A stretch of 64,000 bases of DNA, taken from contig CM038706.1 in assembly GCA_021613375.1 (NCBI GenBank), positions 22,014,866-22,078,865 on the forward strand, read 5' to 3'. The position numbers were made by a program, and so were the translations under genes. Positions 1-64,000 of the stretch are shown piece by piece. This DNA comes from Megaleporinus macrocephalus (lineage: Eukaryota > Chordata > Actinopteri > Characiformes > Anostomidae). Below the pieces are notes generated by a model, which saw only the letters and a program-made list of their open reading frames with translations, made no database searches and was not told where the DNA came from. How positions within the stretch are numbered: the first letter of the stretch is position 1; each line of letters opens with the position of its first letter.

Positions 1-340
1 CTATTTTGGAGCATTTCTATTGGTCCATTCATCACGAAACCCACAATGTAAATGGCAGCTGCTGCTACATGTTTTTCATTGGACAGCGACGATATGCTGT
101 CATAATTCTTATGATAGATTTTGTTCAGTAATGTAAGCATGTCACGTTAACATGTATAGATAATTGTCATGACAGATGCAATAATGATTGATGTCAGGAC
201 ATCTTATATCACATGCTTATTGTTCTCTAAGGCTAAGTGCACTCTAATTAGCTGCTATGACATCAAACATTATAGCATGACATGACATGACAATTGTAAG
301 TAATACTGACATCTCTTATGTCAACGTTACATAGCAGTGT
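1..340. repeat. Interspersed repeat remnants
   Basis: Bases 8-95 (CATTTCTATTGGTCCATTCA and a GTTTTTCATTGGACAG-like part) recur in pieces near 25360, 37205, 44065 and 44345. The remainder (about 130-345) is rich in short TGACATC/GACATGACA words and resembles a dispersed fish repeat. No coding frame. Confidence 0.4.
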
Positions 341-1271
341 TCAAGTAAAGTGATACGAATTATTCTTTAAAAAAATTTGGGTAAACAAGGGATGAATTAT
401 TTGCATGTTTTTTATTGAGTTAAAAAATAGAAGTAAGGGAAACGAAAGTGGCACTCTTTTTGACACCTATATTTTTAGGAGTGCATGCTGGAGAAAATGC
501 AGTATTGTTTATCTTTGCAATTTCTCTTTAAAGGTTGGATGTTACCTAGAAAGCCTGCAAAGAATAATTCTGTGTCAGGCTTCAAATAAGGTTGCTGTGT
601 GAGGTTTACAAAAAAAGCCTGCTTAAAATATCCTTTTAGCTTCTGTCTGGCAAGCTGGGGAGAGTCACGGACAAACATTTCACTGCCACAAGGGAGAGAG
701 AAAGAGAGCGCTGAATTGTGTTTTACAGAAAACTCTGTGATGCTTTGGCCAAAAGTTAGCACTCAGAGGCCATGGGGTCTGAGATGAAACCATAGCTAAT
801 TAGGCAGAATCAAACAGCTCCATCACACACATACTCAACACACACACATACACACACACACGCACACACACAGTCTTGTAATTAACTCTTGATGGGGACA
901 CTAGTCAGGCACATGCTTTTCGGGGACACCACTTTCCTGTGGTCCTACAGACGTGAAAAAAATCATGTATGCATAATTAAAATTAGGGAACATGAAAATC
1001 ATCTCAGATTTTTGATTTAAGCAAATACATTGTCCAGTGTGGTATGATCACGCCAAATGGGGACTTTGGATAAAATTTGCATAACACAGAAATTAGCTAA
1101 TGTATATAGCATAATGGGGACAACACTAGGAACCTAATTTGCATACACACCAATCAGTTAGTTAGAGAACATCACGGGGACACCATTTAAAAACATGCGT
1201 TTACAAATGTAACTTACTTTCTGTAGGTTAATAAACAAGACAGCCATCAAGGTTAACGTAATTGCTTCTTT
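341..1271. other. Gene 3' flank with CA tract and TGGGGAC repeat
   Basis: No gene seen. It holds a (CA)n-rich tract (about 826-872), then GTCTTGTAATTAACTCTTGA followed by TGGGGACAC (873-901) and further GGGGACA words to about 1180. This looks like a dispersed MITE-like repeat. Confidence 0.5.
873..901 (+). repeat. Left member of the inverted 29-bp repeat bracketing the gene
   Basis: GTCTTGTAATTAACTCTTGA plus TGGGGACAC. It matches the reverse complement of 17392-17421 with about three differences. A (CA)n tract lies immediately outside. Confidence 0.6.
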
Positions 1272-1277
1272 TTTATT
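1272..1277 (-). terminator. Candidate polyadenylation signal of the chimeric gene
   Basis: AATAAA on the minus strand, 314 bases past the stop codon, with a T/G-rich stretch downstream (1230-1256). It is the first canonical signal I find after the stop. Confidence 0.45.
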
Positions 1278-1590
1278 TTAGTTAAGTAACTCTAATCACA
1301 ATTAGAAAACCTAGTACATAAAACAGAATAATAGTTTGGCAGTTTTTGTTGCACTGTACCAGAAACAATTACATGCACATGTAACTAGTGCGCTGCTCTA
1401 CCTAAATTCAACATAAAAATCTCTTTTTAGTTTAAAATAAAAGAAAACATACTTACCAGCTTGGTTTTCTAAACCACAACCTGGTGGTAAACACTGCCAA
1501 ATACTTTTTTGACGAGGCAAAGAATCAGATTTTTTTTTAAACATAATTTCAGTTTTGTCAATCCAAAAGTTACATAAAACAAAAGTACAA

Positions 1591-1817
1591 TTACTGGGTT
1601 ATGTCTCTTTTGTAAGCCACAATGCGATTGTGAACATAGAATTTGACACTTTGCCAGTCTCTGTCTTTAAGTGCTGAAGGCTCAGCTCTTATGCACTGTT
1701 CACAAGCAGCCTTTCCTGGGACACGACATGAAGTAATGAAGTTTTTCAGGTGTCTTTCTACAGCCTGGATCTCTTTTGTTTCCCAAGCTTTTCTTCTTTT
1801 TGGTGTTGAGGTTTTAC
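1591..1817 (-). CDS. Terminal exon: basic, Trp-containing C-terminal domain
   Basis: Acceptor ttcacttttag (AG at 1818-1819), phase 1, 75 residues, then TAA at 1591-1593. It reads KRRKAWETKEIQAVERHL, then VPGKAACEQCIRAEPSAL, and ends DWQSVKFYVHNRIVAYKR. The two Trp and the helical pattern recall SANT/Myb-like modules. I recall similar tails on multi-copy fish recombinase-like proteins (WTEEEV...HL, ...NRI pattern). It may bind DNA, by inference only. Confidence 0.7.
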
Positions 1818-4800
1818 CTAAAAGTGAAAAACATCAATATAAACACTAATTAAGTATAATGATAAAGTAAATTAGGAACCTCTTCATTCAATTATGTCGT
1901 ACAACTTATAAGACATAATAAAAAAAACTTAGTGTTGGCATTACACTGGCATTCTACTTAATGTAGATGCAAGCTTAGAGCTGTTTATAACCATCACTCG
2001 CAAAAAGCTAATAAAACGACAAGGGAACAAAATGTGTCCGTGTAAGTGCAACAGAGAAATTTCTTCTTTTTTTATAACAACTTGCAAGTTTAGCACTTCG
2101 TGCATAATTTACATTACAGATGCACTATATAGATGTGCAATTACTGACAAGCTTATATACTGATTGCCCACAAAAATTATTGGGGAATAAATGGCCCATA
2201 TTAAAATAATGTATTTGAGGTAATATATGAAAACTATACTACAAAAAGACAGTTTTGAATTCACCATTTCTTTGTTACAGGAACCAGCCTATGGCAGTTT
2301 AGTCCCACCTATTTACACTAAAGTTTTGAGTGCCTTGTAAATGAGACACAAAACAGATATCATCATATTTTAATCTTAGATGCAAAAAACCTTATTTAAC
2401 AAAAATGTCGATCAATTCTGGTAAATAAAACTACGGAAATCATGAATAGACCTCAAGAACAATGTAAGACATGGACCCTTTAAGCAAAGACAGTGAAAAA
2501 TGTGCTAGCAAATATGTCACAACATGTTTTTGCTTAAATTCAGTTATGTTCTAATTGCTCTAATTTTGTGTTAAACAAAAATTCCTTTAATTAAGTGCAA
2601 AATTTTTTAATACATTAGTACATTCAGAAGCAGTTGATTTTCATGCCACCAGGTGAACAAAACTTAAAATAAAACACTATGTTCTCCCTGGTTCTGATAT
2701 TGTTGCTACTTAGTGATTTAGATTTCTCAGTCACAATGTTAATGCATGTTTTTTTTGTGTAGCTATCCTTTCAACTTAAATTGGCTATTTCTTGTCATAA
2801 CAAAGATATTGGCATGTAAACATGCATCAGGCACAGTAATGTTGTTGTGTACACTTACCATCACTTTATCAGATAACCCTTCATTTCAGTTGTTGAACAA
2901 TTAGAGACTGTACTTAGATTATAGCACTTGGCCACACTGCAACACTTTATCAGTAGACAGTTTCTAACCAGACCACAGAGACACTCTTAGATATATTTTT
3001 AGAGGATGGTCCACTCATGCTTGCAGTGCCCCAAAGTGTGTAAAAAAACCCACCACCCCAGCACAACATACAGGTTTCATTGTCAAAGGTGGTCCTATGG
3101 TGGTCCATTTCTATTCACAAATGGGGCCAAGGGGGCGGCAAATAAGACAATACGCAAAATATATTTAAAAAACACAATGAATGAGGGCAAATTTGTTTAA
3201 AAATGGTCCTTACCTACAACAATAAATTAAACTATGTAACCATAACCTTATTTTGTACTGCCTGGCAGATTAAGTTAATGACAGATTAAGTTATAGTATT
3301 ACCTTGAATGGAAGGTCTCTGACTGGAATTTTTCCTCTCTGGCAGGGACATAACTGTAGTGTCAAGCGGTGATAACTGCATTGCTTCTGGTGATTCCTCC
3401 TGTGTTGCTTCTGGTGAAAAATGTATCAATCAGCATTACATTAAATTCAAAAACATGCTCTACAATAGGAGTTACCTATATGTTTTAAAAATGTCGTTAA
3501 GAATTAAATCTTTAAAAAATATTAAAACATTCATAACAATAATCTGCATAGGACAAAGGTATTCAGCTTTGGCCCTGGATATTTGGTGAGGTTATTTTTT
3601 CAACAGATCTGTCAACAGTACTTGAGTTTGGGGAATAATCAAAATGGTCTGGGTACCAGCTCTCTAGGTAAAGAGCTGAACACCCACAAATAAAAAGAAG
3701 AGTATCACTGGAACAGTTTGCATCATGCCAGTATATAATGACTTTAATTACTATTTATTTGTTGTACACACCAAGGATACATCAAATTCACTCATGAATC
3801 CCATTTTTTCGAGAAAATCAAGAACAGTTGTTTAACTAGTCAATGAAATGCCACACTATTTTGCTGAGATAATGAAAATCTAAAATTACATACCTTCAAT
3901 TTCTTCATGTGTTTCTTCCTCATTTTGTTCTTCATCATCATCAATTAGCTCAATCTCCTCTGCAAAATGCAGAACAACAATGTATTGAAGAACAGAAGAA
4001 CAAATCGCAACATTAAAACATTTATACTGATGTGTGTTGTGTAGAAGAGTGAATTATTGACTGCATAAAAAATGAAAAAGAGAGTTGTTATTTACCATCT
4101 GGACCAATATCGATCTCATCCAAATTCTTGCCTTTGAAGTCCCCAAGTCTCCCTTGTTCTAGGGCCATAAGAACTTTGCTGACTTTTGCAAGCTGGAGGG
4201 TCTTTTCAGGAAGCCGGTAGTATTCCCTGTGAATTCTTATGTCATGCCCCAGGAAGTTTGCTAACTGATCCATGTCTGTGTCCTTCAGGTTTAGAACAGT
4301 AGAAAGAGTGGCAGCATGCTTCCTCAGTTTTGTGGACGTCAGTGCATCAGGATTACGTGCATCACAAGACTTTGCAAAGCTGCGCATACAATCTGAGCCT
4401 CTGTAATGTGACATTGCTGATGGCCGAGCAAACAGATATACATTGTCTTTCAGCACACCACAAGTCTCCCTGTTCTTCACAAGCAACTCTAACGCATTCA
4501 GCATTTTGGGAGTCAGCAGAATAGGAACTGGTCTTCCTCTTTTTCCTCTAATCACAATTCTGGAAAAGTGTCTGCACAGTTTCTTCTCAACTTCTGAGAG
4601 GGCCCAATCTATATCACCATGTGGATCACTGGTGTCCCTGGATAAGAATGCAGAAAGAAGCATACTTGATACCTCTCCCTCTCTGCGGCGGTTAAAGAGG
4701 ATGATCTGAGTCAAAGCAACCTTTGCAAGCTCTGACCAGTACTTAGTCATCGGCTCTGTTGATAACTGCCTGATGCATTCATCTTGCATTTTATTGAGGA

Positions 4801-7800
4801 ATGTATGAAGTTTTTGCACATCTTCCGTAAAAGGCAACATTGTGGGGGCATTCCACTTCGACTCCTCAAGATTTCGTGCTGCTGTTGCAGAGATCAATTC
4901 ACACCACCGTTCTTTATGTATTTCCTGAAAATGACTGAGCTTCTGTGCTGAACAGTGGTCTTTTGCAATCAAAGCTTTGGCCTTTACAAGTTTGCTGAGC
5001 TTCATTAGGCTTATTCCAAGTTTCTTTGCTAGAGAAGGAGTTTTGTATGTGTTGGCATCACTATCATATCCACATGTGTGTCTGACAGCTTGAATCATTT
5101 TTATGTAGTTTTGTGGATCTATAAAATCTTCCATTGTCTTCAGAGATGCAACTTTTTTGCCAGTGATCAGTAGTTTTCCTAGTTCTCGCAACTTCTGTCG
5201 TACGCATGCCTCATTCTTGGCAGTTGATCCACCTTTATTAAGCAAATGCTCTCCCAGCTGAATGATGCAGCTATCATTTCTGACAGTAGCTGTGATTTCA
5301 TCTGCATTCATGAGGCTTAAAGTCTTCCAAAGTGCTCTGCTTATGTGTGATGGTACAGGCTGTGTGAACGCACAGAGAGACTGAACACGGTTTTTTCCAG
5401 GTTTTGGAGCACAATCTTTAGGGCCTAGTTTACAGACCTTCATGTGTCGCCAAAGAACACTCCTGGTAAATAACCCTTGGCAGTATGCACAATGCATGAA
5501 GTCAGTGCCTTCTGCTTTCTTCGGTGGTCGCTTGTATGGAACCAGTTCTCCCTTTCCTGTTTTAAGCACAGAGGCATTATGTGCAAAGTTCCCTCTGTGA
5601 CGTAAATCATCTAAACGTATTCTTCTCTGTTTAGAATTCTTGGGGAAACTGCACGCTTCAGCCACTTCTCTTTCATTTGAATGCACATACTGTAGATGTC
5701 TTGCAATCTTGCTAAAAGGTTTCAAGCAAAACAGACAGTAATGTTTCTTGTCATATACTCTACGACCATCACATTTTCTTTTGACAGCATTAACAAATAT
5801 TGTCCCTTCTTGTTGCATACGCTCCGAACTGCTGCAGACTCCATCACTCTCTACCACTTGGGGTCTTTGCCTTTGGCTTGGCCTTTTATTTAGATCCATG
5901 ACTTCATGCTCTCTTGCCTCCGTTACATTCATGACACCTGATGATGTGCTATCAGGGACAGGATTACAAGGGGAGGCTTCATCTATGAGAGACTGACGGC
6001 TCCGTTTCAGGGGTTTAAGGGATATACTACTGTCTGAACTACTCTCTTTGTCTCTAGAGTTAGGAATGTACTCCTCCTCACTGTCTGGGGTGGAATCAAA
6101 CAGCTCATCTGACTCTTCAGGAATTAAACCTCTCATCTAAAATCAATAAAATAACTATTACATTTTTAAATGTAAAGGTTTCAATTTATGAATTGTTTTT
6201 GTCTCTTTTAGAATTGATAGGAAACACTTACTGCAACACTTTTAGTTCTCCGTAATCTTGGTACATGTACATCCTCTTCATCAGTGTCTTCCAATGAACT
6301 CTTCAACATAAAAACAAAAAAACATTGTTAGGAGAGTTGCAGAATAATCAGTGTATCAGGGAATCCTGTTCATGATTGCACAAATCCTGTTCATGACATA
6401 GTTGCACAAATGTTATATTATAAATCTATCCAGAATTTAAACAGGACCAGGAGCAACCAGGCAACCAATCGCTTAGACTTTGTTATAACACCACTGACAG
6501 TCGACTGGGGAATATTTAGTATTGAGGAAATTTCACGACTGGACTTGTTGCACAGGTGGCGTCCTATCACACACAGTGTGAGTAAATACTTTAGCAATAA
6601 TATCGTGTAGATCACGTAACTGTTCCTCCTCAAACCACAACAGTCTCAGATCTCAGACCTAGCACCTTTATTGCTAACCTACCAGACCTGTCAAATTAGA
6701 TGTGGCTAGATGTGGCTATATCCCAAAATCTCTTAAATTAGCAGTAATTTAACCTCAAATTTAGAAACCTAATTTTGATCCCCATCAAATTTTAGAGCTC
6801 TCTAAAATCTTCCCTTTATATCTTTTACGTAACACATTTTGAAATCCTGTGACTCGTGGGGACACTATCCTAACTGAGAGCATCTGTCCAACATAGATCT
6901 CGTTTACACACATCTGACTAAAACCTGTGTTGTGGGGACTCCGTGAGGTCAACAAAAACAATAAAGAAAACACACAAAAAATAATGTTTTGGAACTTCAA
7001 ACTTTGCTCAAGAAATGCTTTTCCACTTTGATATTCTCATATCTCATAATGTAATAGTACATACTATAGTTTACACTGATAAGCAGGTCATACAGTAAGC
7101 TAAATTTCAACTGGAGTGTAAGAAACACTTGTGTTAGACTGTGATAGACTTACCTGATTCATTGCTGAGGAACCAGTAGGCAGTACAGGTCCAGACTGGG
7201 AAGATTGCTCATCATGTTTGGTGTTCATCTCAGAAACCGTATCCTCAATAATCTGTTATATAACATGGCATATTTAGTCAATTACAAATAATTACAAATA
7301 ATTAGCATGCACTGAAATACATGTGTATTTTTTTATACAGTTGACACCCCTCAATCAGAGTACTCAAAAAGTCAGTGTTTCAGTACATCAATGCTTAAAC
7401 ATACTTCATGAGGACACTTAACACATTTTGAAATCCTGTGACTCGTGGGGACACTATCCTAACTGAGAGCATCTGTCCAGCGTATATCTCGTTTACACAC
7501 ATCTGACTAAAACCTGTGTTGTGGGGACTCCGTAAGGTCAACAAAAACAATAAAGAAAACACACAAAAAATAATGTTTTGGAACTTCAAACTTTGCTCAA
7601 GAAATGCTTTTCCACTTTGATATTCTCATATCTCATATTGTAATAGTACAAAACTTGGAATTTGTAAGTTTACACTGATAAGCAGGTCATACAGTAAGCT
7701 AAATTTCAAATGGAGTGTAAGAAACACTTGTGTTAGACTGTAATAGACTTACCTGATTCATTGCTGAGGAACCAGTAGGCAGTACTGGTCCAGACTGGGA

Positions 7801-10800
7801 AGGTTGCTCATCATCTGTGGTGTTCATCTCAGAAACCGTATCCTCAATAATCTGTTACAACATGGCATATTTAGTCAATTACAAATAATTACAAATAATT
7901 AGCATGCACTGAAATACATGTGTATTTTTTTATACAGTTGACACCCCTCAATCAGAGTACTCAAAAAGTCAGTGTTTCAGTACATCAATGCTTAAACATA
8001 CTTCATGAGGACACTTAACACATTTTGAAATCCTGTGACTCGTGGGGACACTATCCTAACTGAGAGCATCTGTCCAGCGTATATCTCGTTTACACACATC
8101 TGACTAAAACCTGTGTTGTGGGGACTCCGTAAGGTCAACAAAAACAATAAAGAAAACACACAAAAAATAATGTTTTGGAACTTCAAACTTTGCTCAAGAA
8201 ATGCTTTTCCACTTTGATATTCTCATATCTCATATTGTAATAGTACAAAACTTGGAATTTGTAAGTTTACACTGATAAGCAGGTCATACAGTAAGCTAAA
8301 TTTCAAATGGAGTGTAAGAAACACTTGTGTTAGACTGTGATAGACTTACCTGATTCATTGCTGAGGAACCAGTAGGCAGTACAGGTCCAGACTGGGAAGG
8401 TTGCTCATCATCTTTGGTGTTCATCTCAGAAACCGTATCCTCAATAATCTGTTATATAACATGGCATATTTAGTCAATTACAAATAATTACAAATAATTA
8501 GCATGCACTGAAATACATGTGTATTTTTTATACAGTTGACACCCCTCAATCAGAGTACTCAAAAAGTCAGTGTTTCAGTACATCAATGCTTAAACATACT
8601 TCATGAGGACACTTAACACATTTTGAAATCCTGTGACTCGTGGGGACACTATCCTAACTGAGAGCATCTGTCCAGCGTATATCTCGTTTACACACATCTG
8701 ACTAAAACCTGTGTTGTGGGGACTCCGTAAGGTCAACAAAAACAATAAAGAAAACACACAAAAAATAATGTTTTGGAACTTCAAACTTTGCTCAAGAAAT
8801 GCTTTTCCACTTTGATATTCTCATATCTCATATTGTAATAGTACATACTATAGTTTACACTGATAAGCAGGTCATACAGTAAGCTAAATTTCAAAGGGAG
8901 TATAAGAAACACTTGTGAAAGACTGTGATAGACTTACCTGATTACTTGCTGAGGAACCAGTAGACAGTACTGGTCCAGACTGGGAAGGTTGCTCACCATC
9001 TTCGGTGTTCATAGAAACTGTATTCTAAAAACATCAAGGGGTAGTGCTGTTCTTTACTTTTAATCACTTTAAACATTTTTTAGCTAGTTAAAGAACAAAA
9101 CATTGCAACTTTTTTATACATAACTACATACCTTCTTTCGCCATGGCCAGTCATTCCCTCCATAATCATAGGTAATTTCATCTTTTTCTTTTATGTCTTC
9201 TATGGCAAAGAGACAGAGATGTGGCCTTCCATCTACCTCAATCATCTTCATTTTGCAATTCGGATGTCTGTGGTCATCATTGACCAACCTCCCAAATGAG
9301 CCGTCTTCTTTTGCAGCATCAATACTTTGTAAAAAAGAAACATGTATATAAACACAGCACAAAAACTAAGGAAATTTGTGTTTGGTAGATTATTTCTTTG
9401 TTGGAAAGTCTATAATTTCCCTTTTGAATGGTGCCACATTTGTAAGGAATATGCATTTGTGGGTTGCACCCATGAAAGTTGCTAAATCCTCTCTGCCAAA
9501 CAGCTAAGTACAATTGGAATTGGGATTGCCACTGGTTGCAGATTTTTATCTTAATGGAGATTTCCTCCAATGATGACAAGCCTTGTTTTTCCAATGAGAG
9601 TGATGCCGTCCCACACCATCATGCTGCCTCCACCAAAAGGTGTTACTCTATCGGTGCAGCAACGAGCATAGTGTTCTTCGCGTCTTTTCCAAACTTTGAC
9701 CCTATAAGCCAACTTCCATTTGAACTCATCGCTGAACAAAATGTTCCTCCATATGTTCAGACTTCAATGCACATGTTGCCGACACCAGCCCAAACAGGCC
9801 TGATAGTGAAGAGCAGTCATGGCAAGCCTCCTGGTAGCCCGATGAGACTGGAGATTGGCTGCATGCAGTCTGTTCCGGATTGTCTGGGCAGAGAGCCTCG
9901 GCCATATCAACCTGCAAACCTTGACTGCAAATCTGTAGAAGACAGCCTATGGTACTAAAGTGCATCATCAGGTAACTGGGGGTACCAGAAGCTCCAAACA
10001 AGTGTCAATAGCAACAGCAAAATAAGCTGTTTGGCAATGGCAGAGAAGATTTGGCAAATTTTTCATTGATGCAACCTACATACTTAGCTCTACTTCTCAT
10101 CCCACAAATGCATGTTCCTTACAAATGTGGCACCAATTAAAATGGAAGTTAACAGGCTTTCCAAAGGTATAAGATTTATTACCAAGAAACATTGTTACAG
10201 CTAAGAAATCATCTACCAAGCACAAATTTCCTTACTTTTTGTGGAAGGTTTATATATAACATGGGTTCAGTCGATTTGAAAACTACTAATGACACCAATA
10301 ACTTACCACCACATTTTCCCCTTCCATTTGAAGTCAAACATGAACACAGTGCAAAGACTGTGGTAGAGTCGCCTTCTTCGCTGAGATTCCCTTAAATCAA
10401 TCCTATCTCCCCTGTACTCAACCACAAAATCTCCCTTGTAAAATGGTGCCAGAGCAAAGACACCACAACCTGCAAAAAATTAAAAAACACTGCTCAGCTA
10501 CTTTTTAAATAAGGATCAACAATGTACTTTCAACTCTAAAGTTTAATTAATCTATTGCTTGATAAATATTTAAATTAAGATATTGTTCCACTTAAAAACA
10601 CTAATAAACCAACAGATTACAAATAAACATTAACACAACTGACTATCCCAGAATATCCCAAGCACAGGTGAAAGCTGTTTCTATTTTGCTACTTTAGAAC
10701 AAGAAAAAAAAGTTTCAATAATTTTGTAGTTTAAACAATTAATATAACTTGTTTGATCATAACCATAAAACCACTGGAAATAGTCTTCTCCAGATGCTTT

Positions 10801-13360
10801 TTGTGTATGAACTACCAACTGGATGTCATTATGTAATTTCTAAAACTTTTCTAACAAAAAAACTAGGGCTGCATGATGTATCCTTTCACCATGGTCATCA
10901 TGATGTGCACATGCGCAATAGTCACATTGCAGGACATGGGATGTCACTTAAGGCAAATGAAGCAAACATGTCATGCTGCAAAGTTTTTGCTGCTTGACAC
11001 AAGAAGCAGATTCACACTGTTCTTATTTTACATAAAATACGTGCCAGCGGAAGATTACAACTGCCCAATATAACTTATTTTGCACCAGTAGTGGATTCAC
11101 GGAGTTGTTGTTTTTTGTTGTTTGTAGTGAGTGACGTGCACTAGAAAGTAAGACATCCACTCATTCTTACAGGTCAACAGCTGAAGCTGAAATATTTCGG
11201 CTACAGAAAGGATGATGTTGGCCAAAAGCATGTAATTTGTGAAGTGTCTTGCAGTTCTTGCACTACACGAGTCAATGTGACTAATCTGTTTTACCATTTG
11301 AAGCGCCACCATGAAGCTCTGCATGACGGGTGCAACGCCAGATCTGGAATGCTATACGTAACGCTGTCACACACATATTTTTCATTTGTAAACTGCCGTC
11401 CCAGAGTTGTACAAGAAGTGTAAGAGTTGTACGAGCTGTCGCAAGTGGACTAATATGCCACTACAACAGACATGTGGTCCAGCCGGACAGCGGAACCTTA
11501 GACAAGTTTTGCCGTTCATAACATTAATGAGGATTTCCAGCTGTTTGCAAACACCATTTCTTTCCTGGAGGAGTATTTAGAGCAGGGGTCACTAATAGGC
11601 GGACCACGGTCTGGATCCGGATCCAGATGTTATCCAAAGCGGACCCAAACTGATAAACTATTGAGAATGATTTCATTTTGAGTGTATTTATTTTAAGAGG
11701 CAGAGCTTTTCTTGTCTTTATGGTATACAGGCTTTACGGTGCAGTGAACTCAGAGACCAATCACGTGCGCCAATCCGATCTGTGCACATTGGGGCGTGTG
11801 GCGCGTACACAGGCAAAGTACGGAGACTAAAGGGAGAAGATGCACTTTTTTCAAAATCATTCTGTTTTTTTTATGTAGCTGTTGTTTTTATTAAAGTGAG
11901 AAAAAAAAACATTTATTAGAAGTTTATAAATAATTAATTCAGTTCAGCATTTAAACAGTAAATATACTGAAATATACTGAACGGTATGTGTGGCGTGTTG
12001 GTGTTTCAGTAGCTGATGGTATAAGATGCTGATTCTAGATACTTCAGTAAACAGGATACTCCACTGAATCAGAACACACGTTAGAAATGATGATGGTCCA
12101 GACCGGCCTGAGGAGATCTCCTCTAACTGGACCTTACTGAACTAATTAAATACCCCTGATTTAGAGTAAGAAACATGCATTACTATTATGATGGATCCTT
12201 TACTTCTTGAGACTTTTGGTCAAATCTGGTGAAAAGTCCTGCATTAATGACAAATAATCCGGTAGCGATGGATAAAATGAAATAATCACTATTTTACTGT
12301 TGAACAGCTTGCAAATACTTTCAGAACTGGTGTGCATGTGCCCCAACAGTCAGATTTTATTTTTTGAAAAACAGAATATTTGTTACAGCATCAATGTGTA
12401 AGATGTAGAGAGGATCTATTATCAGAAATATATATTTTTAAAAGGATTTCTTTATTATACAAAAACCTGCAACTACCAATAGTTTTTGTCAGTTTAAAAC
12501 GAGCCTTCATATCTACACAGTAGCAGCTAGTCTAACAGAAACTACCACCACCATGTTTCTACAGTAGCCCAGAACAGACAAACACATACTGACTGTAGAG
12601 AGACTTTTACATTAGCTAAAGCTAAAGCAGCATCTGGAATTAGTTGAAACTATAGCAGGGAGGAACCCTTGTTGAAATGTTCTACCATAGTGTGTATTTA
12701 TCAGTAGCTGCATACATAAAACTTCAGATTATGCTGAAGTTCAGCTTCCTATTAGCCGGCTTCTTGTCTTTTACATTCCATTACAAATGGTGCTAGACAT
12801 ACATTTTGATGCTGATATTCAGCTTTTTAATCAACAGCTTCTTGTTTAAATTTTCTGTGCAGCAGTTATTAAAATGCTTTAGGGGCCAGAGCCGTTTCTG
12901 CTCCATTTAAGGTGAAACGAGAAAATTGAAAGTTAGATATTTAGATATTATTACAACAGCTTGTAGTATGCACCGCTAGAGCATTACATAATGACCATTC
13001 AGGAACCTGTCTGTTAGTTCTCTCTACTACACACTGTAATACTAGCTTCATCGCAAAGTTTCCCCTTTTTCCTTTTTTTGCAGAACAAAACATACCAAAG
13101 TGACTGAGACTACCTACACCAGCTAGACTAGCTCTAACCTGGAGAACCTGGTGTTCCGACAAAATACAGAATATACTTGTGTTGTTGATAATCCCGATTT
13201 GAAATGACAAATTATTATATGTATAAACCATAAACCGAATCCTACCTTTCATGGGATTGATGTACTTCACTTCAAGCTTTGTTGTTTTGTCACTCTTTAC
13301 AATCACATGATGTATGGCATCTTGAAGTGGGCTCACTCTTCGAGGCATTTTTCCTGTCAT
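1591..13360 (-). CDS. Twelve-exon SET-domain / zinc-finger / tyrosine-recombinase-like chimeric gene
   Basis: Coding exons in transcript order: 13360-13246, 10469-10307, 9324-9132, 9024-8938, 8448-8350, 7851-7753, 7252-7154, 6300-6232, 6136-4096, 3959-3894, 3410-3303, 1817-1591. They total 3,366 nt, or 1,121 residues plus TAA. Every junction has AG before and GT after, and phases match throughout. Domains: KMT5A-like SET (39-157), four tandem linker repeats (158-285), Ser/Asp/Glu-rich segment, two Cys/His motifs (about 442-460, 524-543), tyrosine-recombinase-like region (about 775-955), acidic linker, and a basic Trp-containing C-terminal domain (1047-1121). Family knowledge: KMT5A-type SET domains methylate lysine, and tyrosine recombinases cut and join DNA. 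Combining them is my inference from splicing in frame. I recall numerous kmt5a-like and recombinase-like models in fish genomes but cannot name this family. It could be a domesticated host gene or the gene of a large mobile element. Start choice: Met1 has a poor context and Met5 (13348) a better one. Confidence 0.85.
1818..3302 (-). other. Intron 12 of the chimeric gene
   Basis: 1.49 kb, AT-rich, GT-AG bounded. Nothing coding is visible. A GTAAGG-containing acceptor-like site near 3206 was considered for a short alternative last exon but is weak. Confidence 0.5.
3303..3410 (-). CDS. Ser/Thr/Pro-rich linker exon
   Basis: 108 nt, phase 1 at both ends, acceptor ttttcaccag and donor GTAATA (GT at 3301-3302). 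It encodes EATQEESPEAMQLSPLD, then VMSLPERKNSSQRPSIQ. I recognise no domain. The call rests on open frame, matched phase and splice signals. Confidence 0.6.
3894..3959 (-). CDS. Acidic linker exon
   Basis: 66 nt, phase 1 at both ends, acceptor cattttgcag and donor GTATGT (GT at 3892-3893). It encodes EEIELIDDDEEQNEEE and a short tail. Such a run of acidic residues is a typical disordered linker. Confidence 0.65.
4096..6136 (-). CDS. Large exon: zinc-finger motifs and tyrosine-recombinase-like domain
   Basis: 2,041 nt opened by acceptor attgattttag directly before an ATG and closed by donor GTAAAT (GT at 4094-4095). The ATG is therefore an internal Met (residue 309). The first 120 codons are Ser/Asp/Glu-rich. 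Two Cys/His motifs follow: C-x2-C-x9-H-x4-H (YCLFC...QYVH) and C-x2-C-x11-H-x3-C. The C-terminal half resembles tyrosine recombinases: an Arg box RRREGEV, a Lys-turn GKRGRPVPIL, STKLRKHAAT, LANFLGHDIRIHREYYRL. Putative catalytic residues in full-length numbering are Arg793, Lys840, Arg913, His939 and Tyr948; the usual first His of H-x-x-R is Thr910. Crypton-type elements carry such recombinases, but I cannot assign a clade. The exon is uninterrupted for 680 codons, which suggests purifying selection or youth. Confidence 0.85.
6232..6300 (-). CDS. Small acidic/basic linker exon
   Basis: 69 nt, phase 0, acceptor gttgaag (weak tract) and donor GTAAGT (GT at 6230-6231). It encodes SSLEDTDEEDVHVP followed by basic RLRRTKSVA. 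It joins directly to the first codon of the large exon. Confidence 0.65.
6420..6600 (-). pseudogene. Tc1-like transposase fragment in intron 9
   Basis: The minus strand reads SSREISSILNIPQSTVSGVI, a Tc1-type helix-turn-helix. The DNA matches part of the element at 45770-46010 (ACAGTCGACTGGGGAATATT-like and CGACTGGACTTGTTGCACAG). It is a short internal piece. Confidence 0.7.
7154..7252 (-). CDS. Linker repeat exon 4 (33 residues)
   Basis: 99 nt, phase 0. It reads MNTKHDEQSSQ where repeat 2 reads MNTKDDEQPSQ, and is otherwise the same peptide. Confidence 0.75.
7753..7851 (-). CDS. Linker repeat exon 3 (33 residues)
   Basis: 99 nt, phase 0, same splice signals as its neighbours. It differs from repeat exon 2 mainly at one residue (MNTTDDEQ for MNTKDDEQ). 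Confidence 0.75.
8350..8448 (-). CDS. Linker repeat exon 2 (33 residues)
   Basis: 99 nt, phase 0 at both ends, acceptor aacag and donor GTAAGT. It starts IIEDTVSEMNTKDDEQ and ends GSSAMNQ. It is nearly identical to the next two exons. Phase-0 ends mean any copy can be skipped without a frameshift. Confidence 0.75.
8938..9024 (-). CDS. Linker repeat exon 1 (29 residues)
   Basis: 87 nt, phase 0 at both ends, donor GTAAGT. It encodes a Ser/Gly/Pro-rich peptide with the core PSQSGPVL and end SASNQ. It is the most divergent of four duplicated exons and lacks four residues at the front relative to the others. Confidence 0.7.
9132..9324 (-). CDS. SET domain exon B (catalytic half)
   Basis: Acceptor ttttttacaaag and donor GTATGT (GT at 9130-9131) bound a 193-nt exon, phase 2 in and phase 0 out. 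The split codon makes Cys93, giving C-I-D-A as in KMT5A C-V-D-A. The exon has GRLVND, HPNCKMK, the DGRPHLCLFA strand and catalytic-type ITYDYG (Tyr145, Tyr147), then WPWRKK where KMT5A has HPWLKH. The usual NHS of the cofactor-contact motif is N-D-D here (108-110). The fold looks complete; activity is not assured. Confidence 0.85.
9345..10257 (-). mobile_element. Tc1-like element with long terminal inverted repeats filling intron 3
   Basis: The left end (TATATAAACACAGCACAAAA...) and right end read inward as inverted copies over at least 110 bp with small gaps. They include GGTGCCACATTTGTAAGGAA and AAATTTGTGTTTGGTAGAT-like words. The minus strand encodes a damaged Tc1 transposase segment with LFSDEFKWK, VWKRREEHYA and GGGSMMVWDGI. 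Only about 0.9 kb remains of a usual 1.2-1.6 kb, so it is internally deleted. It lies in the same orientation as the host gene. Confidence 0.75.
10307..10469 (-). CDS. SET domain exon A
   Basis: Acceptor ttttttgcag (AG at 10470-10471) and donor GTAAGT (GT at 10305-10306) bound a 163-nt exon, phase 1 in and phase 2 out. It encodes residues 39-92, including GCGVFA (SAM-binding G-x-G), KGDFVVEYRGD and FMFDFKWKGKMW. These match KMT5A GRGVIA, RGDFVVEYHGD and the following strands. It is too short to stand out by length, but frame and homology are clear. Confidence 0.8.
10865..10970 (+). mobile_element. hAT-type end fragment
   Basis: CTAGGGCTGCATGATGTAT resembles the common hAT terminal sequence (TAGGGCTGCACGATAT type). 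No matching right end was found, so it is a truncated remnant in intron 2. Confidence 0.4.
11170..11330 (+). pseudogene. hAT/ZBED-type transposase remnant (BED finger)
   Basis: The plus strand reads KYFGYRKDDVGQKHVICEV, then CSSCTTRVNVTNLFYHLKRH, which is a BED zinc finger (C-x2-C ... H-x4-H type) found at the N-terminus of hAT transposases and ZBED proteins. No long frame continues. It lies in intron 2, antisense to the host gene. Confidence 0.6.
11583..12158. mobile_element. Non-autonomous hAT element with exact 8-bp target duplication
   Basis: Begins CAGGGGTCACTAATAGGCGG and ends TACCCCTG, flanked on both sides by ATTTAGAG (11575-11582 and 12159-12166). An 8-bp duplication with CAGGGG-type ends is diagnostic of hAT. 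576 bp, no transposase frame. Confidence 0.85.
12167..13245 (-). other. Rest of intron 2
   Basis: AT-rich sequence with a few short repeats and no coding exon that I can support. The frame running through the donor at 13245 is read-through of the first coding exon into the intron. Confidence 0.5.
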
Positions 13361-13382
13361 TCATGTGATCTTACTGTGAAAT
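13246..13382 (-). CDS. First coding exon (start and N-flank of the SET domain)
   Basis: An acceptor (ccttggtttag) opens the exon at 13382. The reading frame starts at 13360 and encodes 38 residues ending VKYINPMK before donor GTAGGA (GT at 13244-13245), phase 1. The end aligns with the strand preceding the G-x-G-V motif of KMT5A (compare its GMKIDLIDGKGRG). An out-of-frame ATG at 13362-13364 opens a 24-codon overlapping frame just ahead of Met1. Met5 (13348) has A at -3 and is the better start, which would give 1,117 residues. Confidence 0.75.
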
Positions 13383-13476
13383 CTAAACCAAGGAAAATAA
13401 CATAATATTAATTACAGAGATTCTAAACATAAATATTAGAATGCAATACTATATGGAAAAAGCAACAGTGAAACTG

Positions 13477-13555
13477 ATTAGTAATTAATATTACCACTTA
13501 GTAATTAATATTACCACTTAGTAATTAATATTACCAATTAATATTACCACCACAT
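13477..13555. repeat. Short tandem repeat, ~20-bp unit
   Basis: TAGTAATTAATATTACCACT occurs about three times in tandem, with a partial fourth, in intron 1. Confidence 0.8.
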
Positions 13556-13767
13556 CTTTAAATACAGAGCTCACGCATTAAATAGAGATCCCTGGTTGTT
13601 TACATAAAGATTATCTTACGCACAAATATGCATATAAATATGTACCTGCTGTCTTACATGCTATAACAATCTACTAAAGTTCCTCCTCTAATACTATTTC
13701 TTATAAACACTAACAAAAGGTAGAGCTTTAAAGTAAACTTCAGCTTTTTAAACAGAAAACATCTCCC

Positions 13768-13878
13768 TTATTATTATTATTACTATTATTATTATTACTA
13801 TTATTATTATTAATATTATCATTATTATTATAATTATTATTATCATTATTATTATTATCATTATTATTATCATTATTG
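13768..13878. repeat. (ATT)n microsatellite
   Basis: Interrupted ATT/ATC trinucleotide array in intron 1. Confidence 0.9.
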
Positions 13879-13956
13879 TGACGACAACCGAAGGAAAGAT
13901 TGGATTCACACATTCAGTGATAGATTAAAAAAAGTATACAGAGTATTCCTTCTGTA

Positions 13957-15834
13957 GGTTCTCTCAGTTAAACGGTACACTGTCTGTTCTGGTTCTCTCA
14001 GTTAAACGGTACACTGTCTGTTCTGGTTCTCTCAGTTAAACGGTACACTGTCTGTTCTGGTTCTCTCAGTTAAACGGTACACTGTCTGTTCTGGTTCTCT
14101 CAGTTAAACGGTAGACTGTCTGTTCTGGTTCTCTCAGTTAAACGGTACACTGTCTGTTCTGGTTCTCTCAGTTAAACGGTAGACTGTCTGTTCTGGTTCT
14201 CTCAGTTAAACGGTAGACTGTCTGTTCTGGTTCTCTCAGTTAAACGGTACACTGACTGTTCTGGTTCTCTCAGTTAAACGGTAGACTGACTGTTCTGGTT
14301 CTCTCAGTTAAACGGTACACTGGCTGTTCTGGTTCTCTCAGTTAAACGGTACACTGACTGTTCTGGTTCTCAGTTAAACGGTACACTGTCTGTTCTGGTT
14401 CTCTCAGTTAAACGGTACACTGACTGTTCTGGTTCTCAGTTAAACGGTAGACTGGCTGTTCTGGTTCTCTCAGTTAAACGGTACACTGACTGTTCTGGTT
14501 CTCAGTTAAACGGTAGACTGACTGTTCTGGTTCTCTCAGTTAAACGGTAGACTGTCTGTTCTGGTTCTCTCAGTTAAACGGTACACTGTCTGTTCTGGTT
14601 CTCTCAGTTAAACGGTAGACTGTCTGTTCTGGTTCTCTCAGTTAAACGGTACACTGACTGTTCTGGTTCTCAGTTAAACGGTAGACTGACTGTTCTGGTT
14701 CTCTCAGTTAAACGGTAGACTGTCTGTTCTGGTTCTCTCAGTTAAACGGTACACTGTCTGTTCTGGTTCTCTCAGTTAAACGGTAGACTGTCTGTTCTGG
14801 TTCTCTCAGTTAAACGGTACACTGTCTGTTCTGGTTCTCTCACTTAAACGGTACACTGACTGTTCTGGTTCTCTCAGTTAAACGGTAGACTGTCTGTTCT
14901 GGTTCTCTCAGTTAAACGGTACACTGTCTGTTCTGGTTCTCTCAGTTAAACGGTACACTGTCTGTTCTGGTTCTCTCAGTTAAACGGTACACTGACTGTT
15001 CTGGTTCTCTCAGTTAAACGGTACACTGTCTGTTCTGGTTCTCTCAGTTAAACGGTAGACTGTCTGTTCTGGTTCTCTCAGTTAAACGGTAGACTGTCTG
15101 TTCTGGTTCTCTCAGTTAAACGGTACACTGTCTGTTCTGGTTCTCTCAGTTAAACGGTAGACTGACTGTTCTGGTTCTCTCAGTTAAACGGTACACTGTC
15201 TGTTCTGGTTCTCTCAGTTAAACGGTAGACTGGCTGTTCTGGTTCTCTCAGTTAAACGGTAGACTGTCTGTTCTGGTTCTCTCAGTTAAACGGTACACTG
15301 TCTGTTCTGGTTCTCTCAGTTAAACGGTAGACTGTCTGTTCTGGTTCTCTCAGTTAAACGGTAGACTGTCTGTTCTGGTTCTCTCAGTTAAACGGTACAC
15401 TGACTGTTCTGGTTCTCTCAGTTAAACGGTAGACTGACTGTTCTGGTTCTCTCAGTTAAACGGTACACTGACTGTTCTGGTTCTCTCAGTTAAACGGTAG
15501 ACTGTCTGTTCTGGTTCTCTCAGTTAAACGGTACACTGACTGTTCTGGTTCTCTCAGTTAAACGGTAGACTGACTGTTCTGGTTCTCTCAGTTAAACGGT
15601 ACACTGACTGTTCTGGTTCTCTCAGTTAAACGGTAGACTGTCTGTTCTGGTTCTCTCAGTTAAACGGTACACTGACTGTTCTGGTTCTCTCAGTTAAACG
15701 GTAGACTGACTGTTCTGGTTCTCTCAGTTAAACGGTACACTGACTGTTCTGGTTCTCTCAGTTAAACGGTAGACTGTCTGTTCTGGTTCTCTCAGTTAAA
15801 CGGTACACTGTCTGTTCTGGTTCTCTCAGTTAAA
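13957..15834. repeat. 34-bp minisatellite, about 55 copies
   Basis: The unit is GGTTCTCTCAGTTAAACGGT followed by ACACTGTCTGTTCT. Two positions vary between copies (ACAC/AGAC and GTCT/GACT/GGCT), and a few copies lack four bases (GGTTCTCAG). At about 15385-15795 a four-unit order repeats three times. There are no spacers, so this is not a CRISPR array. It lies in intron 1, about 0.7 kb from the putative promoter. Confidence 0.95.
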
Positions 15835-16536
15835 GAGGAGCAGGTCTGTAACCTGACACCCCCTCCTCCCCTCCCGCAGCACCGCTCCAGCTCCTCTATG
15901 ACTCCTTTACTGGATCTACTACAGCAGATTTAAAGCTTCACTGTCAGCAGAGTGAAGTAATCTAGCTCTACAGTGATGATCCTGTATCTCTACGTCACTG
16001 TCTGCTGCCTGTTTTAACAAGTCACTCAGAAAAAGTTCGTTCTGAGTAGATTAATCGGACGCTAACGGTTAGCATTGCTTCAGTAGCAGGACTGTGTCTG
16101 CTGAACGTCTAAATATGACTTTTAATAGTTACCAATCACACCAGTAAATCTGAACTTGTAATAAATTTACTTTGGAGCTGTTAAAACTCGTTTTTAAACA
16201 CAAACCGCTCCGTGTTTACACTGGTGTTGGAGTTTTAGTTAGCTAGCGCCAGTTAGCAGCACTCAGATATAACACACTGGTTTAATCTTAGTAACTTTAT
16301 TTACTTTATATTCCAGATGTTTAAACTGTCTGACCAGCTCAGTAACTTTATTCTCCAGATGTTTAAACTCAGCCGCTGTCTGTCCAGCTCAGTCTAAGTG
16401 TTTATAGAGAAACCAGGTGAAGTGAATGTCCTGCTGTTTATGATAACTAACGCTCCACTAGTACAGAACCTGCTTTATAATCGTTTTAAACACATAAATA
16501 AAATCAGAGAAGTGTAAATAGTAGAGTGTTTCTTAC
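15835..16536 (-). other. Promoter-proximal part of intron 1
   Basis: Unique sequence with a pyrimidine-rich stretch at 15860-15890 and a short duplication (CCAGATGTTTAAACT at 16314 and 16352). It may hold regulatory sites; no exon found. Confidence 0.4.
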
Positions 16537-16660
16537 CTTTCACTGCGCTCCGAGAAAGAAATCACTAATTAGCCGAGGCACCTGCGCAACACCCAGGAGG
16601 ACTCTATGGCGGTGATGGGAAATGTAGTTCTTCAGCTTCCTGTATCAGTGTTTACGGACC
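16537..16660 (-). promoter_or_regulatory. Probable promoter and non-coding first exon of the chimeric gene
   Basis: On the minus strand a strong splice donor (AAAG|GTAAGA, GT at 16535-16536) ends a presumed 5' untranslated exon. The first coding exon follows 3.15 kb downstream behind an acceptor at 13383-13384. The upstream 100 bases are richer in CpG than most of the window and contain a ZNF143-like site. The transcription start is not determined; 16570-16640 is my guess. Confidence 0.5.
16612..16628 (-). promoter_or_regulatory. ZNF143/Staf-like binding site
   Basis: The minus strand reads ACTACATTTCCCATCAC, close to the well-known ZNF143/Staf core ACTACAATTCCC. Such sites are typical of proximal vertebrate promoters. 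It lies 75-91 bases upstream of the first-exon donor, which supports a promoter here. Confidence 0.45.
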
Positions 16661-17050
16661 GTGAGAGCAGCTCAAAAAAACTACACCCACCATTTTAAGC
16701 TTTAAACAGCACGGCTTTATAGTTTAGCTACGTTCGCTGATTTTAGACTTAATAAATACATTTTACAAACGCAAACATGCATCCACGTTCTCTGAAACAC
16801 CACATAACTCTGACTGAAACTCACTTTTTTAGAAAATATTAGCTGTATCGCAGCACAAAAGTACTTATATTAACTTACTGAAAGCTTAGTATGACCAACC
16901 TCCCAAACCTCGCTTATCCACGAGCGACAACGTGGTATTTTTTATATTTTAATAAACTCAATGATAGTTTTATAAAGATATAAAGATGTTAGAAGCATTG
17001 GGAAATCACTAATGTTATTAAAGTTTATTAAACACACGGTGGAAACTTAC

Positions 17051-17250
17051 TTGGAGAATGTTCCCTACAGCGAGAGTCGCAAACTGCTACTGCGCGTGCG
17101 CACGGGTCCCCTCAGGGCTCATTTGCATAAATTAGACTTGCAGAGTGTGTTAGGCGCGCGGGCGTGGCTCTGACGCTTGCAATTCGCGCTCCGGCCTACA
17201 GGGCTGCTGCGGAGCACGGCTTCACACACACACTTTTGGTCCAATCCGTC
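17051..17250 (-). promoter_or_regulatory. Possible alternative promoter / first exon
   Basis: This CpG-richer block includes GCGCGTGCGCAC-like and GGCGCGCGGGCG-like stretches. On the minus strand it ends in a perfect donor GTAAGT (GT at 17049-17050). It could be an alternative non-coding first exon for the same gene. No coding potential is visible, and the far edge is arbitrary. Confidence 0.35.
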
Positions 17251-17321
17251 ATGGTGGGCCAATTTAAAAGAAATCGAGAGGCACTTAGTTACAGCGTCCT
17301 GAACATGCTGTAGGGGGTCCC

Positions 17322-17355
17322 CCTTATGGGGACCATGGTTTTTGTCCCCATAAGG
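17322..17355. repeat. Perfect 12-bp-arm hairpin
   Basis: CCTTATGGGGAC, a 10-base loop, then GTCCCCATAAGG. Part of the TGGGGAC-type repeat at about 17310-17421. Confidence 0.8.
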
Positions 17356-17391
17356 TTTTGCGACCCCATACGGTTGGTGTGTAAACATGAC

Positions 17392-17420
17392 GTTGTCCCC
17401 ATGAAGAGGTAATTACAAGA

Positions 17421-17421
<1 letters not shown>
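17392..17421 (-). repeat. Right member of the inverted 29-bp repeat bracketing the gene
   Basis: On the minus strand GTCTTGTAATTACCTCTTCA then TGGGGACAAC. A (CA)n tract (17422-17461) lies immediately outside, in the same plus-strand orientation as at the left end. Confidence 0.6.

Positions 17422-17461
<40 letters not shown>
17422..17461. repeat. (CA)n microsatellite
   Basis: Pure CA run of about 36 bases next to the inverted repeat at 17392-17421. Confidence 0.95.
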
Positions 17462-17464
<3 letters not shown>

Positions 17465-17975
17465 GCTGTCCTGCTAACAGGGGCAACAGACAGAGTGTTG
17501 GCCCTGGCCAGAGTGTGTGTGCGTGTGTTCCGGATAAACACTGCAGTTGTTTCATTTATCAGCTCCACGCTCCACAGCACCTCCTCACCACTGCAAACAG
17601 CGTGTTTACAAGACAGCTCAGATCATCGTGATAGCGCACACATACACACACACGCTCGCATACGTACGTACAGGGGCAGTCAGCTGTTGGTTAGTTTGCA
17701 ATTACAAGGCAATTCAGTCCCTAGATCTCTCTATCTTCCCTCCCTTGCCCTGTTCCATTTTATTCAATAAAACCCATTTCCAGACTGCTTTGTGGAGGCC
17801 AAGAATCCACTGCATAGATAGTTCTGATTAGTGCTGGTTTGGTGACAAAGCGAGTTCACCACATTTCCTCAGAATGGCCTCAGCTTCAGCCTCTACGCCA
17901 AGCTCCAGGCCAAGCTGCAGAGATTAATGAAGTTAGTGTAGGTTTAATACATGCATATATACTCCCATCAGCCAC
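17462..17975. other. Unique sequence
   Basis: No exon, repeat end or RNA recognised except a short CA-rich stretch at 17637-17653. Confidence 0.4.
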
Positions 17976-18257
17976 TTCCACTACGTACACCTCACTACAT
18001 CTACATTCATTGTCCGTTTTATCAGCTTTACCATTTAGCAACACGTTGTAGTTCTAGAATTACAGGCTGTAGTTCATCTGTCTCTCTGCATAATTTGTTA
18101 ACCTCTTTCACCCTGGCCTTCAAGAGTGAGGATCTCCACAGGACCACCACATGGCAAGTATTATTTGGGTGCTAAATCATTCGTGGCACTGTAGTGACAG
18201 TGAGTGGACACAGTGTTTAAAAACTCCAGCAGCACTGCTGTATCTGATCCACACATA
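17975..18257. mobile_element. Left part of an interrupted palindromic MITE
   Basis: Contains GGATCTCCACAGGACCACCA, AAACTCCAGCAGCACTGCTG and GTATCTGATCCACACATA. The same family occurs at 44090-45230. Its continuation lies at 20179-20365, beyond an inserted Tc1-like element. Confidence 0.7.
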
Positions 18258-20178
18258 CAGCGCCCTCTATAATTATAGGCACCCTTAATAATTATAATAA
18301 TGTTTTTTTTTTAATAATATAGGACAACAATACAAAAAAGAGAAAAACCCAACTTTTAATTCAAGTGCATTTATTCAGTGGGGAAAAAAAAATCCCACAT
18401 TAAGAAATAATAATTTTATGAAATCATCTGTGGCACATTTATTGGCACCCCTGATGTTAATACTATGTACAACCACCTTTTGCTAACATCTTCTCCTATA
18501 ACATTTCACAAGATGGGAGAATACAGAGAGAGGGATCTTCAACCATTCCACTTTGCACAATCTCTCTAAATCGTCCAGAGTCCTCTCCTATGCACTCTCC
18601 TCTTCAGCTCACCCCACAGGTTTTCAACTGGGTTGAGGTTTGGGGACTGAGATGGCCATGGGAGAAGCTTGATTTTGGGTCTGGTGAACCATTTTCGTGT
18701 AGATTTGGCCACATGTTTAGGGTCATTATCTCATTGAAAGACCCAGTGACGACCCATCTTCAGCTTTGGGGCAGGGGCCACCAGATTTTGATTGTAAATG
18801 TCCAGGTATTTCAAAGTTTAAGTTCATGATGCCATGCACTCTAACAAGGTTTCTGGGGCCTTTGGAAGAGAAACAGGCCATACTTCACAATGGGCATGAG
18901 ATGCTTTTCATACTTGTCTTTTGTGTTACGCCAGACCCACTTAGAGTGTTTGGTGCCAAAAAGTTCTATCTTGGTCTTATTAACTAAAGCACACTGTCCC
19001 AGTTGAAGTCCCAGTACCGTTAAGCTCCAGACGGTTATATTTACACTTGAGAGAGAAAAGGCTTTTTCTGTGCATGCCTTCTGAACAGCTTGTTGGCATT
19101 TAGATAGCACCTGATGGTCGTTATGGAGGCTTTCTGACCCCATGATGCTACTAGCTTTGGAGAACATTTATCTTCTCTTATCGTCCTCCTCACTGAGCGT
19201 GGTGGCAAGATAAACCTGCATCCTCGTCCAGGCTTGTTTTCCACTGTTCCAGTTGTTTTAAACTTCTTGATGACTGTAGATGTGGGTAGGTGTAGGAGAG
19301 TGGCTATTTTCTTGTAGCCATTGCCTGACTTATAAAGACCGACACACACGCCTCATGCCTAGTTCACACTACACGATTTTAGCCTGGTTTTTCAGTCGCC
19401 AACTGTTTTTTGCAGATCGCTGACAAAAACTGCTGCTCGGAGGCAAAACGTCGACAATTTGATGCTCGCTCAGTCGAGTAGTGTGAACGGCTGAAAGACT
19501 AGTGCTCACCAACTAATCGCAGATGCCTGGCAAATATCTAGCATGTTCAATATCTAGGCCAGTCGGCGACTGTGAGTTCTATGGTATTGGTAGCTTTCAC
19601 ATGCGTTTAGTTTTCGTGGGTTCTCGTGACAATACATATTTTTGGACTGAAGCCAGATGAGTCGGCGATTCTCCAGAGTAAAAGTCGTGTAATTCGTGAT
19701 CCTGTGTTGCCGATCAGTCATGTAGTGTGAAAGCCACACCAACTGAAACACTCTCGATTACAGCACAATCAGTCACATAGTGTGAACAGCACAAAAATCT
19801 GTTGTGTAGTGTGAACCAGGCATTACTGGAATGGTGTGTTCTCTTGTCCTTCCCATGTTCAAGAGTGGATAAAAGAAATACGCCTCTGTGTCCCATCATG
19901 TTTATATCCCAAGGAAACAGGAAGTGATAAATGACTAATTAAAGGTTTCTAGATACTCTGATCAACTTTATAAACAACAGTAGAAATTACAGAAATGCTT
20001 CAATTACATTTATTTGCTAGTAATTGTTAGGGGTGCCAATAATTGTGGAACAGGTGATTTTATAAAAAATAATTATTTCTTATTCAGGGAGTATTTTTTT
20101 TTTGTGCCTCTGCAATAAAAACTTTTAAGGCTTTTAAGGCATCTTAATGAGGAGTGCCAATAATTGTAGAGGGTGCTG
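18258..20178 (-). mobile_element. Decayed Tc1-like element with TA target duplication
   Basis: Begins CAGCGCCCTCTATAATTATA and ends TAATTGTAGAGGGTGCTG, inverted, with TA on both sides (18256-18257, 20179-20180). The minus strand encodes transposase pieces: YKSGNGYKKIATLLHLPTST (HTH, about 19260-19340) and KIELFGTKHSKWVWRN (18900-18980). Frames are broken. About 1.45 kb remains after removing the nested insertion at 19356-19822. Confidence 0.9.
19356..19822. mobile_element. MITE nested in the Tc1-like element
   Basis: Ends are TGCCTAGTTCACACTACAC and GTGTAGTGTGAACCAGGCA, an inverted pair. TAGTGTGAA recurs inside near 19480, 19726 and 19779. 467 bp, non-coding. Superfamily not determined: the target duplication is ambiguous (TCA/TTA or CAT). 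Confidence 0.75.
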
Positions 20179-20365
20179 TACCAGCACTACATACATTAAT
20201 ACCACCACATCAGTGTCACTGCAGTGCTAAGCATAATCCAACACCCAAATAATACCTGCTCTGTGGTGGTCCTGAACTACAGAACAGGGTAACAAAGTAC
20301 ACAGAAAAACAGATGAACTACAGTCTGTAATTGTTGAACTAATATAATATACAGCAACAGATCAG
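20179..20365. mobile_element. Right part of the interrupted palindromic MITE
   Basis: CATCAGTGTCACTGCAGTGC, ATAATACCTGCTCTGTGGTG and CAGATGAACTACAGTCTGTA continue the family broken at 18257. Confidence 0.7.
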
Positions 20366-22867
20366 CTGTATATCAGATATACATAGAATTTCCTACTTGT
20401 AGAGCTATTACTCAGGGGTATAAAACTAATTCACTGAATCTTTGAACTCTGAGCAGCCTTTGCCTCAGGCCCAACGCTGATATACTACACACATGCACAC
20501 AGAAAAAGACAGTGACAGACTCTTTGTATAGAAAGATTAGGAAAGGAATGCAACCAAGCTTATGACTGACTAGCACTGTTCAAACCTGATGATGTTGACA
20601 CCTCCTTGCATCACCCTGCAGCACTGGATCCAAACCTCTATACCTGCATATTCTGGTGGTTTGCCTGCTCTAACACACCTGCTCCAGCTAATCAGCTAAT
20701 TAGTAAGCCCTTCCTGAGTTGAAGTGGGAAACACTAACATGTGCACAGCAGGAGTACTGCTAGTCTCGCGGGGCCAGATGTGGCCTCGTAATGAGAATAA
20801 ATGTCTTGGGATAACTTATTCAACTTTTGGGAAATCCACGGCAAACAAGGCCACACCCCCTCTAAACACACTGGAAACTCCAGCCCAAAAAAGTGCAGAT
20901 CATCTCTTTAGAATTAATCATGTTCCATAATTTGGTTAGTTTGAACAACAATCAAACATAATGCCACAACAATCAGCCATAAGCAGTGTAAGCATATTTT
21001 ACATTATTGTGGTTACATAGTATATAATAACTGTAGTATATAACTGTAGTGTATAATAAAATGTTTTTGCACACTTGTGGGTTTCAGCATAGATAGACAT
21101 GCTAAGTGCCACCTATGGAAAATCTCCTAATACTATATTTGATTTAATCTGAAACATTATTACACTGTCTTTATAAGAGTGATTGCAATGTATAGTAAAT
21201 TAAATTAAGTTGAATTAATTTTCAGGAATTTCATGTCTTTTTTTTCTCTGGAGTTAATACCTCCTAAAATATCTGTGCACAGCAAAATGAATTTATGAGT
21301 ATGTTTAAGTGGAGTGTTAACGATAGTGTGGTTTCTATTACTATATAAAAATTGTGAGAGAAATAGCCTCTTTAGTCTTACTTAATGTTAATGTGGCAGT
21401 AAAAGCTTGCTGTGAACAATGGAATATGAAATATTTGCATAGTGCTAATTGGTCCTTAATAGCAATCTTACCCTATTAGAAATGATAGCACTCTGGCCAT
21501 ATGTGTGGTGGTCTCAATGGTTTTATGATCAGCAAGAATTAAACAACATCTTTACTCTTCTTTTTCGAAATACATGGTGCTAATTCCAGTTCGGTGTCTG
21601 GACAACACAGCTGGGGTCTGCCCTTGCCATCCCGAGCCCACTGCTTTGTCTTTCCTGTGGTGCTGTGGGCCTTTTTATTACTTTATGGACTCCTTTATGG
21701 ATTGCTACACTTCGTGGCAGTTGGTTGGCAAAGTGAGTTAAGGTCCCATACTGGGAGCAGTTTAGTATCAACTGCTATAGAGAGGTGAGTGGAGTCAATA
21801 TTGAGATGGAGTCAACACTGAGAAGTAATCAGTGTTTAAAGAGAGTCCTTCTTTTGTGGGGAAGGGACCCAGTAGTTTGTGCAGGTTTTACCTTTAGTGA
21901 ATGGAACGCAGTGGTTTAATTAAATGTAGGTGATGTGCCAGAGGCCTACAGCCCACACGAATCCGCGCACAGTTTTAAATTACTTCTGCAATTCATTAAA
22001 CATAGAGTATGCTTGGTCACATCGAAAAAGGGGAAAAGGAGAGAAGGCACTGTGTGGGCTATTGGATTGACCAAATGGTCATCAGCATTAGCGGGTGGAG
22101 AGATGGACAGTTATTAAGCAGCGTCTATCGATTTCTGTCTGCCCAACATGCTCCAGGGATTACCCACTGTCCTCCTGGAAGGCTATCAATGTTCATTAGT
22201 CACCGTGACAGAGTGATGTTCCTGCGGGCCAAGAGGTCGGCGGAGATAGATGAACAAGGAGGAGGCCAGGCTATTGATACCCTTAGTGAATCGCGTATGG
22301 GAAGCCGAACTTGATTTAGGGCCCCATCTAAACCTCAGAAGGTTAAGTGCACCGGCGTAGTGATGAAGATGAAGTCCACATTGAATAATAATCAACAACA
22401 ATTTTCGGAAACTTCTTCATGTTACCCAGGGACTGGGTGGAGCCTAACATAAATAAGTAAAAGGCTGAATTAGTCCACTCAACTAAGGGCCCTCTTGGGC
22501 ATTTTTGCACTTCCTTAAAAAGAATATTAAGTGACTTCACGCACGGGCTGGAGCAGTCTTTAGGCACTTTTTGTTGTGAATTAACTAGCAACTTTTCCTT
22601 TTGATGCTTCTATTTTTCCATAATGTGCTGTATTTTAATCAGTCCCCTTTGCTTTACCCTGTTAGATTTCTATACAAGAACATCCTGATGCTCCCACTGT
22701 GTGTAGGCAGTGTTGCTGGTTTAATCTGCTGTATTGGGCGTTTAACGAGCCTCAGCTCAGACAGAGCACCTGTTTTCCAGCCCTCACCGCGGACTAATCT
22801 CAGCCATGAAAGCATCCAAGCATTTTACAGGACCTGACTCTCTACAGCTCATGTCCTCTCTCACTCA
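20366..22867. other. Non-coding stretch; one repeat fragment, rest unique
   Basis: 20630-20760 (CACACCTGCTCCAGCTAATC) resembles a hAT-like dispersed repeat. From 21430 to 22840 the sequence is unique, of more balanced composition and free of recognisable elements. No frame has plausible splicing or domain content. It could contain regulatory DNA. Confidence 0.4.
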
Positions 22868-22937
22868 CGCGCGCACACACACACACACTAACGCAGGCCT
22901 TTTAGAGAGAGAACGACTAGGAGATGGCAAATAGCAG

Positions 22938-23510
22938 CTTATAGGCAAAAAGGACAAGAGGTACAAGAAGGGGACACTAATACATGCAGCGTGAGCGGAA
23001 GAAAGAACATCAAACAGATTTCATGTTCCTGTGAATCATACAAACCTATTCCTGTTTGCTGTGCTCTGGTTATCAGGGTAAAGTTACAGCTTTGGATGCA
23101 CTCAGTAAACATAGTATTATGAACGGCTATTTCTTGCTATAAGCAGTTTAAGGAGATGCTTAGGGCCTCTAGGCCACAAGGGGGCCAGTAAACATTTAGT
23201 GTTTATTTATTTTATCGGATATCATTTTTTATCTAATTTAGGAACTGAAATGAAATTCAGAAAACTCTGGGTTGAAAAACTGAAACAGAAAACCATAACA
23301 AGCTGGCAATAAATCAACAGATTACTATATAATAAGGACTAACTGCAAGCATTGTCATTTTTATTTTAAACGTTGTGGCTACGTGTACGAGAGCATGGTG
23401 CTTTTCTTTCTGCTTCTGTTGTTTTGCTGTATTCCCCTTTTAATACTTAACATAAACACATATTCACTGTTGAGCCACTGCTGCTTCAACTGTTTGAACA
23501 CATCTGCGCT
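22938..23510. repeat. Long direct repeat, copy 1
   Basis: Shares nearly every base with 26016-26587, from GCTTATAGGCAAAAAGGACA to TTGAGCCACTGCTGCTYCAA. Only scattered substitutions separate the copies. No terminal inverted repeats or coding frame seen. Confidence 0.9.
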
Positions 23511-24324
23511 GACCAGTACGGGAGCAAAGGAAAACAAGTTAATTTTCAAATCATCAATGTTTTAGGGTTCATTACCATGTTCTCTATCTAAACATTGCAG
23601 GCCATTTGAATATTTAGGGTTTTTGTTTGTGTGTTTTTGTAATTGCTTTTGTTTGTTTTTTGATGTTATTAAGATTTTTTGGCAGAAAGCAAAAACTTTA
23701 TGTTAACCAGTGCACTGAGTGCATCCCTAGCTTGTTTAAAAGTGAAAACATAATCCACAGGGAACAAATATAAGTGTGTAATTTGTATTTGATGTTTAAA
23801 ACACTAAAATAAACTAATAAAAATCAATAGTGTGTGAAGGAATACCAGTTTTGACTGTCTGTTTGTTTGCGTTGCAGAGATATCTACTGAAGTTAACATG
23901 CCCAACAGTTAGCCCTGGGCTGCCCATCTGTAATGTCTCTTTGTACCTAAAGAGGTGATAGTGAGTCACTGTAAGGTCAAGTTAACATGAGAGGATGAAG
24001 AAGCAGCTCTGCCTGGCATTGTCTAACCTCTTGTCAATCATGCTGAAGGTGCCGCTCCCGGTTAGATCATTTAAGAACAAATAGCCAATGAATGGAAGAG
24101 TAAATGTAACAATGGCTGAAGCTCTTGGCAACAAAACATTATGAGCACCTACGGCTGCTCAAGTGAACACAAAAAAGGTAAAACCAGCCTTATTGTGATT
24201 CTGGCATTAGAAAATAATACATATAAAATGATATGATAAGGGGGCCCCAGTAGAATGCAGCTTAGGGCTGCCAAATGTTCACAACCAGCCTGTTTGGTGA
24301 TATGTGACCTGTGCAGGGTAAGGC

Positions 24325-24405
24325 AGCCATGTCAAGTAGTCTAAAGATTAGAGTTCACCCAGGATACAGGTTTAAATCTCAGCTGTGCCATATGCCATCT
24401 ACAGT
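24325..24405 (+). repeat. Possible tRNA-derived SINE remnant
   Basis: CAGGTTTAAATCTCAGC resembles a degenerate B box (GGTTCGAATCC), with AGTCTAAAGATTAGAG before it as a poor A-box region. No clear tail. Confidence 0.35.
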
Positions 24406-25339
24406 CGGACACAGTTGATTTCATTCTCCCTGGAAAAGAAAGACGTCAGGGTCTCTCTCGCTCTCTCCTGTCGCTATGCGACGTAGCAGCCAGTCTGGCA
24501 TCTGCATTGTCGTGTGCCAGAGTGGAGTGCTTAGCATTCTCCTCAGTCCTCCAGTAGATTGAAAACATGCAGCGGCAAGTTTCATATGCTTTCGAGGAGA
24601 CATCTGCTGGTATCCGTCCATACAGATTGGCTATATGGTTTGTATGATGGAGAGAGGCTGGTTTCAACAATTCCAGTCATCGTGAGTTCTGCAGTGATGT
24701 CTGGCTTTGGTACAATTTCCCTGGGGGGAATTGACAGTGTTCCATATTGCAGAATTTCTGGGGCAATTATTTCAAGAAATATATTCACTGCTGAAAATTG
24801 AAACATGATGATGTGCTATCCACATTCTTACAATACAATAAAATGGCATTTGAGCTCATAACTTGCCTGGTCATCAATTGGGGCGTCATAGTGGGTGGAT
24901 CACACTCTGTGCTCTGAGCACTTTCTCTGACAAAGGTTGACAAAACTTCTGGTGTTAAATCTTAAGCACCCTCATTAAACGGCTACTTATCAAGACTTAA
25001 TCTGAACTGAACTGAAAAGGAAATGCAACACCTTCTATAACAGCGACAGCAAAAAAAAAATCTTTTTTTTCCTTTTCTGTGAAGTGCTTAGCATTTCCAT
25101 GGGTCCACTTTGAAAACCCAGGAACAGATACAGAGGAAAGCAGATCAGTAGCCTAGTACTTCAGAGATGATGCCTAGAAAGCTGTAATTGCTTTTCTCTG
25201 CCTCTCTGAAGACTTCAAAACCTACCCTGTTCCGTACTGGATGTTTATTAGCTGCAAGTGTAACAATACAAAATAGCCTGTTTGCACAGAAATTCCTTTC
25301 ATTGTTTTGTTTTACATTAGCAAGTCCCTGCAATGGTAG

Positions 25340-25954
25340 GAAAAACGTTAATGGTATTTTAGATCATTTCTACTGGTCCATTTATCATGAAACATTCATC
25401 AAAATGCACAAGCTTCCCCTCGCCCCGCCCCCCCGCTTCATTAAAGGGCCTATATCATGGAAACGATGCTGTAAAAACAAGCTAGTTTGTGTTTAAAGAA
25501 ATGCTTTATGTATATGTAAAATAGCTATGTATGTGTTTTATTTCTATATGATCATGTCAATGTTGCAAATTTGTCACACTGATTATAAATAAACTAGTCC
25601 ATTCATTTTTGGGTTTGCGTTTTTAAACTGTAACTGACGTCTTTATAATAATGCATATGTTTTAACAACCCCCCCCAACTACCACCACCCAAATGCACAA
25701 CACTGGGTTATGTGTTCACTGACAGAGATATATTCCTACATTAGTCACATGCCTGGCTTTTATTGTTATTGTGAGTTGCAATAAAACATATTATACAATT
25801 TCTGTTTGGCAGTTTAGCTCATTTCTACTGCTTCATTTTTCAGGAAACATTTATCAAAAAGTTTTTTCCCCTGCTTCATTAAAGGGCCCATACCCTGGAA
25901 ATCCTAACTGGAAATAAAGGAGTAATATGTAAACATCATTAAACAAGGTTCAAC

Positions 25955-25985
<31 letters not shown>

Positions 25986-26015
25986 CCCCACTTCATACAG
26001 TCCATACATGGAAAC
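25340..26015. repeat. Paired short repeats and an ATTC-type tandem repeat
   Basis: About 25355-25460 and 25815-25900 share TCATTTCTACTG, GAAACATT and CTTCATTAAAGGGCC words. 25952-25985 is a CATTCAT-type tandem repeat. Confidence 0.6.
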
Positions 26016-26587
26016 TGCTTATAGGCAAAAAGGACAAGAGGTACAAGAAGGGGACACTAATACATGCAGCGTGAGCGGAAGAAAGAATATCAAACAGATT
26101 TCATGTTCCTGTGAATCATACAAACCTATTCCTGTTTGCTGTGCTCGGGTTATCAGGGTAAAGTTACAGCTTTGGATGCACTCAGTAAACATAATATTAT
26201 GAATGGCTATTTCTTGCTATAAGCAGTTTAAGGAGATGCTTAGGGCCTCTAGGCCACAAGGGGGCCAGTAAACATTTAGTGTTTATTTATTTTATCGGAT
26301 ATCATTTTTTATCTAATTTAGGAACTGAAATGAAATTAAGAAAACTCTGGGTTGAAAAACTAAAACAGAAAACCACAACAAGCTGGCAATAAATCAACAG
26401 ATTACTATATAATAAGGACTAACTGCAAGCTTTGAGATTTTTATTTTAAACGTTGTGGCTACGTGTAGCGAGAGCATGGTGCTTTTCTTTCTGCTTCTGT
26501 GGTTTTGCTGTATTCCCCTTTTAATACTTAACATAAACACATATTCACTGTTGAGCCACTGCTGCTCCAAATGTTTCAACACACACT
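26016..26587. repeat. Long direct repeat, copy 2
   Basis: Second copy, 3,078 bp downstream in the same orientation. The flanks of the two copies are unrelated. Confidence 0.9.
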
Positions 26588-29284
26588 GCAAAAACTGCTT
26601 TGTTTCTCTTATGTCACAGGAACCAACTCATTTACATGCACACACCTACTCAGCGTACAGCGGTTTAACATTGTCCACTCATATTGAAGTTCTAAGGAAA
26701 AGCTTTAAAAGCTATTTAAAATGAGGCACAATACAGGCTTACAGACTGACTGGGCTCAGTGCTACAGCGACTCACTATCACCTCTTCTGGTACAAAGTGG
26801 TATTATGGGACAAGACAGGCCTGGGTGGTTAGCATGCTAACTTGAGAACATACCTCTGCATCACAATACAAAGATGTATTTGACATACCATGAAAACTTT
26901 TTTTCACATTTTATTGATAAGTTCAGTGACTTTTGAAATGCTTACTAAATGCAAACTAAAATCTTACTTATTGTTCCTTTAATGGCACAATAACAAAACA
27001 GCTTGTTTAATTCTAAATGGTCCTGTAAAATGAATATTGGCCATAAAACCACACAAATGTTATTAGTTAACCTCAGGAAGAAATATATATATATAAATTA
27101 TTATATATTAAAAATGTTAGTCAACAAATAATCATAGTAGTCATAACTGACTATAAATAAAATCGATTGATTTTTGGGTGTAATTTGAGTTTTAAACAGT
27201 ACTTGGCATCTATATAATAATCCTTATACATCCCATCTCCCCCTGAATGCACAACAGTGGATTATGTGTTCACTGACTGCGATATATTCCTACAATAGTC
27301 ACATGTTTGGCTTTTATTGTTATTGTTAGCTGCAGTAAAACATATTATAAAATCTCTACTAGTAAAAATGTATGTATGATTAATCTATAGCAGCACCTGC
27401 AAACCCAGGATTTTAAGGTTTTTCATTCTGTGAAAAATAATGAGAATCTGAATCCAGCTTTTCGTATGAATTAGAGAAGCGAATGGGGAACAGGTCAAAT
27501 GAATCAGAAGAATGAGGTGGGGAGAAAAAAGACAAAGAGGATGGTCCAACCAGAAGTCATTATAGCCAATGTCAGCTTCAATTAGGATTAAATTATTCTC
27601 TATCTGTTGTTCCCTGTCTCTCTCTCTCTCTGATGTCTAAACTGGAAGTCTGTCATTGATCTGAGGTCAGTGGGTTGTTATAAAGATGACCTTTTCGCTG
27701 TCTCATGGTTTGATTTCTTTCCTAATAATCGTTCCCTCCATATCAGACCGGGTGACCTGTGCTTGTGTTCACTGACATGGGTGTTAGACGAGAGGGACAG
27801 TAAACCACAGTGTCTGGTTTAGCATGATGACGGTGTTGGAAGCACGCCTGGAATACAAGATTGCTAACCTTAGTCGAATCTTCTCTCAGAGGCTGGTCTG
27901 CTGCCTGCAGGGAAGGCTGTTGCATGCACTGCTGCAATTGGTGCAAGTCTAACAGTTAAAATGAGAAACATCTGCATTCTTCTGGCACAGGCTACTCCCC
28001 ACTCATCCATGGCTTTACTGTGGAAGTGCCAGTGGACACATCTAAGCTAGGCTAAGCTCAGTGTGTGTAACACAAGCCAAAATGGGATTGTGTTTGTTCC
28101 CTCCGAATGAATAAGCCTGAAGTTCCTGTAGCTCCAGACATGTGTGCACCGGAATAGTTGGGTTGGATTTTTCCGGACCCGCTGCTGTTTACTGAAGGAT
28201 TACATATAAAGGGGCAGATGAAGGTGAGAGCGACTTTCCAGACCTTGTGACCCAAAACTAGATTAATTCTGTTCTATAGCAGTTAGGCCAGAGCCCAGTT
28301 AAACCCAGAACTAACACTGCCTTCAAGTCGGAAGCCTTAAATCACACATTTATGAGATGAACCCACATGAATGCCACCACAATATCTTAATTACTGGTGG
28401 GGAAACTAGGACTTTTTGAAGAGTCCTCTCTCCAAGTCAAGGGTGTGTCAACAAAAAAGCATTGGTGGTCACTGAGTGTTTTTACTGTAAACTGGGTGTA
28501 TTTAGACATATATTTACTAGCCACACAAGAGAACTGATGGTAAAATCTTTCTCATGTCTTTCAAATACAAAAAATAAATGCTATATAATAATTCAAACGT
28601 ATTCCTACACTTTAAAAAATAAAATGTAAGCGCAACTTAAAATTATATGTCAGTTTTTTACACAGAAGGCACATCTTAGTTTGGTTAAAGGTTCTCCTAA
28701 CTTACAATAGTAAAATAATATAAATACATAAAAAAATATTTGAAATCTTCACACACTTTTGCCCACTATAGGTGAGATTCTGATCAAACTACACCACCAA
28801 GCTTTTCTGGGCAGCTCTGGCTTCACCAATTTTAAAGTGCTTTGAAGGTTATGCAACAAAGAAATGTGCCCATAATACAATTTATTTAATAAACTATGGT
28901 AATTAAAAAATAAATAAAATCAGAATATTGTTTTCTTAACCCTTTAACGTCAAGTGAATCATATATGAGACCTGCAAATCTTCACTGTAATAACAGTTTT
29001 TCTAAAAAACATGATGTACACCTGAACTTTGCCCAAACCAACACTTTGTTCAAAATTTTACTGGAGAACTAAAGATTGTAGTAGATACAGAATGTGTAAA
29101 AAACAGACTGTTGTACAATATGGGAAAATGTCCTTTTCTTAGTTAGGAATTATTTAAGTATAAAAGGTTAAAATATTGTGTTCTGATTGCTTTCATTTGT
29201 TAACATAACTGCAAAAAAATGTCAGATGTACCAAATATGATACAAAACAAAACTCATAAATGCAGTATTGAAAAGTATAAAAAA
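26588..29284. other. Non-coding stretch
   Basis: No exon, RNA or intact element recognised. Ordinary AT-rich sequence with short low-complexity runs (27605-27632 CT-rich). Confidence 0.4.
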
Positions 29285-29356
29285 GTATTACTTATTATTA
29301 TTATTAGTATTAGTATTGTTATTATTATTATCATCATTATTATTATTAACAACAAC

Positions 29357-29434
<78 letters not shown>

Positions 29435-29475
29435 TAATAATAATAATCATCATCATCATCATCATAATAATAGTA
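29285..29475. repeat. (ATT)n/(AAT)n compound microsatellite
   Basis: An AAT block (about 29357-29394) is followed directly by an ATT block (29395-29432), so the two halves are self-complementary. The poly-Asn/Ile/Tyr frames here are artefacts. Confidence 0.95.
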
Positions 29476-30604
29476 TTTGTTATTGTTTTTATTATGTTTT
29501 TTAAAAATTAGAAATTTCAGGCATTATTCAGTGTTCAATTAACTCAAATATTTAGTTTCACAAATGTTTGTAAGCTACAACATGGAAATACAGGCTTTCC
29601 TTTGGAAATATATTACTAAATCTGAGGCACCCAAGCTCATTGTTTAAAAACGTTTATCTTAGCAATAAATGTATTTTGAAAGAATTGGATAATATCTTGT
29701 GCTCCAGTTTGAAGAAGAAAGTTTTGTTTTAGATTTCTCCCGGACGCCCCAGACATTGTATGAGTTTATTAAATTCCTTCAATGGTAATCTTGAGTTAGC
29801 TTAAAGAAGCAGGTATTGAATAAGAACTGTGAATAATACTGGGTTGCCACAAGGAAGAGCTTGGAAAAGATTAAATAAACACACTGAAAAATGTCAAACT
29901 AAAACGTATTGTATTAATACTATTTGAATATTTAGAAAATAAAGTGTTTTACTAGGTAATTAAAAGCTTCCTGTCTGTAAAAATAGTTTTTTATCGAATG
30001 TCTTCAGGTGCCTAATATTTTTTTTCATTATTACATTTAGTTGGATTAACTAAAATTAACATTTTAAGTCTTTTAAAGTCTTTATTCAGGCAAATATTTA
30101 GGTGGCTTTTTTTTACAGTGCAATGGGTCCAAACCTTTTAGAAAACATATTAAGTCTTGCTTATGATCTCTAAATTTGTAGATAGAAAATTGGAAAGTGG
30201 TCTTTCTCATGGTTCTGTATGATGAAAGCAAGGTTGAAGAAAGAACATATCCTGTACCTGAATGAAATTAAAGATATCCTTGGTATACCTTCATATGTCT
30301 ACTTCAGCTGAAGTAGAGAGTTCTTGTCCTTAAATATCAACATGAAAAGTACTGTTATTGCAGTTACTATTTATGAACATTTTCCATTCAGGAGAAATGC
30401 GTGGCTGCAGATGTGAAATCTGGGTCTTAAAAATAGTAACACTAAAGAGGTAAATACTAAAATATATAAAAGAAAGGAGACACTCATGTTTGTCCTGATA
30501 ATGTTTTAGTACTTTTACTTGTCCTAAGTTTTCAGTTCATCACTAAGTTTTGAATTTTTAGTTAGTAAACCTGATTATTGCTGGTAGTTCTAACTAGAAC
30601 CTTT
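29476..30604. other. Non-coding stretch
   Basis: AT-rich, with no supported feature. Confidence 0.4.

Positions 30605-30687
<83 letters not shown>
30605..30687. repeat. (GATA)n microsatellite, about 20 copies
   Basis: Uninterrupted GATA/TAGA tetranucleotide run. Confidence 0.97.
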
Positions 30688-30688
<1 letters not shown>

Positions 30689-31805
30689 GATTAATTACGC
30701 TAACACATTACGAAATATGCTTTTCTGCTGGTGAAGGCTGTGGTTGATTTATTTTTAAAAAATCTTATATCCATAGTTAGCTAACTTAGCTAGCTACCTA
30801 ACTTAAACCGGCTCTGTTTCAGCTACCTATACTGCCAACCTTACTCACTGAGGTGACAGACTGAATGCCTGACTACCCAACACTTGAGTGACGATGCATG
30901 ACAATTCAGTGTCAGTACTATGATGACTGATCAGTGAACTGCACTAGTTCTCGCTTCACACATACGTCCCAAAATGCAACAGCTGCAGGAAGTGTAACCA
31001 AATTCAGAACGGATATTCTAACCTTTAATTTTTGACAAAAGTAGTTTATCTTGTAAACTCACAATTTCTAAATTTGCCAACCATTTAACTGCAGTCTCTT
31101 ATCTAGCAAGTAATAAACAACAAACTAATCTGTTCAAATTCTCCTCCCCAACTCACTATATGTGACTGTTGAGTCTAATATAAATAGTCATCTTCAGGTC
31201 AAAATGTACCCACTGATCCGCAAATAAAGAATAATCACAGAACCTGTAAATCTTTTTACAATTGCTTGTGACATGTCCAGGTCCAAACCTGTACTACTGC
31301 TGGCTGAGGTGTCATCTTTTTGAAATGCTACTTTGTTCCTTTCTGTTTGAATGGATCTGAATAAATATATATATAAATTTAATATAACTCCTCAGTTATC
31401 ATTTTAGCATTTTCATTTTGATGTAAAAGAAAAAAAATGGCTGCAGTTGATAAGGTGAAGTACAAATTTGAAGCAAATGACGAACAACAAATATTGCCGC
31501 CACCGGGCTTTAATGCTAACTAGCTAATCTAGCTAACTGGCAAAAGACAAACAGGTCCTTGGCTGATCTCATTAATATAGAATGTGAGTTATAGGGTGTT
31601 TCTTGCTATGAACCAACATCTTCATGTTTAGTTTGTTATCCCTGTTTTTACGTGCTGCCTTAAATAGCTAGCTTTAGCGCTGCCCTAGCTAGATCACAAG
31701 CTATCTTCATCAGCCCTTGTCTGAAGACAATCCCGACAACCATGCCACCAATCTTTGTTGTTCTTCCTTTGTTTGAAAATTGTAACTAATCTAATCAACT
31801 GCAGC

Positions 31806-32985
31806 TAGTGCTGAAACGATTCTTCGAGTAATTCGATTTCAAAAAAATCTAATTCTTTGCATCAAAGATTTGTTTAATCCATACAATCATATACAGTGCA
31901 CTGTTTTGCACGGATGACTTTTACAGTTGCACAGCGCTTATGGTTTTGGCAGGTGACACGAAGAAGACGTGATTTGATGGCATGGATTGCAAAACGAGAA
32001 AAAGAGAGAAAATATGGAGAAGCGAATAGAAGAGACGGGCCAGAGCATACCATACAAAGGGTCCAAAGTCTACTGTAAAACCGAACTAGCAAAGGGAGCC
32101 GTTATTGAGCGTAAGCCTGAAGAAGGAAGCGTCTTGTGAATCCCACCATTCCACCTTAAATGATGCAGCAGTTACAGGCAGCAGAATGTAACCTCTGCAC
32201 CTTTTAAAGTAGAACAGGGAATTCAAATAAGAAGCTAACTTCAGAAAGCAAGCAACTGAGCTTTGCCAGCAAACTGAACATCAGTGTTTCTGCATCTGAG
32301 CAGAAAGCAGTTCAATCTATACGTCCTGTCCACAGAGCGGAGCGACACACAGTAACCATAACATTTAGCTTGAGTCAGTGTGATGGCGAGTTGAGATGAA
32401 GGCTAGTAAAGTGTGTGTTATTTATGGTTATACATAATCGCTCGTTAAGAAAGTAAGTCAGTGTGATGGAGTTATGCCCGTAAGTAATCTAAGCTTTGCT
32501 TAAGAACATAACCACAGAAAATAAAAACCTGAGCTTCATTCACATTATCGTTTTGATCATAGTCACAAACAAACACACACTCACAAGAACATACACCCCT
32601 AATACACCTCTGACAAATATCAGGTGGTGTTTGTAGCAATTTGTAGTACAGCAAGAATATTTTAGTTTAGATTGTTTGCAGTAAGTGGGTCAGCAAGTGT
32701 AAGACAAGCTTCAGCAGAGTAACTGAGTGTACAGTAGCCAGTCTTGTAAACTTAAAATATGATATATAGGCTGAGTAATAAATAGTAGTAAATATTAAAA
32801 TGCTTTCTTTAAAACCTTACTTTATGCAATTTAAGCAATATTATGTTAAGACACCTGTCTTATTTTTTTCATTTTTATTTACTATTGCTCTTTAATAAAA
32901 CAAAAATATTTTTATCTGATTACTCAATTAATCGATGGAATAACTGATAGAATACTCAATTATATCGGAATAATTGCATCCATTT
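31806..32985. mobile_element. Probable hAT-derived element
   Basis: The left end GTGCTGAAACGATTCTTCGA and the right end (reverse complement TGCAATTATTCCGATATAAT) fit a degenerate hAT inverted repeat of the GTGCTGCAACGATT type. The interior has no intact transposase. Exact ends and target duplication not resolved. Confidence 0.5.
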
Positions 32986-33143
32986 TTTCCACAAAGAACA
33001 TACTAGAATGATTACTAAATATTTTCTTTTCAAACAATGAGATCCTCAGCCAATGCAGTAGAGGCTAGGATGTGAAGGGAGTGATATGTCATGGCATAAC
33101 AAACAGGTAGAACACCACTTTGATAATAAAATGATGACATCTA

Positions 33144-33146
<3 letters not shown>

Positions 33147-33208
<62 letters not shown>
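33147..33208. repeat. (TA)n tract, about 62 bp
   Basis: Pure alternating TA. Confidence 0.97.
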
Positions 33209-33214
<6 letters not shown>

Positions 33215-36200
33215 GCACCATATGTCTAGAGAACGCAGTGTAACCTATGACAAATGCAAATGACTTTACATTTAGCATAGTTTGCGTTGGCATAGTTTGC
33301 ACTGCTTAGGGAGTTTGGGACAATTCCAGATTTATCTTATGAAAGAAAGAAGAGACAATAATGATTTATATGAGCAATGTAATACAGACCTGCAGCTTGT
33401 TGTTTCATCTCACTATCAGTGAAATAATTTTCAGTCCCCAGGTAATGATACTTTGAAGCCATGCTGTCACATCCACCGCTACTACATCCATATGGATAGC
33501 AGAAAAATAATGTTGTTTTTATACATGCCTGGACACACTTTTACATGAATACTGCAAATTGCTTAGGCCTACTGGGGTACCCTATGCTCTTCGGGAATGA
33601 ATAATATACTTGTCTGATAAATAACTATAAACTATATGATGTTTTTCCCATTGGGGTGTCCGCCAATGGGAGGCGAGGGCATTCCACAACTTGCATAGTT
33701 TGCATATAGGAAGAAGCAGCAGTGCTTCTACATATTTTAAACAGCCTATTTGTCTCCCACTTCACTCCCACTTGGTGGAGTAAAAAGTGAGATATTTAGC
33801 TTTAATATGCTGTAGATAAAAGAGCAAACGTCTCCAAAAATTGATAGATTTCATAAAGTGCAGACACTCAAGAAAGATATTCAAGTGTAGTAACAAATGA
33901 TGTGTACTTTATGATTGGCTATCACTGGGTCAAAGTGAACACTCTAATTTGATCTAGCGGCTGACGCCTGTTCCGTGCCTGACAGTAACTTTTACTTTAT
34001 AAAAACATCTGCCTAGGAGCAGATCCCTCGCTTCCCCCTCAGGGTTAAGTACTGATTGTCCCAGGCTGATAACACCATCACCAGAGAAAGTGCAGAGTCT
34101 AGCAGGGTGCACACCGGCAGTGCCCCTATTACCCATGTCATATGACCTGGACGTCCCATCAGGGCCAGTTAGAGGCATCGTGAACATCTTGCTGAGCTAG
34201 AGCGACACCTCAGATAGAGCACAGGCTGAGGGTGCAATCTCATAATAACCCGCCCAGGCCGGCCTTGGAGACGGTGCCAGGAAAAGGCGGTCGGCGGGGA
34301 GGTGATGGATGATGTCGGCACACTTGGGTTTTATTGAGGCTTTATTGAGGTTGTAGGAGAACGCTCGCCGCGACCGCCATGAATAAACGATTCTCTATTA
34401 CCATCTGTCACTGCACTAAACTCATCTGTCATTATTACTTATTCACACAAGCCATAATGCAGGTTACCGAGACACACACACCCCAGTGCACAGGACCCGT
34501 GAATATGCAACACTCAACAGGCAGATAAAATATCACCCCATCAGTAGTAGCAGGACAGGCCCATTCAGAAAGCTAACCGCAGCCTCCAGGTCTCAGCCTT
34601 GGAATATAACTCAGCCATTATGAATTATACCTACTTAACACCTGACTCGCCGAGGTTACGTTCCGTTGCATATTTAGAGCGTCCCACTGTATCACCGTGA
34701 TTTAGCTATATTGTAGTGTTTGTATGCTTTATTACTAACCTTAATAGCCTAAGGAACATTATGGGCCCCCAGCGGTGTTTTGTTGAGAAGGAAACTATAT
34801 TGATTTAACTGCGCCTGCAGGCATTCAATGTGCGAAAAATTACTGTGGCCACCAAAGCTGCCCATATGTTCTGTGTATGCCGGTTTTCTGGGTTTGTCTG
34901 GGTGTTTTGCTCTCGTCTTCTCTCTCTAATCCTTGTTGCACTTTAGCGAGGCTAAATCCTCACACATACAGTCCACTCACATTCAGTCTCTCTGTGTCAT
35001 ACGAACATAGGCACACGTGAGGAGGTCAAGCAGCTTTGGGTGACCACTGGGTGCCAGTCAGGGTGGCTGACCATGCGGTGCCAGTCATAATGTAACAGTG
35101 ATGCTGTTTGCTTACAGGCGAGCACAGCTTTATTCAGTCACCTCTAGTTATTAGCATGTTCCAACAAATAGCCCCCCTTCAGTTGGACGCGGCTATAGCT
35201 AGCCCATGAATGTAAGCCTGTTAATGCACAGACACTAGACAAATCTGGTTCTGCTTTATGCGATAACCTGGTCATTACCACCTGATGGACTAGCCTTGCA
35301 TACCTCTCTGGCTGGGAGGCTTTGAGTGTGTGGTTGGAGAATGCAATGGGTTCTGTAACTAGCGATTATCTCTGATTGGTGCAGCGAGGTCATGCTGTTC
35401 TCACTGATTGCCCAGGGCCGGAGAAGGCGTCACTGCTGGTGCTTCACCACCACTTTTGATCCTTTTAGAAAAGAAAATACAGAGGCTGGAAACTCACTAT
35501 TAACTGACCAATGTGATTCTTCAGCAGGCTAATATGTAGCCATGATAAGCTGAAAGTCACTTGCCCTTTCGACACTAACTCGCCATTTACCAAGATTTGG
35601 TTCCATGAGGTCAATGTTGGCCAAACAGCTCGGCACACACAAGCCTAGTTCAAAGTGTCTAACCCCTTTTCTGCTGTACGACATTGTGGCTTCACCCTGC
35701 ACACTGCTGCATCACTCAGCTGGAGAGATTACTGCAGCATGATCCCCTGCCCCTGCTCACTAGGTGTGCATGTTAACCTTAGAGTTCTGAAAAAGGTGAA
35801 AAAAATCCATCTGTGCTGCTTCAATGGACTCGCTCCTGATGCATGCATGCTTCAAACCTAAGCTATAGATAGAAATGTCACATACATTTGTGATACAGGT
35901 CCATATACGCTGATTATAGCTCACATGTTGCTATACAATTTTCTTGCCACTTTGTAGCCCGCACATCAACGTAAAGTAGCTGCAACATGACAACTGCCAC
36001 AATACTACTGTGGAAGTGATCAGAGATGTTTTACAGCATCTCAAACACATTTGAACTACATAACATATACGCTTAAGTGCATTTTGGTCAATGGGTATTA
36101 GCTGTTCTACTGCCACCACAGACCACTACTTAAAAGTAAGAAAACTACTAATACTACTAATTGTTTGGGTTGTTGTTATCATTACTTGATGTATGTATAT

Positions 36201-36980
36201 ATATTTATTTATTTATTTTTAATTTATTATTTTTTCTGTTATTCTATCTTTGTATTATCTTTCACTACTAGTTGTATCATACCTAATAAATAAAGTTGGA
36301 TTTAATTTTATTATTATTATTACAATTAGTAATTATTAATATTATAATAAATACAAAAATAGTGTTTAAGAATTATTTTTGAATTATTAAGAACTGTTAT
36401 TGTGAAAGCACTGGCTTACCTACTAGACATAAGGGAATAATAGCAAAATAAACTTATTAATGCCATAAACTATCAGTGGATTTTGTGCTAATTTAATTTC
36501 TTAAGTCTGACATGTTGTATCCACCACGATCACATTAATGAATCCACAAAAACAGATATAACCAACTATTTGTCTAAATCAGAATGATGGCTATGTAAGT
36601 GATTAGCTAAATTACAGCCATGCAGACTCAGGGTGCAGGGTTCATGTTGCGTCAGGTTTAGTCTCAATGACTTCTTTGGCATACAGCACTCTATTTTGGC
36701 TTTTAATATTGCAAACATCAGTCTAAGCTGATTTTATATAGCTTATGTTAGGTAACCACCCACAGTTTCTGGTGGGCGAAGCTAATCTACACGTCAGCTG
36801 TAAATGTTTAGCTGCAGAAATATGAAAAGTGATTTGCAGGCCAGATTTGGGGATAAATTGTAAATATGTGACAAACTGTATGAAACTGTCTCACGTGGCT
36901 GGATGTGGCCTCTGGGTTGATAACTTTAGACCCCTGTTTAAAGGCTTTAAGCTTGGCAGGAGCATGATAGTGTGGATTAG
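33209..36980. other. Largely unique non-coding stretch
   Basis: No exon with credible splicing. 33950-35450 has more balanced composition and no transposon signatures. Two CATCTGTCA words sit 21 bp apart at 34402-34410 and 34423-34431. 36180-36360 is an AT-rich low-complexity patch. Confidence 0.4.
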
Positions 36981-37109
36981 TAACAGAAATGTTGCTGCGG
37001 TTTTTGCATGTCATTGTCAGTGCTGGACTGAGAACAGACTGCTAACTAAAAATATCCAGCAGCCTGTGGTCATAACCATATATATCATCACTATGCACAG
37101 ATAAACACA

Positions 37110-37425
<316 letters not shown>

Positions 37426-37429
37426 AAAA

Positions 37430-38710
37430 GTCTGGAAAATTTCAGCAAAACAAAATTAGCTCAGTATAATTCAGTACTTAGCAACCACTTGTGAACCATT
37501 TTTGTAGACAGAGTCTTTCAGTTCTCGTAGGGGAGATTTCTCTCACTCTTTCGTGCAGAAATATGGTTTTATGAGATTCCTGGGCTGTCTTGCCTGCACT
37601 GCTCATTTAAGGTCTATCCAGAGATTACTGATAATGTTCAGGTCAGGAAACTGCAAGAGCCATGGTGAAACTTTTAGCTTGCACCTCTTCAGGTAGTCCA
37701 CTGTGGATTTAGGACGTGTGTTTAGGATTATTGTCCTGTAGTGAAAACCATCACCTTTTTTAAATACAGTGTGATGTTTAAATATAGAATTTGCTGGTAT
37801 TCACTTAAATCCATTCTTAACCCTAGGGCTAGGGTCAAACGTTCCCTGTGCCACTGGCTGCAACGTAAGTCCAAAGCATGATTGATCCAGCCCCTATGCT
37901 TAACAGTTACATGGGAATACTTTTTTAATGAACGTTTTTTCTACTGAAAAAAACAGAAAAACTTTGTTTTACTTGTTTTACTTTTAACTTCATCAGCAGC
38001 AAATTTTTGGAGTAAGATTTTCTTCTGATGACTCTTCTATGATGATCATAGTTGTGCAGGTGTCGCTGCAACAGTGCACCACCACTCCAGAGTCAACCAG
38101 GAAGTTTTGTGCAGTCAAACAATGGTTTGATTCACTTTCTTAGCAGTCCTATGAGGTGTTATTTTGGAAAGACTTCTTGGTCTTCCTGACCTTAGTTTGA
38201 CCTTGACAGTGCATGTCATTTCTTAATTACATTACAAACTGATATTATGCCTGAAATGCTTTGCTATCTTCTTATAACCTTTTTTCTTTGTGGGCATCAA
38301 TTATTCCCATGATTACATAATGCTAAGAGGAGCCCATAGCTGCTGATTGTTGGGACAAGATTTCAGGAGTCAGTGTATTTATAAAGCATTTAAATCAGGA
38401 CTTTCCTGACAAAGACAGTGAACAAGCCATAGCCTTAACAAGCCAATTAAGACTTGAGTTCCTGGTAAAAGCTATCTGAGAGTGTAGATCTCTTGCGGTG
38501 GCCAAACTTTTGCATGGAGCTCCTTTCCCTCTTTTCACTTTAAAATCTTACAAAACAAAAATAAACAGCTTATCTTGTTTAAAAGATTTTTTAAAAATCT
38601 TTTATTTTTAACTTTGTGCCTCTCAAAGATCAGTTCATATTTCACTTACTTAACTATTCACAGTAACAGAAATTGTAATCAGTGGTGCAAACCTTTGCAT
38701 GCCACTGTAT
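37430..38710 (-). mobile_element. Decayed Tc1-like element
   Basis: The plus strand contains the reverse complement of a recognisable Tc1-type transposase gene, e.g. GTTCCCTGTGCCACTGGCTG (37837), GATGACTCTTCTATGATGAT (38026), AACAGTGCACCACCACTCCA (38070), TGCTGATTGTTGGGACAAGA (38341). It ends in AACCTTTGCATGCCACTGTA (38689). No open frame survives. Confidence 0.65.
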
Positions 38711-38734
38711 GTGGTATTACTAAATAAGGTACAG

Positions 38735-38825
38735 AGTGAACTAAGTGTATATATAGTAGGTGTTTCTGATCAATAGCTAATGAGTGCACCAGATGTACCT
38801 AATAAACTGGCCAATCATATAAAGT
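38735..38825. mobile_element. Short transposon end fragment
   Basis: GTGCACCAGATGTACCTAATAAACTGGCC recalls the terminal part (GTACCTAATAAAGTGGCC) of the Tc1-like family represented at 59180-59765. Confidence 0.45.
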
Positions 38826-39154
38826 AACTAACCAGTGCAACTGTGGCAGTGGTCAGTAGCTAGTTTCTTTATTCCCCCAGTCCTAACATTCTTTCAAGAG
38901 ACTGAGAAATGTGGTGCCTGAGGGAATGTGCTCAAACGCCGCTCTTTCCCTTGAGGACACTAAATCTCGTATCCTCTCCACATAACAGACACTAAAATGT
39001 TTATCCAGAGCAAACATGGGAGCTTTGTGAGCCTGATTTATTGGGTATACATAATGAAAGCAGACACATAAACTATCCATGTCTTTGGTAGTTATTACTG
39101 CAAACCTACAGTGATATATTCTCAGCTGTTTGCTCACCCGCGGTAACTCCTCCC

Positions 39155-39155
39155 C

Positions 39156-39226
<71 letters not shown>
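39155..39226. repeat. (CA)n microsatellite
   Basis: Pure CA run of about 68 bases. The long Cys-Val frame over it is an artefact. Confidence 0.97.
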
Positions 39227-39228
<2 letters not shown>

Positions 39229-40650
39229 GCTGCTTCAGCATGCAGAATGAGAACTAAAGTCATTTGATCAAAGCCACCCCTCTAATTAACCTGGATATCC
39301 CTCTGTGTGAATGTGTGTGTGTCTCCACATCAGTGAAGGCATTTGATCTGGCTCAATTTGATATACGTGGCCTTTGAAAAATCAAACACCTTTTGAACCA
39401 GATGCAGTCACAGGGTTTGCTCGCCTCACCTGGATTTTCAATTCAGTTTAATTTGATGTTGTTTACTATTTTTTTTTTCGTCATCACAATGCTGCAGAAT
39501 TCAGAAAGCTACAGTGCAAAGCCTGGCCATTAGAGTCAGGGCTTCCATTTGGGACATAAAGGTCAAAAACAAGAACAAAAAAACACCTTTACAATAACGT
39601 GACCTCCTGCTGGTTGCCCCTATAGAATTCTAGTACTTTGAAGGCTGTAAAAGACGTTTCATGTTTTATATGAAGCTTGTAACATAACTTTTAATGTATA
39701 TTTTATCTTGTAACGGTTCTACTGTAACTCAGTCCAGAGGCCTGGCATAGAGTTTCAGGCTGCTGCTCAGGAGATTACTTATATCCAGAGTCAGAGATGT
39801 ATTCAGAATTTCTAAAAGGCTTGGAGTCACAAAATTTGCCCCATCGATGGGGTATTCAACACATGATTGGTTAAATCCAGTTCCTAACTGCATTAGTGGT
39901 ATATCTGATGTATTAGGTCTTCAGTTCAGCTGCTGAAGTCCCAGCCCATGGGAGATTGTGATTGGTTGAATCTACCTAGATACCACAGGAAGCCCCAGGA
40001 TGCTGAGTTGGGTAGGTTTCCTTTGGACAGAGTTTCATGGTTTTAACTTTGTAGTTTAGGACTGAACATCGGTAACTACTAGGATATGTGTTTGTTGGGT
40101 AAGTATTTGGTTTTATGTTAGGGATTCAAACATTAGTTTGTTTGTTTTTTTCTCAATAAAGCCAAACTGCAAAATATATTAACGTTCAAAGTTCTCTGAA
40201 GAAACGCTAAAGAAATGTTTTGGGTTTTTTATATGGATGCACAGCCTCTTCATCACAAACAACTAAAAACACAACCTTCTCTCTGAGAGACTCTGGAAAA
40301 CACATATTCAGGCTATTCAACATAAGAGTCCTTTTAAAAATGAGCTTAAAACAGCCTAACATAAACATTTATACATCCAGGGTGGCTGCAAATAGTTCCT
40401 GTCTTGCTAGACCCTGTCTAGGGCCATGACGTACGCTCTTCATACCTTAAGCTAGAGTACTGTAAAGCACTGGTTCATCTGTGCACACTCTAGCCTGATG
40501 TTTAGAGAGAGGCTAGCGGGCCTGGTAGACTGAGCAGAGCCACGCTGTGAGCACTGCACCTAGTCTGGAGATTAGCATCATGTCCTTTTAGTACATTTCT
40601 ATTGTCATTTTCAAAAATCTACAGTAAAATATAAGTAATGCAATACAAGA

Positions 40651-40653
<3 letters not shown>
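39227..40653. other. Non-coding stretch
   Basis: No supported exon, RNA or element. Confidence 0.4.

Positions 40654-40742
<89 letters not shown>
40654..40742. repeat. (TA)n tract, about 89 bp
   Basis: Pure alternating TA, directly followed by the hairpin at 40746. Confidence 0.97.
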
Positions 40743-40745
<3 letters not shown>

Positions 40746-40846
40746 CTTTGCTGACAGCTATGTTGACAGCACATCCGTAGCTTCAACTGCTGTAAAATCT
40801 TGCGGTTGAAGCTATGGATGTGCTGTCAACACAGCTGTCGGCAAAG
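40746..40846. repeat. 45-bp-arm near-perfect hairpin
   Basis: The arm CTTTGCTGACAGCTATGTTG... (40746-40790) pairs with 40802-40846 (ending CAGCTGTCGGCAAAG) across an 11-base loop with only four mismatches. It may be the end pair of a small foldback element, or a transcribed hairpin. Confidence 0.9.
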
Positions 40847-42146
40847 CTTCAAGTATTCGCTGTTGATTACTGCTAAGTCTCCGAGCTTCATGGTTTTTTT
40901 GACAGTCCCGCTGCACATAATTTTTACAGAATTTTCACAGAATTTTCACAGAACATTTACATATAATTTCTTAAGAGCATCTCATCAATACTTGAAGCGT
41001 TTAAAAGAAGCATGCAGATCTCTTAAAGCTGCACCATGTAAGTTTTTATTCTGGTTAAAACAGAAAGAAGCCTTACTCAGTCAGGAGAAAAACACACCAA
41101 ACATACCAAAATGTGACATCTGCTGTGATAAAGCAATTGTGCTGAATCAATATTTAAAAGATTTGAGGCATCAGGCATTTCGCACGTGTATTCTGGACCA
41201 TGTTGCACGTCTTTACATTAATAGATAGTGATAAGGATATGATGATGAGGTCAAATAAAATAGATTCACCTACATCATCAGAAGACATGTCCTTCACCAG
41301 GACTAAGTTAGCTTTAAACATGCTAGCAGTTTTCATATTCATACCTGCGAGAAAGGGGTCTGAAGCACGACCAGCTTTTCAAAAAGTTTCGGCACATTGC
41401 CAAACGAGGACTCCAAATCCCCAATTCTTTCTCAGTGCAGCTTTAAATAAAAACTACCAACTTGTATTTTTCTGTTTTACAGAAATCATTAGGCCTAAAG
41501 AGAAAACTGTTGGGTTCATTTTTAGTACTAGCCTTACAGTACAGCAAGACTTTAACAAACCAACAATCAGGCTCTGTAATGGAGAGCACAAGTGCAGGCA
41601 ATTAAGGAGTTTAGAAAGACACACAAACAAAGACACACACTGTCTCTATCAGCAGTGACAGACCTCAATAAAGACTTTTATGAGCACAAACACTGTTATT
41701 ATACAACTTCATTAAAGCAACCATTAGGAGACTCCACTAAAGCTCTGCCAGTGTAAACAGATGGCTACTGTCTGTCTGGCTTATTTATTTACGTGTTTAC
41801 TTGTGTATTTGCTTTGACAGATTGCAACTGATGTCGGCGGTGTTTTCTTTTTTTTAAGGGTCTGTGTGTTGCTGCTGCTCGTTGTAAGCTGCTGTCCTGT
41901 CCTCCACCTTCGCATATTGGTTATAGATGTTTAGCATACTGATTGTCTTTTCTTTATCACAGACTGAGGTGAATCTGCTTACTGTGGCATTCTAAACAAG
42001 GGATTAGCATTTGAACCTTGTTTTCCTTGAGAACTGCCAGAATTTCAACCTGCTAATAAGAAAACATTTTAATGATGTTGCATCTTTTGGTGCTTAAAAT
42101 TTTGGTTCATATAATGATTATATTTTTTGTCTTACCACAGAATGGA

Positions 42147-42148
<2 letters not shown>
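40847..42148. other. Non-coding stretch
   Basis: Frames at 40800-41228 and 41200-41658 have no domain, no splice support and no recognisable homology. I treat them as chance. Confidence 0.4.

Positions 42149-42225
<77 letters not shown>
42149..42225. repeat. (TA)n tract, about 77 bp
   Basis: Pure alternating TA. Confidence 0.97.
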
Positions 42226-42230
<5 letters not shown>

Positions 42231-44040
42231 ATTTTTTTCTCCATTCCTTCAGGCCTGGTTTGTTGTAAAAGGATCAAAGATGTGTTTAAAGAGTCGACAT
42301 GAGGAACAATAAGGGGGAAATAAAACCAACAAATGATTATGTATGTGTATGTGTTTAGTTCTTATATTATTCGTAGTTTACTGTAAATTTTTAAAAATAA
42401 AAAGGCATCTGCATATATATTTGCTTGCATATCTATGTGTATCTATGTTGGTGTTATTATAGCTTTTAATTGTCTATTTCAGTTTTTCAAATTTTAGTTT
42501 CACTGACTGGTTGTGCCACCTGACTTTTCAGACTAATTTCATATTAAACACGGGAATCTTTGTACTTGAACTTCAGTTTATACTTAATTTTTTTTAAAGA
42601 TAAATAAATAAGATTATAATAATTACACATGTTCCCGAGGTCATACCACCTGACACGGTCAAATGAATCATTCTAACCCAAATGACTTAAAAATCACATG
42701 TTTTTATAGATATACTACTAAGTGCACTAAAAATGAGTTGGGAAATTTATTGAAATGTATTAGTATAGAACTTTTACATTCAGTGAAGAGTCGTTCTTTG
42801 AAGTGTTTGTAAAGTTCTTTAGGGAGCCAAATGAGTTTATGGCACACCTTTAAAGAAGTACGTTTGGCACCATTACTTTTAAGTAGTAGTAGTCTACTTA
42901 TACCTCCCTCAGTCCACACCTGTTTTGCCCAATCTTGAACGGCCACCTCAGTGGTCAGGACACTCACCATCTGCTCATCAGCCTTGCTAGCTGCAGGGTA
43001 CTGTGTATTGTCTACGGTGTCCCAGGGCTCTACAGGGTTTAGTGGGTGAGAGCAGGACCGGAGTACAGGGTGAATTCAGAAGCAGAGCGGATGGGAGCTG
43101 AACCCTGGCCTACTTTAACCTGCAGTTAGAAACCACACTGCTGAGAGGGCATGGCTAAAATGGGAACAAATCAGCAGGCATCAGATTTATCTGAACTGAA
43201 AGACTGCATGTCATTCCACCACTCTGCTGCTTCATCTCTTCATGTAGATTATAGATTATCCCACCTGGATCTTTCCACCCGCCAAGCAGGTAAACATAAG
43301 GGTACTACATCTAGCCTCTACTCAGAAATAAGAGTGTGATATTACTTTATTGAGTCTCTAAAGCCTGCGCGAGCCCGCTTTGATCTCGCTCCTTCATATG
43401 AGTGTTTTATTGCATCTGTCAGCATCATCAAAGCACAGCACAATAGAGCCGCGGGCTGCGCTCTCCTTCCCCCCCTCCACTTATTTACCATTTGTTCGTT
43501 TTATCTCCCCTTTATTGTTCCTCGTGTCGACTCTTTAAACACATCTCAGGGTTTGATCCTTTCACAACAAACCAGGCCTGATGGTATGTTCACTAGGCCG
43601 ACCGCACCAGGTTCAGAGAGATGAGGGTGTGGGATTTGGTGACTGCAGAGAAGTCTGCAGGCTCTGAGGTAAATCTTTCTGGGTGGTGCCTAGTCTTGAA
43701 AGTCTGGTAATAAAGTTGACTGACGTTTCAGGGTGGTATTTGGGAGCGGACATTTTTAAAGCCGGGGCTGCAACCAAAACAAACCCGCAAGAAACAAATG
43801 TGGCAGCACACTTGCGAGAATATTTTCTGTCATAAGCAGTGATAGAAAGAGTACTGGAAGAAAAGCACTGTTACAGTAATGATACAAGTTATGACAAGTA
43901 AAGACAAGAGAACTCAAAGAGTTACTCTTTTATATATCGTTGCTGTCCATGAATAAACAAAAAAACATAGAACATCACTTGGAATAAAACTTCTTTACAC
44001 TGACTGACATTAAAAGTAAAGAATGTTTTTGGCCTTTCCT
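42226..44040. other. Non-coding stretch
   Basis: No gene seen. 43350-43800 is unique and less AT-rich, and could be regulatory. Confidence 0.35.
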
Positions 44041-44044
44041 GAGT

Positions 44045-45225
44045 TGCAATTTTGAAGATACTTGTTTTTCATTGGACAGTGACGATTATACCCTCACTGA
44101 GCACTTTAATAGAAACACCTCCTTGGTTTTTACTCTCATTGTCCATTTAATCAGCTCCACTGACCATAAAGGTTCACTGTGTAGTTCTACAGTTACAGAG
44201 TGTGGTCCAGTTTCTCTGCATATGGTTGCTGGCCAATGAAAAACAAGTATCTTCAAAATAACAACTTTCCAGGAGAGGTCAAAAACTGTCTTCACTTTTA
44301 ATGCAAGTCAACAGAACCACAAGTTTTTCCAAACTACTTAAAAGCATTTCTATAGGTCCATTCATCATGAAACTTTATATAATATAAACGACAGATGCTA
44401 CATTACAGATGCGACATTACAGAAAAATTAAATCAACAAAAATAGGACAGCAACAATAGATTTTTAGCCACTTTTCACCCTGTTCTTTAATAGTTAGGAC
44501 CTCCACAGGACCACCACAGAGCAGGTATCATTTAGGTGGTGAACCATGTTCACCACTGCTGTGACACTGACATGGTAATGGTGTGTTACTGTGTGTTGTG
44601 CTGGTATGAGTGGATCTAACACATCAGTGTCACTGCTGGACTGAGAACTGTCCACCAACCACAACTATCCAGCTAGCAACATCCTGTAACCACTGATGAC
44701 TGGTCTCCAACCCTCCTCCAGGGAAACTGCTATCTTGCTGAGACTAGTAATCTGCTACACTTGCTCCAGCTAAGTAACTTGTTCCTGATTGGCTGGATCA
44801 AATTCACAGTGTTAGGTGAAGGGATGGGTGGTAGCATGTTAGATGCAGGCTGGAAATAAACAGTAGCCACCCAGGGGGAGGGCTGGAGACCACTGGACTA
44901 CAGGATGATTAATACAACCTGTGCAGTAAAACACGAGTTACTGTCTCTGACTTTACATCTGCATGGTGGATACGAACAAGATAGAAGAGTGGGCAGTAAG
45001 TGGACACTGCAGTGCTGAGAATAATCCAACATAATTGTACCTGCTCTATGGTGGTCCTGTGGGGGTCCTGACCATTGAAGAACAGGGTAAAATGGGGATA
45101 CAAAAGTATGCAAAGAAACAAATGGACTACAGTCTGTAACTGTAGAACTATAAAGTGCTCCTATATGAGAAGTGGAGCTGATAACATGAACAGTAAATGT
45201 AGAGTGTTGGGGTACACTGTACGGC
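44045..45225. mobile_element. Palindromic MITE family copy, rearranged
   Basis: Inverted halves share CCATTTAATCAGCTCCACT (44143) with AGTGGAGCTGATAACATGAA (45171), and GACCTCCACAGGACCACCAC (44498) with CTATGGTGGTCCTGTGGGGG (45047). Same family as 17975-20365. A CATTTCTATAGGTCCATTCA repeat (44345) and a hAT-like insertion (44698-44896) interrupt it. Confidence 0.7.
44698..44896. mobile_element. Small hAT-like insertion
   Basis: The left end CTGGTCTCCAACCCTCCTCC and the right end (reverse complement CCAGTGGTCTCCAGCCCTCC) are inverted and match the CAGTGGTCTCCAACCC hAT terminus. Target duplication unclear. Confidence 0.6.
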
Positions 45226-46172
45226 CATTCTTAATCCATAGGGTTTAATATGACGTCGGCCCACCCTTTGCAGCTATAACAGCTGCCCAACACTTCTTGG
45301 AAGGCGTTCCACACGGTTAAGGAGTGTTTATATGGGAATGTTTGACCATTCTTCCAGAAGCGCATTTGTGAGGTCAGATGTTGGACAAGAAGGCCTGGCT
45401 CGAAGTCTCCGCTCTAATTCATCCCAAAGGTGTTCTACTCCAGAGAACATGTCTCCACTGCTCTAGAGTCCAGTGGCGGTGTGCTGTACACTACTGCATC
45501 CGACGCCCTGCATTGCGCTTGGTGATATAAAGCTTGAATGCAACTGTTTGGCTATGGAAACCCATTCCATGAAGCTTTCTACTCTCTGTTCTTGAGCTAA
45601 TCTGAAGACCGTATGAAGTTTGGAGCAATTGACTTTGCAGAAAGTTGGCGACCTCTCTACACTATGCACCTCAGCATTCGCTGATCCCTCTCCGTCATTT
45701 TATGTGGTTGACCACTTTGAGGCTGAGTTGCTGTCGTTCCGAAGTGCTTCCACTTTAATATAATACCGCTGACAGTTGACTGTATAATATTTAGTAGCTA
45801 AAAATGTCACGACTGGACTTGTTGCACAGGTCAACTTATATTATTATACTTTATTATGTATATTTCTTTTATTTAGTTATCTTTATCTAGTGGTGAATGG
45901 AGGAACAGCAAAGTGAGAATTTCATTGTACAGTGTAACTGTCTGTTTCTGCTGTGCATATGACAATAAAACTCTTGAATCTTGAATCGTATCCTATCACA
46001 GTACCACGTTGGAATTCACTGAGCTCCAGAAAGCGACCCATTCTTTCACACATGTTTGTAGGAGCATCCCTGTGTGCTTGGTTTTATATACCTGTGGCCA
46101 TGGAAGTGACCGGAACACCTGAATTCAATGATTTGGATGGGTGAGTGAATACTTTTGGCAATATAATTTAGC
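45205..46172 (-). mobile_element. Internally deleted Tc1-like element
   Basis: The minus strand encodes a Tc1 transposase N-terminal half with RLAQEQRVESFMEWVSIAKQ and matching flanks. It ends GAATACTTTTGGCAATATA, a known type of fish Tc1 terminus. The middle of the gene is missing (junction near 45440, ACTCCAGAGAACATGTC). A foreign tail is inserted at about 45826-45989. Confidence 0.8.
45826..45989 (+). mobile_element. Retroelement 3' tail inserted in the Tc1-like element
   Basis: The segment between CACAGG and CCTATCAC of the Tc1 copy (contiguous at 6550-6572) carries GAGAATTTCATTGTACAG and ends CAATAAAACTCTTGAATC, TTGAATC repeated. Such tails belong to fish non-LTR retroelements. The family is not certain. 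Confidence 0.55.
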
Positions 46173-48997
46173 TTAGCAGGTTACAGTGTTTATGAATTCT
46201 TATCTTAAAAAATTTATTAATTGGAACCCATGCACTAAGAGGTTCCTTATCGAAAGAAAAGGTTCTTCTTTTATGGCCGGGCTCAAAACAATGCTGTTTT
46301 AGACTTTTAAGAGCTATAAAGGCATTTTTAAACATTAATGGAACAATTTGTAAGATGACACACCCTGTTGCATTCATATTCTAATCAATAGGAAGCAAAA
46401 CATCATCAGAAAGTGCATCCTCCCTGTTTACTCCTTTACCAGTTTTGCTTATTTTCTATCACTTCTTTTGTTTGCTGTCCTACCTGGTTTCTTGTTGGAG
46501 CAGCAGTCAGTATAATGGTTAATTGCCAAGCACTTCATCCATCATTTCCTTTACCGATCATTTAATTGTCTACCTGTCATTAAATGATCTAACCGCGAGT
46601 AGGACCTTCAACATGATTGACAAAAGGTTACAAATTTCTGTTAAGTCATCCTCCTCTTATGTTGGACTGATTCCACTCAGCGACACAGTGACTCATCACT
46701 GTTCCTTGAGGTGCAAAGCGGGATGACGAGACAGGACAGGACAGGACGATACAGTGAGAACCGTTTTCTTCTCATTCTGTTGTTACTTTTAGTAATGTTT
46801 TAAACTAAAACTCTTGAAAATTGCTCCTTTAAGGCACAGAGGAGTGGACGAATGGCTGTACTGGACACAACAAGGTGTAACAGAAAGAACGAGAGAATGA
46901 GAGAGAGACATTAGAAGGTCCATCTAGCATTAAACCGCTGTTAAATGGATTATACACTAAAGTCTTCAACAATTTCACACGCGCACGCACCCAAGCGTGG
47001 AAGGGCAAAGACGTACACAAAATACAGAGCAAACAAGTACCTTAAATGGCCTCAGGTTGAGTAATGGCAGGTTGACAGCAGTGCTTTTTAATTTTACTCC
47101 CATAACAGGCTGTGTTCACTTAGGTAGCTACACCTTAGGGACAACGGTTAAAACGAGGCACATACAAACATCCACACAGTTTAAGAGAAGCAGAGATGGT
47201 GAGAGAGAGTAAGTAATATGATGTTCCATCTGGAGGTACTTGTCCTTGATGAAAACACCATCATTCACAAGAGGGGGAAATGGGTGTTTATTTTAGGATG
47301 AACAACATTCAATAATTAAACTCCTACTCATTCAGTTAATGGTAATGATTGATGTGAAAGAAGATCACTCATGGGACAAACGTTAGCTGTCTCCTCTGAT
47401 TATTAACCTTAACGTACAAATACCTTGGACAAGAACAATGGAGAATATAAGCTTTAGACTTTTATTAGATTACTTTGTGAGTAACTGTCATCTGTGTTCT
47501 CTATTCACCCAAGCACCCTACTCCATTGCCTGGACCGTTCTCAGAATACTCCAGGGAATCAGAACATAATACGACCCCTAATGGAGCTGCACCATTTTTT
47601 TAGTAGACACACATCCACTCCCTGACCTTTGCTATCATTTTCCAGGTGTGTTCATTTGACCTTGTGCTGAGTTAGTTTACCTCAATATCTATGAGCTCCA
47701 CTGTTGATACAGCTGTTAATAAATACTACTCATGCATCATGCAGTGGAACACAAACAGCACATCCAGGGCTAAGACTTACATTAAACACATTTCACTTGA
47801 GATGTTTTAATTTTCAGGAAATAAATCCCGAAGACATCATTATGCGTGCCCACCACAGGGACTAAGGGATTTAGAGTAAACATTCCAACCCAAAGTAATT
47901 CTCTGAATTATGTTTTGGGATATAAATACAAGTCTCTGTCCTGAGGCCAAATGGAACACACGCACTGAGACACACAAACATCTCTTGTGACAGTAGTCTG
48001 GCTAGACTGGCAGTAAGAAAGATCCGTTTTGAGCAATGCTGCTTACTCTGTATGGCAGGAGCCAGATCCTAAACTGCCAATGAGGGATGGGAGTCTATGA
48101 TCCACATGGAGGCTGTGGTTATTATGGGTTTCATGCTTTAAAAATTCGTTAATTTTTATTTTTATTCTGTTTTTTATTTTGGTTTTGAGTTTAGTTTGAA
48201 TTTATTTTAGGGTTGTGTAAATAGTTTTAGCTTTAAATTTAGTTTCAGTTCAGTTTTAGGTGTTAGGACTATGATGAACACTGTAATAGTAGGTAGTTTA
48301 TAAAGGTAGAGTAAAACTGTGGACTGGGCTCCAGCTATCCTAAAACACAGCCAGAAGCGGGCTCCACTTCAACTTTCATTCACACACTGAACAATGACTA
48401 AAGGTTTGGTCTGTTGCGTATTAGTTTGTTTTGCAGTGTATATTCTAGTGTGGTTTTAGCTTTTGTGTTTTTGAAAACTCTTTTTTTTTTCTTTTTTCCT
48501 CCTAGTTGTTGTTTCAGTAACCATTGTTAATGATAATAACCCTATTGGTGGCTGGAGGTGGCCCCCTCAGCAACCTCACTTTCTGCCCCCATTAGGGTTA
48601 TTAGGGGTTTCTGGAATGTTTAACTGCAACTGCTTAACATAATGGAATGGGAAAAAAGAACTTGCCTATTTTAAGCATAGTAATGGCCAACGTGGGCTTG
48701 TTTTAGGGTGGGGTTTGCATAGTTGTTCCATAGATAACAAAACAACCTCTTAAAGATGCATCAACCCGTCACACAGCAAAGCAGAAGCCAGTGAAATTTT
48801 GAGGTGGCATCTGGACTGGACAATCAGACTTCAGAGCAGCCCCAGCCACCTCGGACAATCCTTTAAAACTATACATGTTGTTGTGATTTTCTTATACAAG
48901 TTAGAGTGTACATTACCCTGCTCAATTTAATACTAAATCAAAACGGCTATTAAATACAAGTCATTTATTTCTGAGTGGCAGAAAAAAACAGAACATA
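46173..48997. other. Non-coding stretch
   Basis: No exon or intact element seen. A short GACAG repeat lies at 46731-46746, and T-rich low complexity at 48150-48250 and 48480-48500. Confidence 0.4.
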
Positions 48998-49756
48998 CAG
49001 TGCCCTGTAAAAGTATTCGCCCCCTTAAACTTTTGCCACATTTCAGGCTTCAAACATAAAGATATGAAATTGTATTTTTTTGTGAAGAATCAACAAGAAG
49101 TGGAACACAATCATGAAGTGGAACGAAATGTGTTGGATATTTTAAACTTTTTTTAGAAATAAAAAACTGAAAAATTGGGCATGCAAATTTATTCGCCCCC
49201 CGTGCGTTAATACTTTGTAGCGCCACTTTTTGCTGCGATTACAGCTGCAAGTCGTTTGGGGTATGTCTCTATCAGTTTTGCATCGAGAGACTGAAATTTT
49301 TGCCCATTCTTCCTTGCAAAACAGCTCGAGCTCAGTGAGGTTGGATGGAGAGCGTTTGTGAACAGCAGTTTTCAGCTCTTTCCACAGATTCTCGATTGGA
49401 TTCAGGTCTGGACTTTGACTTGGCCATTCTAACACCTGGATATTTGTGAATCATTCCATTGTAGATTTTGCTTTATGTTTTGGATCATTGTCTTGTTGGT
49501 AGATAAATCTCCGTCCCAGTCTCAGGTCTTTTGCAGACTCCAAAAGGTTTTCTTCCAGAATGGTCCTGTATTTGGCTCCATCCATCTTACCATCAATTTT
49601 AACCATCTTCCCTGTCCCTGTTCCCCATTCCACTTCATGATGGTGTTCCACTTGTTGTTGATTCTTCACAAAAAATTACAATTTCTGAAATGTGGCAAAA
49701 GGTTGTGGCAAAAGGTTAAAAAGTTCAAGGGGGGCGAATACCTTTGCAAGGCACTG
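48998..49756 (-). mobile_element. Truncated Tc1-like element with TA duplication
   Basis: Ends CAGTGCCCTGTAAAAGTATT and (inverted) CAGTGCCTTGCAAAGGTATT, with TA on both sides (48996-48997, 49757-49758). The minus strand encodes the C-terminal transposase half: LGRRFIYQQDNDPKHKAKST and, in another frame, [20 protein letters not shown]. The QQDNDPKH Asp and the Glu of PIENLW are two of the DDE residues. The N-terminal half is gone and the frame is shifted. Confidence 0.92.
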
Positions 49757-50238
49757 TATGTTTAACAGAATATGACACATTAACAGCCTCAACAACTAAA
49801 CATAATACAATTTGCTTTTAGTGGCTTTATTAAAGCCTCTTTTTACAACTTTCTTTTAGTTTTCCTCCTCAGTGCACATGAAAGTTATGTTTTTCTCCTT
49901 CTATTATATAACACTATCATTTTAGAGATATGAGGATTTGTTATAACATCAGCAGCTTTTCTCAGCCTACCTTCGCACCTCGCTTCATTTGACGTTTTGT
50001 CTTCCACCCACACTAATCTAATCTTCCTCCTCTCTCCATGTCCCACCGTGTCTGATGAGCTACTTGAGTAATCAGACAGGGGTCCTGTTCGGTGGCCTGA
50101 CCCGGGACACCACACTAAGCCATCCTCATCACACCCTTCAGCACGGCTCCTAGGCGCAGATCTGTGTGCCAGATATGGCAGTGAAATCAGTCAGGGTTTA
50201 AGCCAGGACACAGGAACAAATACTTTCTAAACCAACGT

Positions 50239-50240
<2 letters not shown>

Positions 50241-50286
<46 letters not shown>
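50241..50286. repeat. (GA)n microsatellite
   Basis: Pure GA run of about 44 bases. Confidence 0.97.
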
Positions 50287-50288
<2 letters not shown>

Positions 50289-51239
50289 TAACTCACAGTC
50301 TAAGAACTTTCCTTTCCATCTTTTTCTCTCTCTCAAAGTAAGAGAATCTCGACACTTGAAGTAGGCACCTTGAACTTTAGAGGAACCCAAAAAAAAGCTC
50401 CATTGATTGTAGTAAAAATAAATAAATAAATAAAAATATGTGCACATATTTGTGTGCCAGCATGTGAGATTACCATCTGTATTTCACCAGCAGATATATT
50501 TTATAGATTTGCGTCCTGGAGCGCCTCCATGTATTTTGATAATACATGCTTGTTTGAGAAGTCATCTCACTGTTTACTAAAACTGCCTCCAACGGCAATG
50601 CAGTCTCTTTAGCCTGTTTAAGCAAGAAGAGATTTCTCTCGTTCTCCTCTCTCTCTCTCTCTCGTACCTCCGGGGGGCCAAGGAAATGCTGAGAAATGTT
50701 TATTTTTCCTCGAAACGATTGAAGCCTCCGCTAGCAAGAATGTCTGTGTTTGTGAGGGACTTTGTGGTAATGGAGACATTACAGCAGCACAACCCTTCCA
50801 ACCACCTGTACTTTGATGCTCCGCCCACAGGGGTACAGGACATCTGAGGTGTACTCTGACTGGCTATCTGCGTCGTCAGCTGTGCGCACTTCTGCGGACA
50901 CGGTTTTCATCTAAACAGCTGTCCTTTTCAGAGGCTTTCAGAAAGGGGTGGCTAAGGAAGCCCCAGAGATTTTTTTGGGTGGGGTGGCACAATGTCAGGA
51001 AAATGCTGAATAAAATAGTATTGTATTTAAATGATATAAGAAGTTGTGGATCTTATACGTGTTCTATATGTATTTATATATGTTTACTCAGTACATAACT
51101 AAATCTGTGCATTATTCCACATAAATAGAACAGCATATCACTACACCTTTATCTGAAGGACAAAACGGTGTGTTCATATAACTTTATTGTTCATACTTAA
51201 GTCTTGATGATAACTTGATAGCAATGTACAAGCTAATTG

Positions 51240-51275
<36 letters not shown>

Positions 51276-52363
51276 TTTCAACTACTTTGAAATTTAAATT
51301 GTTTTTATCCGATAACTGGGTTTGCCATTAGCCTTGGTCACCCCTTGACCACACCTCTTGTCCTGTTGTGTTTGTCCAAGGGTATACTATACTGTTTTCA
51401 GTAGTTGTGTTTGTTGTAGCATCACTGGTATGACTGGCTTTAACCTTAGGAGAAAATCTGAAGAACGAAGATTGAGAAAGAAGTTATTCGACCAGGCAAA
51501 AGTCACAAGCTGTAACAACAGTGAGCCTTTTCAACACTGCCTAAACCTCCAGGACTTGATAGGGTAGAACTGGAAAGCTTGAACAAGGAGCTGGTTAAAA
51601 AAGCTTCATGGAGAACTAAAAGGCATGTAAAGGAGTAAGCAGGTTGGTCTGTTTCTTCTGGACAGATAGCAAACTTATTTTTGTTGTTTCTCAGAACCAA
51701 TAGGTCGATACAGTTTTGTACTGTTTTGGATTGTTTGTGATAGCAACTGGTTAGTGTTGCAGCAGCAATTGTAGAAACAGTTTGCTAACCCACAACCTAA
51801 GGTTAAGGTCTAAGGTTACTTGGTGTGTTGCCTGTCATGGTATTTGTACAATGTTTACAAAGGATTTTATGGCCGAGATCATCAAAAAAACAAGTTTGCT
51901 AGTCCAGTTTGGTTTGCCTTGGCAATGCACATCTATGATTTTGTGGGGTGGAGCATCAGAAGGAGTGCTGGAGGGAGGGCTATATGTGTTTTTCTGTTGA
52001 GTTCAAATATCAACAATCGCACCTTTAAATGTACAGCAGCTGAACTGCTTGGCAGTGAAAAAATAGAAAAATCCTGGCCTTCGAAATTTGTACTGTGTTT
52101 CTACTTCAAAAACATGTTTATTCCAAAATTAAAATGTTTTTTTTTTCTCTTGGAAATATAATTGAGTGAGAGTTCAAGTGTTAAATTTTAATAACACTGA
52201 AATAAAGCTCAGGTTTTCCAAAATAATACTCAAGCAATTGCCACCCTCGGTATCAGGAACAATTTAAGTCATTCTCAGAGGACTGAATTTAAGTAGAATC
52301 ATTACACTGACCTCATGACAGCTAGAAGCAAGTCTGCATAGCACATATAGAGGACATTTACAG

Positions 52364-52364
<1 letters not shown>
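50287..52364. other. Non-coding stretch with a (CA)n run
   Basis: (CA)n at 51242-51273. 50450-50800 is unique and balanced in composition. No exon is supported. Confidence 0.4.

Positions 52365-52365
<1 letters not shown>

Positions 52366-52450
<85 letters not shown>
52366..52450. repeat. (TA)n tract, about 85 bp
   Basis: Pure alternating TA. Confidence 0.97.
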
Positions 52451-52454
<4 letters not shown>

Positions 52455-53998
52455 ATACAGACAGACAAATTTCATCAGGCAATAGAAGGACCTAAATGAT
52501 CTCAATAGCAGTAGCAGCTGGGTAGCCCCTGGACTGTCTATTCTGTTCTGAAACGGTGATGTGAGGCGAGTATTATGGAAGGGTAATATTTTCCTGGTGG
52601 CAGTGGTATGGTTGGAGTGGTTTGTAATATTTTCTCTGTATTGGTCCCATGGTCAGCGTGGCCTCTGGTCTGACAGCTCAAATAAAGATGATGTCGCTTC
52701 AGCTCATTTCTGCTGTGCCAGGCAAAAGCCCACTTGGCTCAGCGTCACATTTCACATCCAAGCTGACACACGCACACACACACACACACTGGCCATTGGA
52801 CCCTGCAATGGGGCAGGCGCGCTTCCCCTTCGTCAGCTTGGGTCAGTCCATCTCAGAGCCTGTTTAAAAGATTAAAGAACTATTAAAGTTTTAGTAGAAC
52901 TTAGGCCATGGGCCATCAGCAGAGTGATGTGAGCTAGTTCCGGAAGGGTGGGACTTTGCAGCTCGCGAGGGATCTTGATGGAAATGAGTGTGGAGGTGTA
53001 GAGGATCCCAAGTGCCTTAGGAAATGGTACAGGGACATGAAAGCCCGTGATAGATGGGGTTCCTTGAAGGTGTGTGCTTGAGAAAGTCAGAAGAGTGTCC
53101 TTTGGAAGCTTCCAGAGCTTGAGCATGAGAGTCCAAAGAGGAGGGCTTGAAGAAACAGGCTGTTTGTGCATGCAATGGGGGCGGGGCAACTCTGTCCCAC
53201 TTTCTATCAGACTCCCCATGGCCAGGATCACAGTACACAGGTTAAGCCATGGTAGATCGCTGCTGGGCTGGAGATCACTGTCAGCGTTAGTGTTAGACTC
53301 ACTCGGTGAGAGAACACGCTGCTGCAGACTTCAGCCATAAAACATAAAGACTCGAGGTCAAACATTTGCAGAGTGTTTTAACAAAAAACTGTTGCAGAAA
53401 GAATTAATTAAAAGAATGTGAATAATATTTACAACAAAATCATTTTCCAACCTATTTTTCATTTACAATGAAATTTCTGGTGTCTGAGGCCATTTTCTTG
53501 ATTTTGCATGTAGGTATGAGTTTGACATTAAAGGCACAAAACAATACCCACATGTTTCATATCAAAATGTTCAGAATCTCAGCTCTCACTAGAACAAGGC
53601 CCTTATTTGACCTAGAGCATGTATAGAGAGATACTTTTGTCTCAAAAGCTGAAAATTTATATTTGATTTAAGAAATTCTGCATGTCTCTTGTGAGAACTC
53701 CTGGGAACAAACTGTTTTGGTGTTTGAAATTGGTTTCTTCATTACTACTTTCCAAAGCTGCTGAAGCAAGTGAATGAGTGGATATTCAAATCCACAAGTT
53801 ACACACTGGGACTACCAGATGACTTGTATCTCCACTGCTCTTCACAGGCTGAATAACTTAGGTCACGTTTAATCTTGAGGAATGTATGGATTTGAAAAGG
53901 CAGATTGTACCGATTCAGGGAAGATATGAAGTAAAATATATCAATATAAATATCAAGAAACGTTTTTTTATATATGGCGCATTCACAGATGCCAAATA
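52451..53998. other. Non-coding stretch
   Basis: No exon, RNA or element recognised; a short CA run at 52764-52788. Confidence 0.4.
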
Positions 53999-54620
53999 AG
54001 TAATAATAATAATAATAATAATAATACTTCCATTTTGATAGCACTTTTATACCGGTGGCAGCTAAAAGTGTTTTACAGATGGTTGTCATCAGTACTAGAA
54101 GAAACTATTAGTTTTAATAAGCCAAAGACACAGATCAAATTTATAGGTACCAAGAAGATGTAGAGTTTTAATTAAATGACAAGTTAAAGAGATACATTTC
54201 TAAATGTTTCTTAAAAGTGTGCACTGAGATAGACTGTCTAATAAAAACTGAAACAGAGTTCCACAGTCTAGAAGCATAATAACTGAAAGAGTCTATTCAC
54301 GATTTTTATATTTTACGTTAAGTGTTTGCAGAAGGCCAGTAGTTGCAGATATAAGATCAGGAGTTGGAACATAAACAGAGGGATGTTCTATCATGTAGGC
54401 AGGAGCTAGATTATTTAGAGCTTTATAGACGAGTAGCAGAACTTCAAAATCTACTGTACAGGATTCAGGTTTGGATTCCTGCATATATGAGTTGTAAGGG
54501 ATGGATTGCAACAGTAATGAACTCTGCTTATAATAAAGCAGATTAATAGGTTTTATTGTTACTATTGTTACCTCAGTTGTTACTGGCTGTCTTGTATTGT
54601 GCATCATTCAAAAAAGCAGT
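53999..54620 (-). repeat. (TAA)n tract and adjoining interspersed repeat
   Basis: (TAA)n at 54000-54026, then a dispersed-repeat-like segment. The minus strand has LLLVYKALNNLAPAYM (54365-54445), like the C-terminus of fish LINE reverse transcriptases (YKALNGLAPxYL). The surroundings are too decayed to name the family. Confidence 0.45.
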
Positions 54621-55655
54621 CCAGGCACTCCTAATAACTCCAGCACAAATCAGGGGGGGCTCATCTGGTCCAGGCTGAAGAGGTGGAAATATGTTAATAT
54701 GTTGGTTTCTGTGACATCACAAAAAAGTACAAATAAGCTGTTTTCCATATATGGAATATACAGCCAATAACATGATTTGGAACTTTTGCAGTGTCAACAA
54801 GTTATATTTAAGTGCTGTATTTTAGAACAGTGGGGAAACTTCAGTTTTCCATCATATGGGTCCTTTAAGTAAGTTAATGATGTTGGTATATTGGCATATA
54901 TTTGAATATCGTTTTAAATATCTCGATGAGAGAAAAAATACATATAAAACTCCACATCGCTAGTTTAATTCATGTAAGACAACAACTGCCTGTACCTCAT
55001 TATATATGGTTCTACACAGGAAACTCAGTCAAGACATTTTAACTAAATCTGTGTTATTTGAATAACTGATTATGCAAACAAATACTAAGAGAGTGAATAT
55101 CCATGTATTTGAATACCAAAGGCCTTCCTTACACCGGAAACAATCTATAACAGTACTGAGAATTATCCGCTTGACATAACATGTCCACCACACCCCATCA
55201 GACATTCTGATTTAGCCATAAATCAGAAAGGGATTGATGTATGAGAGAGGACAGAGCAGAAAAAAGTGGGGAGATAGAGAGACATTGAGACATCGAGAGA
55301 GAGAGAGAGATAGACTGAGTGAGAGATGGAGTGTATTCAGGATGATGCCACGCCTTGTTTGGACTGTGGCTTTGATATTTAAATTTGTGCAGGAGCAGAA
55401 ACTGATGTGAGCCCTTTAGATAGTCATGAAGATGAAGAAATGACATGCTGAAAGCTAGAAGAACCAAACAACTAGGCAACGGAGAGGGAAGACAGACAGA
55501 CAGATAGATAGAAAAGAAAAGACCATTAAGTACAACTTCCACATTCAAATTAGCAATTTAAGCAATTAGCTGCTCATTAGCGATTCAAATTACAGCAATT
55601 AGCAGCTTCTTTAGCAAATTTTCATATACTTTGTTAGCTCCCTTGTACCCTGTTC

Positions 55656-55657
<2 letters not shown>
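54621..55657. other. Non-coding stretch
   Basis: No supported gene. Purine-rich GAGA runs at 55270-55320 and AGACAGACAGATAGATAG at 55490-55512. Confidence 0.4.

Positions 55658-55658
<1 letters not shown>

Positions 55659-55743
<85 letters not shown>
55659..55743. repeat. (TA)n tract, about 85 bp
   Basis: Pure alternating TA. Confidence 0.97.
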
Positions 55744-55747
<4 letters not shown>

Positions 55748-56094
55748 GATCTCTAGCTTTTGATATATAAATGCATAGTATCTGCATCTCATTAGATCAG
55801 TCCTCTGATGTTTGACATACTTAGCAAAACTAACTTTGTGTGGTGTTACAGCTGTTTGCATGGAGATCATAGCATTAATTGGATTGAAATAACCTTGTTT
55901 GTTGGTGTGTAAATGAAAATGATCTGGCAGTGTACAGTAATCGCATTTGTATGATTATCCAAATTCCCCACTGTCTCATTTTATCTCCACTACAGTTACA
56001 ATCTCAAAGCCACTCTGAAATCTCAGTACAGCACTAGTCCCACCAGAGCCAGCGCTCCTCACAACATGCCACAGTCATTATTACTTCCGCCTTC

Positions 56095-56180
56095 TCCATC
56101 TCCCTCTCTCTTTCTCTCTCTCTGTCTTTTTCTTATTCTCTTCCTCTCTCTCTCTCTCTTTCTCTCCTCTCTCTCTCTCC
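56095..56180. repeat. Pyrimidine-rich (CT)n tract
   Basis: CTCT runs with TTT interruptions, almost all pyrimidine on the plus strand. Confidence 0.9.
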
Positions 56181-56269
56181 CTTTTGAGGAATGCTGCAAT
56201 TTTCTATTTCTCAGGCTTTCTACTGAGCCATGGTAACAATCCCCCAGCAGGTGCTACTGAGAGGTAGAA

Positions 56270-56800
56270 GTTAGAAAGAGAGAGATAGAGGGAGAATGAA
56301 GAGAGTGAAGACAGTCAGAGAGAAAAAAAGAAAGAAAAGACAGACCGAGGATAAGAAATGAAAAAGCAAGATGGACAGACAGAGACATAAAGAGAGAAAT
56401 GAAAAGAGAAAGAGCATAGATAGAGGGAGAGAGGGAAACAGCAAGGAAGCAAAGAGGGCATAGAAAGAGGGCACAGAGACATAGAAAGTGAGAAGAAAGA
56501 AAAAGAGAGGAGGATACAATTGAACAAGAGAGTAAAGAAATACAGATGAGACAGGAAAGAGGAAAAAAGGAAAAGATGATGAAAAGAACAGATGGGGAGA
56601 GAGAAAAGCAAGAAGGAGTAGAGACAATAAAAAAAGGGAGAGGGACGGAAACAGGAGAGAAAGAGAGGGAAAACAGAGAGATTCAGACAGAGAAAGAAAA
56701 GACAGAAAAGAGAGAGAGAGACAGAAAGAGAAAAAAGGGAGAGAGATAACAAGAGCAGAGATAAAGGAAGAAAGAGCTAGAGAAGAGAGAGAGAGAGATG
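56270..56800. repeat. Purine-rich GA/GAAA tract, about 530 bp
   Basis: The plus strand is overwhelmingly A and G with scattered C/T. It generates long Ser/Leu/Phe frames on the other strand, which are composition artefacts and not genes. Confidence 0.9.
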
Positions 56801-57097
56801 TCCTCTCTGTAATGAGGAATTCTCTGAAGTGCTGCGGTACTAGGCTACTCTGCTCTAAGCTCCGGCCCAATTACAGCTTGTGCTGTGGGGCCTCAGCACG
56901 GGCCAAAACCCTGCTGCACCACAGAACAGAAAACAGCACAAACACTCGCACACCACTGTGCCTTTCACCAGCCCGAGCTCTCTCTCTCTCTCTCTCTCCT
57001 TTCTTTATCCCTCTGTCTGCCGACTTGCTGCTCTAACACGAACACATCCTACTGTGCTGCTATTCAAGCCTTGCTCTGGGGAAAACTGTGCATTTGT

Positions 57098-57101
57098 TTG
57101 T

Positions 57102-57182
<81 letters not shown>
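57098..57182. repeat. (GT)n microsatellite
   Basis: About 75 bases of GT with few interruptions. Confidence 0.97.
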
Positions 57183-57582
57183 TTACCAGACACACAGACA
57201 CTCGTCCACAGATTCACTAAACAGAATGACTGCCAAAAAGTTCAGGACGTAAATGAACCCACCAAAGAAAGTACACAGATTTCTACATGTTGTGCAATCT
57301 ACAGATCTGCAGGAAAGTAGATAACATACTTCTATCTAACTTTATTTACATTATTATACTGCAACGCTGTTAGCCAGTGTGATGGATAACTCAACTCTTA
57401 GATAAATATAGATGGTTTGATTCCAATATATCAGCTCCTGGTGTTTGTCAGTGGAACACTTGTTATAATCTGAGTTGGGACATTTCACGGAGTTCAGGAA
57501 AAGCAGCTAATCTGCATGGTGTAAACTGGCCACAGAAAAACAGATTTAGAGGTTTAAAAATGCATCTGCATTGTGCCATCAG

Positions 57583-58501
57583 TAGAGATGGACGGATCAG
57601 CATTTTTGAGGCCGATTCTGATCGCCGATCACCTTTCAGTGCAATCGGCCGACAGCCGATACCGATTCAGGGCGGGGCTATATACCAAGGCAGGGATACA
57701 TGTAGTTATTAGCGCAAGCATGTCATGAAACATGGTCTAAACTGGTTTATTACTATTTTTAACAAGCTCTTATGAAACAGCATAATATGTTTTAAACAAA
57801 ATTGACAGTAAATAAACAAAGTAAATCAAACAAATATCCCCAATACTGCAATCATTACATTTAGATCCTTAATTTAAAACTGCAGTCATTAAACGCAGAC
57901 TCTTGTTTTTTTAAATGACAACCTGTAATCATTAAATGTAGATCTGTAATTGTTGCTGCTGTTCTGTTCCTACCGGTCAGATCTAGTCTGCACTGTGTTC
58001 TGGGTTGTTTGTTTTGTGCTAGCTGTGCGTGCTAGCTCTGCTGTTTGCTGATACTCACTGTATACAGTGCTGTATCAGATTAGTAGTGTTAAATGTTTTG
58101 GTTCCCCAACGAGACACGCAGATTTTACACATTTTAAAAACGTCCTGGATGAGTCTGCGTCACATACAGTAAACACTGCCAGACGGAAGACATGCTTTCT
58201 ATTAGCGCACGCCTTTCTCGCGACGCCGCTGCTTCAGTCAGTCTGTGGAAAATGAAAGGGTATGTTATTCAGTGGTTCAGAGAGGAATTGCAGAGAGCTG
58301 GCTGGAGGGGGTTTAAAGGAGGTCTCCTCTTCCTGGATAAAACGCTAGCTGAAAACACAGAAATTAGGCTCATTTGTTTAACGCCATCGATCGGCTCTCA
58401 GGATCGGCTACATTGAAGAAATATCGGCTGATCACTGATCGTATATTTTGATTAAAAATCGGCCGATACCAATACATAGCCGATCGATCCTTCCATCTCT
58501 A
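57583..58501. mobile_element. hAT element with exact 8-bp target duplication
   Basis: Begins TAGAGATGGACGGATCAG and ends GATCCTTCCATCTCTA, inverted, flanked by GCCATCAG on both sides (57575-57582 and 58502-58509). Subterminal CGATCGGCC-type words recur at both ends. 919 bp, no intact transposase. Confidence 0.92.
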
Positions 58502-58589
58502 GCCATCAGCATTAAGGAGATGTGGTAATCCTTTTTCATTGAACACAATGGCAAAGGAGAACTGCCCCTCAGCGCTAACTAACACAGCT

Positions 58590-58950
58590 GGCAGGTCATT
58601 TCTAGCCATAAACCTCCACAAAGCCTTGCACGGCCTTTCACCTACCTAACTCTCTGCCTTGTTACATCCTCATTCTCCATCATACAAGCTAAGAAACCTC
58701 TGATTCTGGACTTCTAGGCTTCCCACTTTGAGTGCCAGGTCTTTTAGTCTTTTAGGTGTGTGCTGCCCCCACCCTCTGGAACTCCTTACCTTCATCTCTT
58801 TACCCCTCTACCTCCCATTCCATCTTCAAAGCTCAGCTTTTTCTTAGATTATTTTCACTCCCTCTAATTCATCCTTTTTCCCTCTTAAATTGTAAAGCGT
58901 ACTTGAATATGTGAAAAGCGTTATAGCACTTGATACTAACATTTCTCTAC
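58590..58950 (+). mobile_element. L2-type LINE 3' end
   Basis: The plus strand has remnants of the reverse transcriptase tail (KALHGLSPTYL) and a frame-shifted PTLWNSLP-like stretch near 58790. It ends TGTAAAGCGTACTTGAATAT, then AAAAGCGTTATA, matching the fish L2 tail type TGTAAAGCGCCTTGxx...AAAAGCGCTATA. 5'-truncated. Confidence 0.7.
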
Positions 58951-59179
58951 TACCTCACACATATATATCATTTTTCTAGGTAATCTACATCCTGAATGAA
59001 CCAATGAAAATGCCCCAAAAGGATTGAGTTACCTTACATATAAAGCAGATTAAGCTACAATATTGGAACACATCCATGCAGTCTACACCAAAGTCTGTCT
59101 TTCCATCAGAAATATGGCAGCAGAACAATCTGGTTTTGGTGAATCTGTGTCAACTGTAACCCTGCACTTCTTTTTGGTG

Positions 59180-59765
59180 CTGACACGAGTGGGACCCAAT
59201 GTGGTCTTCCACTGTTGTAGCCCAGCCAGCTCAAGCTTTAGCATGTTAAGAGGTCAGAAATGTATTTCTGATCACCTCTGTGATCAGAAGTTCAATGACC
59301 ACCTCTGTGGTCATTGAAGTTACTGTGGTCTTCCTGCCAGCTTAAAAAAAAAATTCCAGGCTCAAGGTCGCTGTACATTCATAGATGCTTTCCTGTTCAT
59401 CGCTGCTGTAAAGAGTGGTTATTCAAGTTGCTGTTGCTTTCCTGTCATTCCTTCTTGACCATTCGGCTCTGACCTATCTCATCAGCAAGCTATTTCCGCC
59501 CACAGAACCGTTGCTCACGGAATGTTTTTGATTATTTACATGATTCTGTCGAACCGTTGTGCGAAAAAATCCCAAGAGATCAACAGATTCTGAAATACTC
59601 AAACCAATAGCCATGGCACCATTTACCACGCTGCAGTTACAGTCACTTAGATCACCTTTCCCCACATTCCGATGTTTGATGTGGACATTAACTGAAGCAA
59701 TTGAACCATATCCACATGATTATATACACTGCGCCGCTGCCGCATAATTATTCAATAGCTGCATG
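59180..59765 (-). mobile_element. Tc1-like remnant (N-terminal transposase part)
   Basis: The minus strand starts MGKGDLSDCNCSVVNGAMAI and continues GLSISESVDLLGFFRTTV, a Tc1-type HTH with the MGKxxDLSDFDRG start. The plus strand carries GGACCCAATGTGGTCTTCC and ATCCCAAGAGATCAACAGAT, typical of this fish family. Truncated. Confidence 0.8.
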
Positions 59766-61435
59766 ACCAGGGAGGGTATATATAATTCAATATGAGGATA
59801 TTTTTGAGTTGATGCACTGAATTGTTCATTTTATATTTAATTGTAATATTAATTGTATCAAATCTACATGTTTTTTAGCACAAAATACATTATATACATA
59901 CACATATCGAGTACACTGGTGCATATATGCACACACCTCTTACAATGAGATCATCTGTGCATGGGCTCTCAACTGAATACTATTACAGCATTATTTCATT
60001 GAAATGAAAAGCTAGGCAATTTTGGCCTGCTCCATTCCCTTGTCATTTAAAGTGCGTGCCTTTCCAAGCAGCCTACCTAACCAAAGAACAGATGTAAGCA
60101 GAGTCTGAGCTTTCTGGTCTGAGGTACTGCTGACGTGTGAGGTACGGCTCGTCTACTTGCTTCTGAAAGGCAGCTAGAGTGCTGGCTGCTGTTCTGCTCT
60201 CCTCCATTTGTTTCACTTCAAAGCTGAAGATGAACATTAGAGCTGGAGTTGATTACAGGGCTTTACTCCAGCTACGCACACTTTCTTAGTGAGTCTGAAA
60301 CCACTAGAGATGACAGAATTTTCTTCTACCTGCTTCCAGTGTATCACTGAACGATCAGTTAATCAGACATTTCCTTTTTCTGTCCTCAAAAGAAATGTTG
60401 GCTTTTGTATTCATTGCTGAGTTTCTCCAAATGGGCACACTACACCTGATTAATTATTCTCATTATTGTACATATTAAAATGCTCTACGTCTACATCATC
60501 ATTATTTCTGTGGTATTATTTTACGAATTAGACTGTCTTTATTATCGCATTAATTTGCATGTGCACACAATTTTACCTAGAGGCCAGAATTTAAATGCAC
60601 TCTCTTAAAACGGTTCTTGGCTTGGGCACTGTTGGCTTGGGCACTGTAAATAGATATAGAAACTGAAAATTGATATAGAAACTGATAATTGATATAGAAA
60701 CTATGCATCACGTGTATGTGCTTTAAACTTTAAAGACCGCTGTGGTAGAAAAAAACATGAGTATTATGGTAATGGTTAACTGAAGACTTTGTTTGCCTTT
60801 TATTGAAAACATACTGTCACAGTTAGTTTTGTAGTTTTTTGCTTGAACCTATCACGGTGCAATATTCAAAAATATGCTAATAAGAGGATTACAACATGGA
60901 GACTGATAACTAATGCACAAACAGCAAGCACTAGCAATAGCATATTTGGTGACAAGAAGGTAAACTGTTTCACTCCTTAATTTCTCAAACCGAAGACAGA
61001 AATGGAGATGTGTAAGATATCAATTAATTTATAGAAAACCACATTATCAAAAGCATTTCCAGTGAAGCTTTTTTTATTGAAGTATCAGCATCACTATGGC
61101 GAGTGGGTTAGAAAGCAGCCAATGTTGAAAAGGCCACTGAACCTCAGAAATACCATCATTTCCTTTGTACACTGGCCAGGGGCAATAATGTTAGCTTAGC
61201 AAGCAAACACAAGCTTAATTCTGGCTTACTCAGGATTTATTGACACAATGTTTAAGGACCCTGCTGAAAAAGAAAACAGCACAGACCAATTCAGGATGGT
61301 AACCCCAGCATGGTCATGCTGGTTGACCCTCATGTGTCAAAACACAGCATATGCTGGTCTATGCTAAAGTCACATTTCATTGTGTTAGCCACACTAATTA
61401 TGTTTCATTATACTGTCCTTGATAGCATCACAGGC
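59766..61435. other. Non-coding stretch
   Basis: No exon or element recognised. A short tandem ATTGATATAGAAACTGA-type repeat lies at 60650-60700. Confidence 0.4.
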
Positions 61436-61437
61436 CA

Positions 61438-61500
61438 GAATTAGCTTAGCGAGCAGAGTAGAGTATACACCACAACACAGGTTTGATTTCCAACACGTTC
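61438..61500 (+). repeat. Possible tRNA-derived SINE head
   Basis: TTAGCTTAGCGAGCAGAG resembles an A box and GGTTTGATTTCC a B box, 33 bases apart. Downstream sequence lacks a clear SINE body. Confidence 0.4.
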
Positions 61501-61739
61501 AGACGATAATGGAAGTGAGAAAGTAAAGCGCCTGGTGTTGATGTGACAGAAAGACAGAATCTCAGCTTTTCTGTGGACTGTTTAGTTATTTGCTTGATGC
61601 ATACGTAAGCTGTACATTGCTTTACTTAGTCACGTATAACATATACTAATAGTGGTTCAACCTGTGGTTTAGTATTTAATGGGTGATGATTTGAAGATTT
61701 ACCTTTTTTTGTGATTATTCATGTTATAGCTTATTTGCT

Positions 61740-61930
61740 ATTTTGGGCTCTGTCTTATCTTCGCAGTCTATTTGCATGAGGTCTCTCCATTCGCCCAAGG
61801 TAAAAAGCACAGCGTCTCTCGGGGGAAGAAAAGAGAATGGTTTGTGAACCAGGAGGCAAAGGGACGCCTGGAGTTTGCATAATCATGCATATTGATACAT
61901 CTCCATATTCATAATGAATTAGGGTTTAGG
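61740..61930. other. Unique stretch with homeodomain/POU-like words
   Basis: Contains CTATTTGCATGAG and GTTTGCATAATCATGCATAT (octamer-like), with no repeat signature. Candidate regulatory DNA by composition and motifs only. Confidence 0.25.
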
Positions 61931-62417
61931 GACGCTCTTACACTAATTGTTTTAGTTTGAGCATAATAACAATATATGAATATATAAAAACTCTTTTATA
62001 ACCTTTTTTATAACAGTTTTAGGAGAAAATGTTATTCACTCATTTACAAATCTTTTATTTTTTTATTTTTAAAAAAGTCAATTAAAAGTTTTTTTTTTTA
62101 CGACCCCTGTGATCTTATTTTTTAAAGTCCAATTTCTTTACCGTGACTGGAACATGGTATCAGGAAGGGGTTAGCTGAGCATTTTTCTTTCAATGATAGG
62201 TGGGGGTGGCGTGCATTGGAGATTAATTAGGTATTGGTAAATATTATTTTGCCAGTGCGTAGTAATGTAATAACACTTAGAAGAAATTTTTTCAAGGCAG
62301 ATAACCAACAATGACATTAATTAATGAGATGAGATGATTTTGATTTCTGTTTGACTTTCACAGTGCATCTCTAAAGGGTTTGTTCATACATTGGGTTACT
62401 GGTAATAAAGAGAAAAC

Positions 62418-62627
62418 ATGGCATCGAAAAAGAAAGCTATGTTTTGCAAAACTTTGACTGTCATGGTGTGCAAGTTATGTAACACCAAACTTGCCAGCAG
62501 CAGTTTGACCAGCTCGATGTTGAATCACTTAAATGTGAAGCATCTTGTACAATGGCCTGATCCAGCAGCAGCAGAACACAGGCCTAAGCAAACATCAGTA
62601 ACAGCCTTCACTGCCGCAGCTCAATAA
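62418..62627 (+). pseudogene. BED-finger fragment of a hAT-type protein
   Basis: 69 codons from ATG include VCKLCNTKLASSSLTSSMLN followed by HLNVKH, i.e. C-x2-C ... H-x4-H. This is a BED finger as at the N-terminus of hAT transposases and ZBED proteins. The frame stops straight after, and no catalytic part follows within 1 kb. Confidence 0.6.
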
Positions 62628-63535
62628 TTCTGCTCAGTCCAAGTGAAAACCAGAACTAAACACATAAACGACAGCGCTGCTGGCATCCAATTCTGTCCCT
62701 GTATATCTCCTTGTGAATGTAAACATTGCAACACTTTACTACACATTGTTACTGATCAAACGTTTTTTCCTTTGCCGTTCGTGATATAGATACATAAATA
62801 CCAACAATTGTGAAAATGCATACCTACCATACAAACAACTTCCTTTAAGCCTGAAGAAAAGAAGCTTTGTTACCAAAGTCAGCAGCCCTCTCAGAGAGTT
62901 GGTGCATACTGAACTCTCACATACATTACTAAACACTCTTGGGATTCCAGCCAATCCCATTACCTGGCATACCGCCGCTGGCCTATCAGATCTCACCTCA
63001 CACTGCCCAATCATGCGTTCTCTCACTGTTTTAATAGTGAAGCATTCAAGACCTTGACTTATTTTACCTCTATCCTCCATCTGTCAAACGAACGGCAAAA
63101 AACCTGCTAACAGTTTCTCCCAAAACACCTCATGCAGACTTCACGCTGGCAGAGGAGAGGCGCTAAAAATATCAAAAAAACACATGATCACAAAAAGTGG
63201 ACTACTGGTATGAGGTCAATATCAGTAAAGCATTCTGTATTAGATATCAGAGGAAAAAAGAATGAAATCAGTGTGATTCCGCACCATGGCTACTTTGTAA
63301 TATCACAGATTTGATTGCAGCACAACACAATTTGTAATAAAGTCGCTCACATGATAAATGCTGTTTCGTGTAGATTGAGTTAAGAACAGTGGGCCGTCAG
63401 TAAATGGGAGTTGTCATGCCATTGGTAAGACTGGCAAACAAATTATATTATTTTGTATAGTTGATCTCATTTAACCACATTTATTTTATTTACTTAGATT
63501 CTACATCAGATATTTTTTTCCTTTTAAAAAGCCAA
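62628..63535. other. Non-coding stretch
   Basis: No exon or element recognised. Confidence 0.4.
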
Positions 63536-63539
63536 ACAA

Positions 63540-63815
63540 GGCCTGCAGTCTCCTTAGATGTTTGCCTGGGTTCCTATGTGACTTTCTGGATGAGTCGTTG
63601 CTGAGCTCTTAGAGGAGTTTTGGTGGGCCCACCACTTCTGGGAAGATTCACCACTGTTCCAAGCTTTCTCCTCTTGGAGATAATGGCTTCCACTGGGGTT
63701 CACTGAAGTCCCACAGCCTTAGACATGGTTTCGTAACCCTTTTCAGACCGATCTATTTGAATTTCAATAACAGTCTTGCTCCCTTCTTTTCGAATTTCTG
63801 TTGCTTGTGGCATGG
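63540..63815 (-). pseudogene. Tc1-like transposase N-terminal remnant
   Basis: The minus strand from 63812 has MPQATEIRKEGSKTVIEIQ, KGYETMSKAVGLQ, a stop, EAIISKRRKLGTVVNLPRSG and RAQQRLIQKVT. This is the paired HTH of a Tc1 transposase with an internal stop. The catalytic part is absent downstream. Confidence 0.75.
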
Positions 63816-64000
63816 TATGCTATGCTCATTGAGTCCTTTTAACATAGCTCGCCTTGCTGGAAAGGTTCTGTTCAAGGGTGCACTTTGTACGATTTGTAGT
63901 CTTTAAGATTCCAAAAATGATCCAAAATTATGGACAGAATATGAAGAAATAACCGTGTTGCTGGCAAGTCAAAGATGCTTGTAACTTGTTGCAGAGATGT

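What the first reader, a model, noticed from the sequence alone, without database searches (positions are those of the whole stretch)
1591..13360. One spliced gene fuses a KMT5A-like SET domain to zinc fingers and a tyrosine-recombinase-like domain
Seen: twelve exons with GT-AG borders and perfectly compatible phases give one 1,121-residue frame. It has a complete SET domain at one end and a recombinase-type R...K...R...H...Y region at the other. Established: SET domains of this type methylate lysines, and tyrosine recombinases rearrange DNA and drive Crypton-type elements. Inferred: a protein that could mark chromatin and bind or cut DNA, either a domesticated chimera or a mobile element's own chromatin-targeting enzyme.
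Basis: partly seen in the sequence, partly recalled or inferred. Interest (0 to 1): 0.88.

Follow-up and report, generated by a model that had tools for sequence, protein, structure and literature searches.

The report
Jumping gene with built-in chromatin enzyme
This fish DNA holds a recently moved jumping element whose DNA-cutting recombinase is fused to a histone-type methyltransferase and which sits in TG repeats, so a mobile element may carry its own chromatin-marking tool.

Summary
The exon model is confirmed: 12 coding exons on the minus strand, GT-AG at all 11 introns, 1,121 residues. It joins a KMT5A-like SET domain to two finger motifs, a tyrosine-recombinase (YR) domain and a C-terminal module. 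SET and YR occur together in 44 of 120 and 66 of 82 listed relatives. The larger finding: this is the only recognised gene of a 16,549-bp mobile DNA element (873-17421) with 28-bp inverted repeats (26/28 identical), flanked by TG tracts. Five intron-containing copies elsewhere in the host genome differ from it by 0.2-0.7% in coding sequence. All 13 exact matches to the inverted repeat lie in TG-rich DNA. SET and YR exons travel together: 19 of 35 YR loci have a SET exon within 20 kb upstream, 0.02 expected. The YR catalytic signature is kept in 83 of 121 rows and is damaged in two clades that look domesticated. I read it as a YR transposon of new make-up that carries its own lysine methyltransferase. 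YR-driven integration into TG repeats and SET activity are inferred, not shown.

The parts
873..17421 (-). the whole mobile element, 16,549 bp, gene read on the minus strand
   Evidence: C1 and C27 copies stop matching at 17460/17461 and the C1 copy at 824; inverted repeats and CA tracts fix the ends
17394..17421 (-). 5' inverted repeat, 28 bp
   Evidence: pattern has 13 exact matches in the host genome, 0 in the backwards control
873..900 (+). 3' inverted repeat, 28 bp, 26 of 28 identical to the 5' one
17422..17461 (.). (TG)n/(CA)n tract outside the 5' end: target
824..872 (.). (TG)n/(CA)n tract outside the 3' end: target
13246..13360 (-). coding exon 1 (start more likely at 13348)
10307..10469 (-). 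exon 2, SET first half
9132..9324 (-). exon 3, SET second half
8938..9024 (-). exon 4, first of the tandem duplicated exons
8350..8448 (-). exon 5, 33-residue repeat exon
7753..7851 (-). exon 6, 33-residue repeat exon
7154..7252 (-). exon 7, 33-residue repeat exon
6232..6300 (-). exon 8, linker
4096..6136 (-). exon 9: finger motifs, helical region and YR catalytic domain
3894..3959 (-). exon 10, acidic linker
3303..3410 (-). exon 11, linker
1591..1817 (-). exon 12, conserved C-terminal module without a Pfam match over cut-off
13957..15834 (.). 34-bp minisatellite, 55.5 copies, upstream of coding exon 1; also in the C1 and C27 copies

Best explanation
It is an autonomous DNA transposon of the tyrosine-recombinase type. 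Its single spliced gene fuses a KMT5A-like lysine-methyltransferase (SET) domain to finger motifs, the recombinase and a C-terminal module. Proposed working: the fingers and the part before the YR bind the ends, whose outer 12 bp (GTCTTGTAATTA) are identical and inverted. The YR cuts with Tyr948 and joins the two ends into a circle. In the circle the inverted 12-mers flank a short TG spacer, the lay-out of a lox/dif-like site. The circle then recombines with a (TG)n microsatellite, because only the spacer has to match. The SET domain, tethered by the recombinase, methylates lysines on histones or a partner at the ends or the target, and so marks the site for entry or quiets the new copy. Shown: gene structure, YR fold and residues, inverted repeats, TG-tract sites, dispersed near-identical intron-containing copies, joint inheritance of SET and YR. 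Inferred: circle, spacer matching, methyltransferase activity and its purpose.
Against: No excision, circle or insertion was observed. The HxxR His is Thr. SET has NDD for NHS in 36 of 36 full-length rows, so its activity is uncertain. No constant target-site repeat was found. Inverted repeats plus a microsatellite target are also made by a DDE enzyme in sesarmid nimaviruses (PMC10871703). Coding and non-coding rates do not differ in four of six copies, p 0.33-0.73, and pooled N:S is near neutral. 76 of 120 listed YR relatives show no SET and 16 of 82 in the second search no YR; partial contigs, gene models and real loss were not told apart.
Confidence: 0.72

Rival explanations
1. The SET-YR gene is a passenger: the element is moved by a DDE transposase supplied elsewhere in the genome, which makes the inverted repeats.
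For: Inverted repeats are usual for DDE elements; sesarmid nimaviruses with inverted repeats in (AT)n use a Ginger2-like DDE enzyme (PMC10871703, abstract and passages).
Against: No DDE match in 10 open frames. The gene is kept with intact catalytic residues in 83 of 121 rows. The 12-bp identical inverted arms fit a YR site (11-13 bp arms and 6-8 bp spacer, PMC3212892).
Confidence: 0.13
2. A domesticated host gene that was duplicated; the YR is a relic used for DNA binding.
For: Two clades elsewhere look like that: cyprinid rows with Cys, Phe or a gap at the catalytic Tyr but SET kept; otophysan rows without annotated SET and with K840 changed in five of six. Crypton-derived host genes are known (PMC3212892).
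Against: In the window copy the signature is intact, copies on other chromosomes share exact ends inside TG tracts, and several are broken by frame shifts or deletions.
Confidence: 0.1
3. Segmental duplication or an assembly artefact rather than transposition.
For: C37 (82 kb) and C23 copies have nearly the same flanks and are probably one locus seen twice.
Against: Among 11 other flanks compared, only one pair matched, and away from the junction; copies end at the same inverted repeats.
Confidence: 0.03

Closest known systems
Crypton DNA transposons (CryptonA of medaka and others; PMC3212892, passages)
   Same: YR as the recombinase, no reverse transcriptase found here, DNA-level copies with introns, low copy number.
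   Different: Inverted repeats at the ends, a TG-tract target, and an added SET domain, fingers and C-terminal module; animal Cryptons are described without terminal repeats and without a C-terminal domain.
Crypton-derived host genes with DUF3504 (ZMYM2/3/4, QRICH1, KCTD1, KIAA1958, WOC; PMC3212892)
   Same: YR-derived domain joined to other domains in a vertebrate gene.
   Different: Those lost the catalytic Tyr and the second Arg; here they are kept, and the unit is mobile. No DUF3504 match among the Pfam results.
Endogenous nimaviruses with microsatellite-specific YRs (PMC10871703, abstract and passages)
   Same: YR with a C2H2 finger linked to insertion into a simple repeat.
   Different: They are 278-401 kb viral elements (majaniviruses) in (TAACC)n of crustaceans; relation of the YRs was not tested.
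SETMAR (title and highlights of PMC8327481 in the listing; otherwise recalled)
   Same: SET domain fused to a transposon-derived enzyme.
   Different: A primate host gene with a mariner DDE domain; here a YR, and the fusion itself is mobile.
KMT5A (SETD8) lysine methyltransferase
   Same: SET fold and catalytic tyrosines.
   Different: NDD in place of NHS, Phe in place of Tyr at the position of residue 81, and no KMT5A N-terminal part.

Membership tests
Tyrosine recombinases | R, K, HxxR, H/W and Tyr catalytic residues | tested here: met
   R793, K840, R913, H939, Y948 present; the His of HxxR is Thr. Signature intact in 83 of 121 rows.
Tyrosine recombinases | YR catalytic fold | tested here: met
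Cryptons | DNA transposon with YR and no reverse transcriptase | tested here: met
   Intron-containing dispersed copies; no reverse transcriptase in the gene or in 10 further open frames.
Cryptons | no terminal inverted repeats (PMC3212892) | tested here: not met
   28-bp inverted repeats, 26 identical.
Cryptons | short direct repeats of 4-6 bp at the termini (fungal and others) | tested here: inconclusive
   Both flanks are TG tracts, so a short direct repeat cannot be told from the target.
Cryptons | YR groups with Crypton YRs in a tree | not tested
   No Crypton reference sequences were at hand.
DIRS/Ngaro retroelements | reverse transcriptase beside the YR | tested here: not met
   No reverse-transcriptase match in the spliced protein or 10 open frames; not every frame was scanned.
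DDE inverted-repeat transposons | DDE transposase in the element | tested here: not met
   No match in the spliced protein or 10 open frames at E up to 0.1; not every frame was scanned, and supply from elsewhere is not excluded.
KMT5A-type SET methyltransferases | SET fold closest to KMT5A | tested here: met
   Best 14 distinct PDB sequences are KMT5A/SETD8, E 4e-26 to 5e-25; next family 2e-13.
KMT5A-type SET methyltransferases | conserved catalytic and cofactor residues | tested here: inconclusive
   Y57, N108, Y145, Y147 in 36 of 36, R105 and W154 in 35 of 36, but D109 for the His of NHS in 36 of 36.
KMT5A-type SET methyltransferases | methylates H4K20 | not testable with these tools
   Needs an enzyme assay.

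The most novel reading that the evidence does not exclude
A recently active class of fish transposon carries its own lysine methyltransferase fused to its recombinase. Its inverted ends together with a TG spacer form a lox-like site, so that any TG microsatellite is a landing place, and the SET domain conditions chromatin for entry or survival. The element may have moved between lineages (perhaps fish to frog) and was domesticated at least twice.
Probability: 0.5. Interest if true: 0.92.

Novelty: new variant of a known kind. Interest (0 to 1): 0.85.

Why it matters
A transposon whose own recombinase carries a histone-type methyltransferase would be a direct case of an element bringing its chromatin tool along; the best-known SET fusion, SETMAR, is a single host gene (recalled). 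Copies with open frames, exact ends and a simple target make excision, insertion and methylation testable together. It also offers a possible vertebrate recombinase aimed at TG repeats, and a possible source of many fish genes annotated as KMT5A-like.

Tried and rejected
Chance joining of exons: rejected, SET and YR are joined in 44 of 120 and 66 of 82 relatives. Retrogene copies: rejected, exons lie apart in the copies as in the window. Segmental duplication: see rivals. Another transposase inside the element: none in 10 open frames of 80 residues or more; the other frames of that size were not scanned. Fixed target-site duplication: not found; perfect direct repeats of up to 10 bp in the window and 10 bp in the C1 copy, none in C14. 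Loose end matches: of 27 (control 1), 18 of the 21 examined are TG-flanked, three (C5:16622937, C8:41374248, C1:27666276) are not and were set aside as chance, six were not examined. TG tract plus first bases of the end: 7 matches, three at this family's 5' ends; of the other four one (C17) goes on like the inverted repeat, three do not, so no large set of small derivatives showed up by this pattern. N:S on recent copies: 50 N and 19 S pooled, near the neutral 2.4-3.0 to 1. PDB profile search: one weak hit, not a YR. Pfam for the fingers and C-terminal module: nothing over cut-off. Papers: ten searches; several lists were cut (12 of 1,780, 15 of 29, 12 of 20). No title or abstract start that I saw reports a SET-YR fusion. 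The library holds open-access PMC papers only, and Repbase and Dfam could not be searched.

Full report
Observation. On the minus strand twelve exons from 13360 to 1591 join into one frame of 1,121 residues, with GT-AG at all eleven introns and matching phases. Residues 39-148 match SET (PF00856, E 9.7e-19), and the best solved relatives are KMT5A/SETD8 (E 4e-26). In 26 of 44 SET-bearing relatives the protein starts at residue 5, so the ATG at 13348 is the likelier start.

Conservation. The 682-residue exon has 525 matches, of which 120 were listed. Of these 120, 44 carry SET, 43 of them with the C-terminal module too; 36 hold at least 130 residues of SET. A second search with the first 500 residues added 82 proteins, 66 with SET and YR and 16 with SET and fingers only. 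The SET-bearing rows that have a species name are all ray-finned fish, from Brienomyrus, Anguilla, Megalops and Alosa to cyprinids, catfish, characins, medaka and percomorphs. The counts hold isoforms and several loci per species. The YR signature is intact in 83 of 121 rows. SET keeps Y57, N108, Y145 and Y147 in 36 of 36 rows, but has D for the His of NHS in all 36.

The element. In the host's own genome (1.28 Gb; window = C5:22014866-22078865) the YR exon is intact at 99-100% on C5, C1 and C27; broken, shortened or older copies lie on C1, C10, C23, C37, C14 and elsewhere. The C1 and C27 copies match the window up to 17460/17461 and then stop; the C1 copy stops at 824 on the other side. Just inside lie inverted repeats of 28 bp, 26 identical, score 22 against a shuffle maximum of 12 in 200. 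Their pattern has 13 exact matches in the genome and none when read backwards. Tandem Repeats Finder puts CA tracts at 17422-17461 and 824-872, so the element is 873-17421. Parts of the C27 copy, the region of exon 1 and the 3' side included, read N.

Target. All 13 exact ends lie in TG-rich DNA. With up to 3 mismatches there are 27 sites (1 in the control); 18 of the 21 examined are in TG-rich DNA, three are not, six were not examined. In ten ends scored, the adjoining 30 bases hold 9-15 TG steps, reached by 0.03-0.26% of the window's 30-mers; the window itself was the only background used. Among 11 flanks compared, one pair (C5 and C14, 5' side) matched, some hundred bases from the junction and at different distances. 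C37 shares its flanks with C23 and is probably the same locus.

One unit. A SET exon lies on the same strand within 20 kb upstream of 19 of 35 YR loci, 0.019 expected; the other 16, the C3 gene among them, have none (the 70 matches were grouped into 35 loci by hand, C37 counted apart from C23). SET and YR distances among fused proteins correlate at r 0.92 (37 rows, 0 of 2,000 permutations) and 0.88 (21 rows, 0 of 5,000). So the fusion is old in the element's line.

Constraint and age. Against the window, the C1 copy has 6 changes in 2,982 coding and 53 in 8,928 non-coding bases (p 0.006), the C23 copy 44 in 2,508 and 206 in 4,988 (p 2e-8). C27, the second C1 copy, C10 and C14 show no difference (p 0.33-0.73). 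Coding divergence of the five close copies is 0.20-0.69%. The eight exons of the C1 copy outside the tandem array are free of stops and frame shifts; the array exons were not tested. Pooled N:S is near neutral (50:19), as expected if single copies decay after landing.

Relatives and history. In the tree of 71 rows the window groups with fused proteins of Clarias and Tachysurus (99/94). The closest protein, found after the tree was built, is Serrasalmus P0233 (SET 86%, YR 94%, C-terminal 85%). The host's C3 gene is very near Astyanax LOC103040472 (path 0.034), so the host is probably a characin; the species was not identified. Near-identical rows that sit on contigs of different length occur in Chanodichthys, Rhinichthys, Carassius, Brienomyrus and Metynnis. 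Six of seven Alosa loci are 81-99% alike, the seventh 41-49%. A frog row (Pseudophryne, no SET in the model) falls among fish (82/71) and is 75% identical to a Metynnis protein; horizontal transfer is a lead, not formally tested. Two clades look domesticated: a cyprinid one with SET but Cys, Phe or a gap for the catalytic Tyr, and an otophysan one without annotated SET, with K840 changed in five of six listed rows though the Tyr is kept.

Mechanism. YR sites are two inverted arms of 11-13 bp around a 6-8 bp spacer (PMC3212892, passage). The element's outer 12 bp are identical and inverted; joined in a circle they would flank TG. A TG spacer needs only a TG tract as partner, which would explain the target. 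Nimavirus YRs with a C2H2 finger that insert in (TAACC)n are a precedent for a microsatellite-bound YR (PMC10871703, abstract and passages). The same paper shows the contrary case of inverted repeats in (AT)n with a DDE enzyme, which is why the passenger rival stays at 0.13. What SET does is inferred: its tyrosines suggest an enzyme, the NDD motif warns that it may be altered.

Verdict. I found no report of it in ten searches of open-access papers (listings and abstract starts, some lists cut), and I saw passages of four papers. Repbase could not be consulted and may hold related entries under a Crypton label.

Noticed in passing
G000:C11:20983470-20989805 (L026, L038): One 2,292-residue open frame holding several tandem finger/YR-like units, 27-40% identical to the window, no SET hit within 20 kb upstream.
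   Followed up: no
G000:C25:8306217-8833074: Several SET matches (7 over the full profile, one partial), most with two or three stops inside the match, and no YR match on C25 within 2.8 Mb.
   Followed up: no
G000:C3:35273884-35275617 (L016): Open YR gene without a SET exon nearby, grouping with Astyanax LOC103040472 and Ictalurus LOC108273236; its clade has altered YR residues.
   Followed up: partly
cyprinid rows P0074, P0075, P0080, P0081, P0083, P0084, P0088, P0091, P0096, P0097: SET-YR proteins, two annotated as rnf214, that lost the catalytic Tyr; where checked (P0075, P0081, P0084, P0097) the SET residues are kept.
   Followed up: partly
Pseudophryne row P0035: Frog YR protein that falls among fish rows and is 75% identical to a Metynnis protein over 835 residues: possible horizontal transfer.
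   Followed up: partly
window 13957-15834: 34-bp minisatellite, 55.5 copies, inside the element, also in the C1 and C27 copies.
   Followed up: no
window 9325-10306 (intron 2) and 18300-19400 (outside the element): Stretches that look like Tc1/mariner remnants by eye (recalled); the two intron frames tested gave no Pfam match.
   Followed up: no
G000:C16:8446132 and G000:C21:43300725: Single 5' ends of the element in TG-rich DNA without a YR match there: truncated or non-autonomous copies.
   Followed up: no
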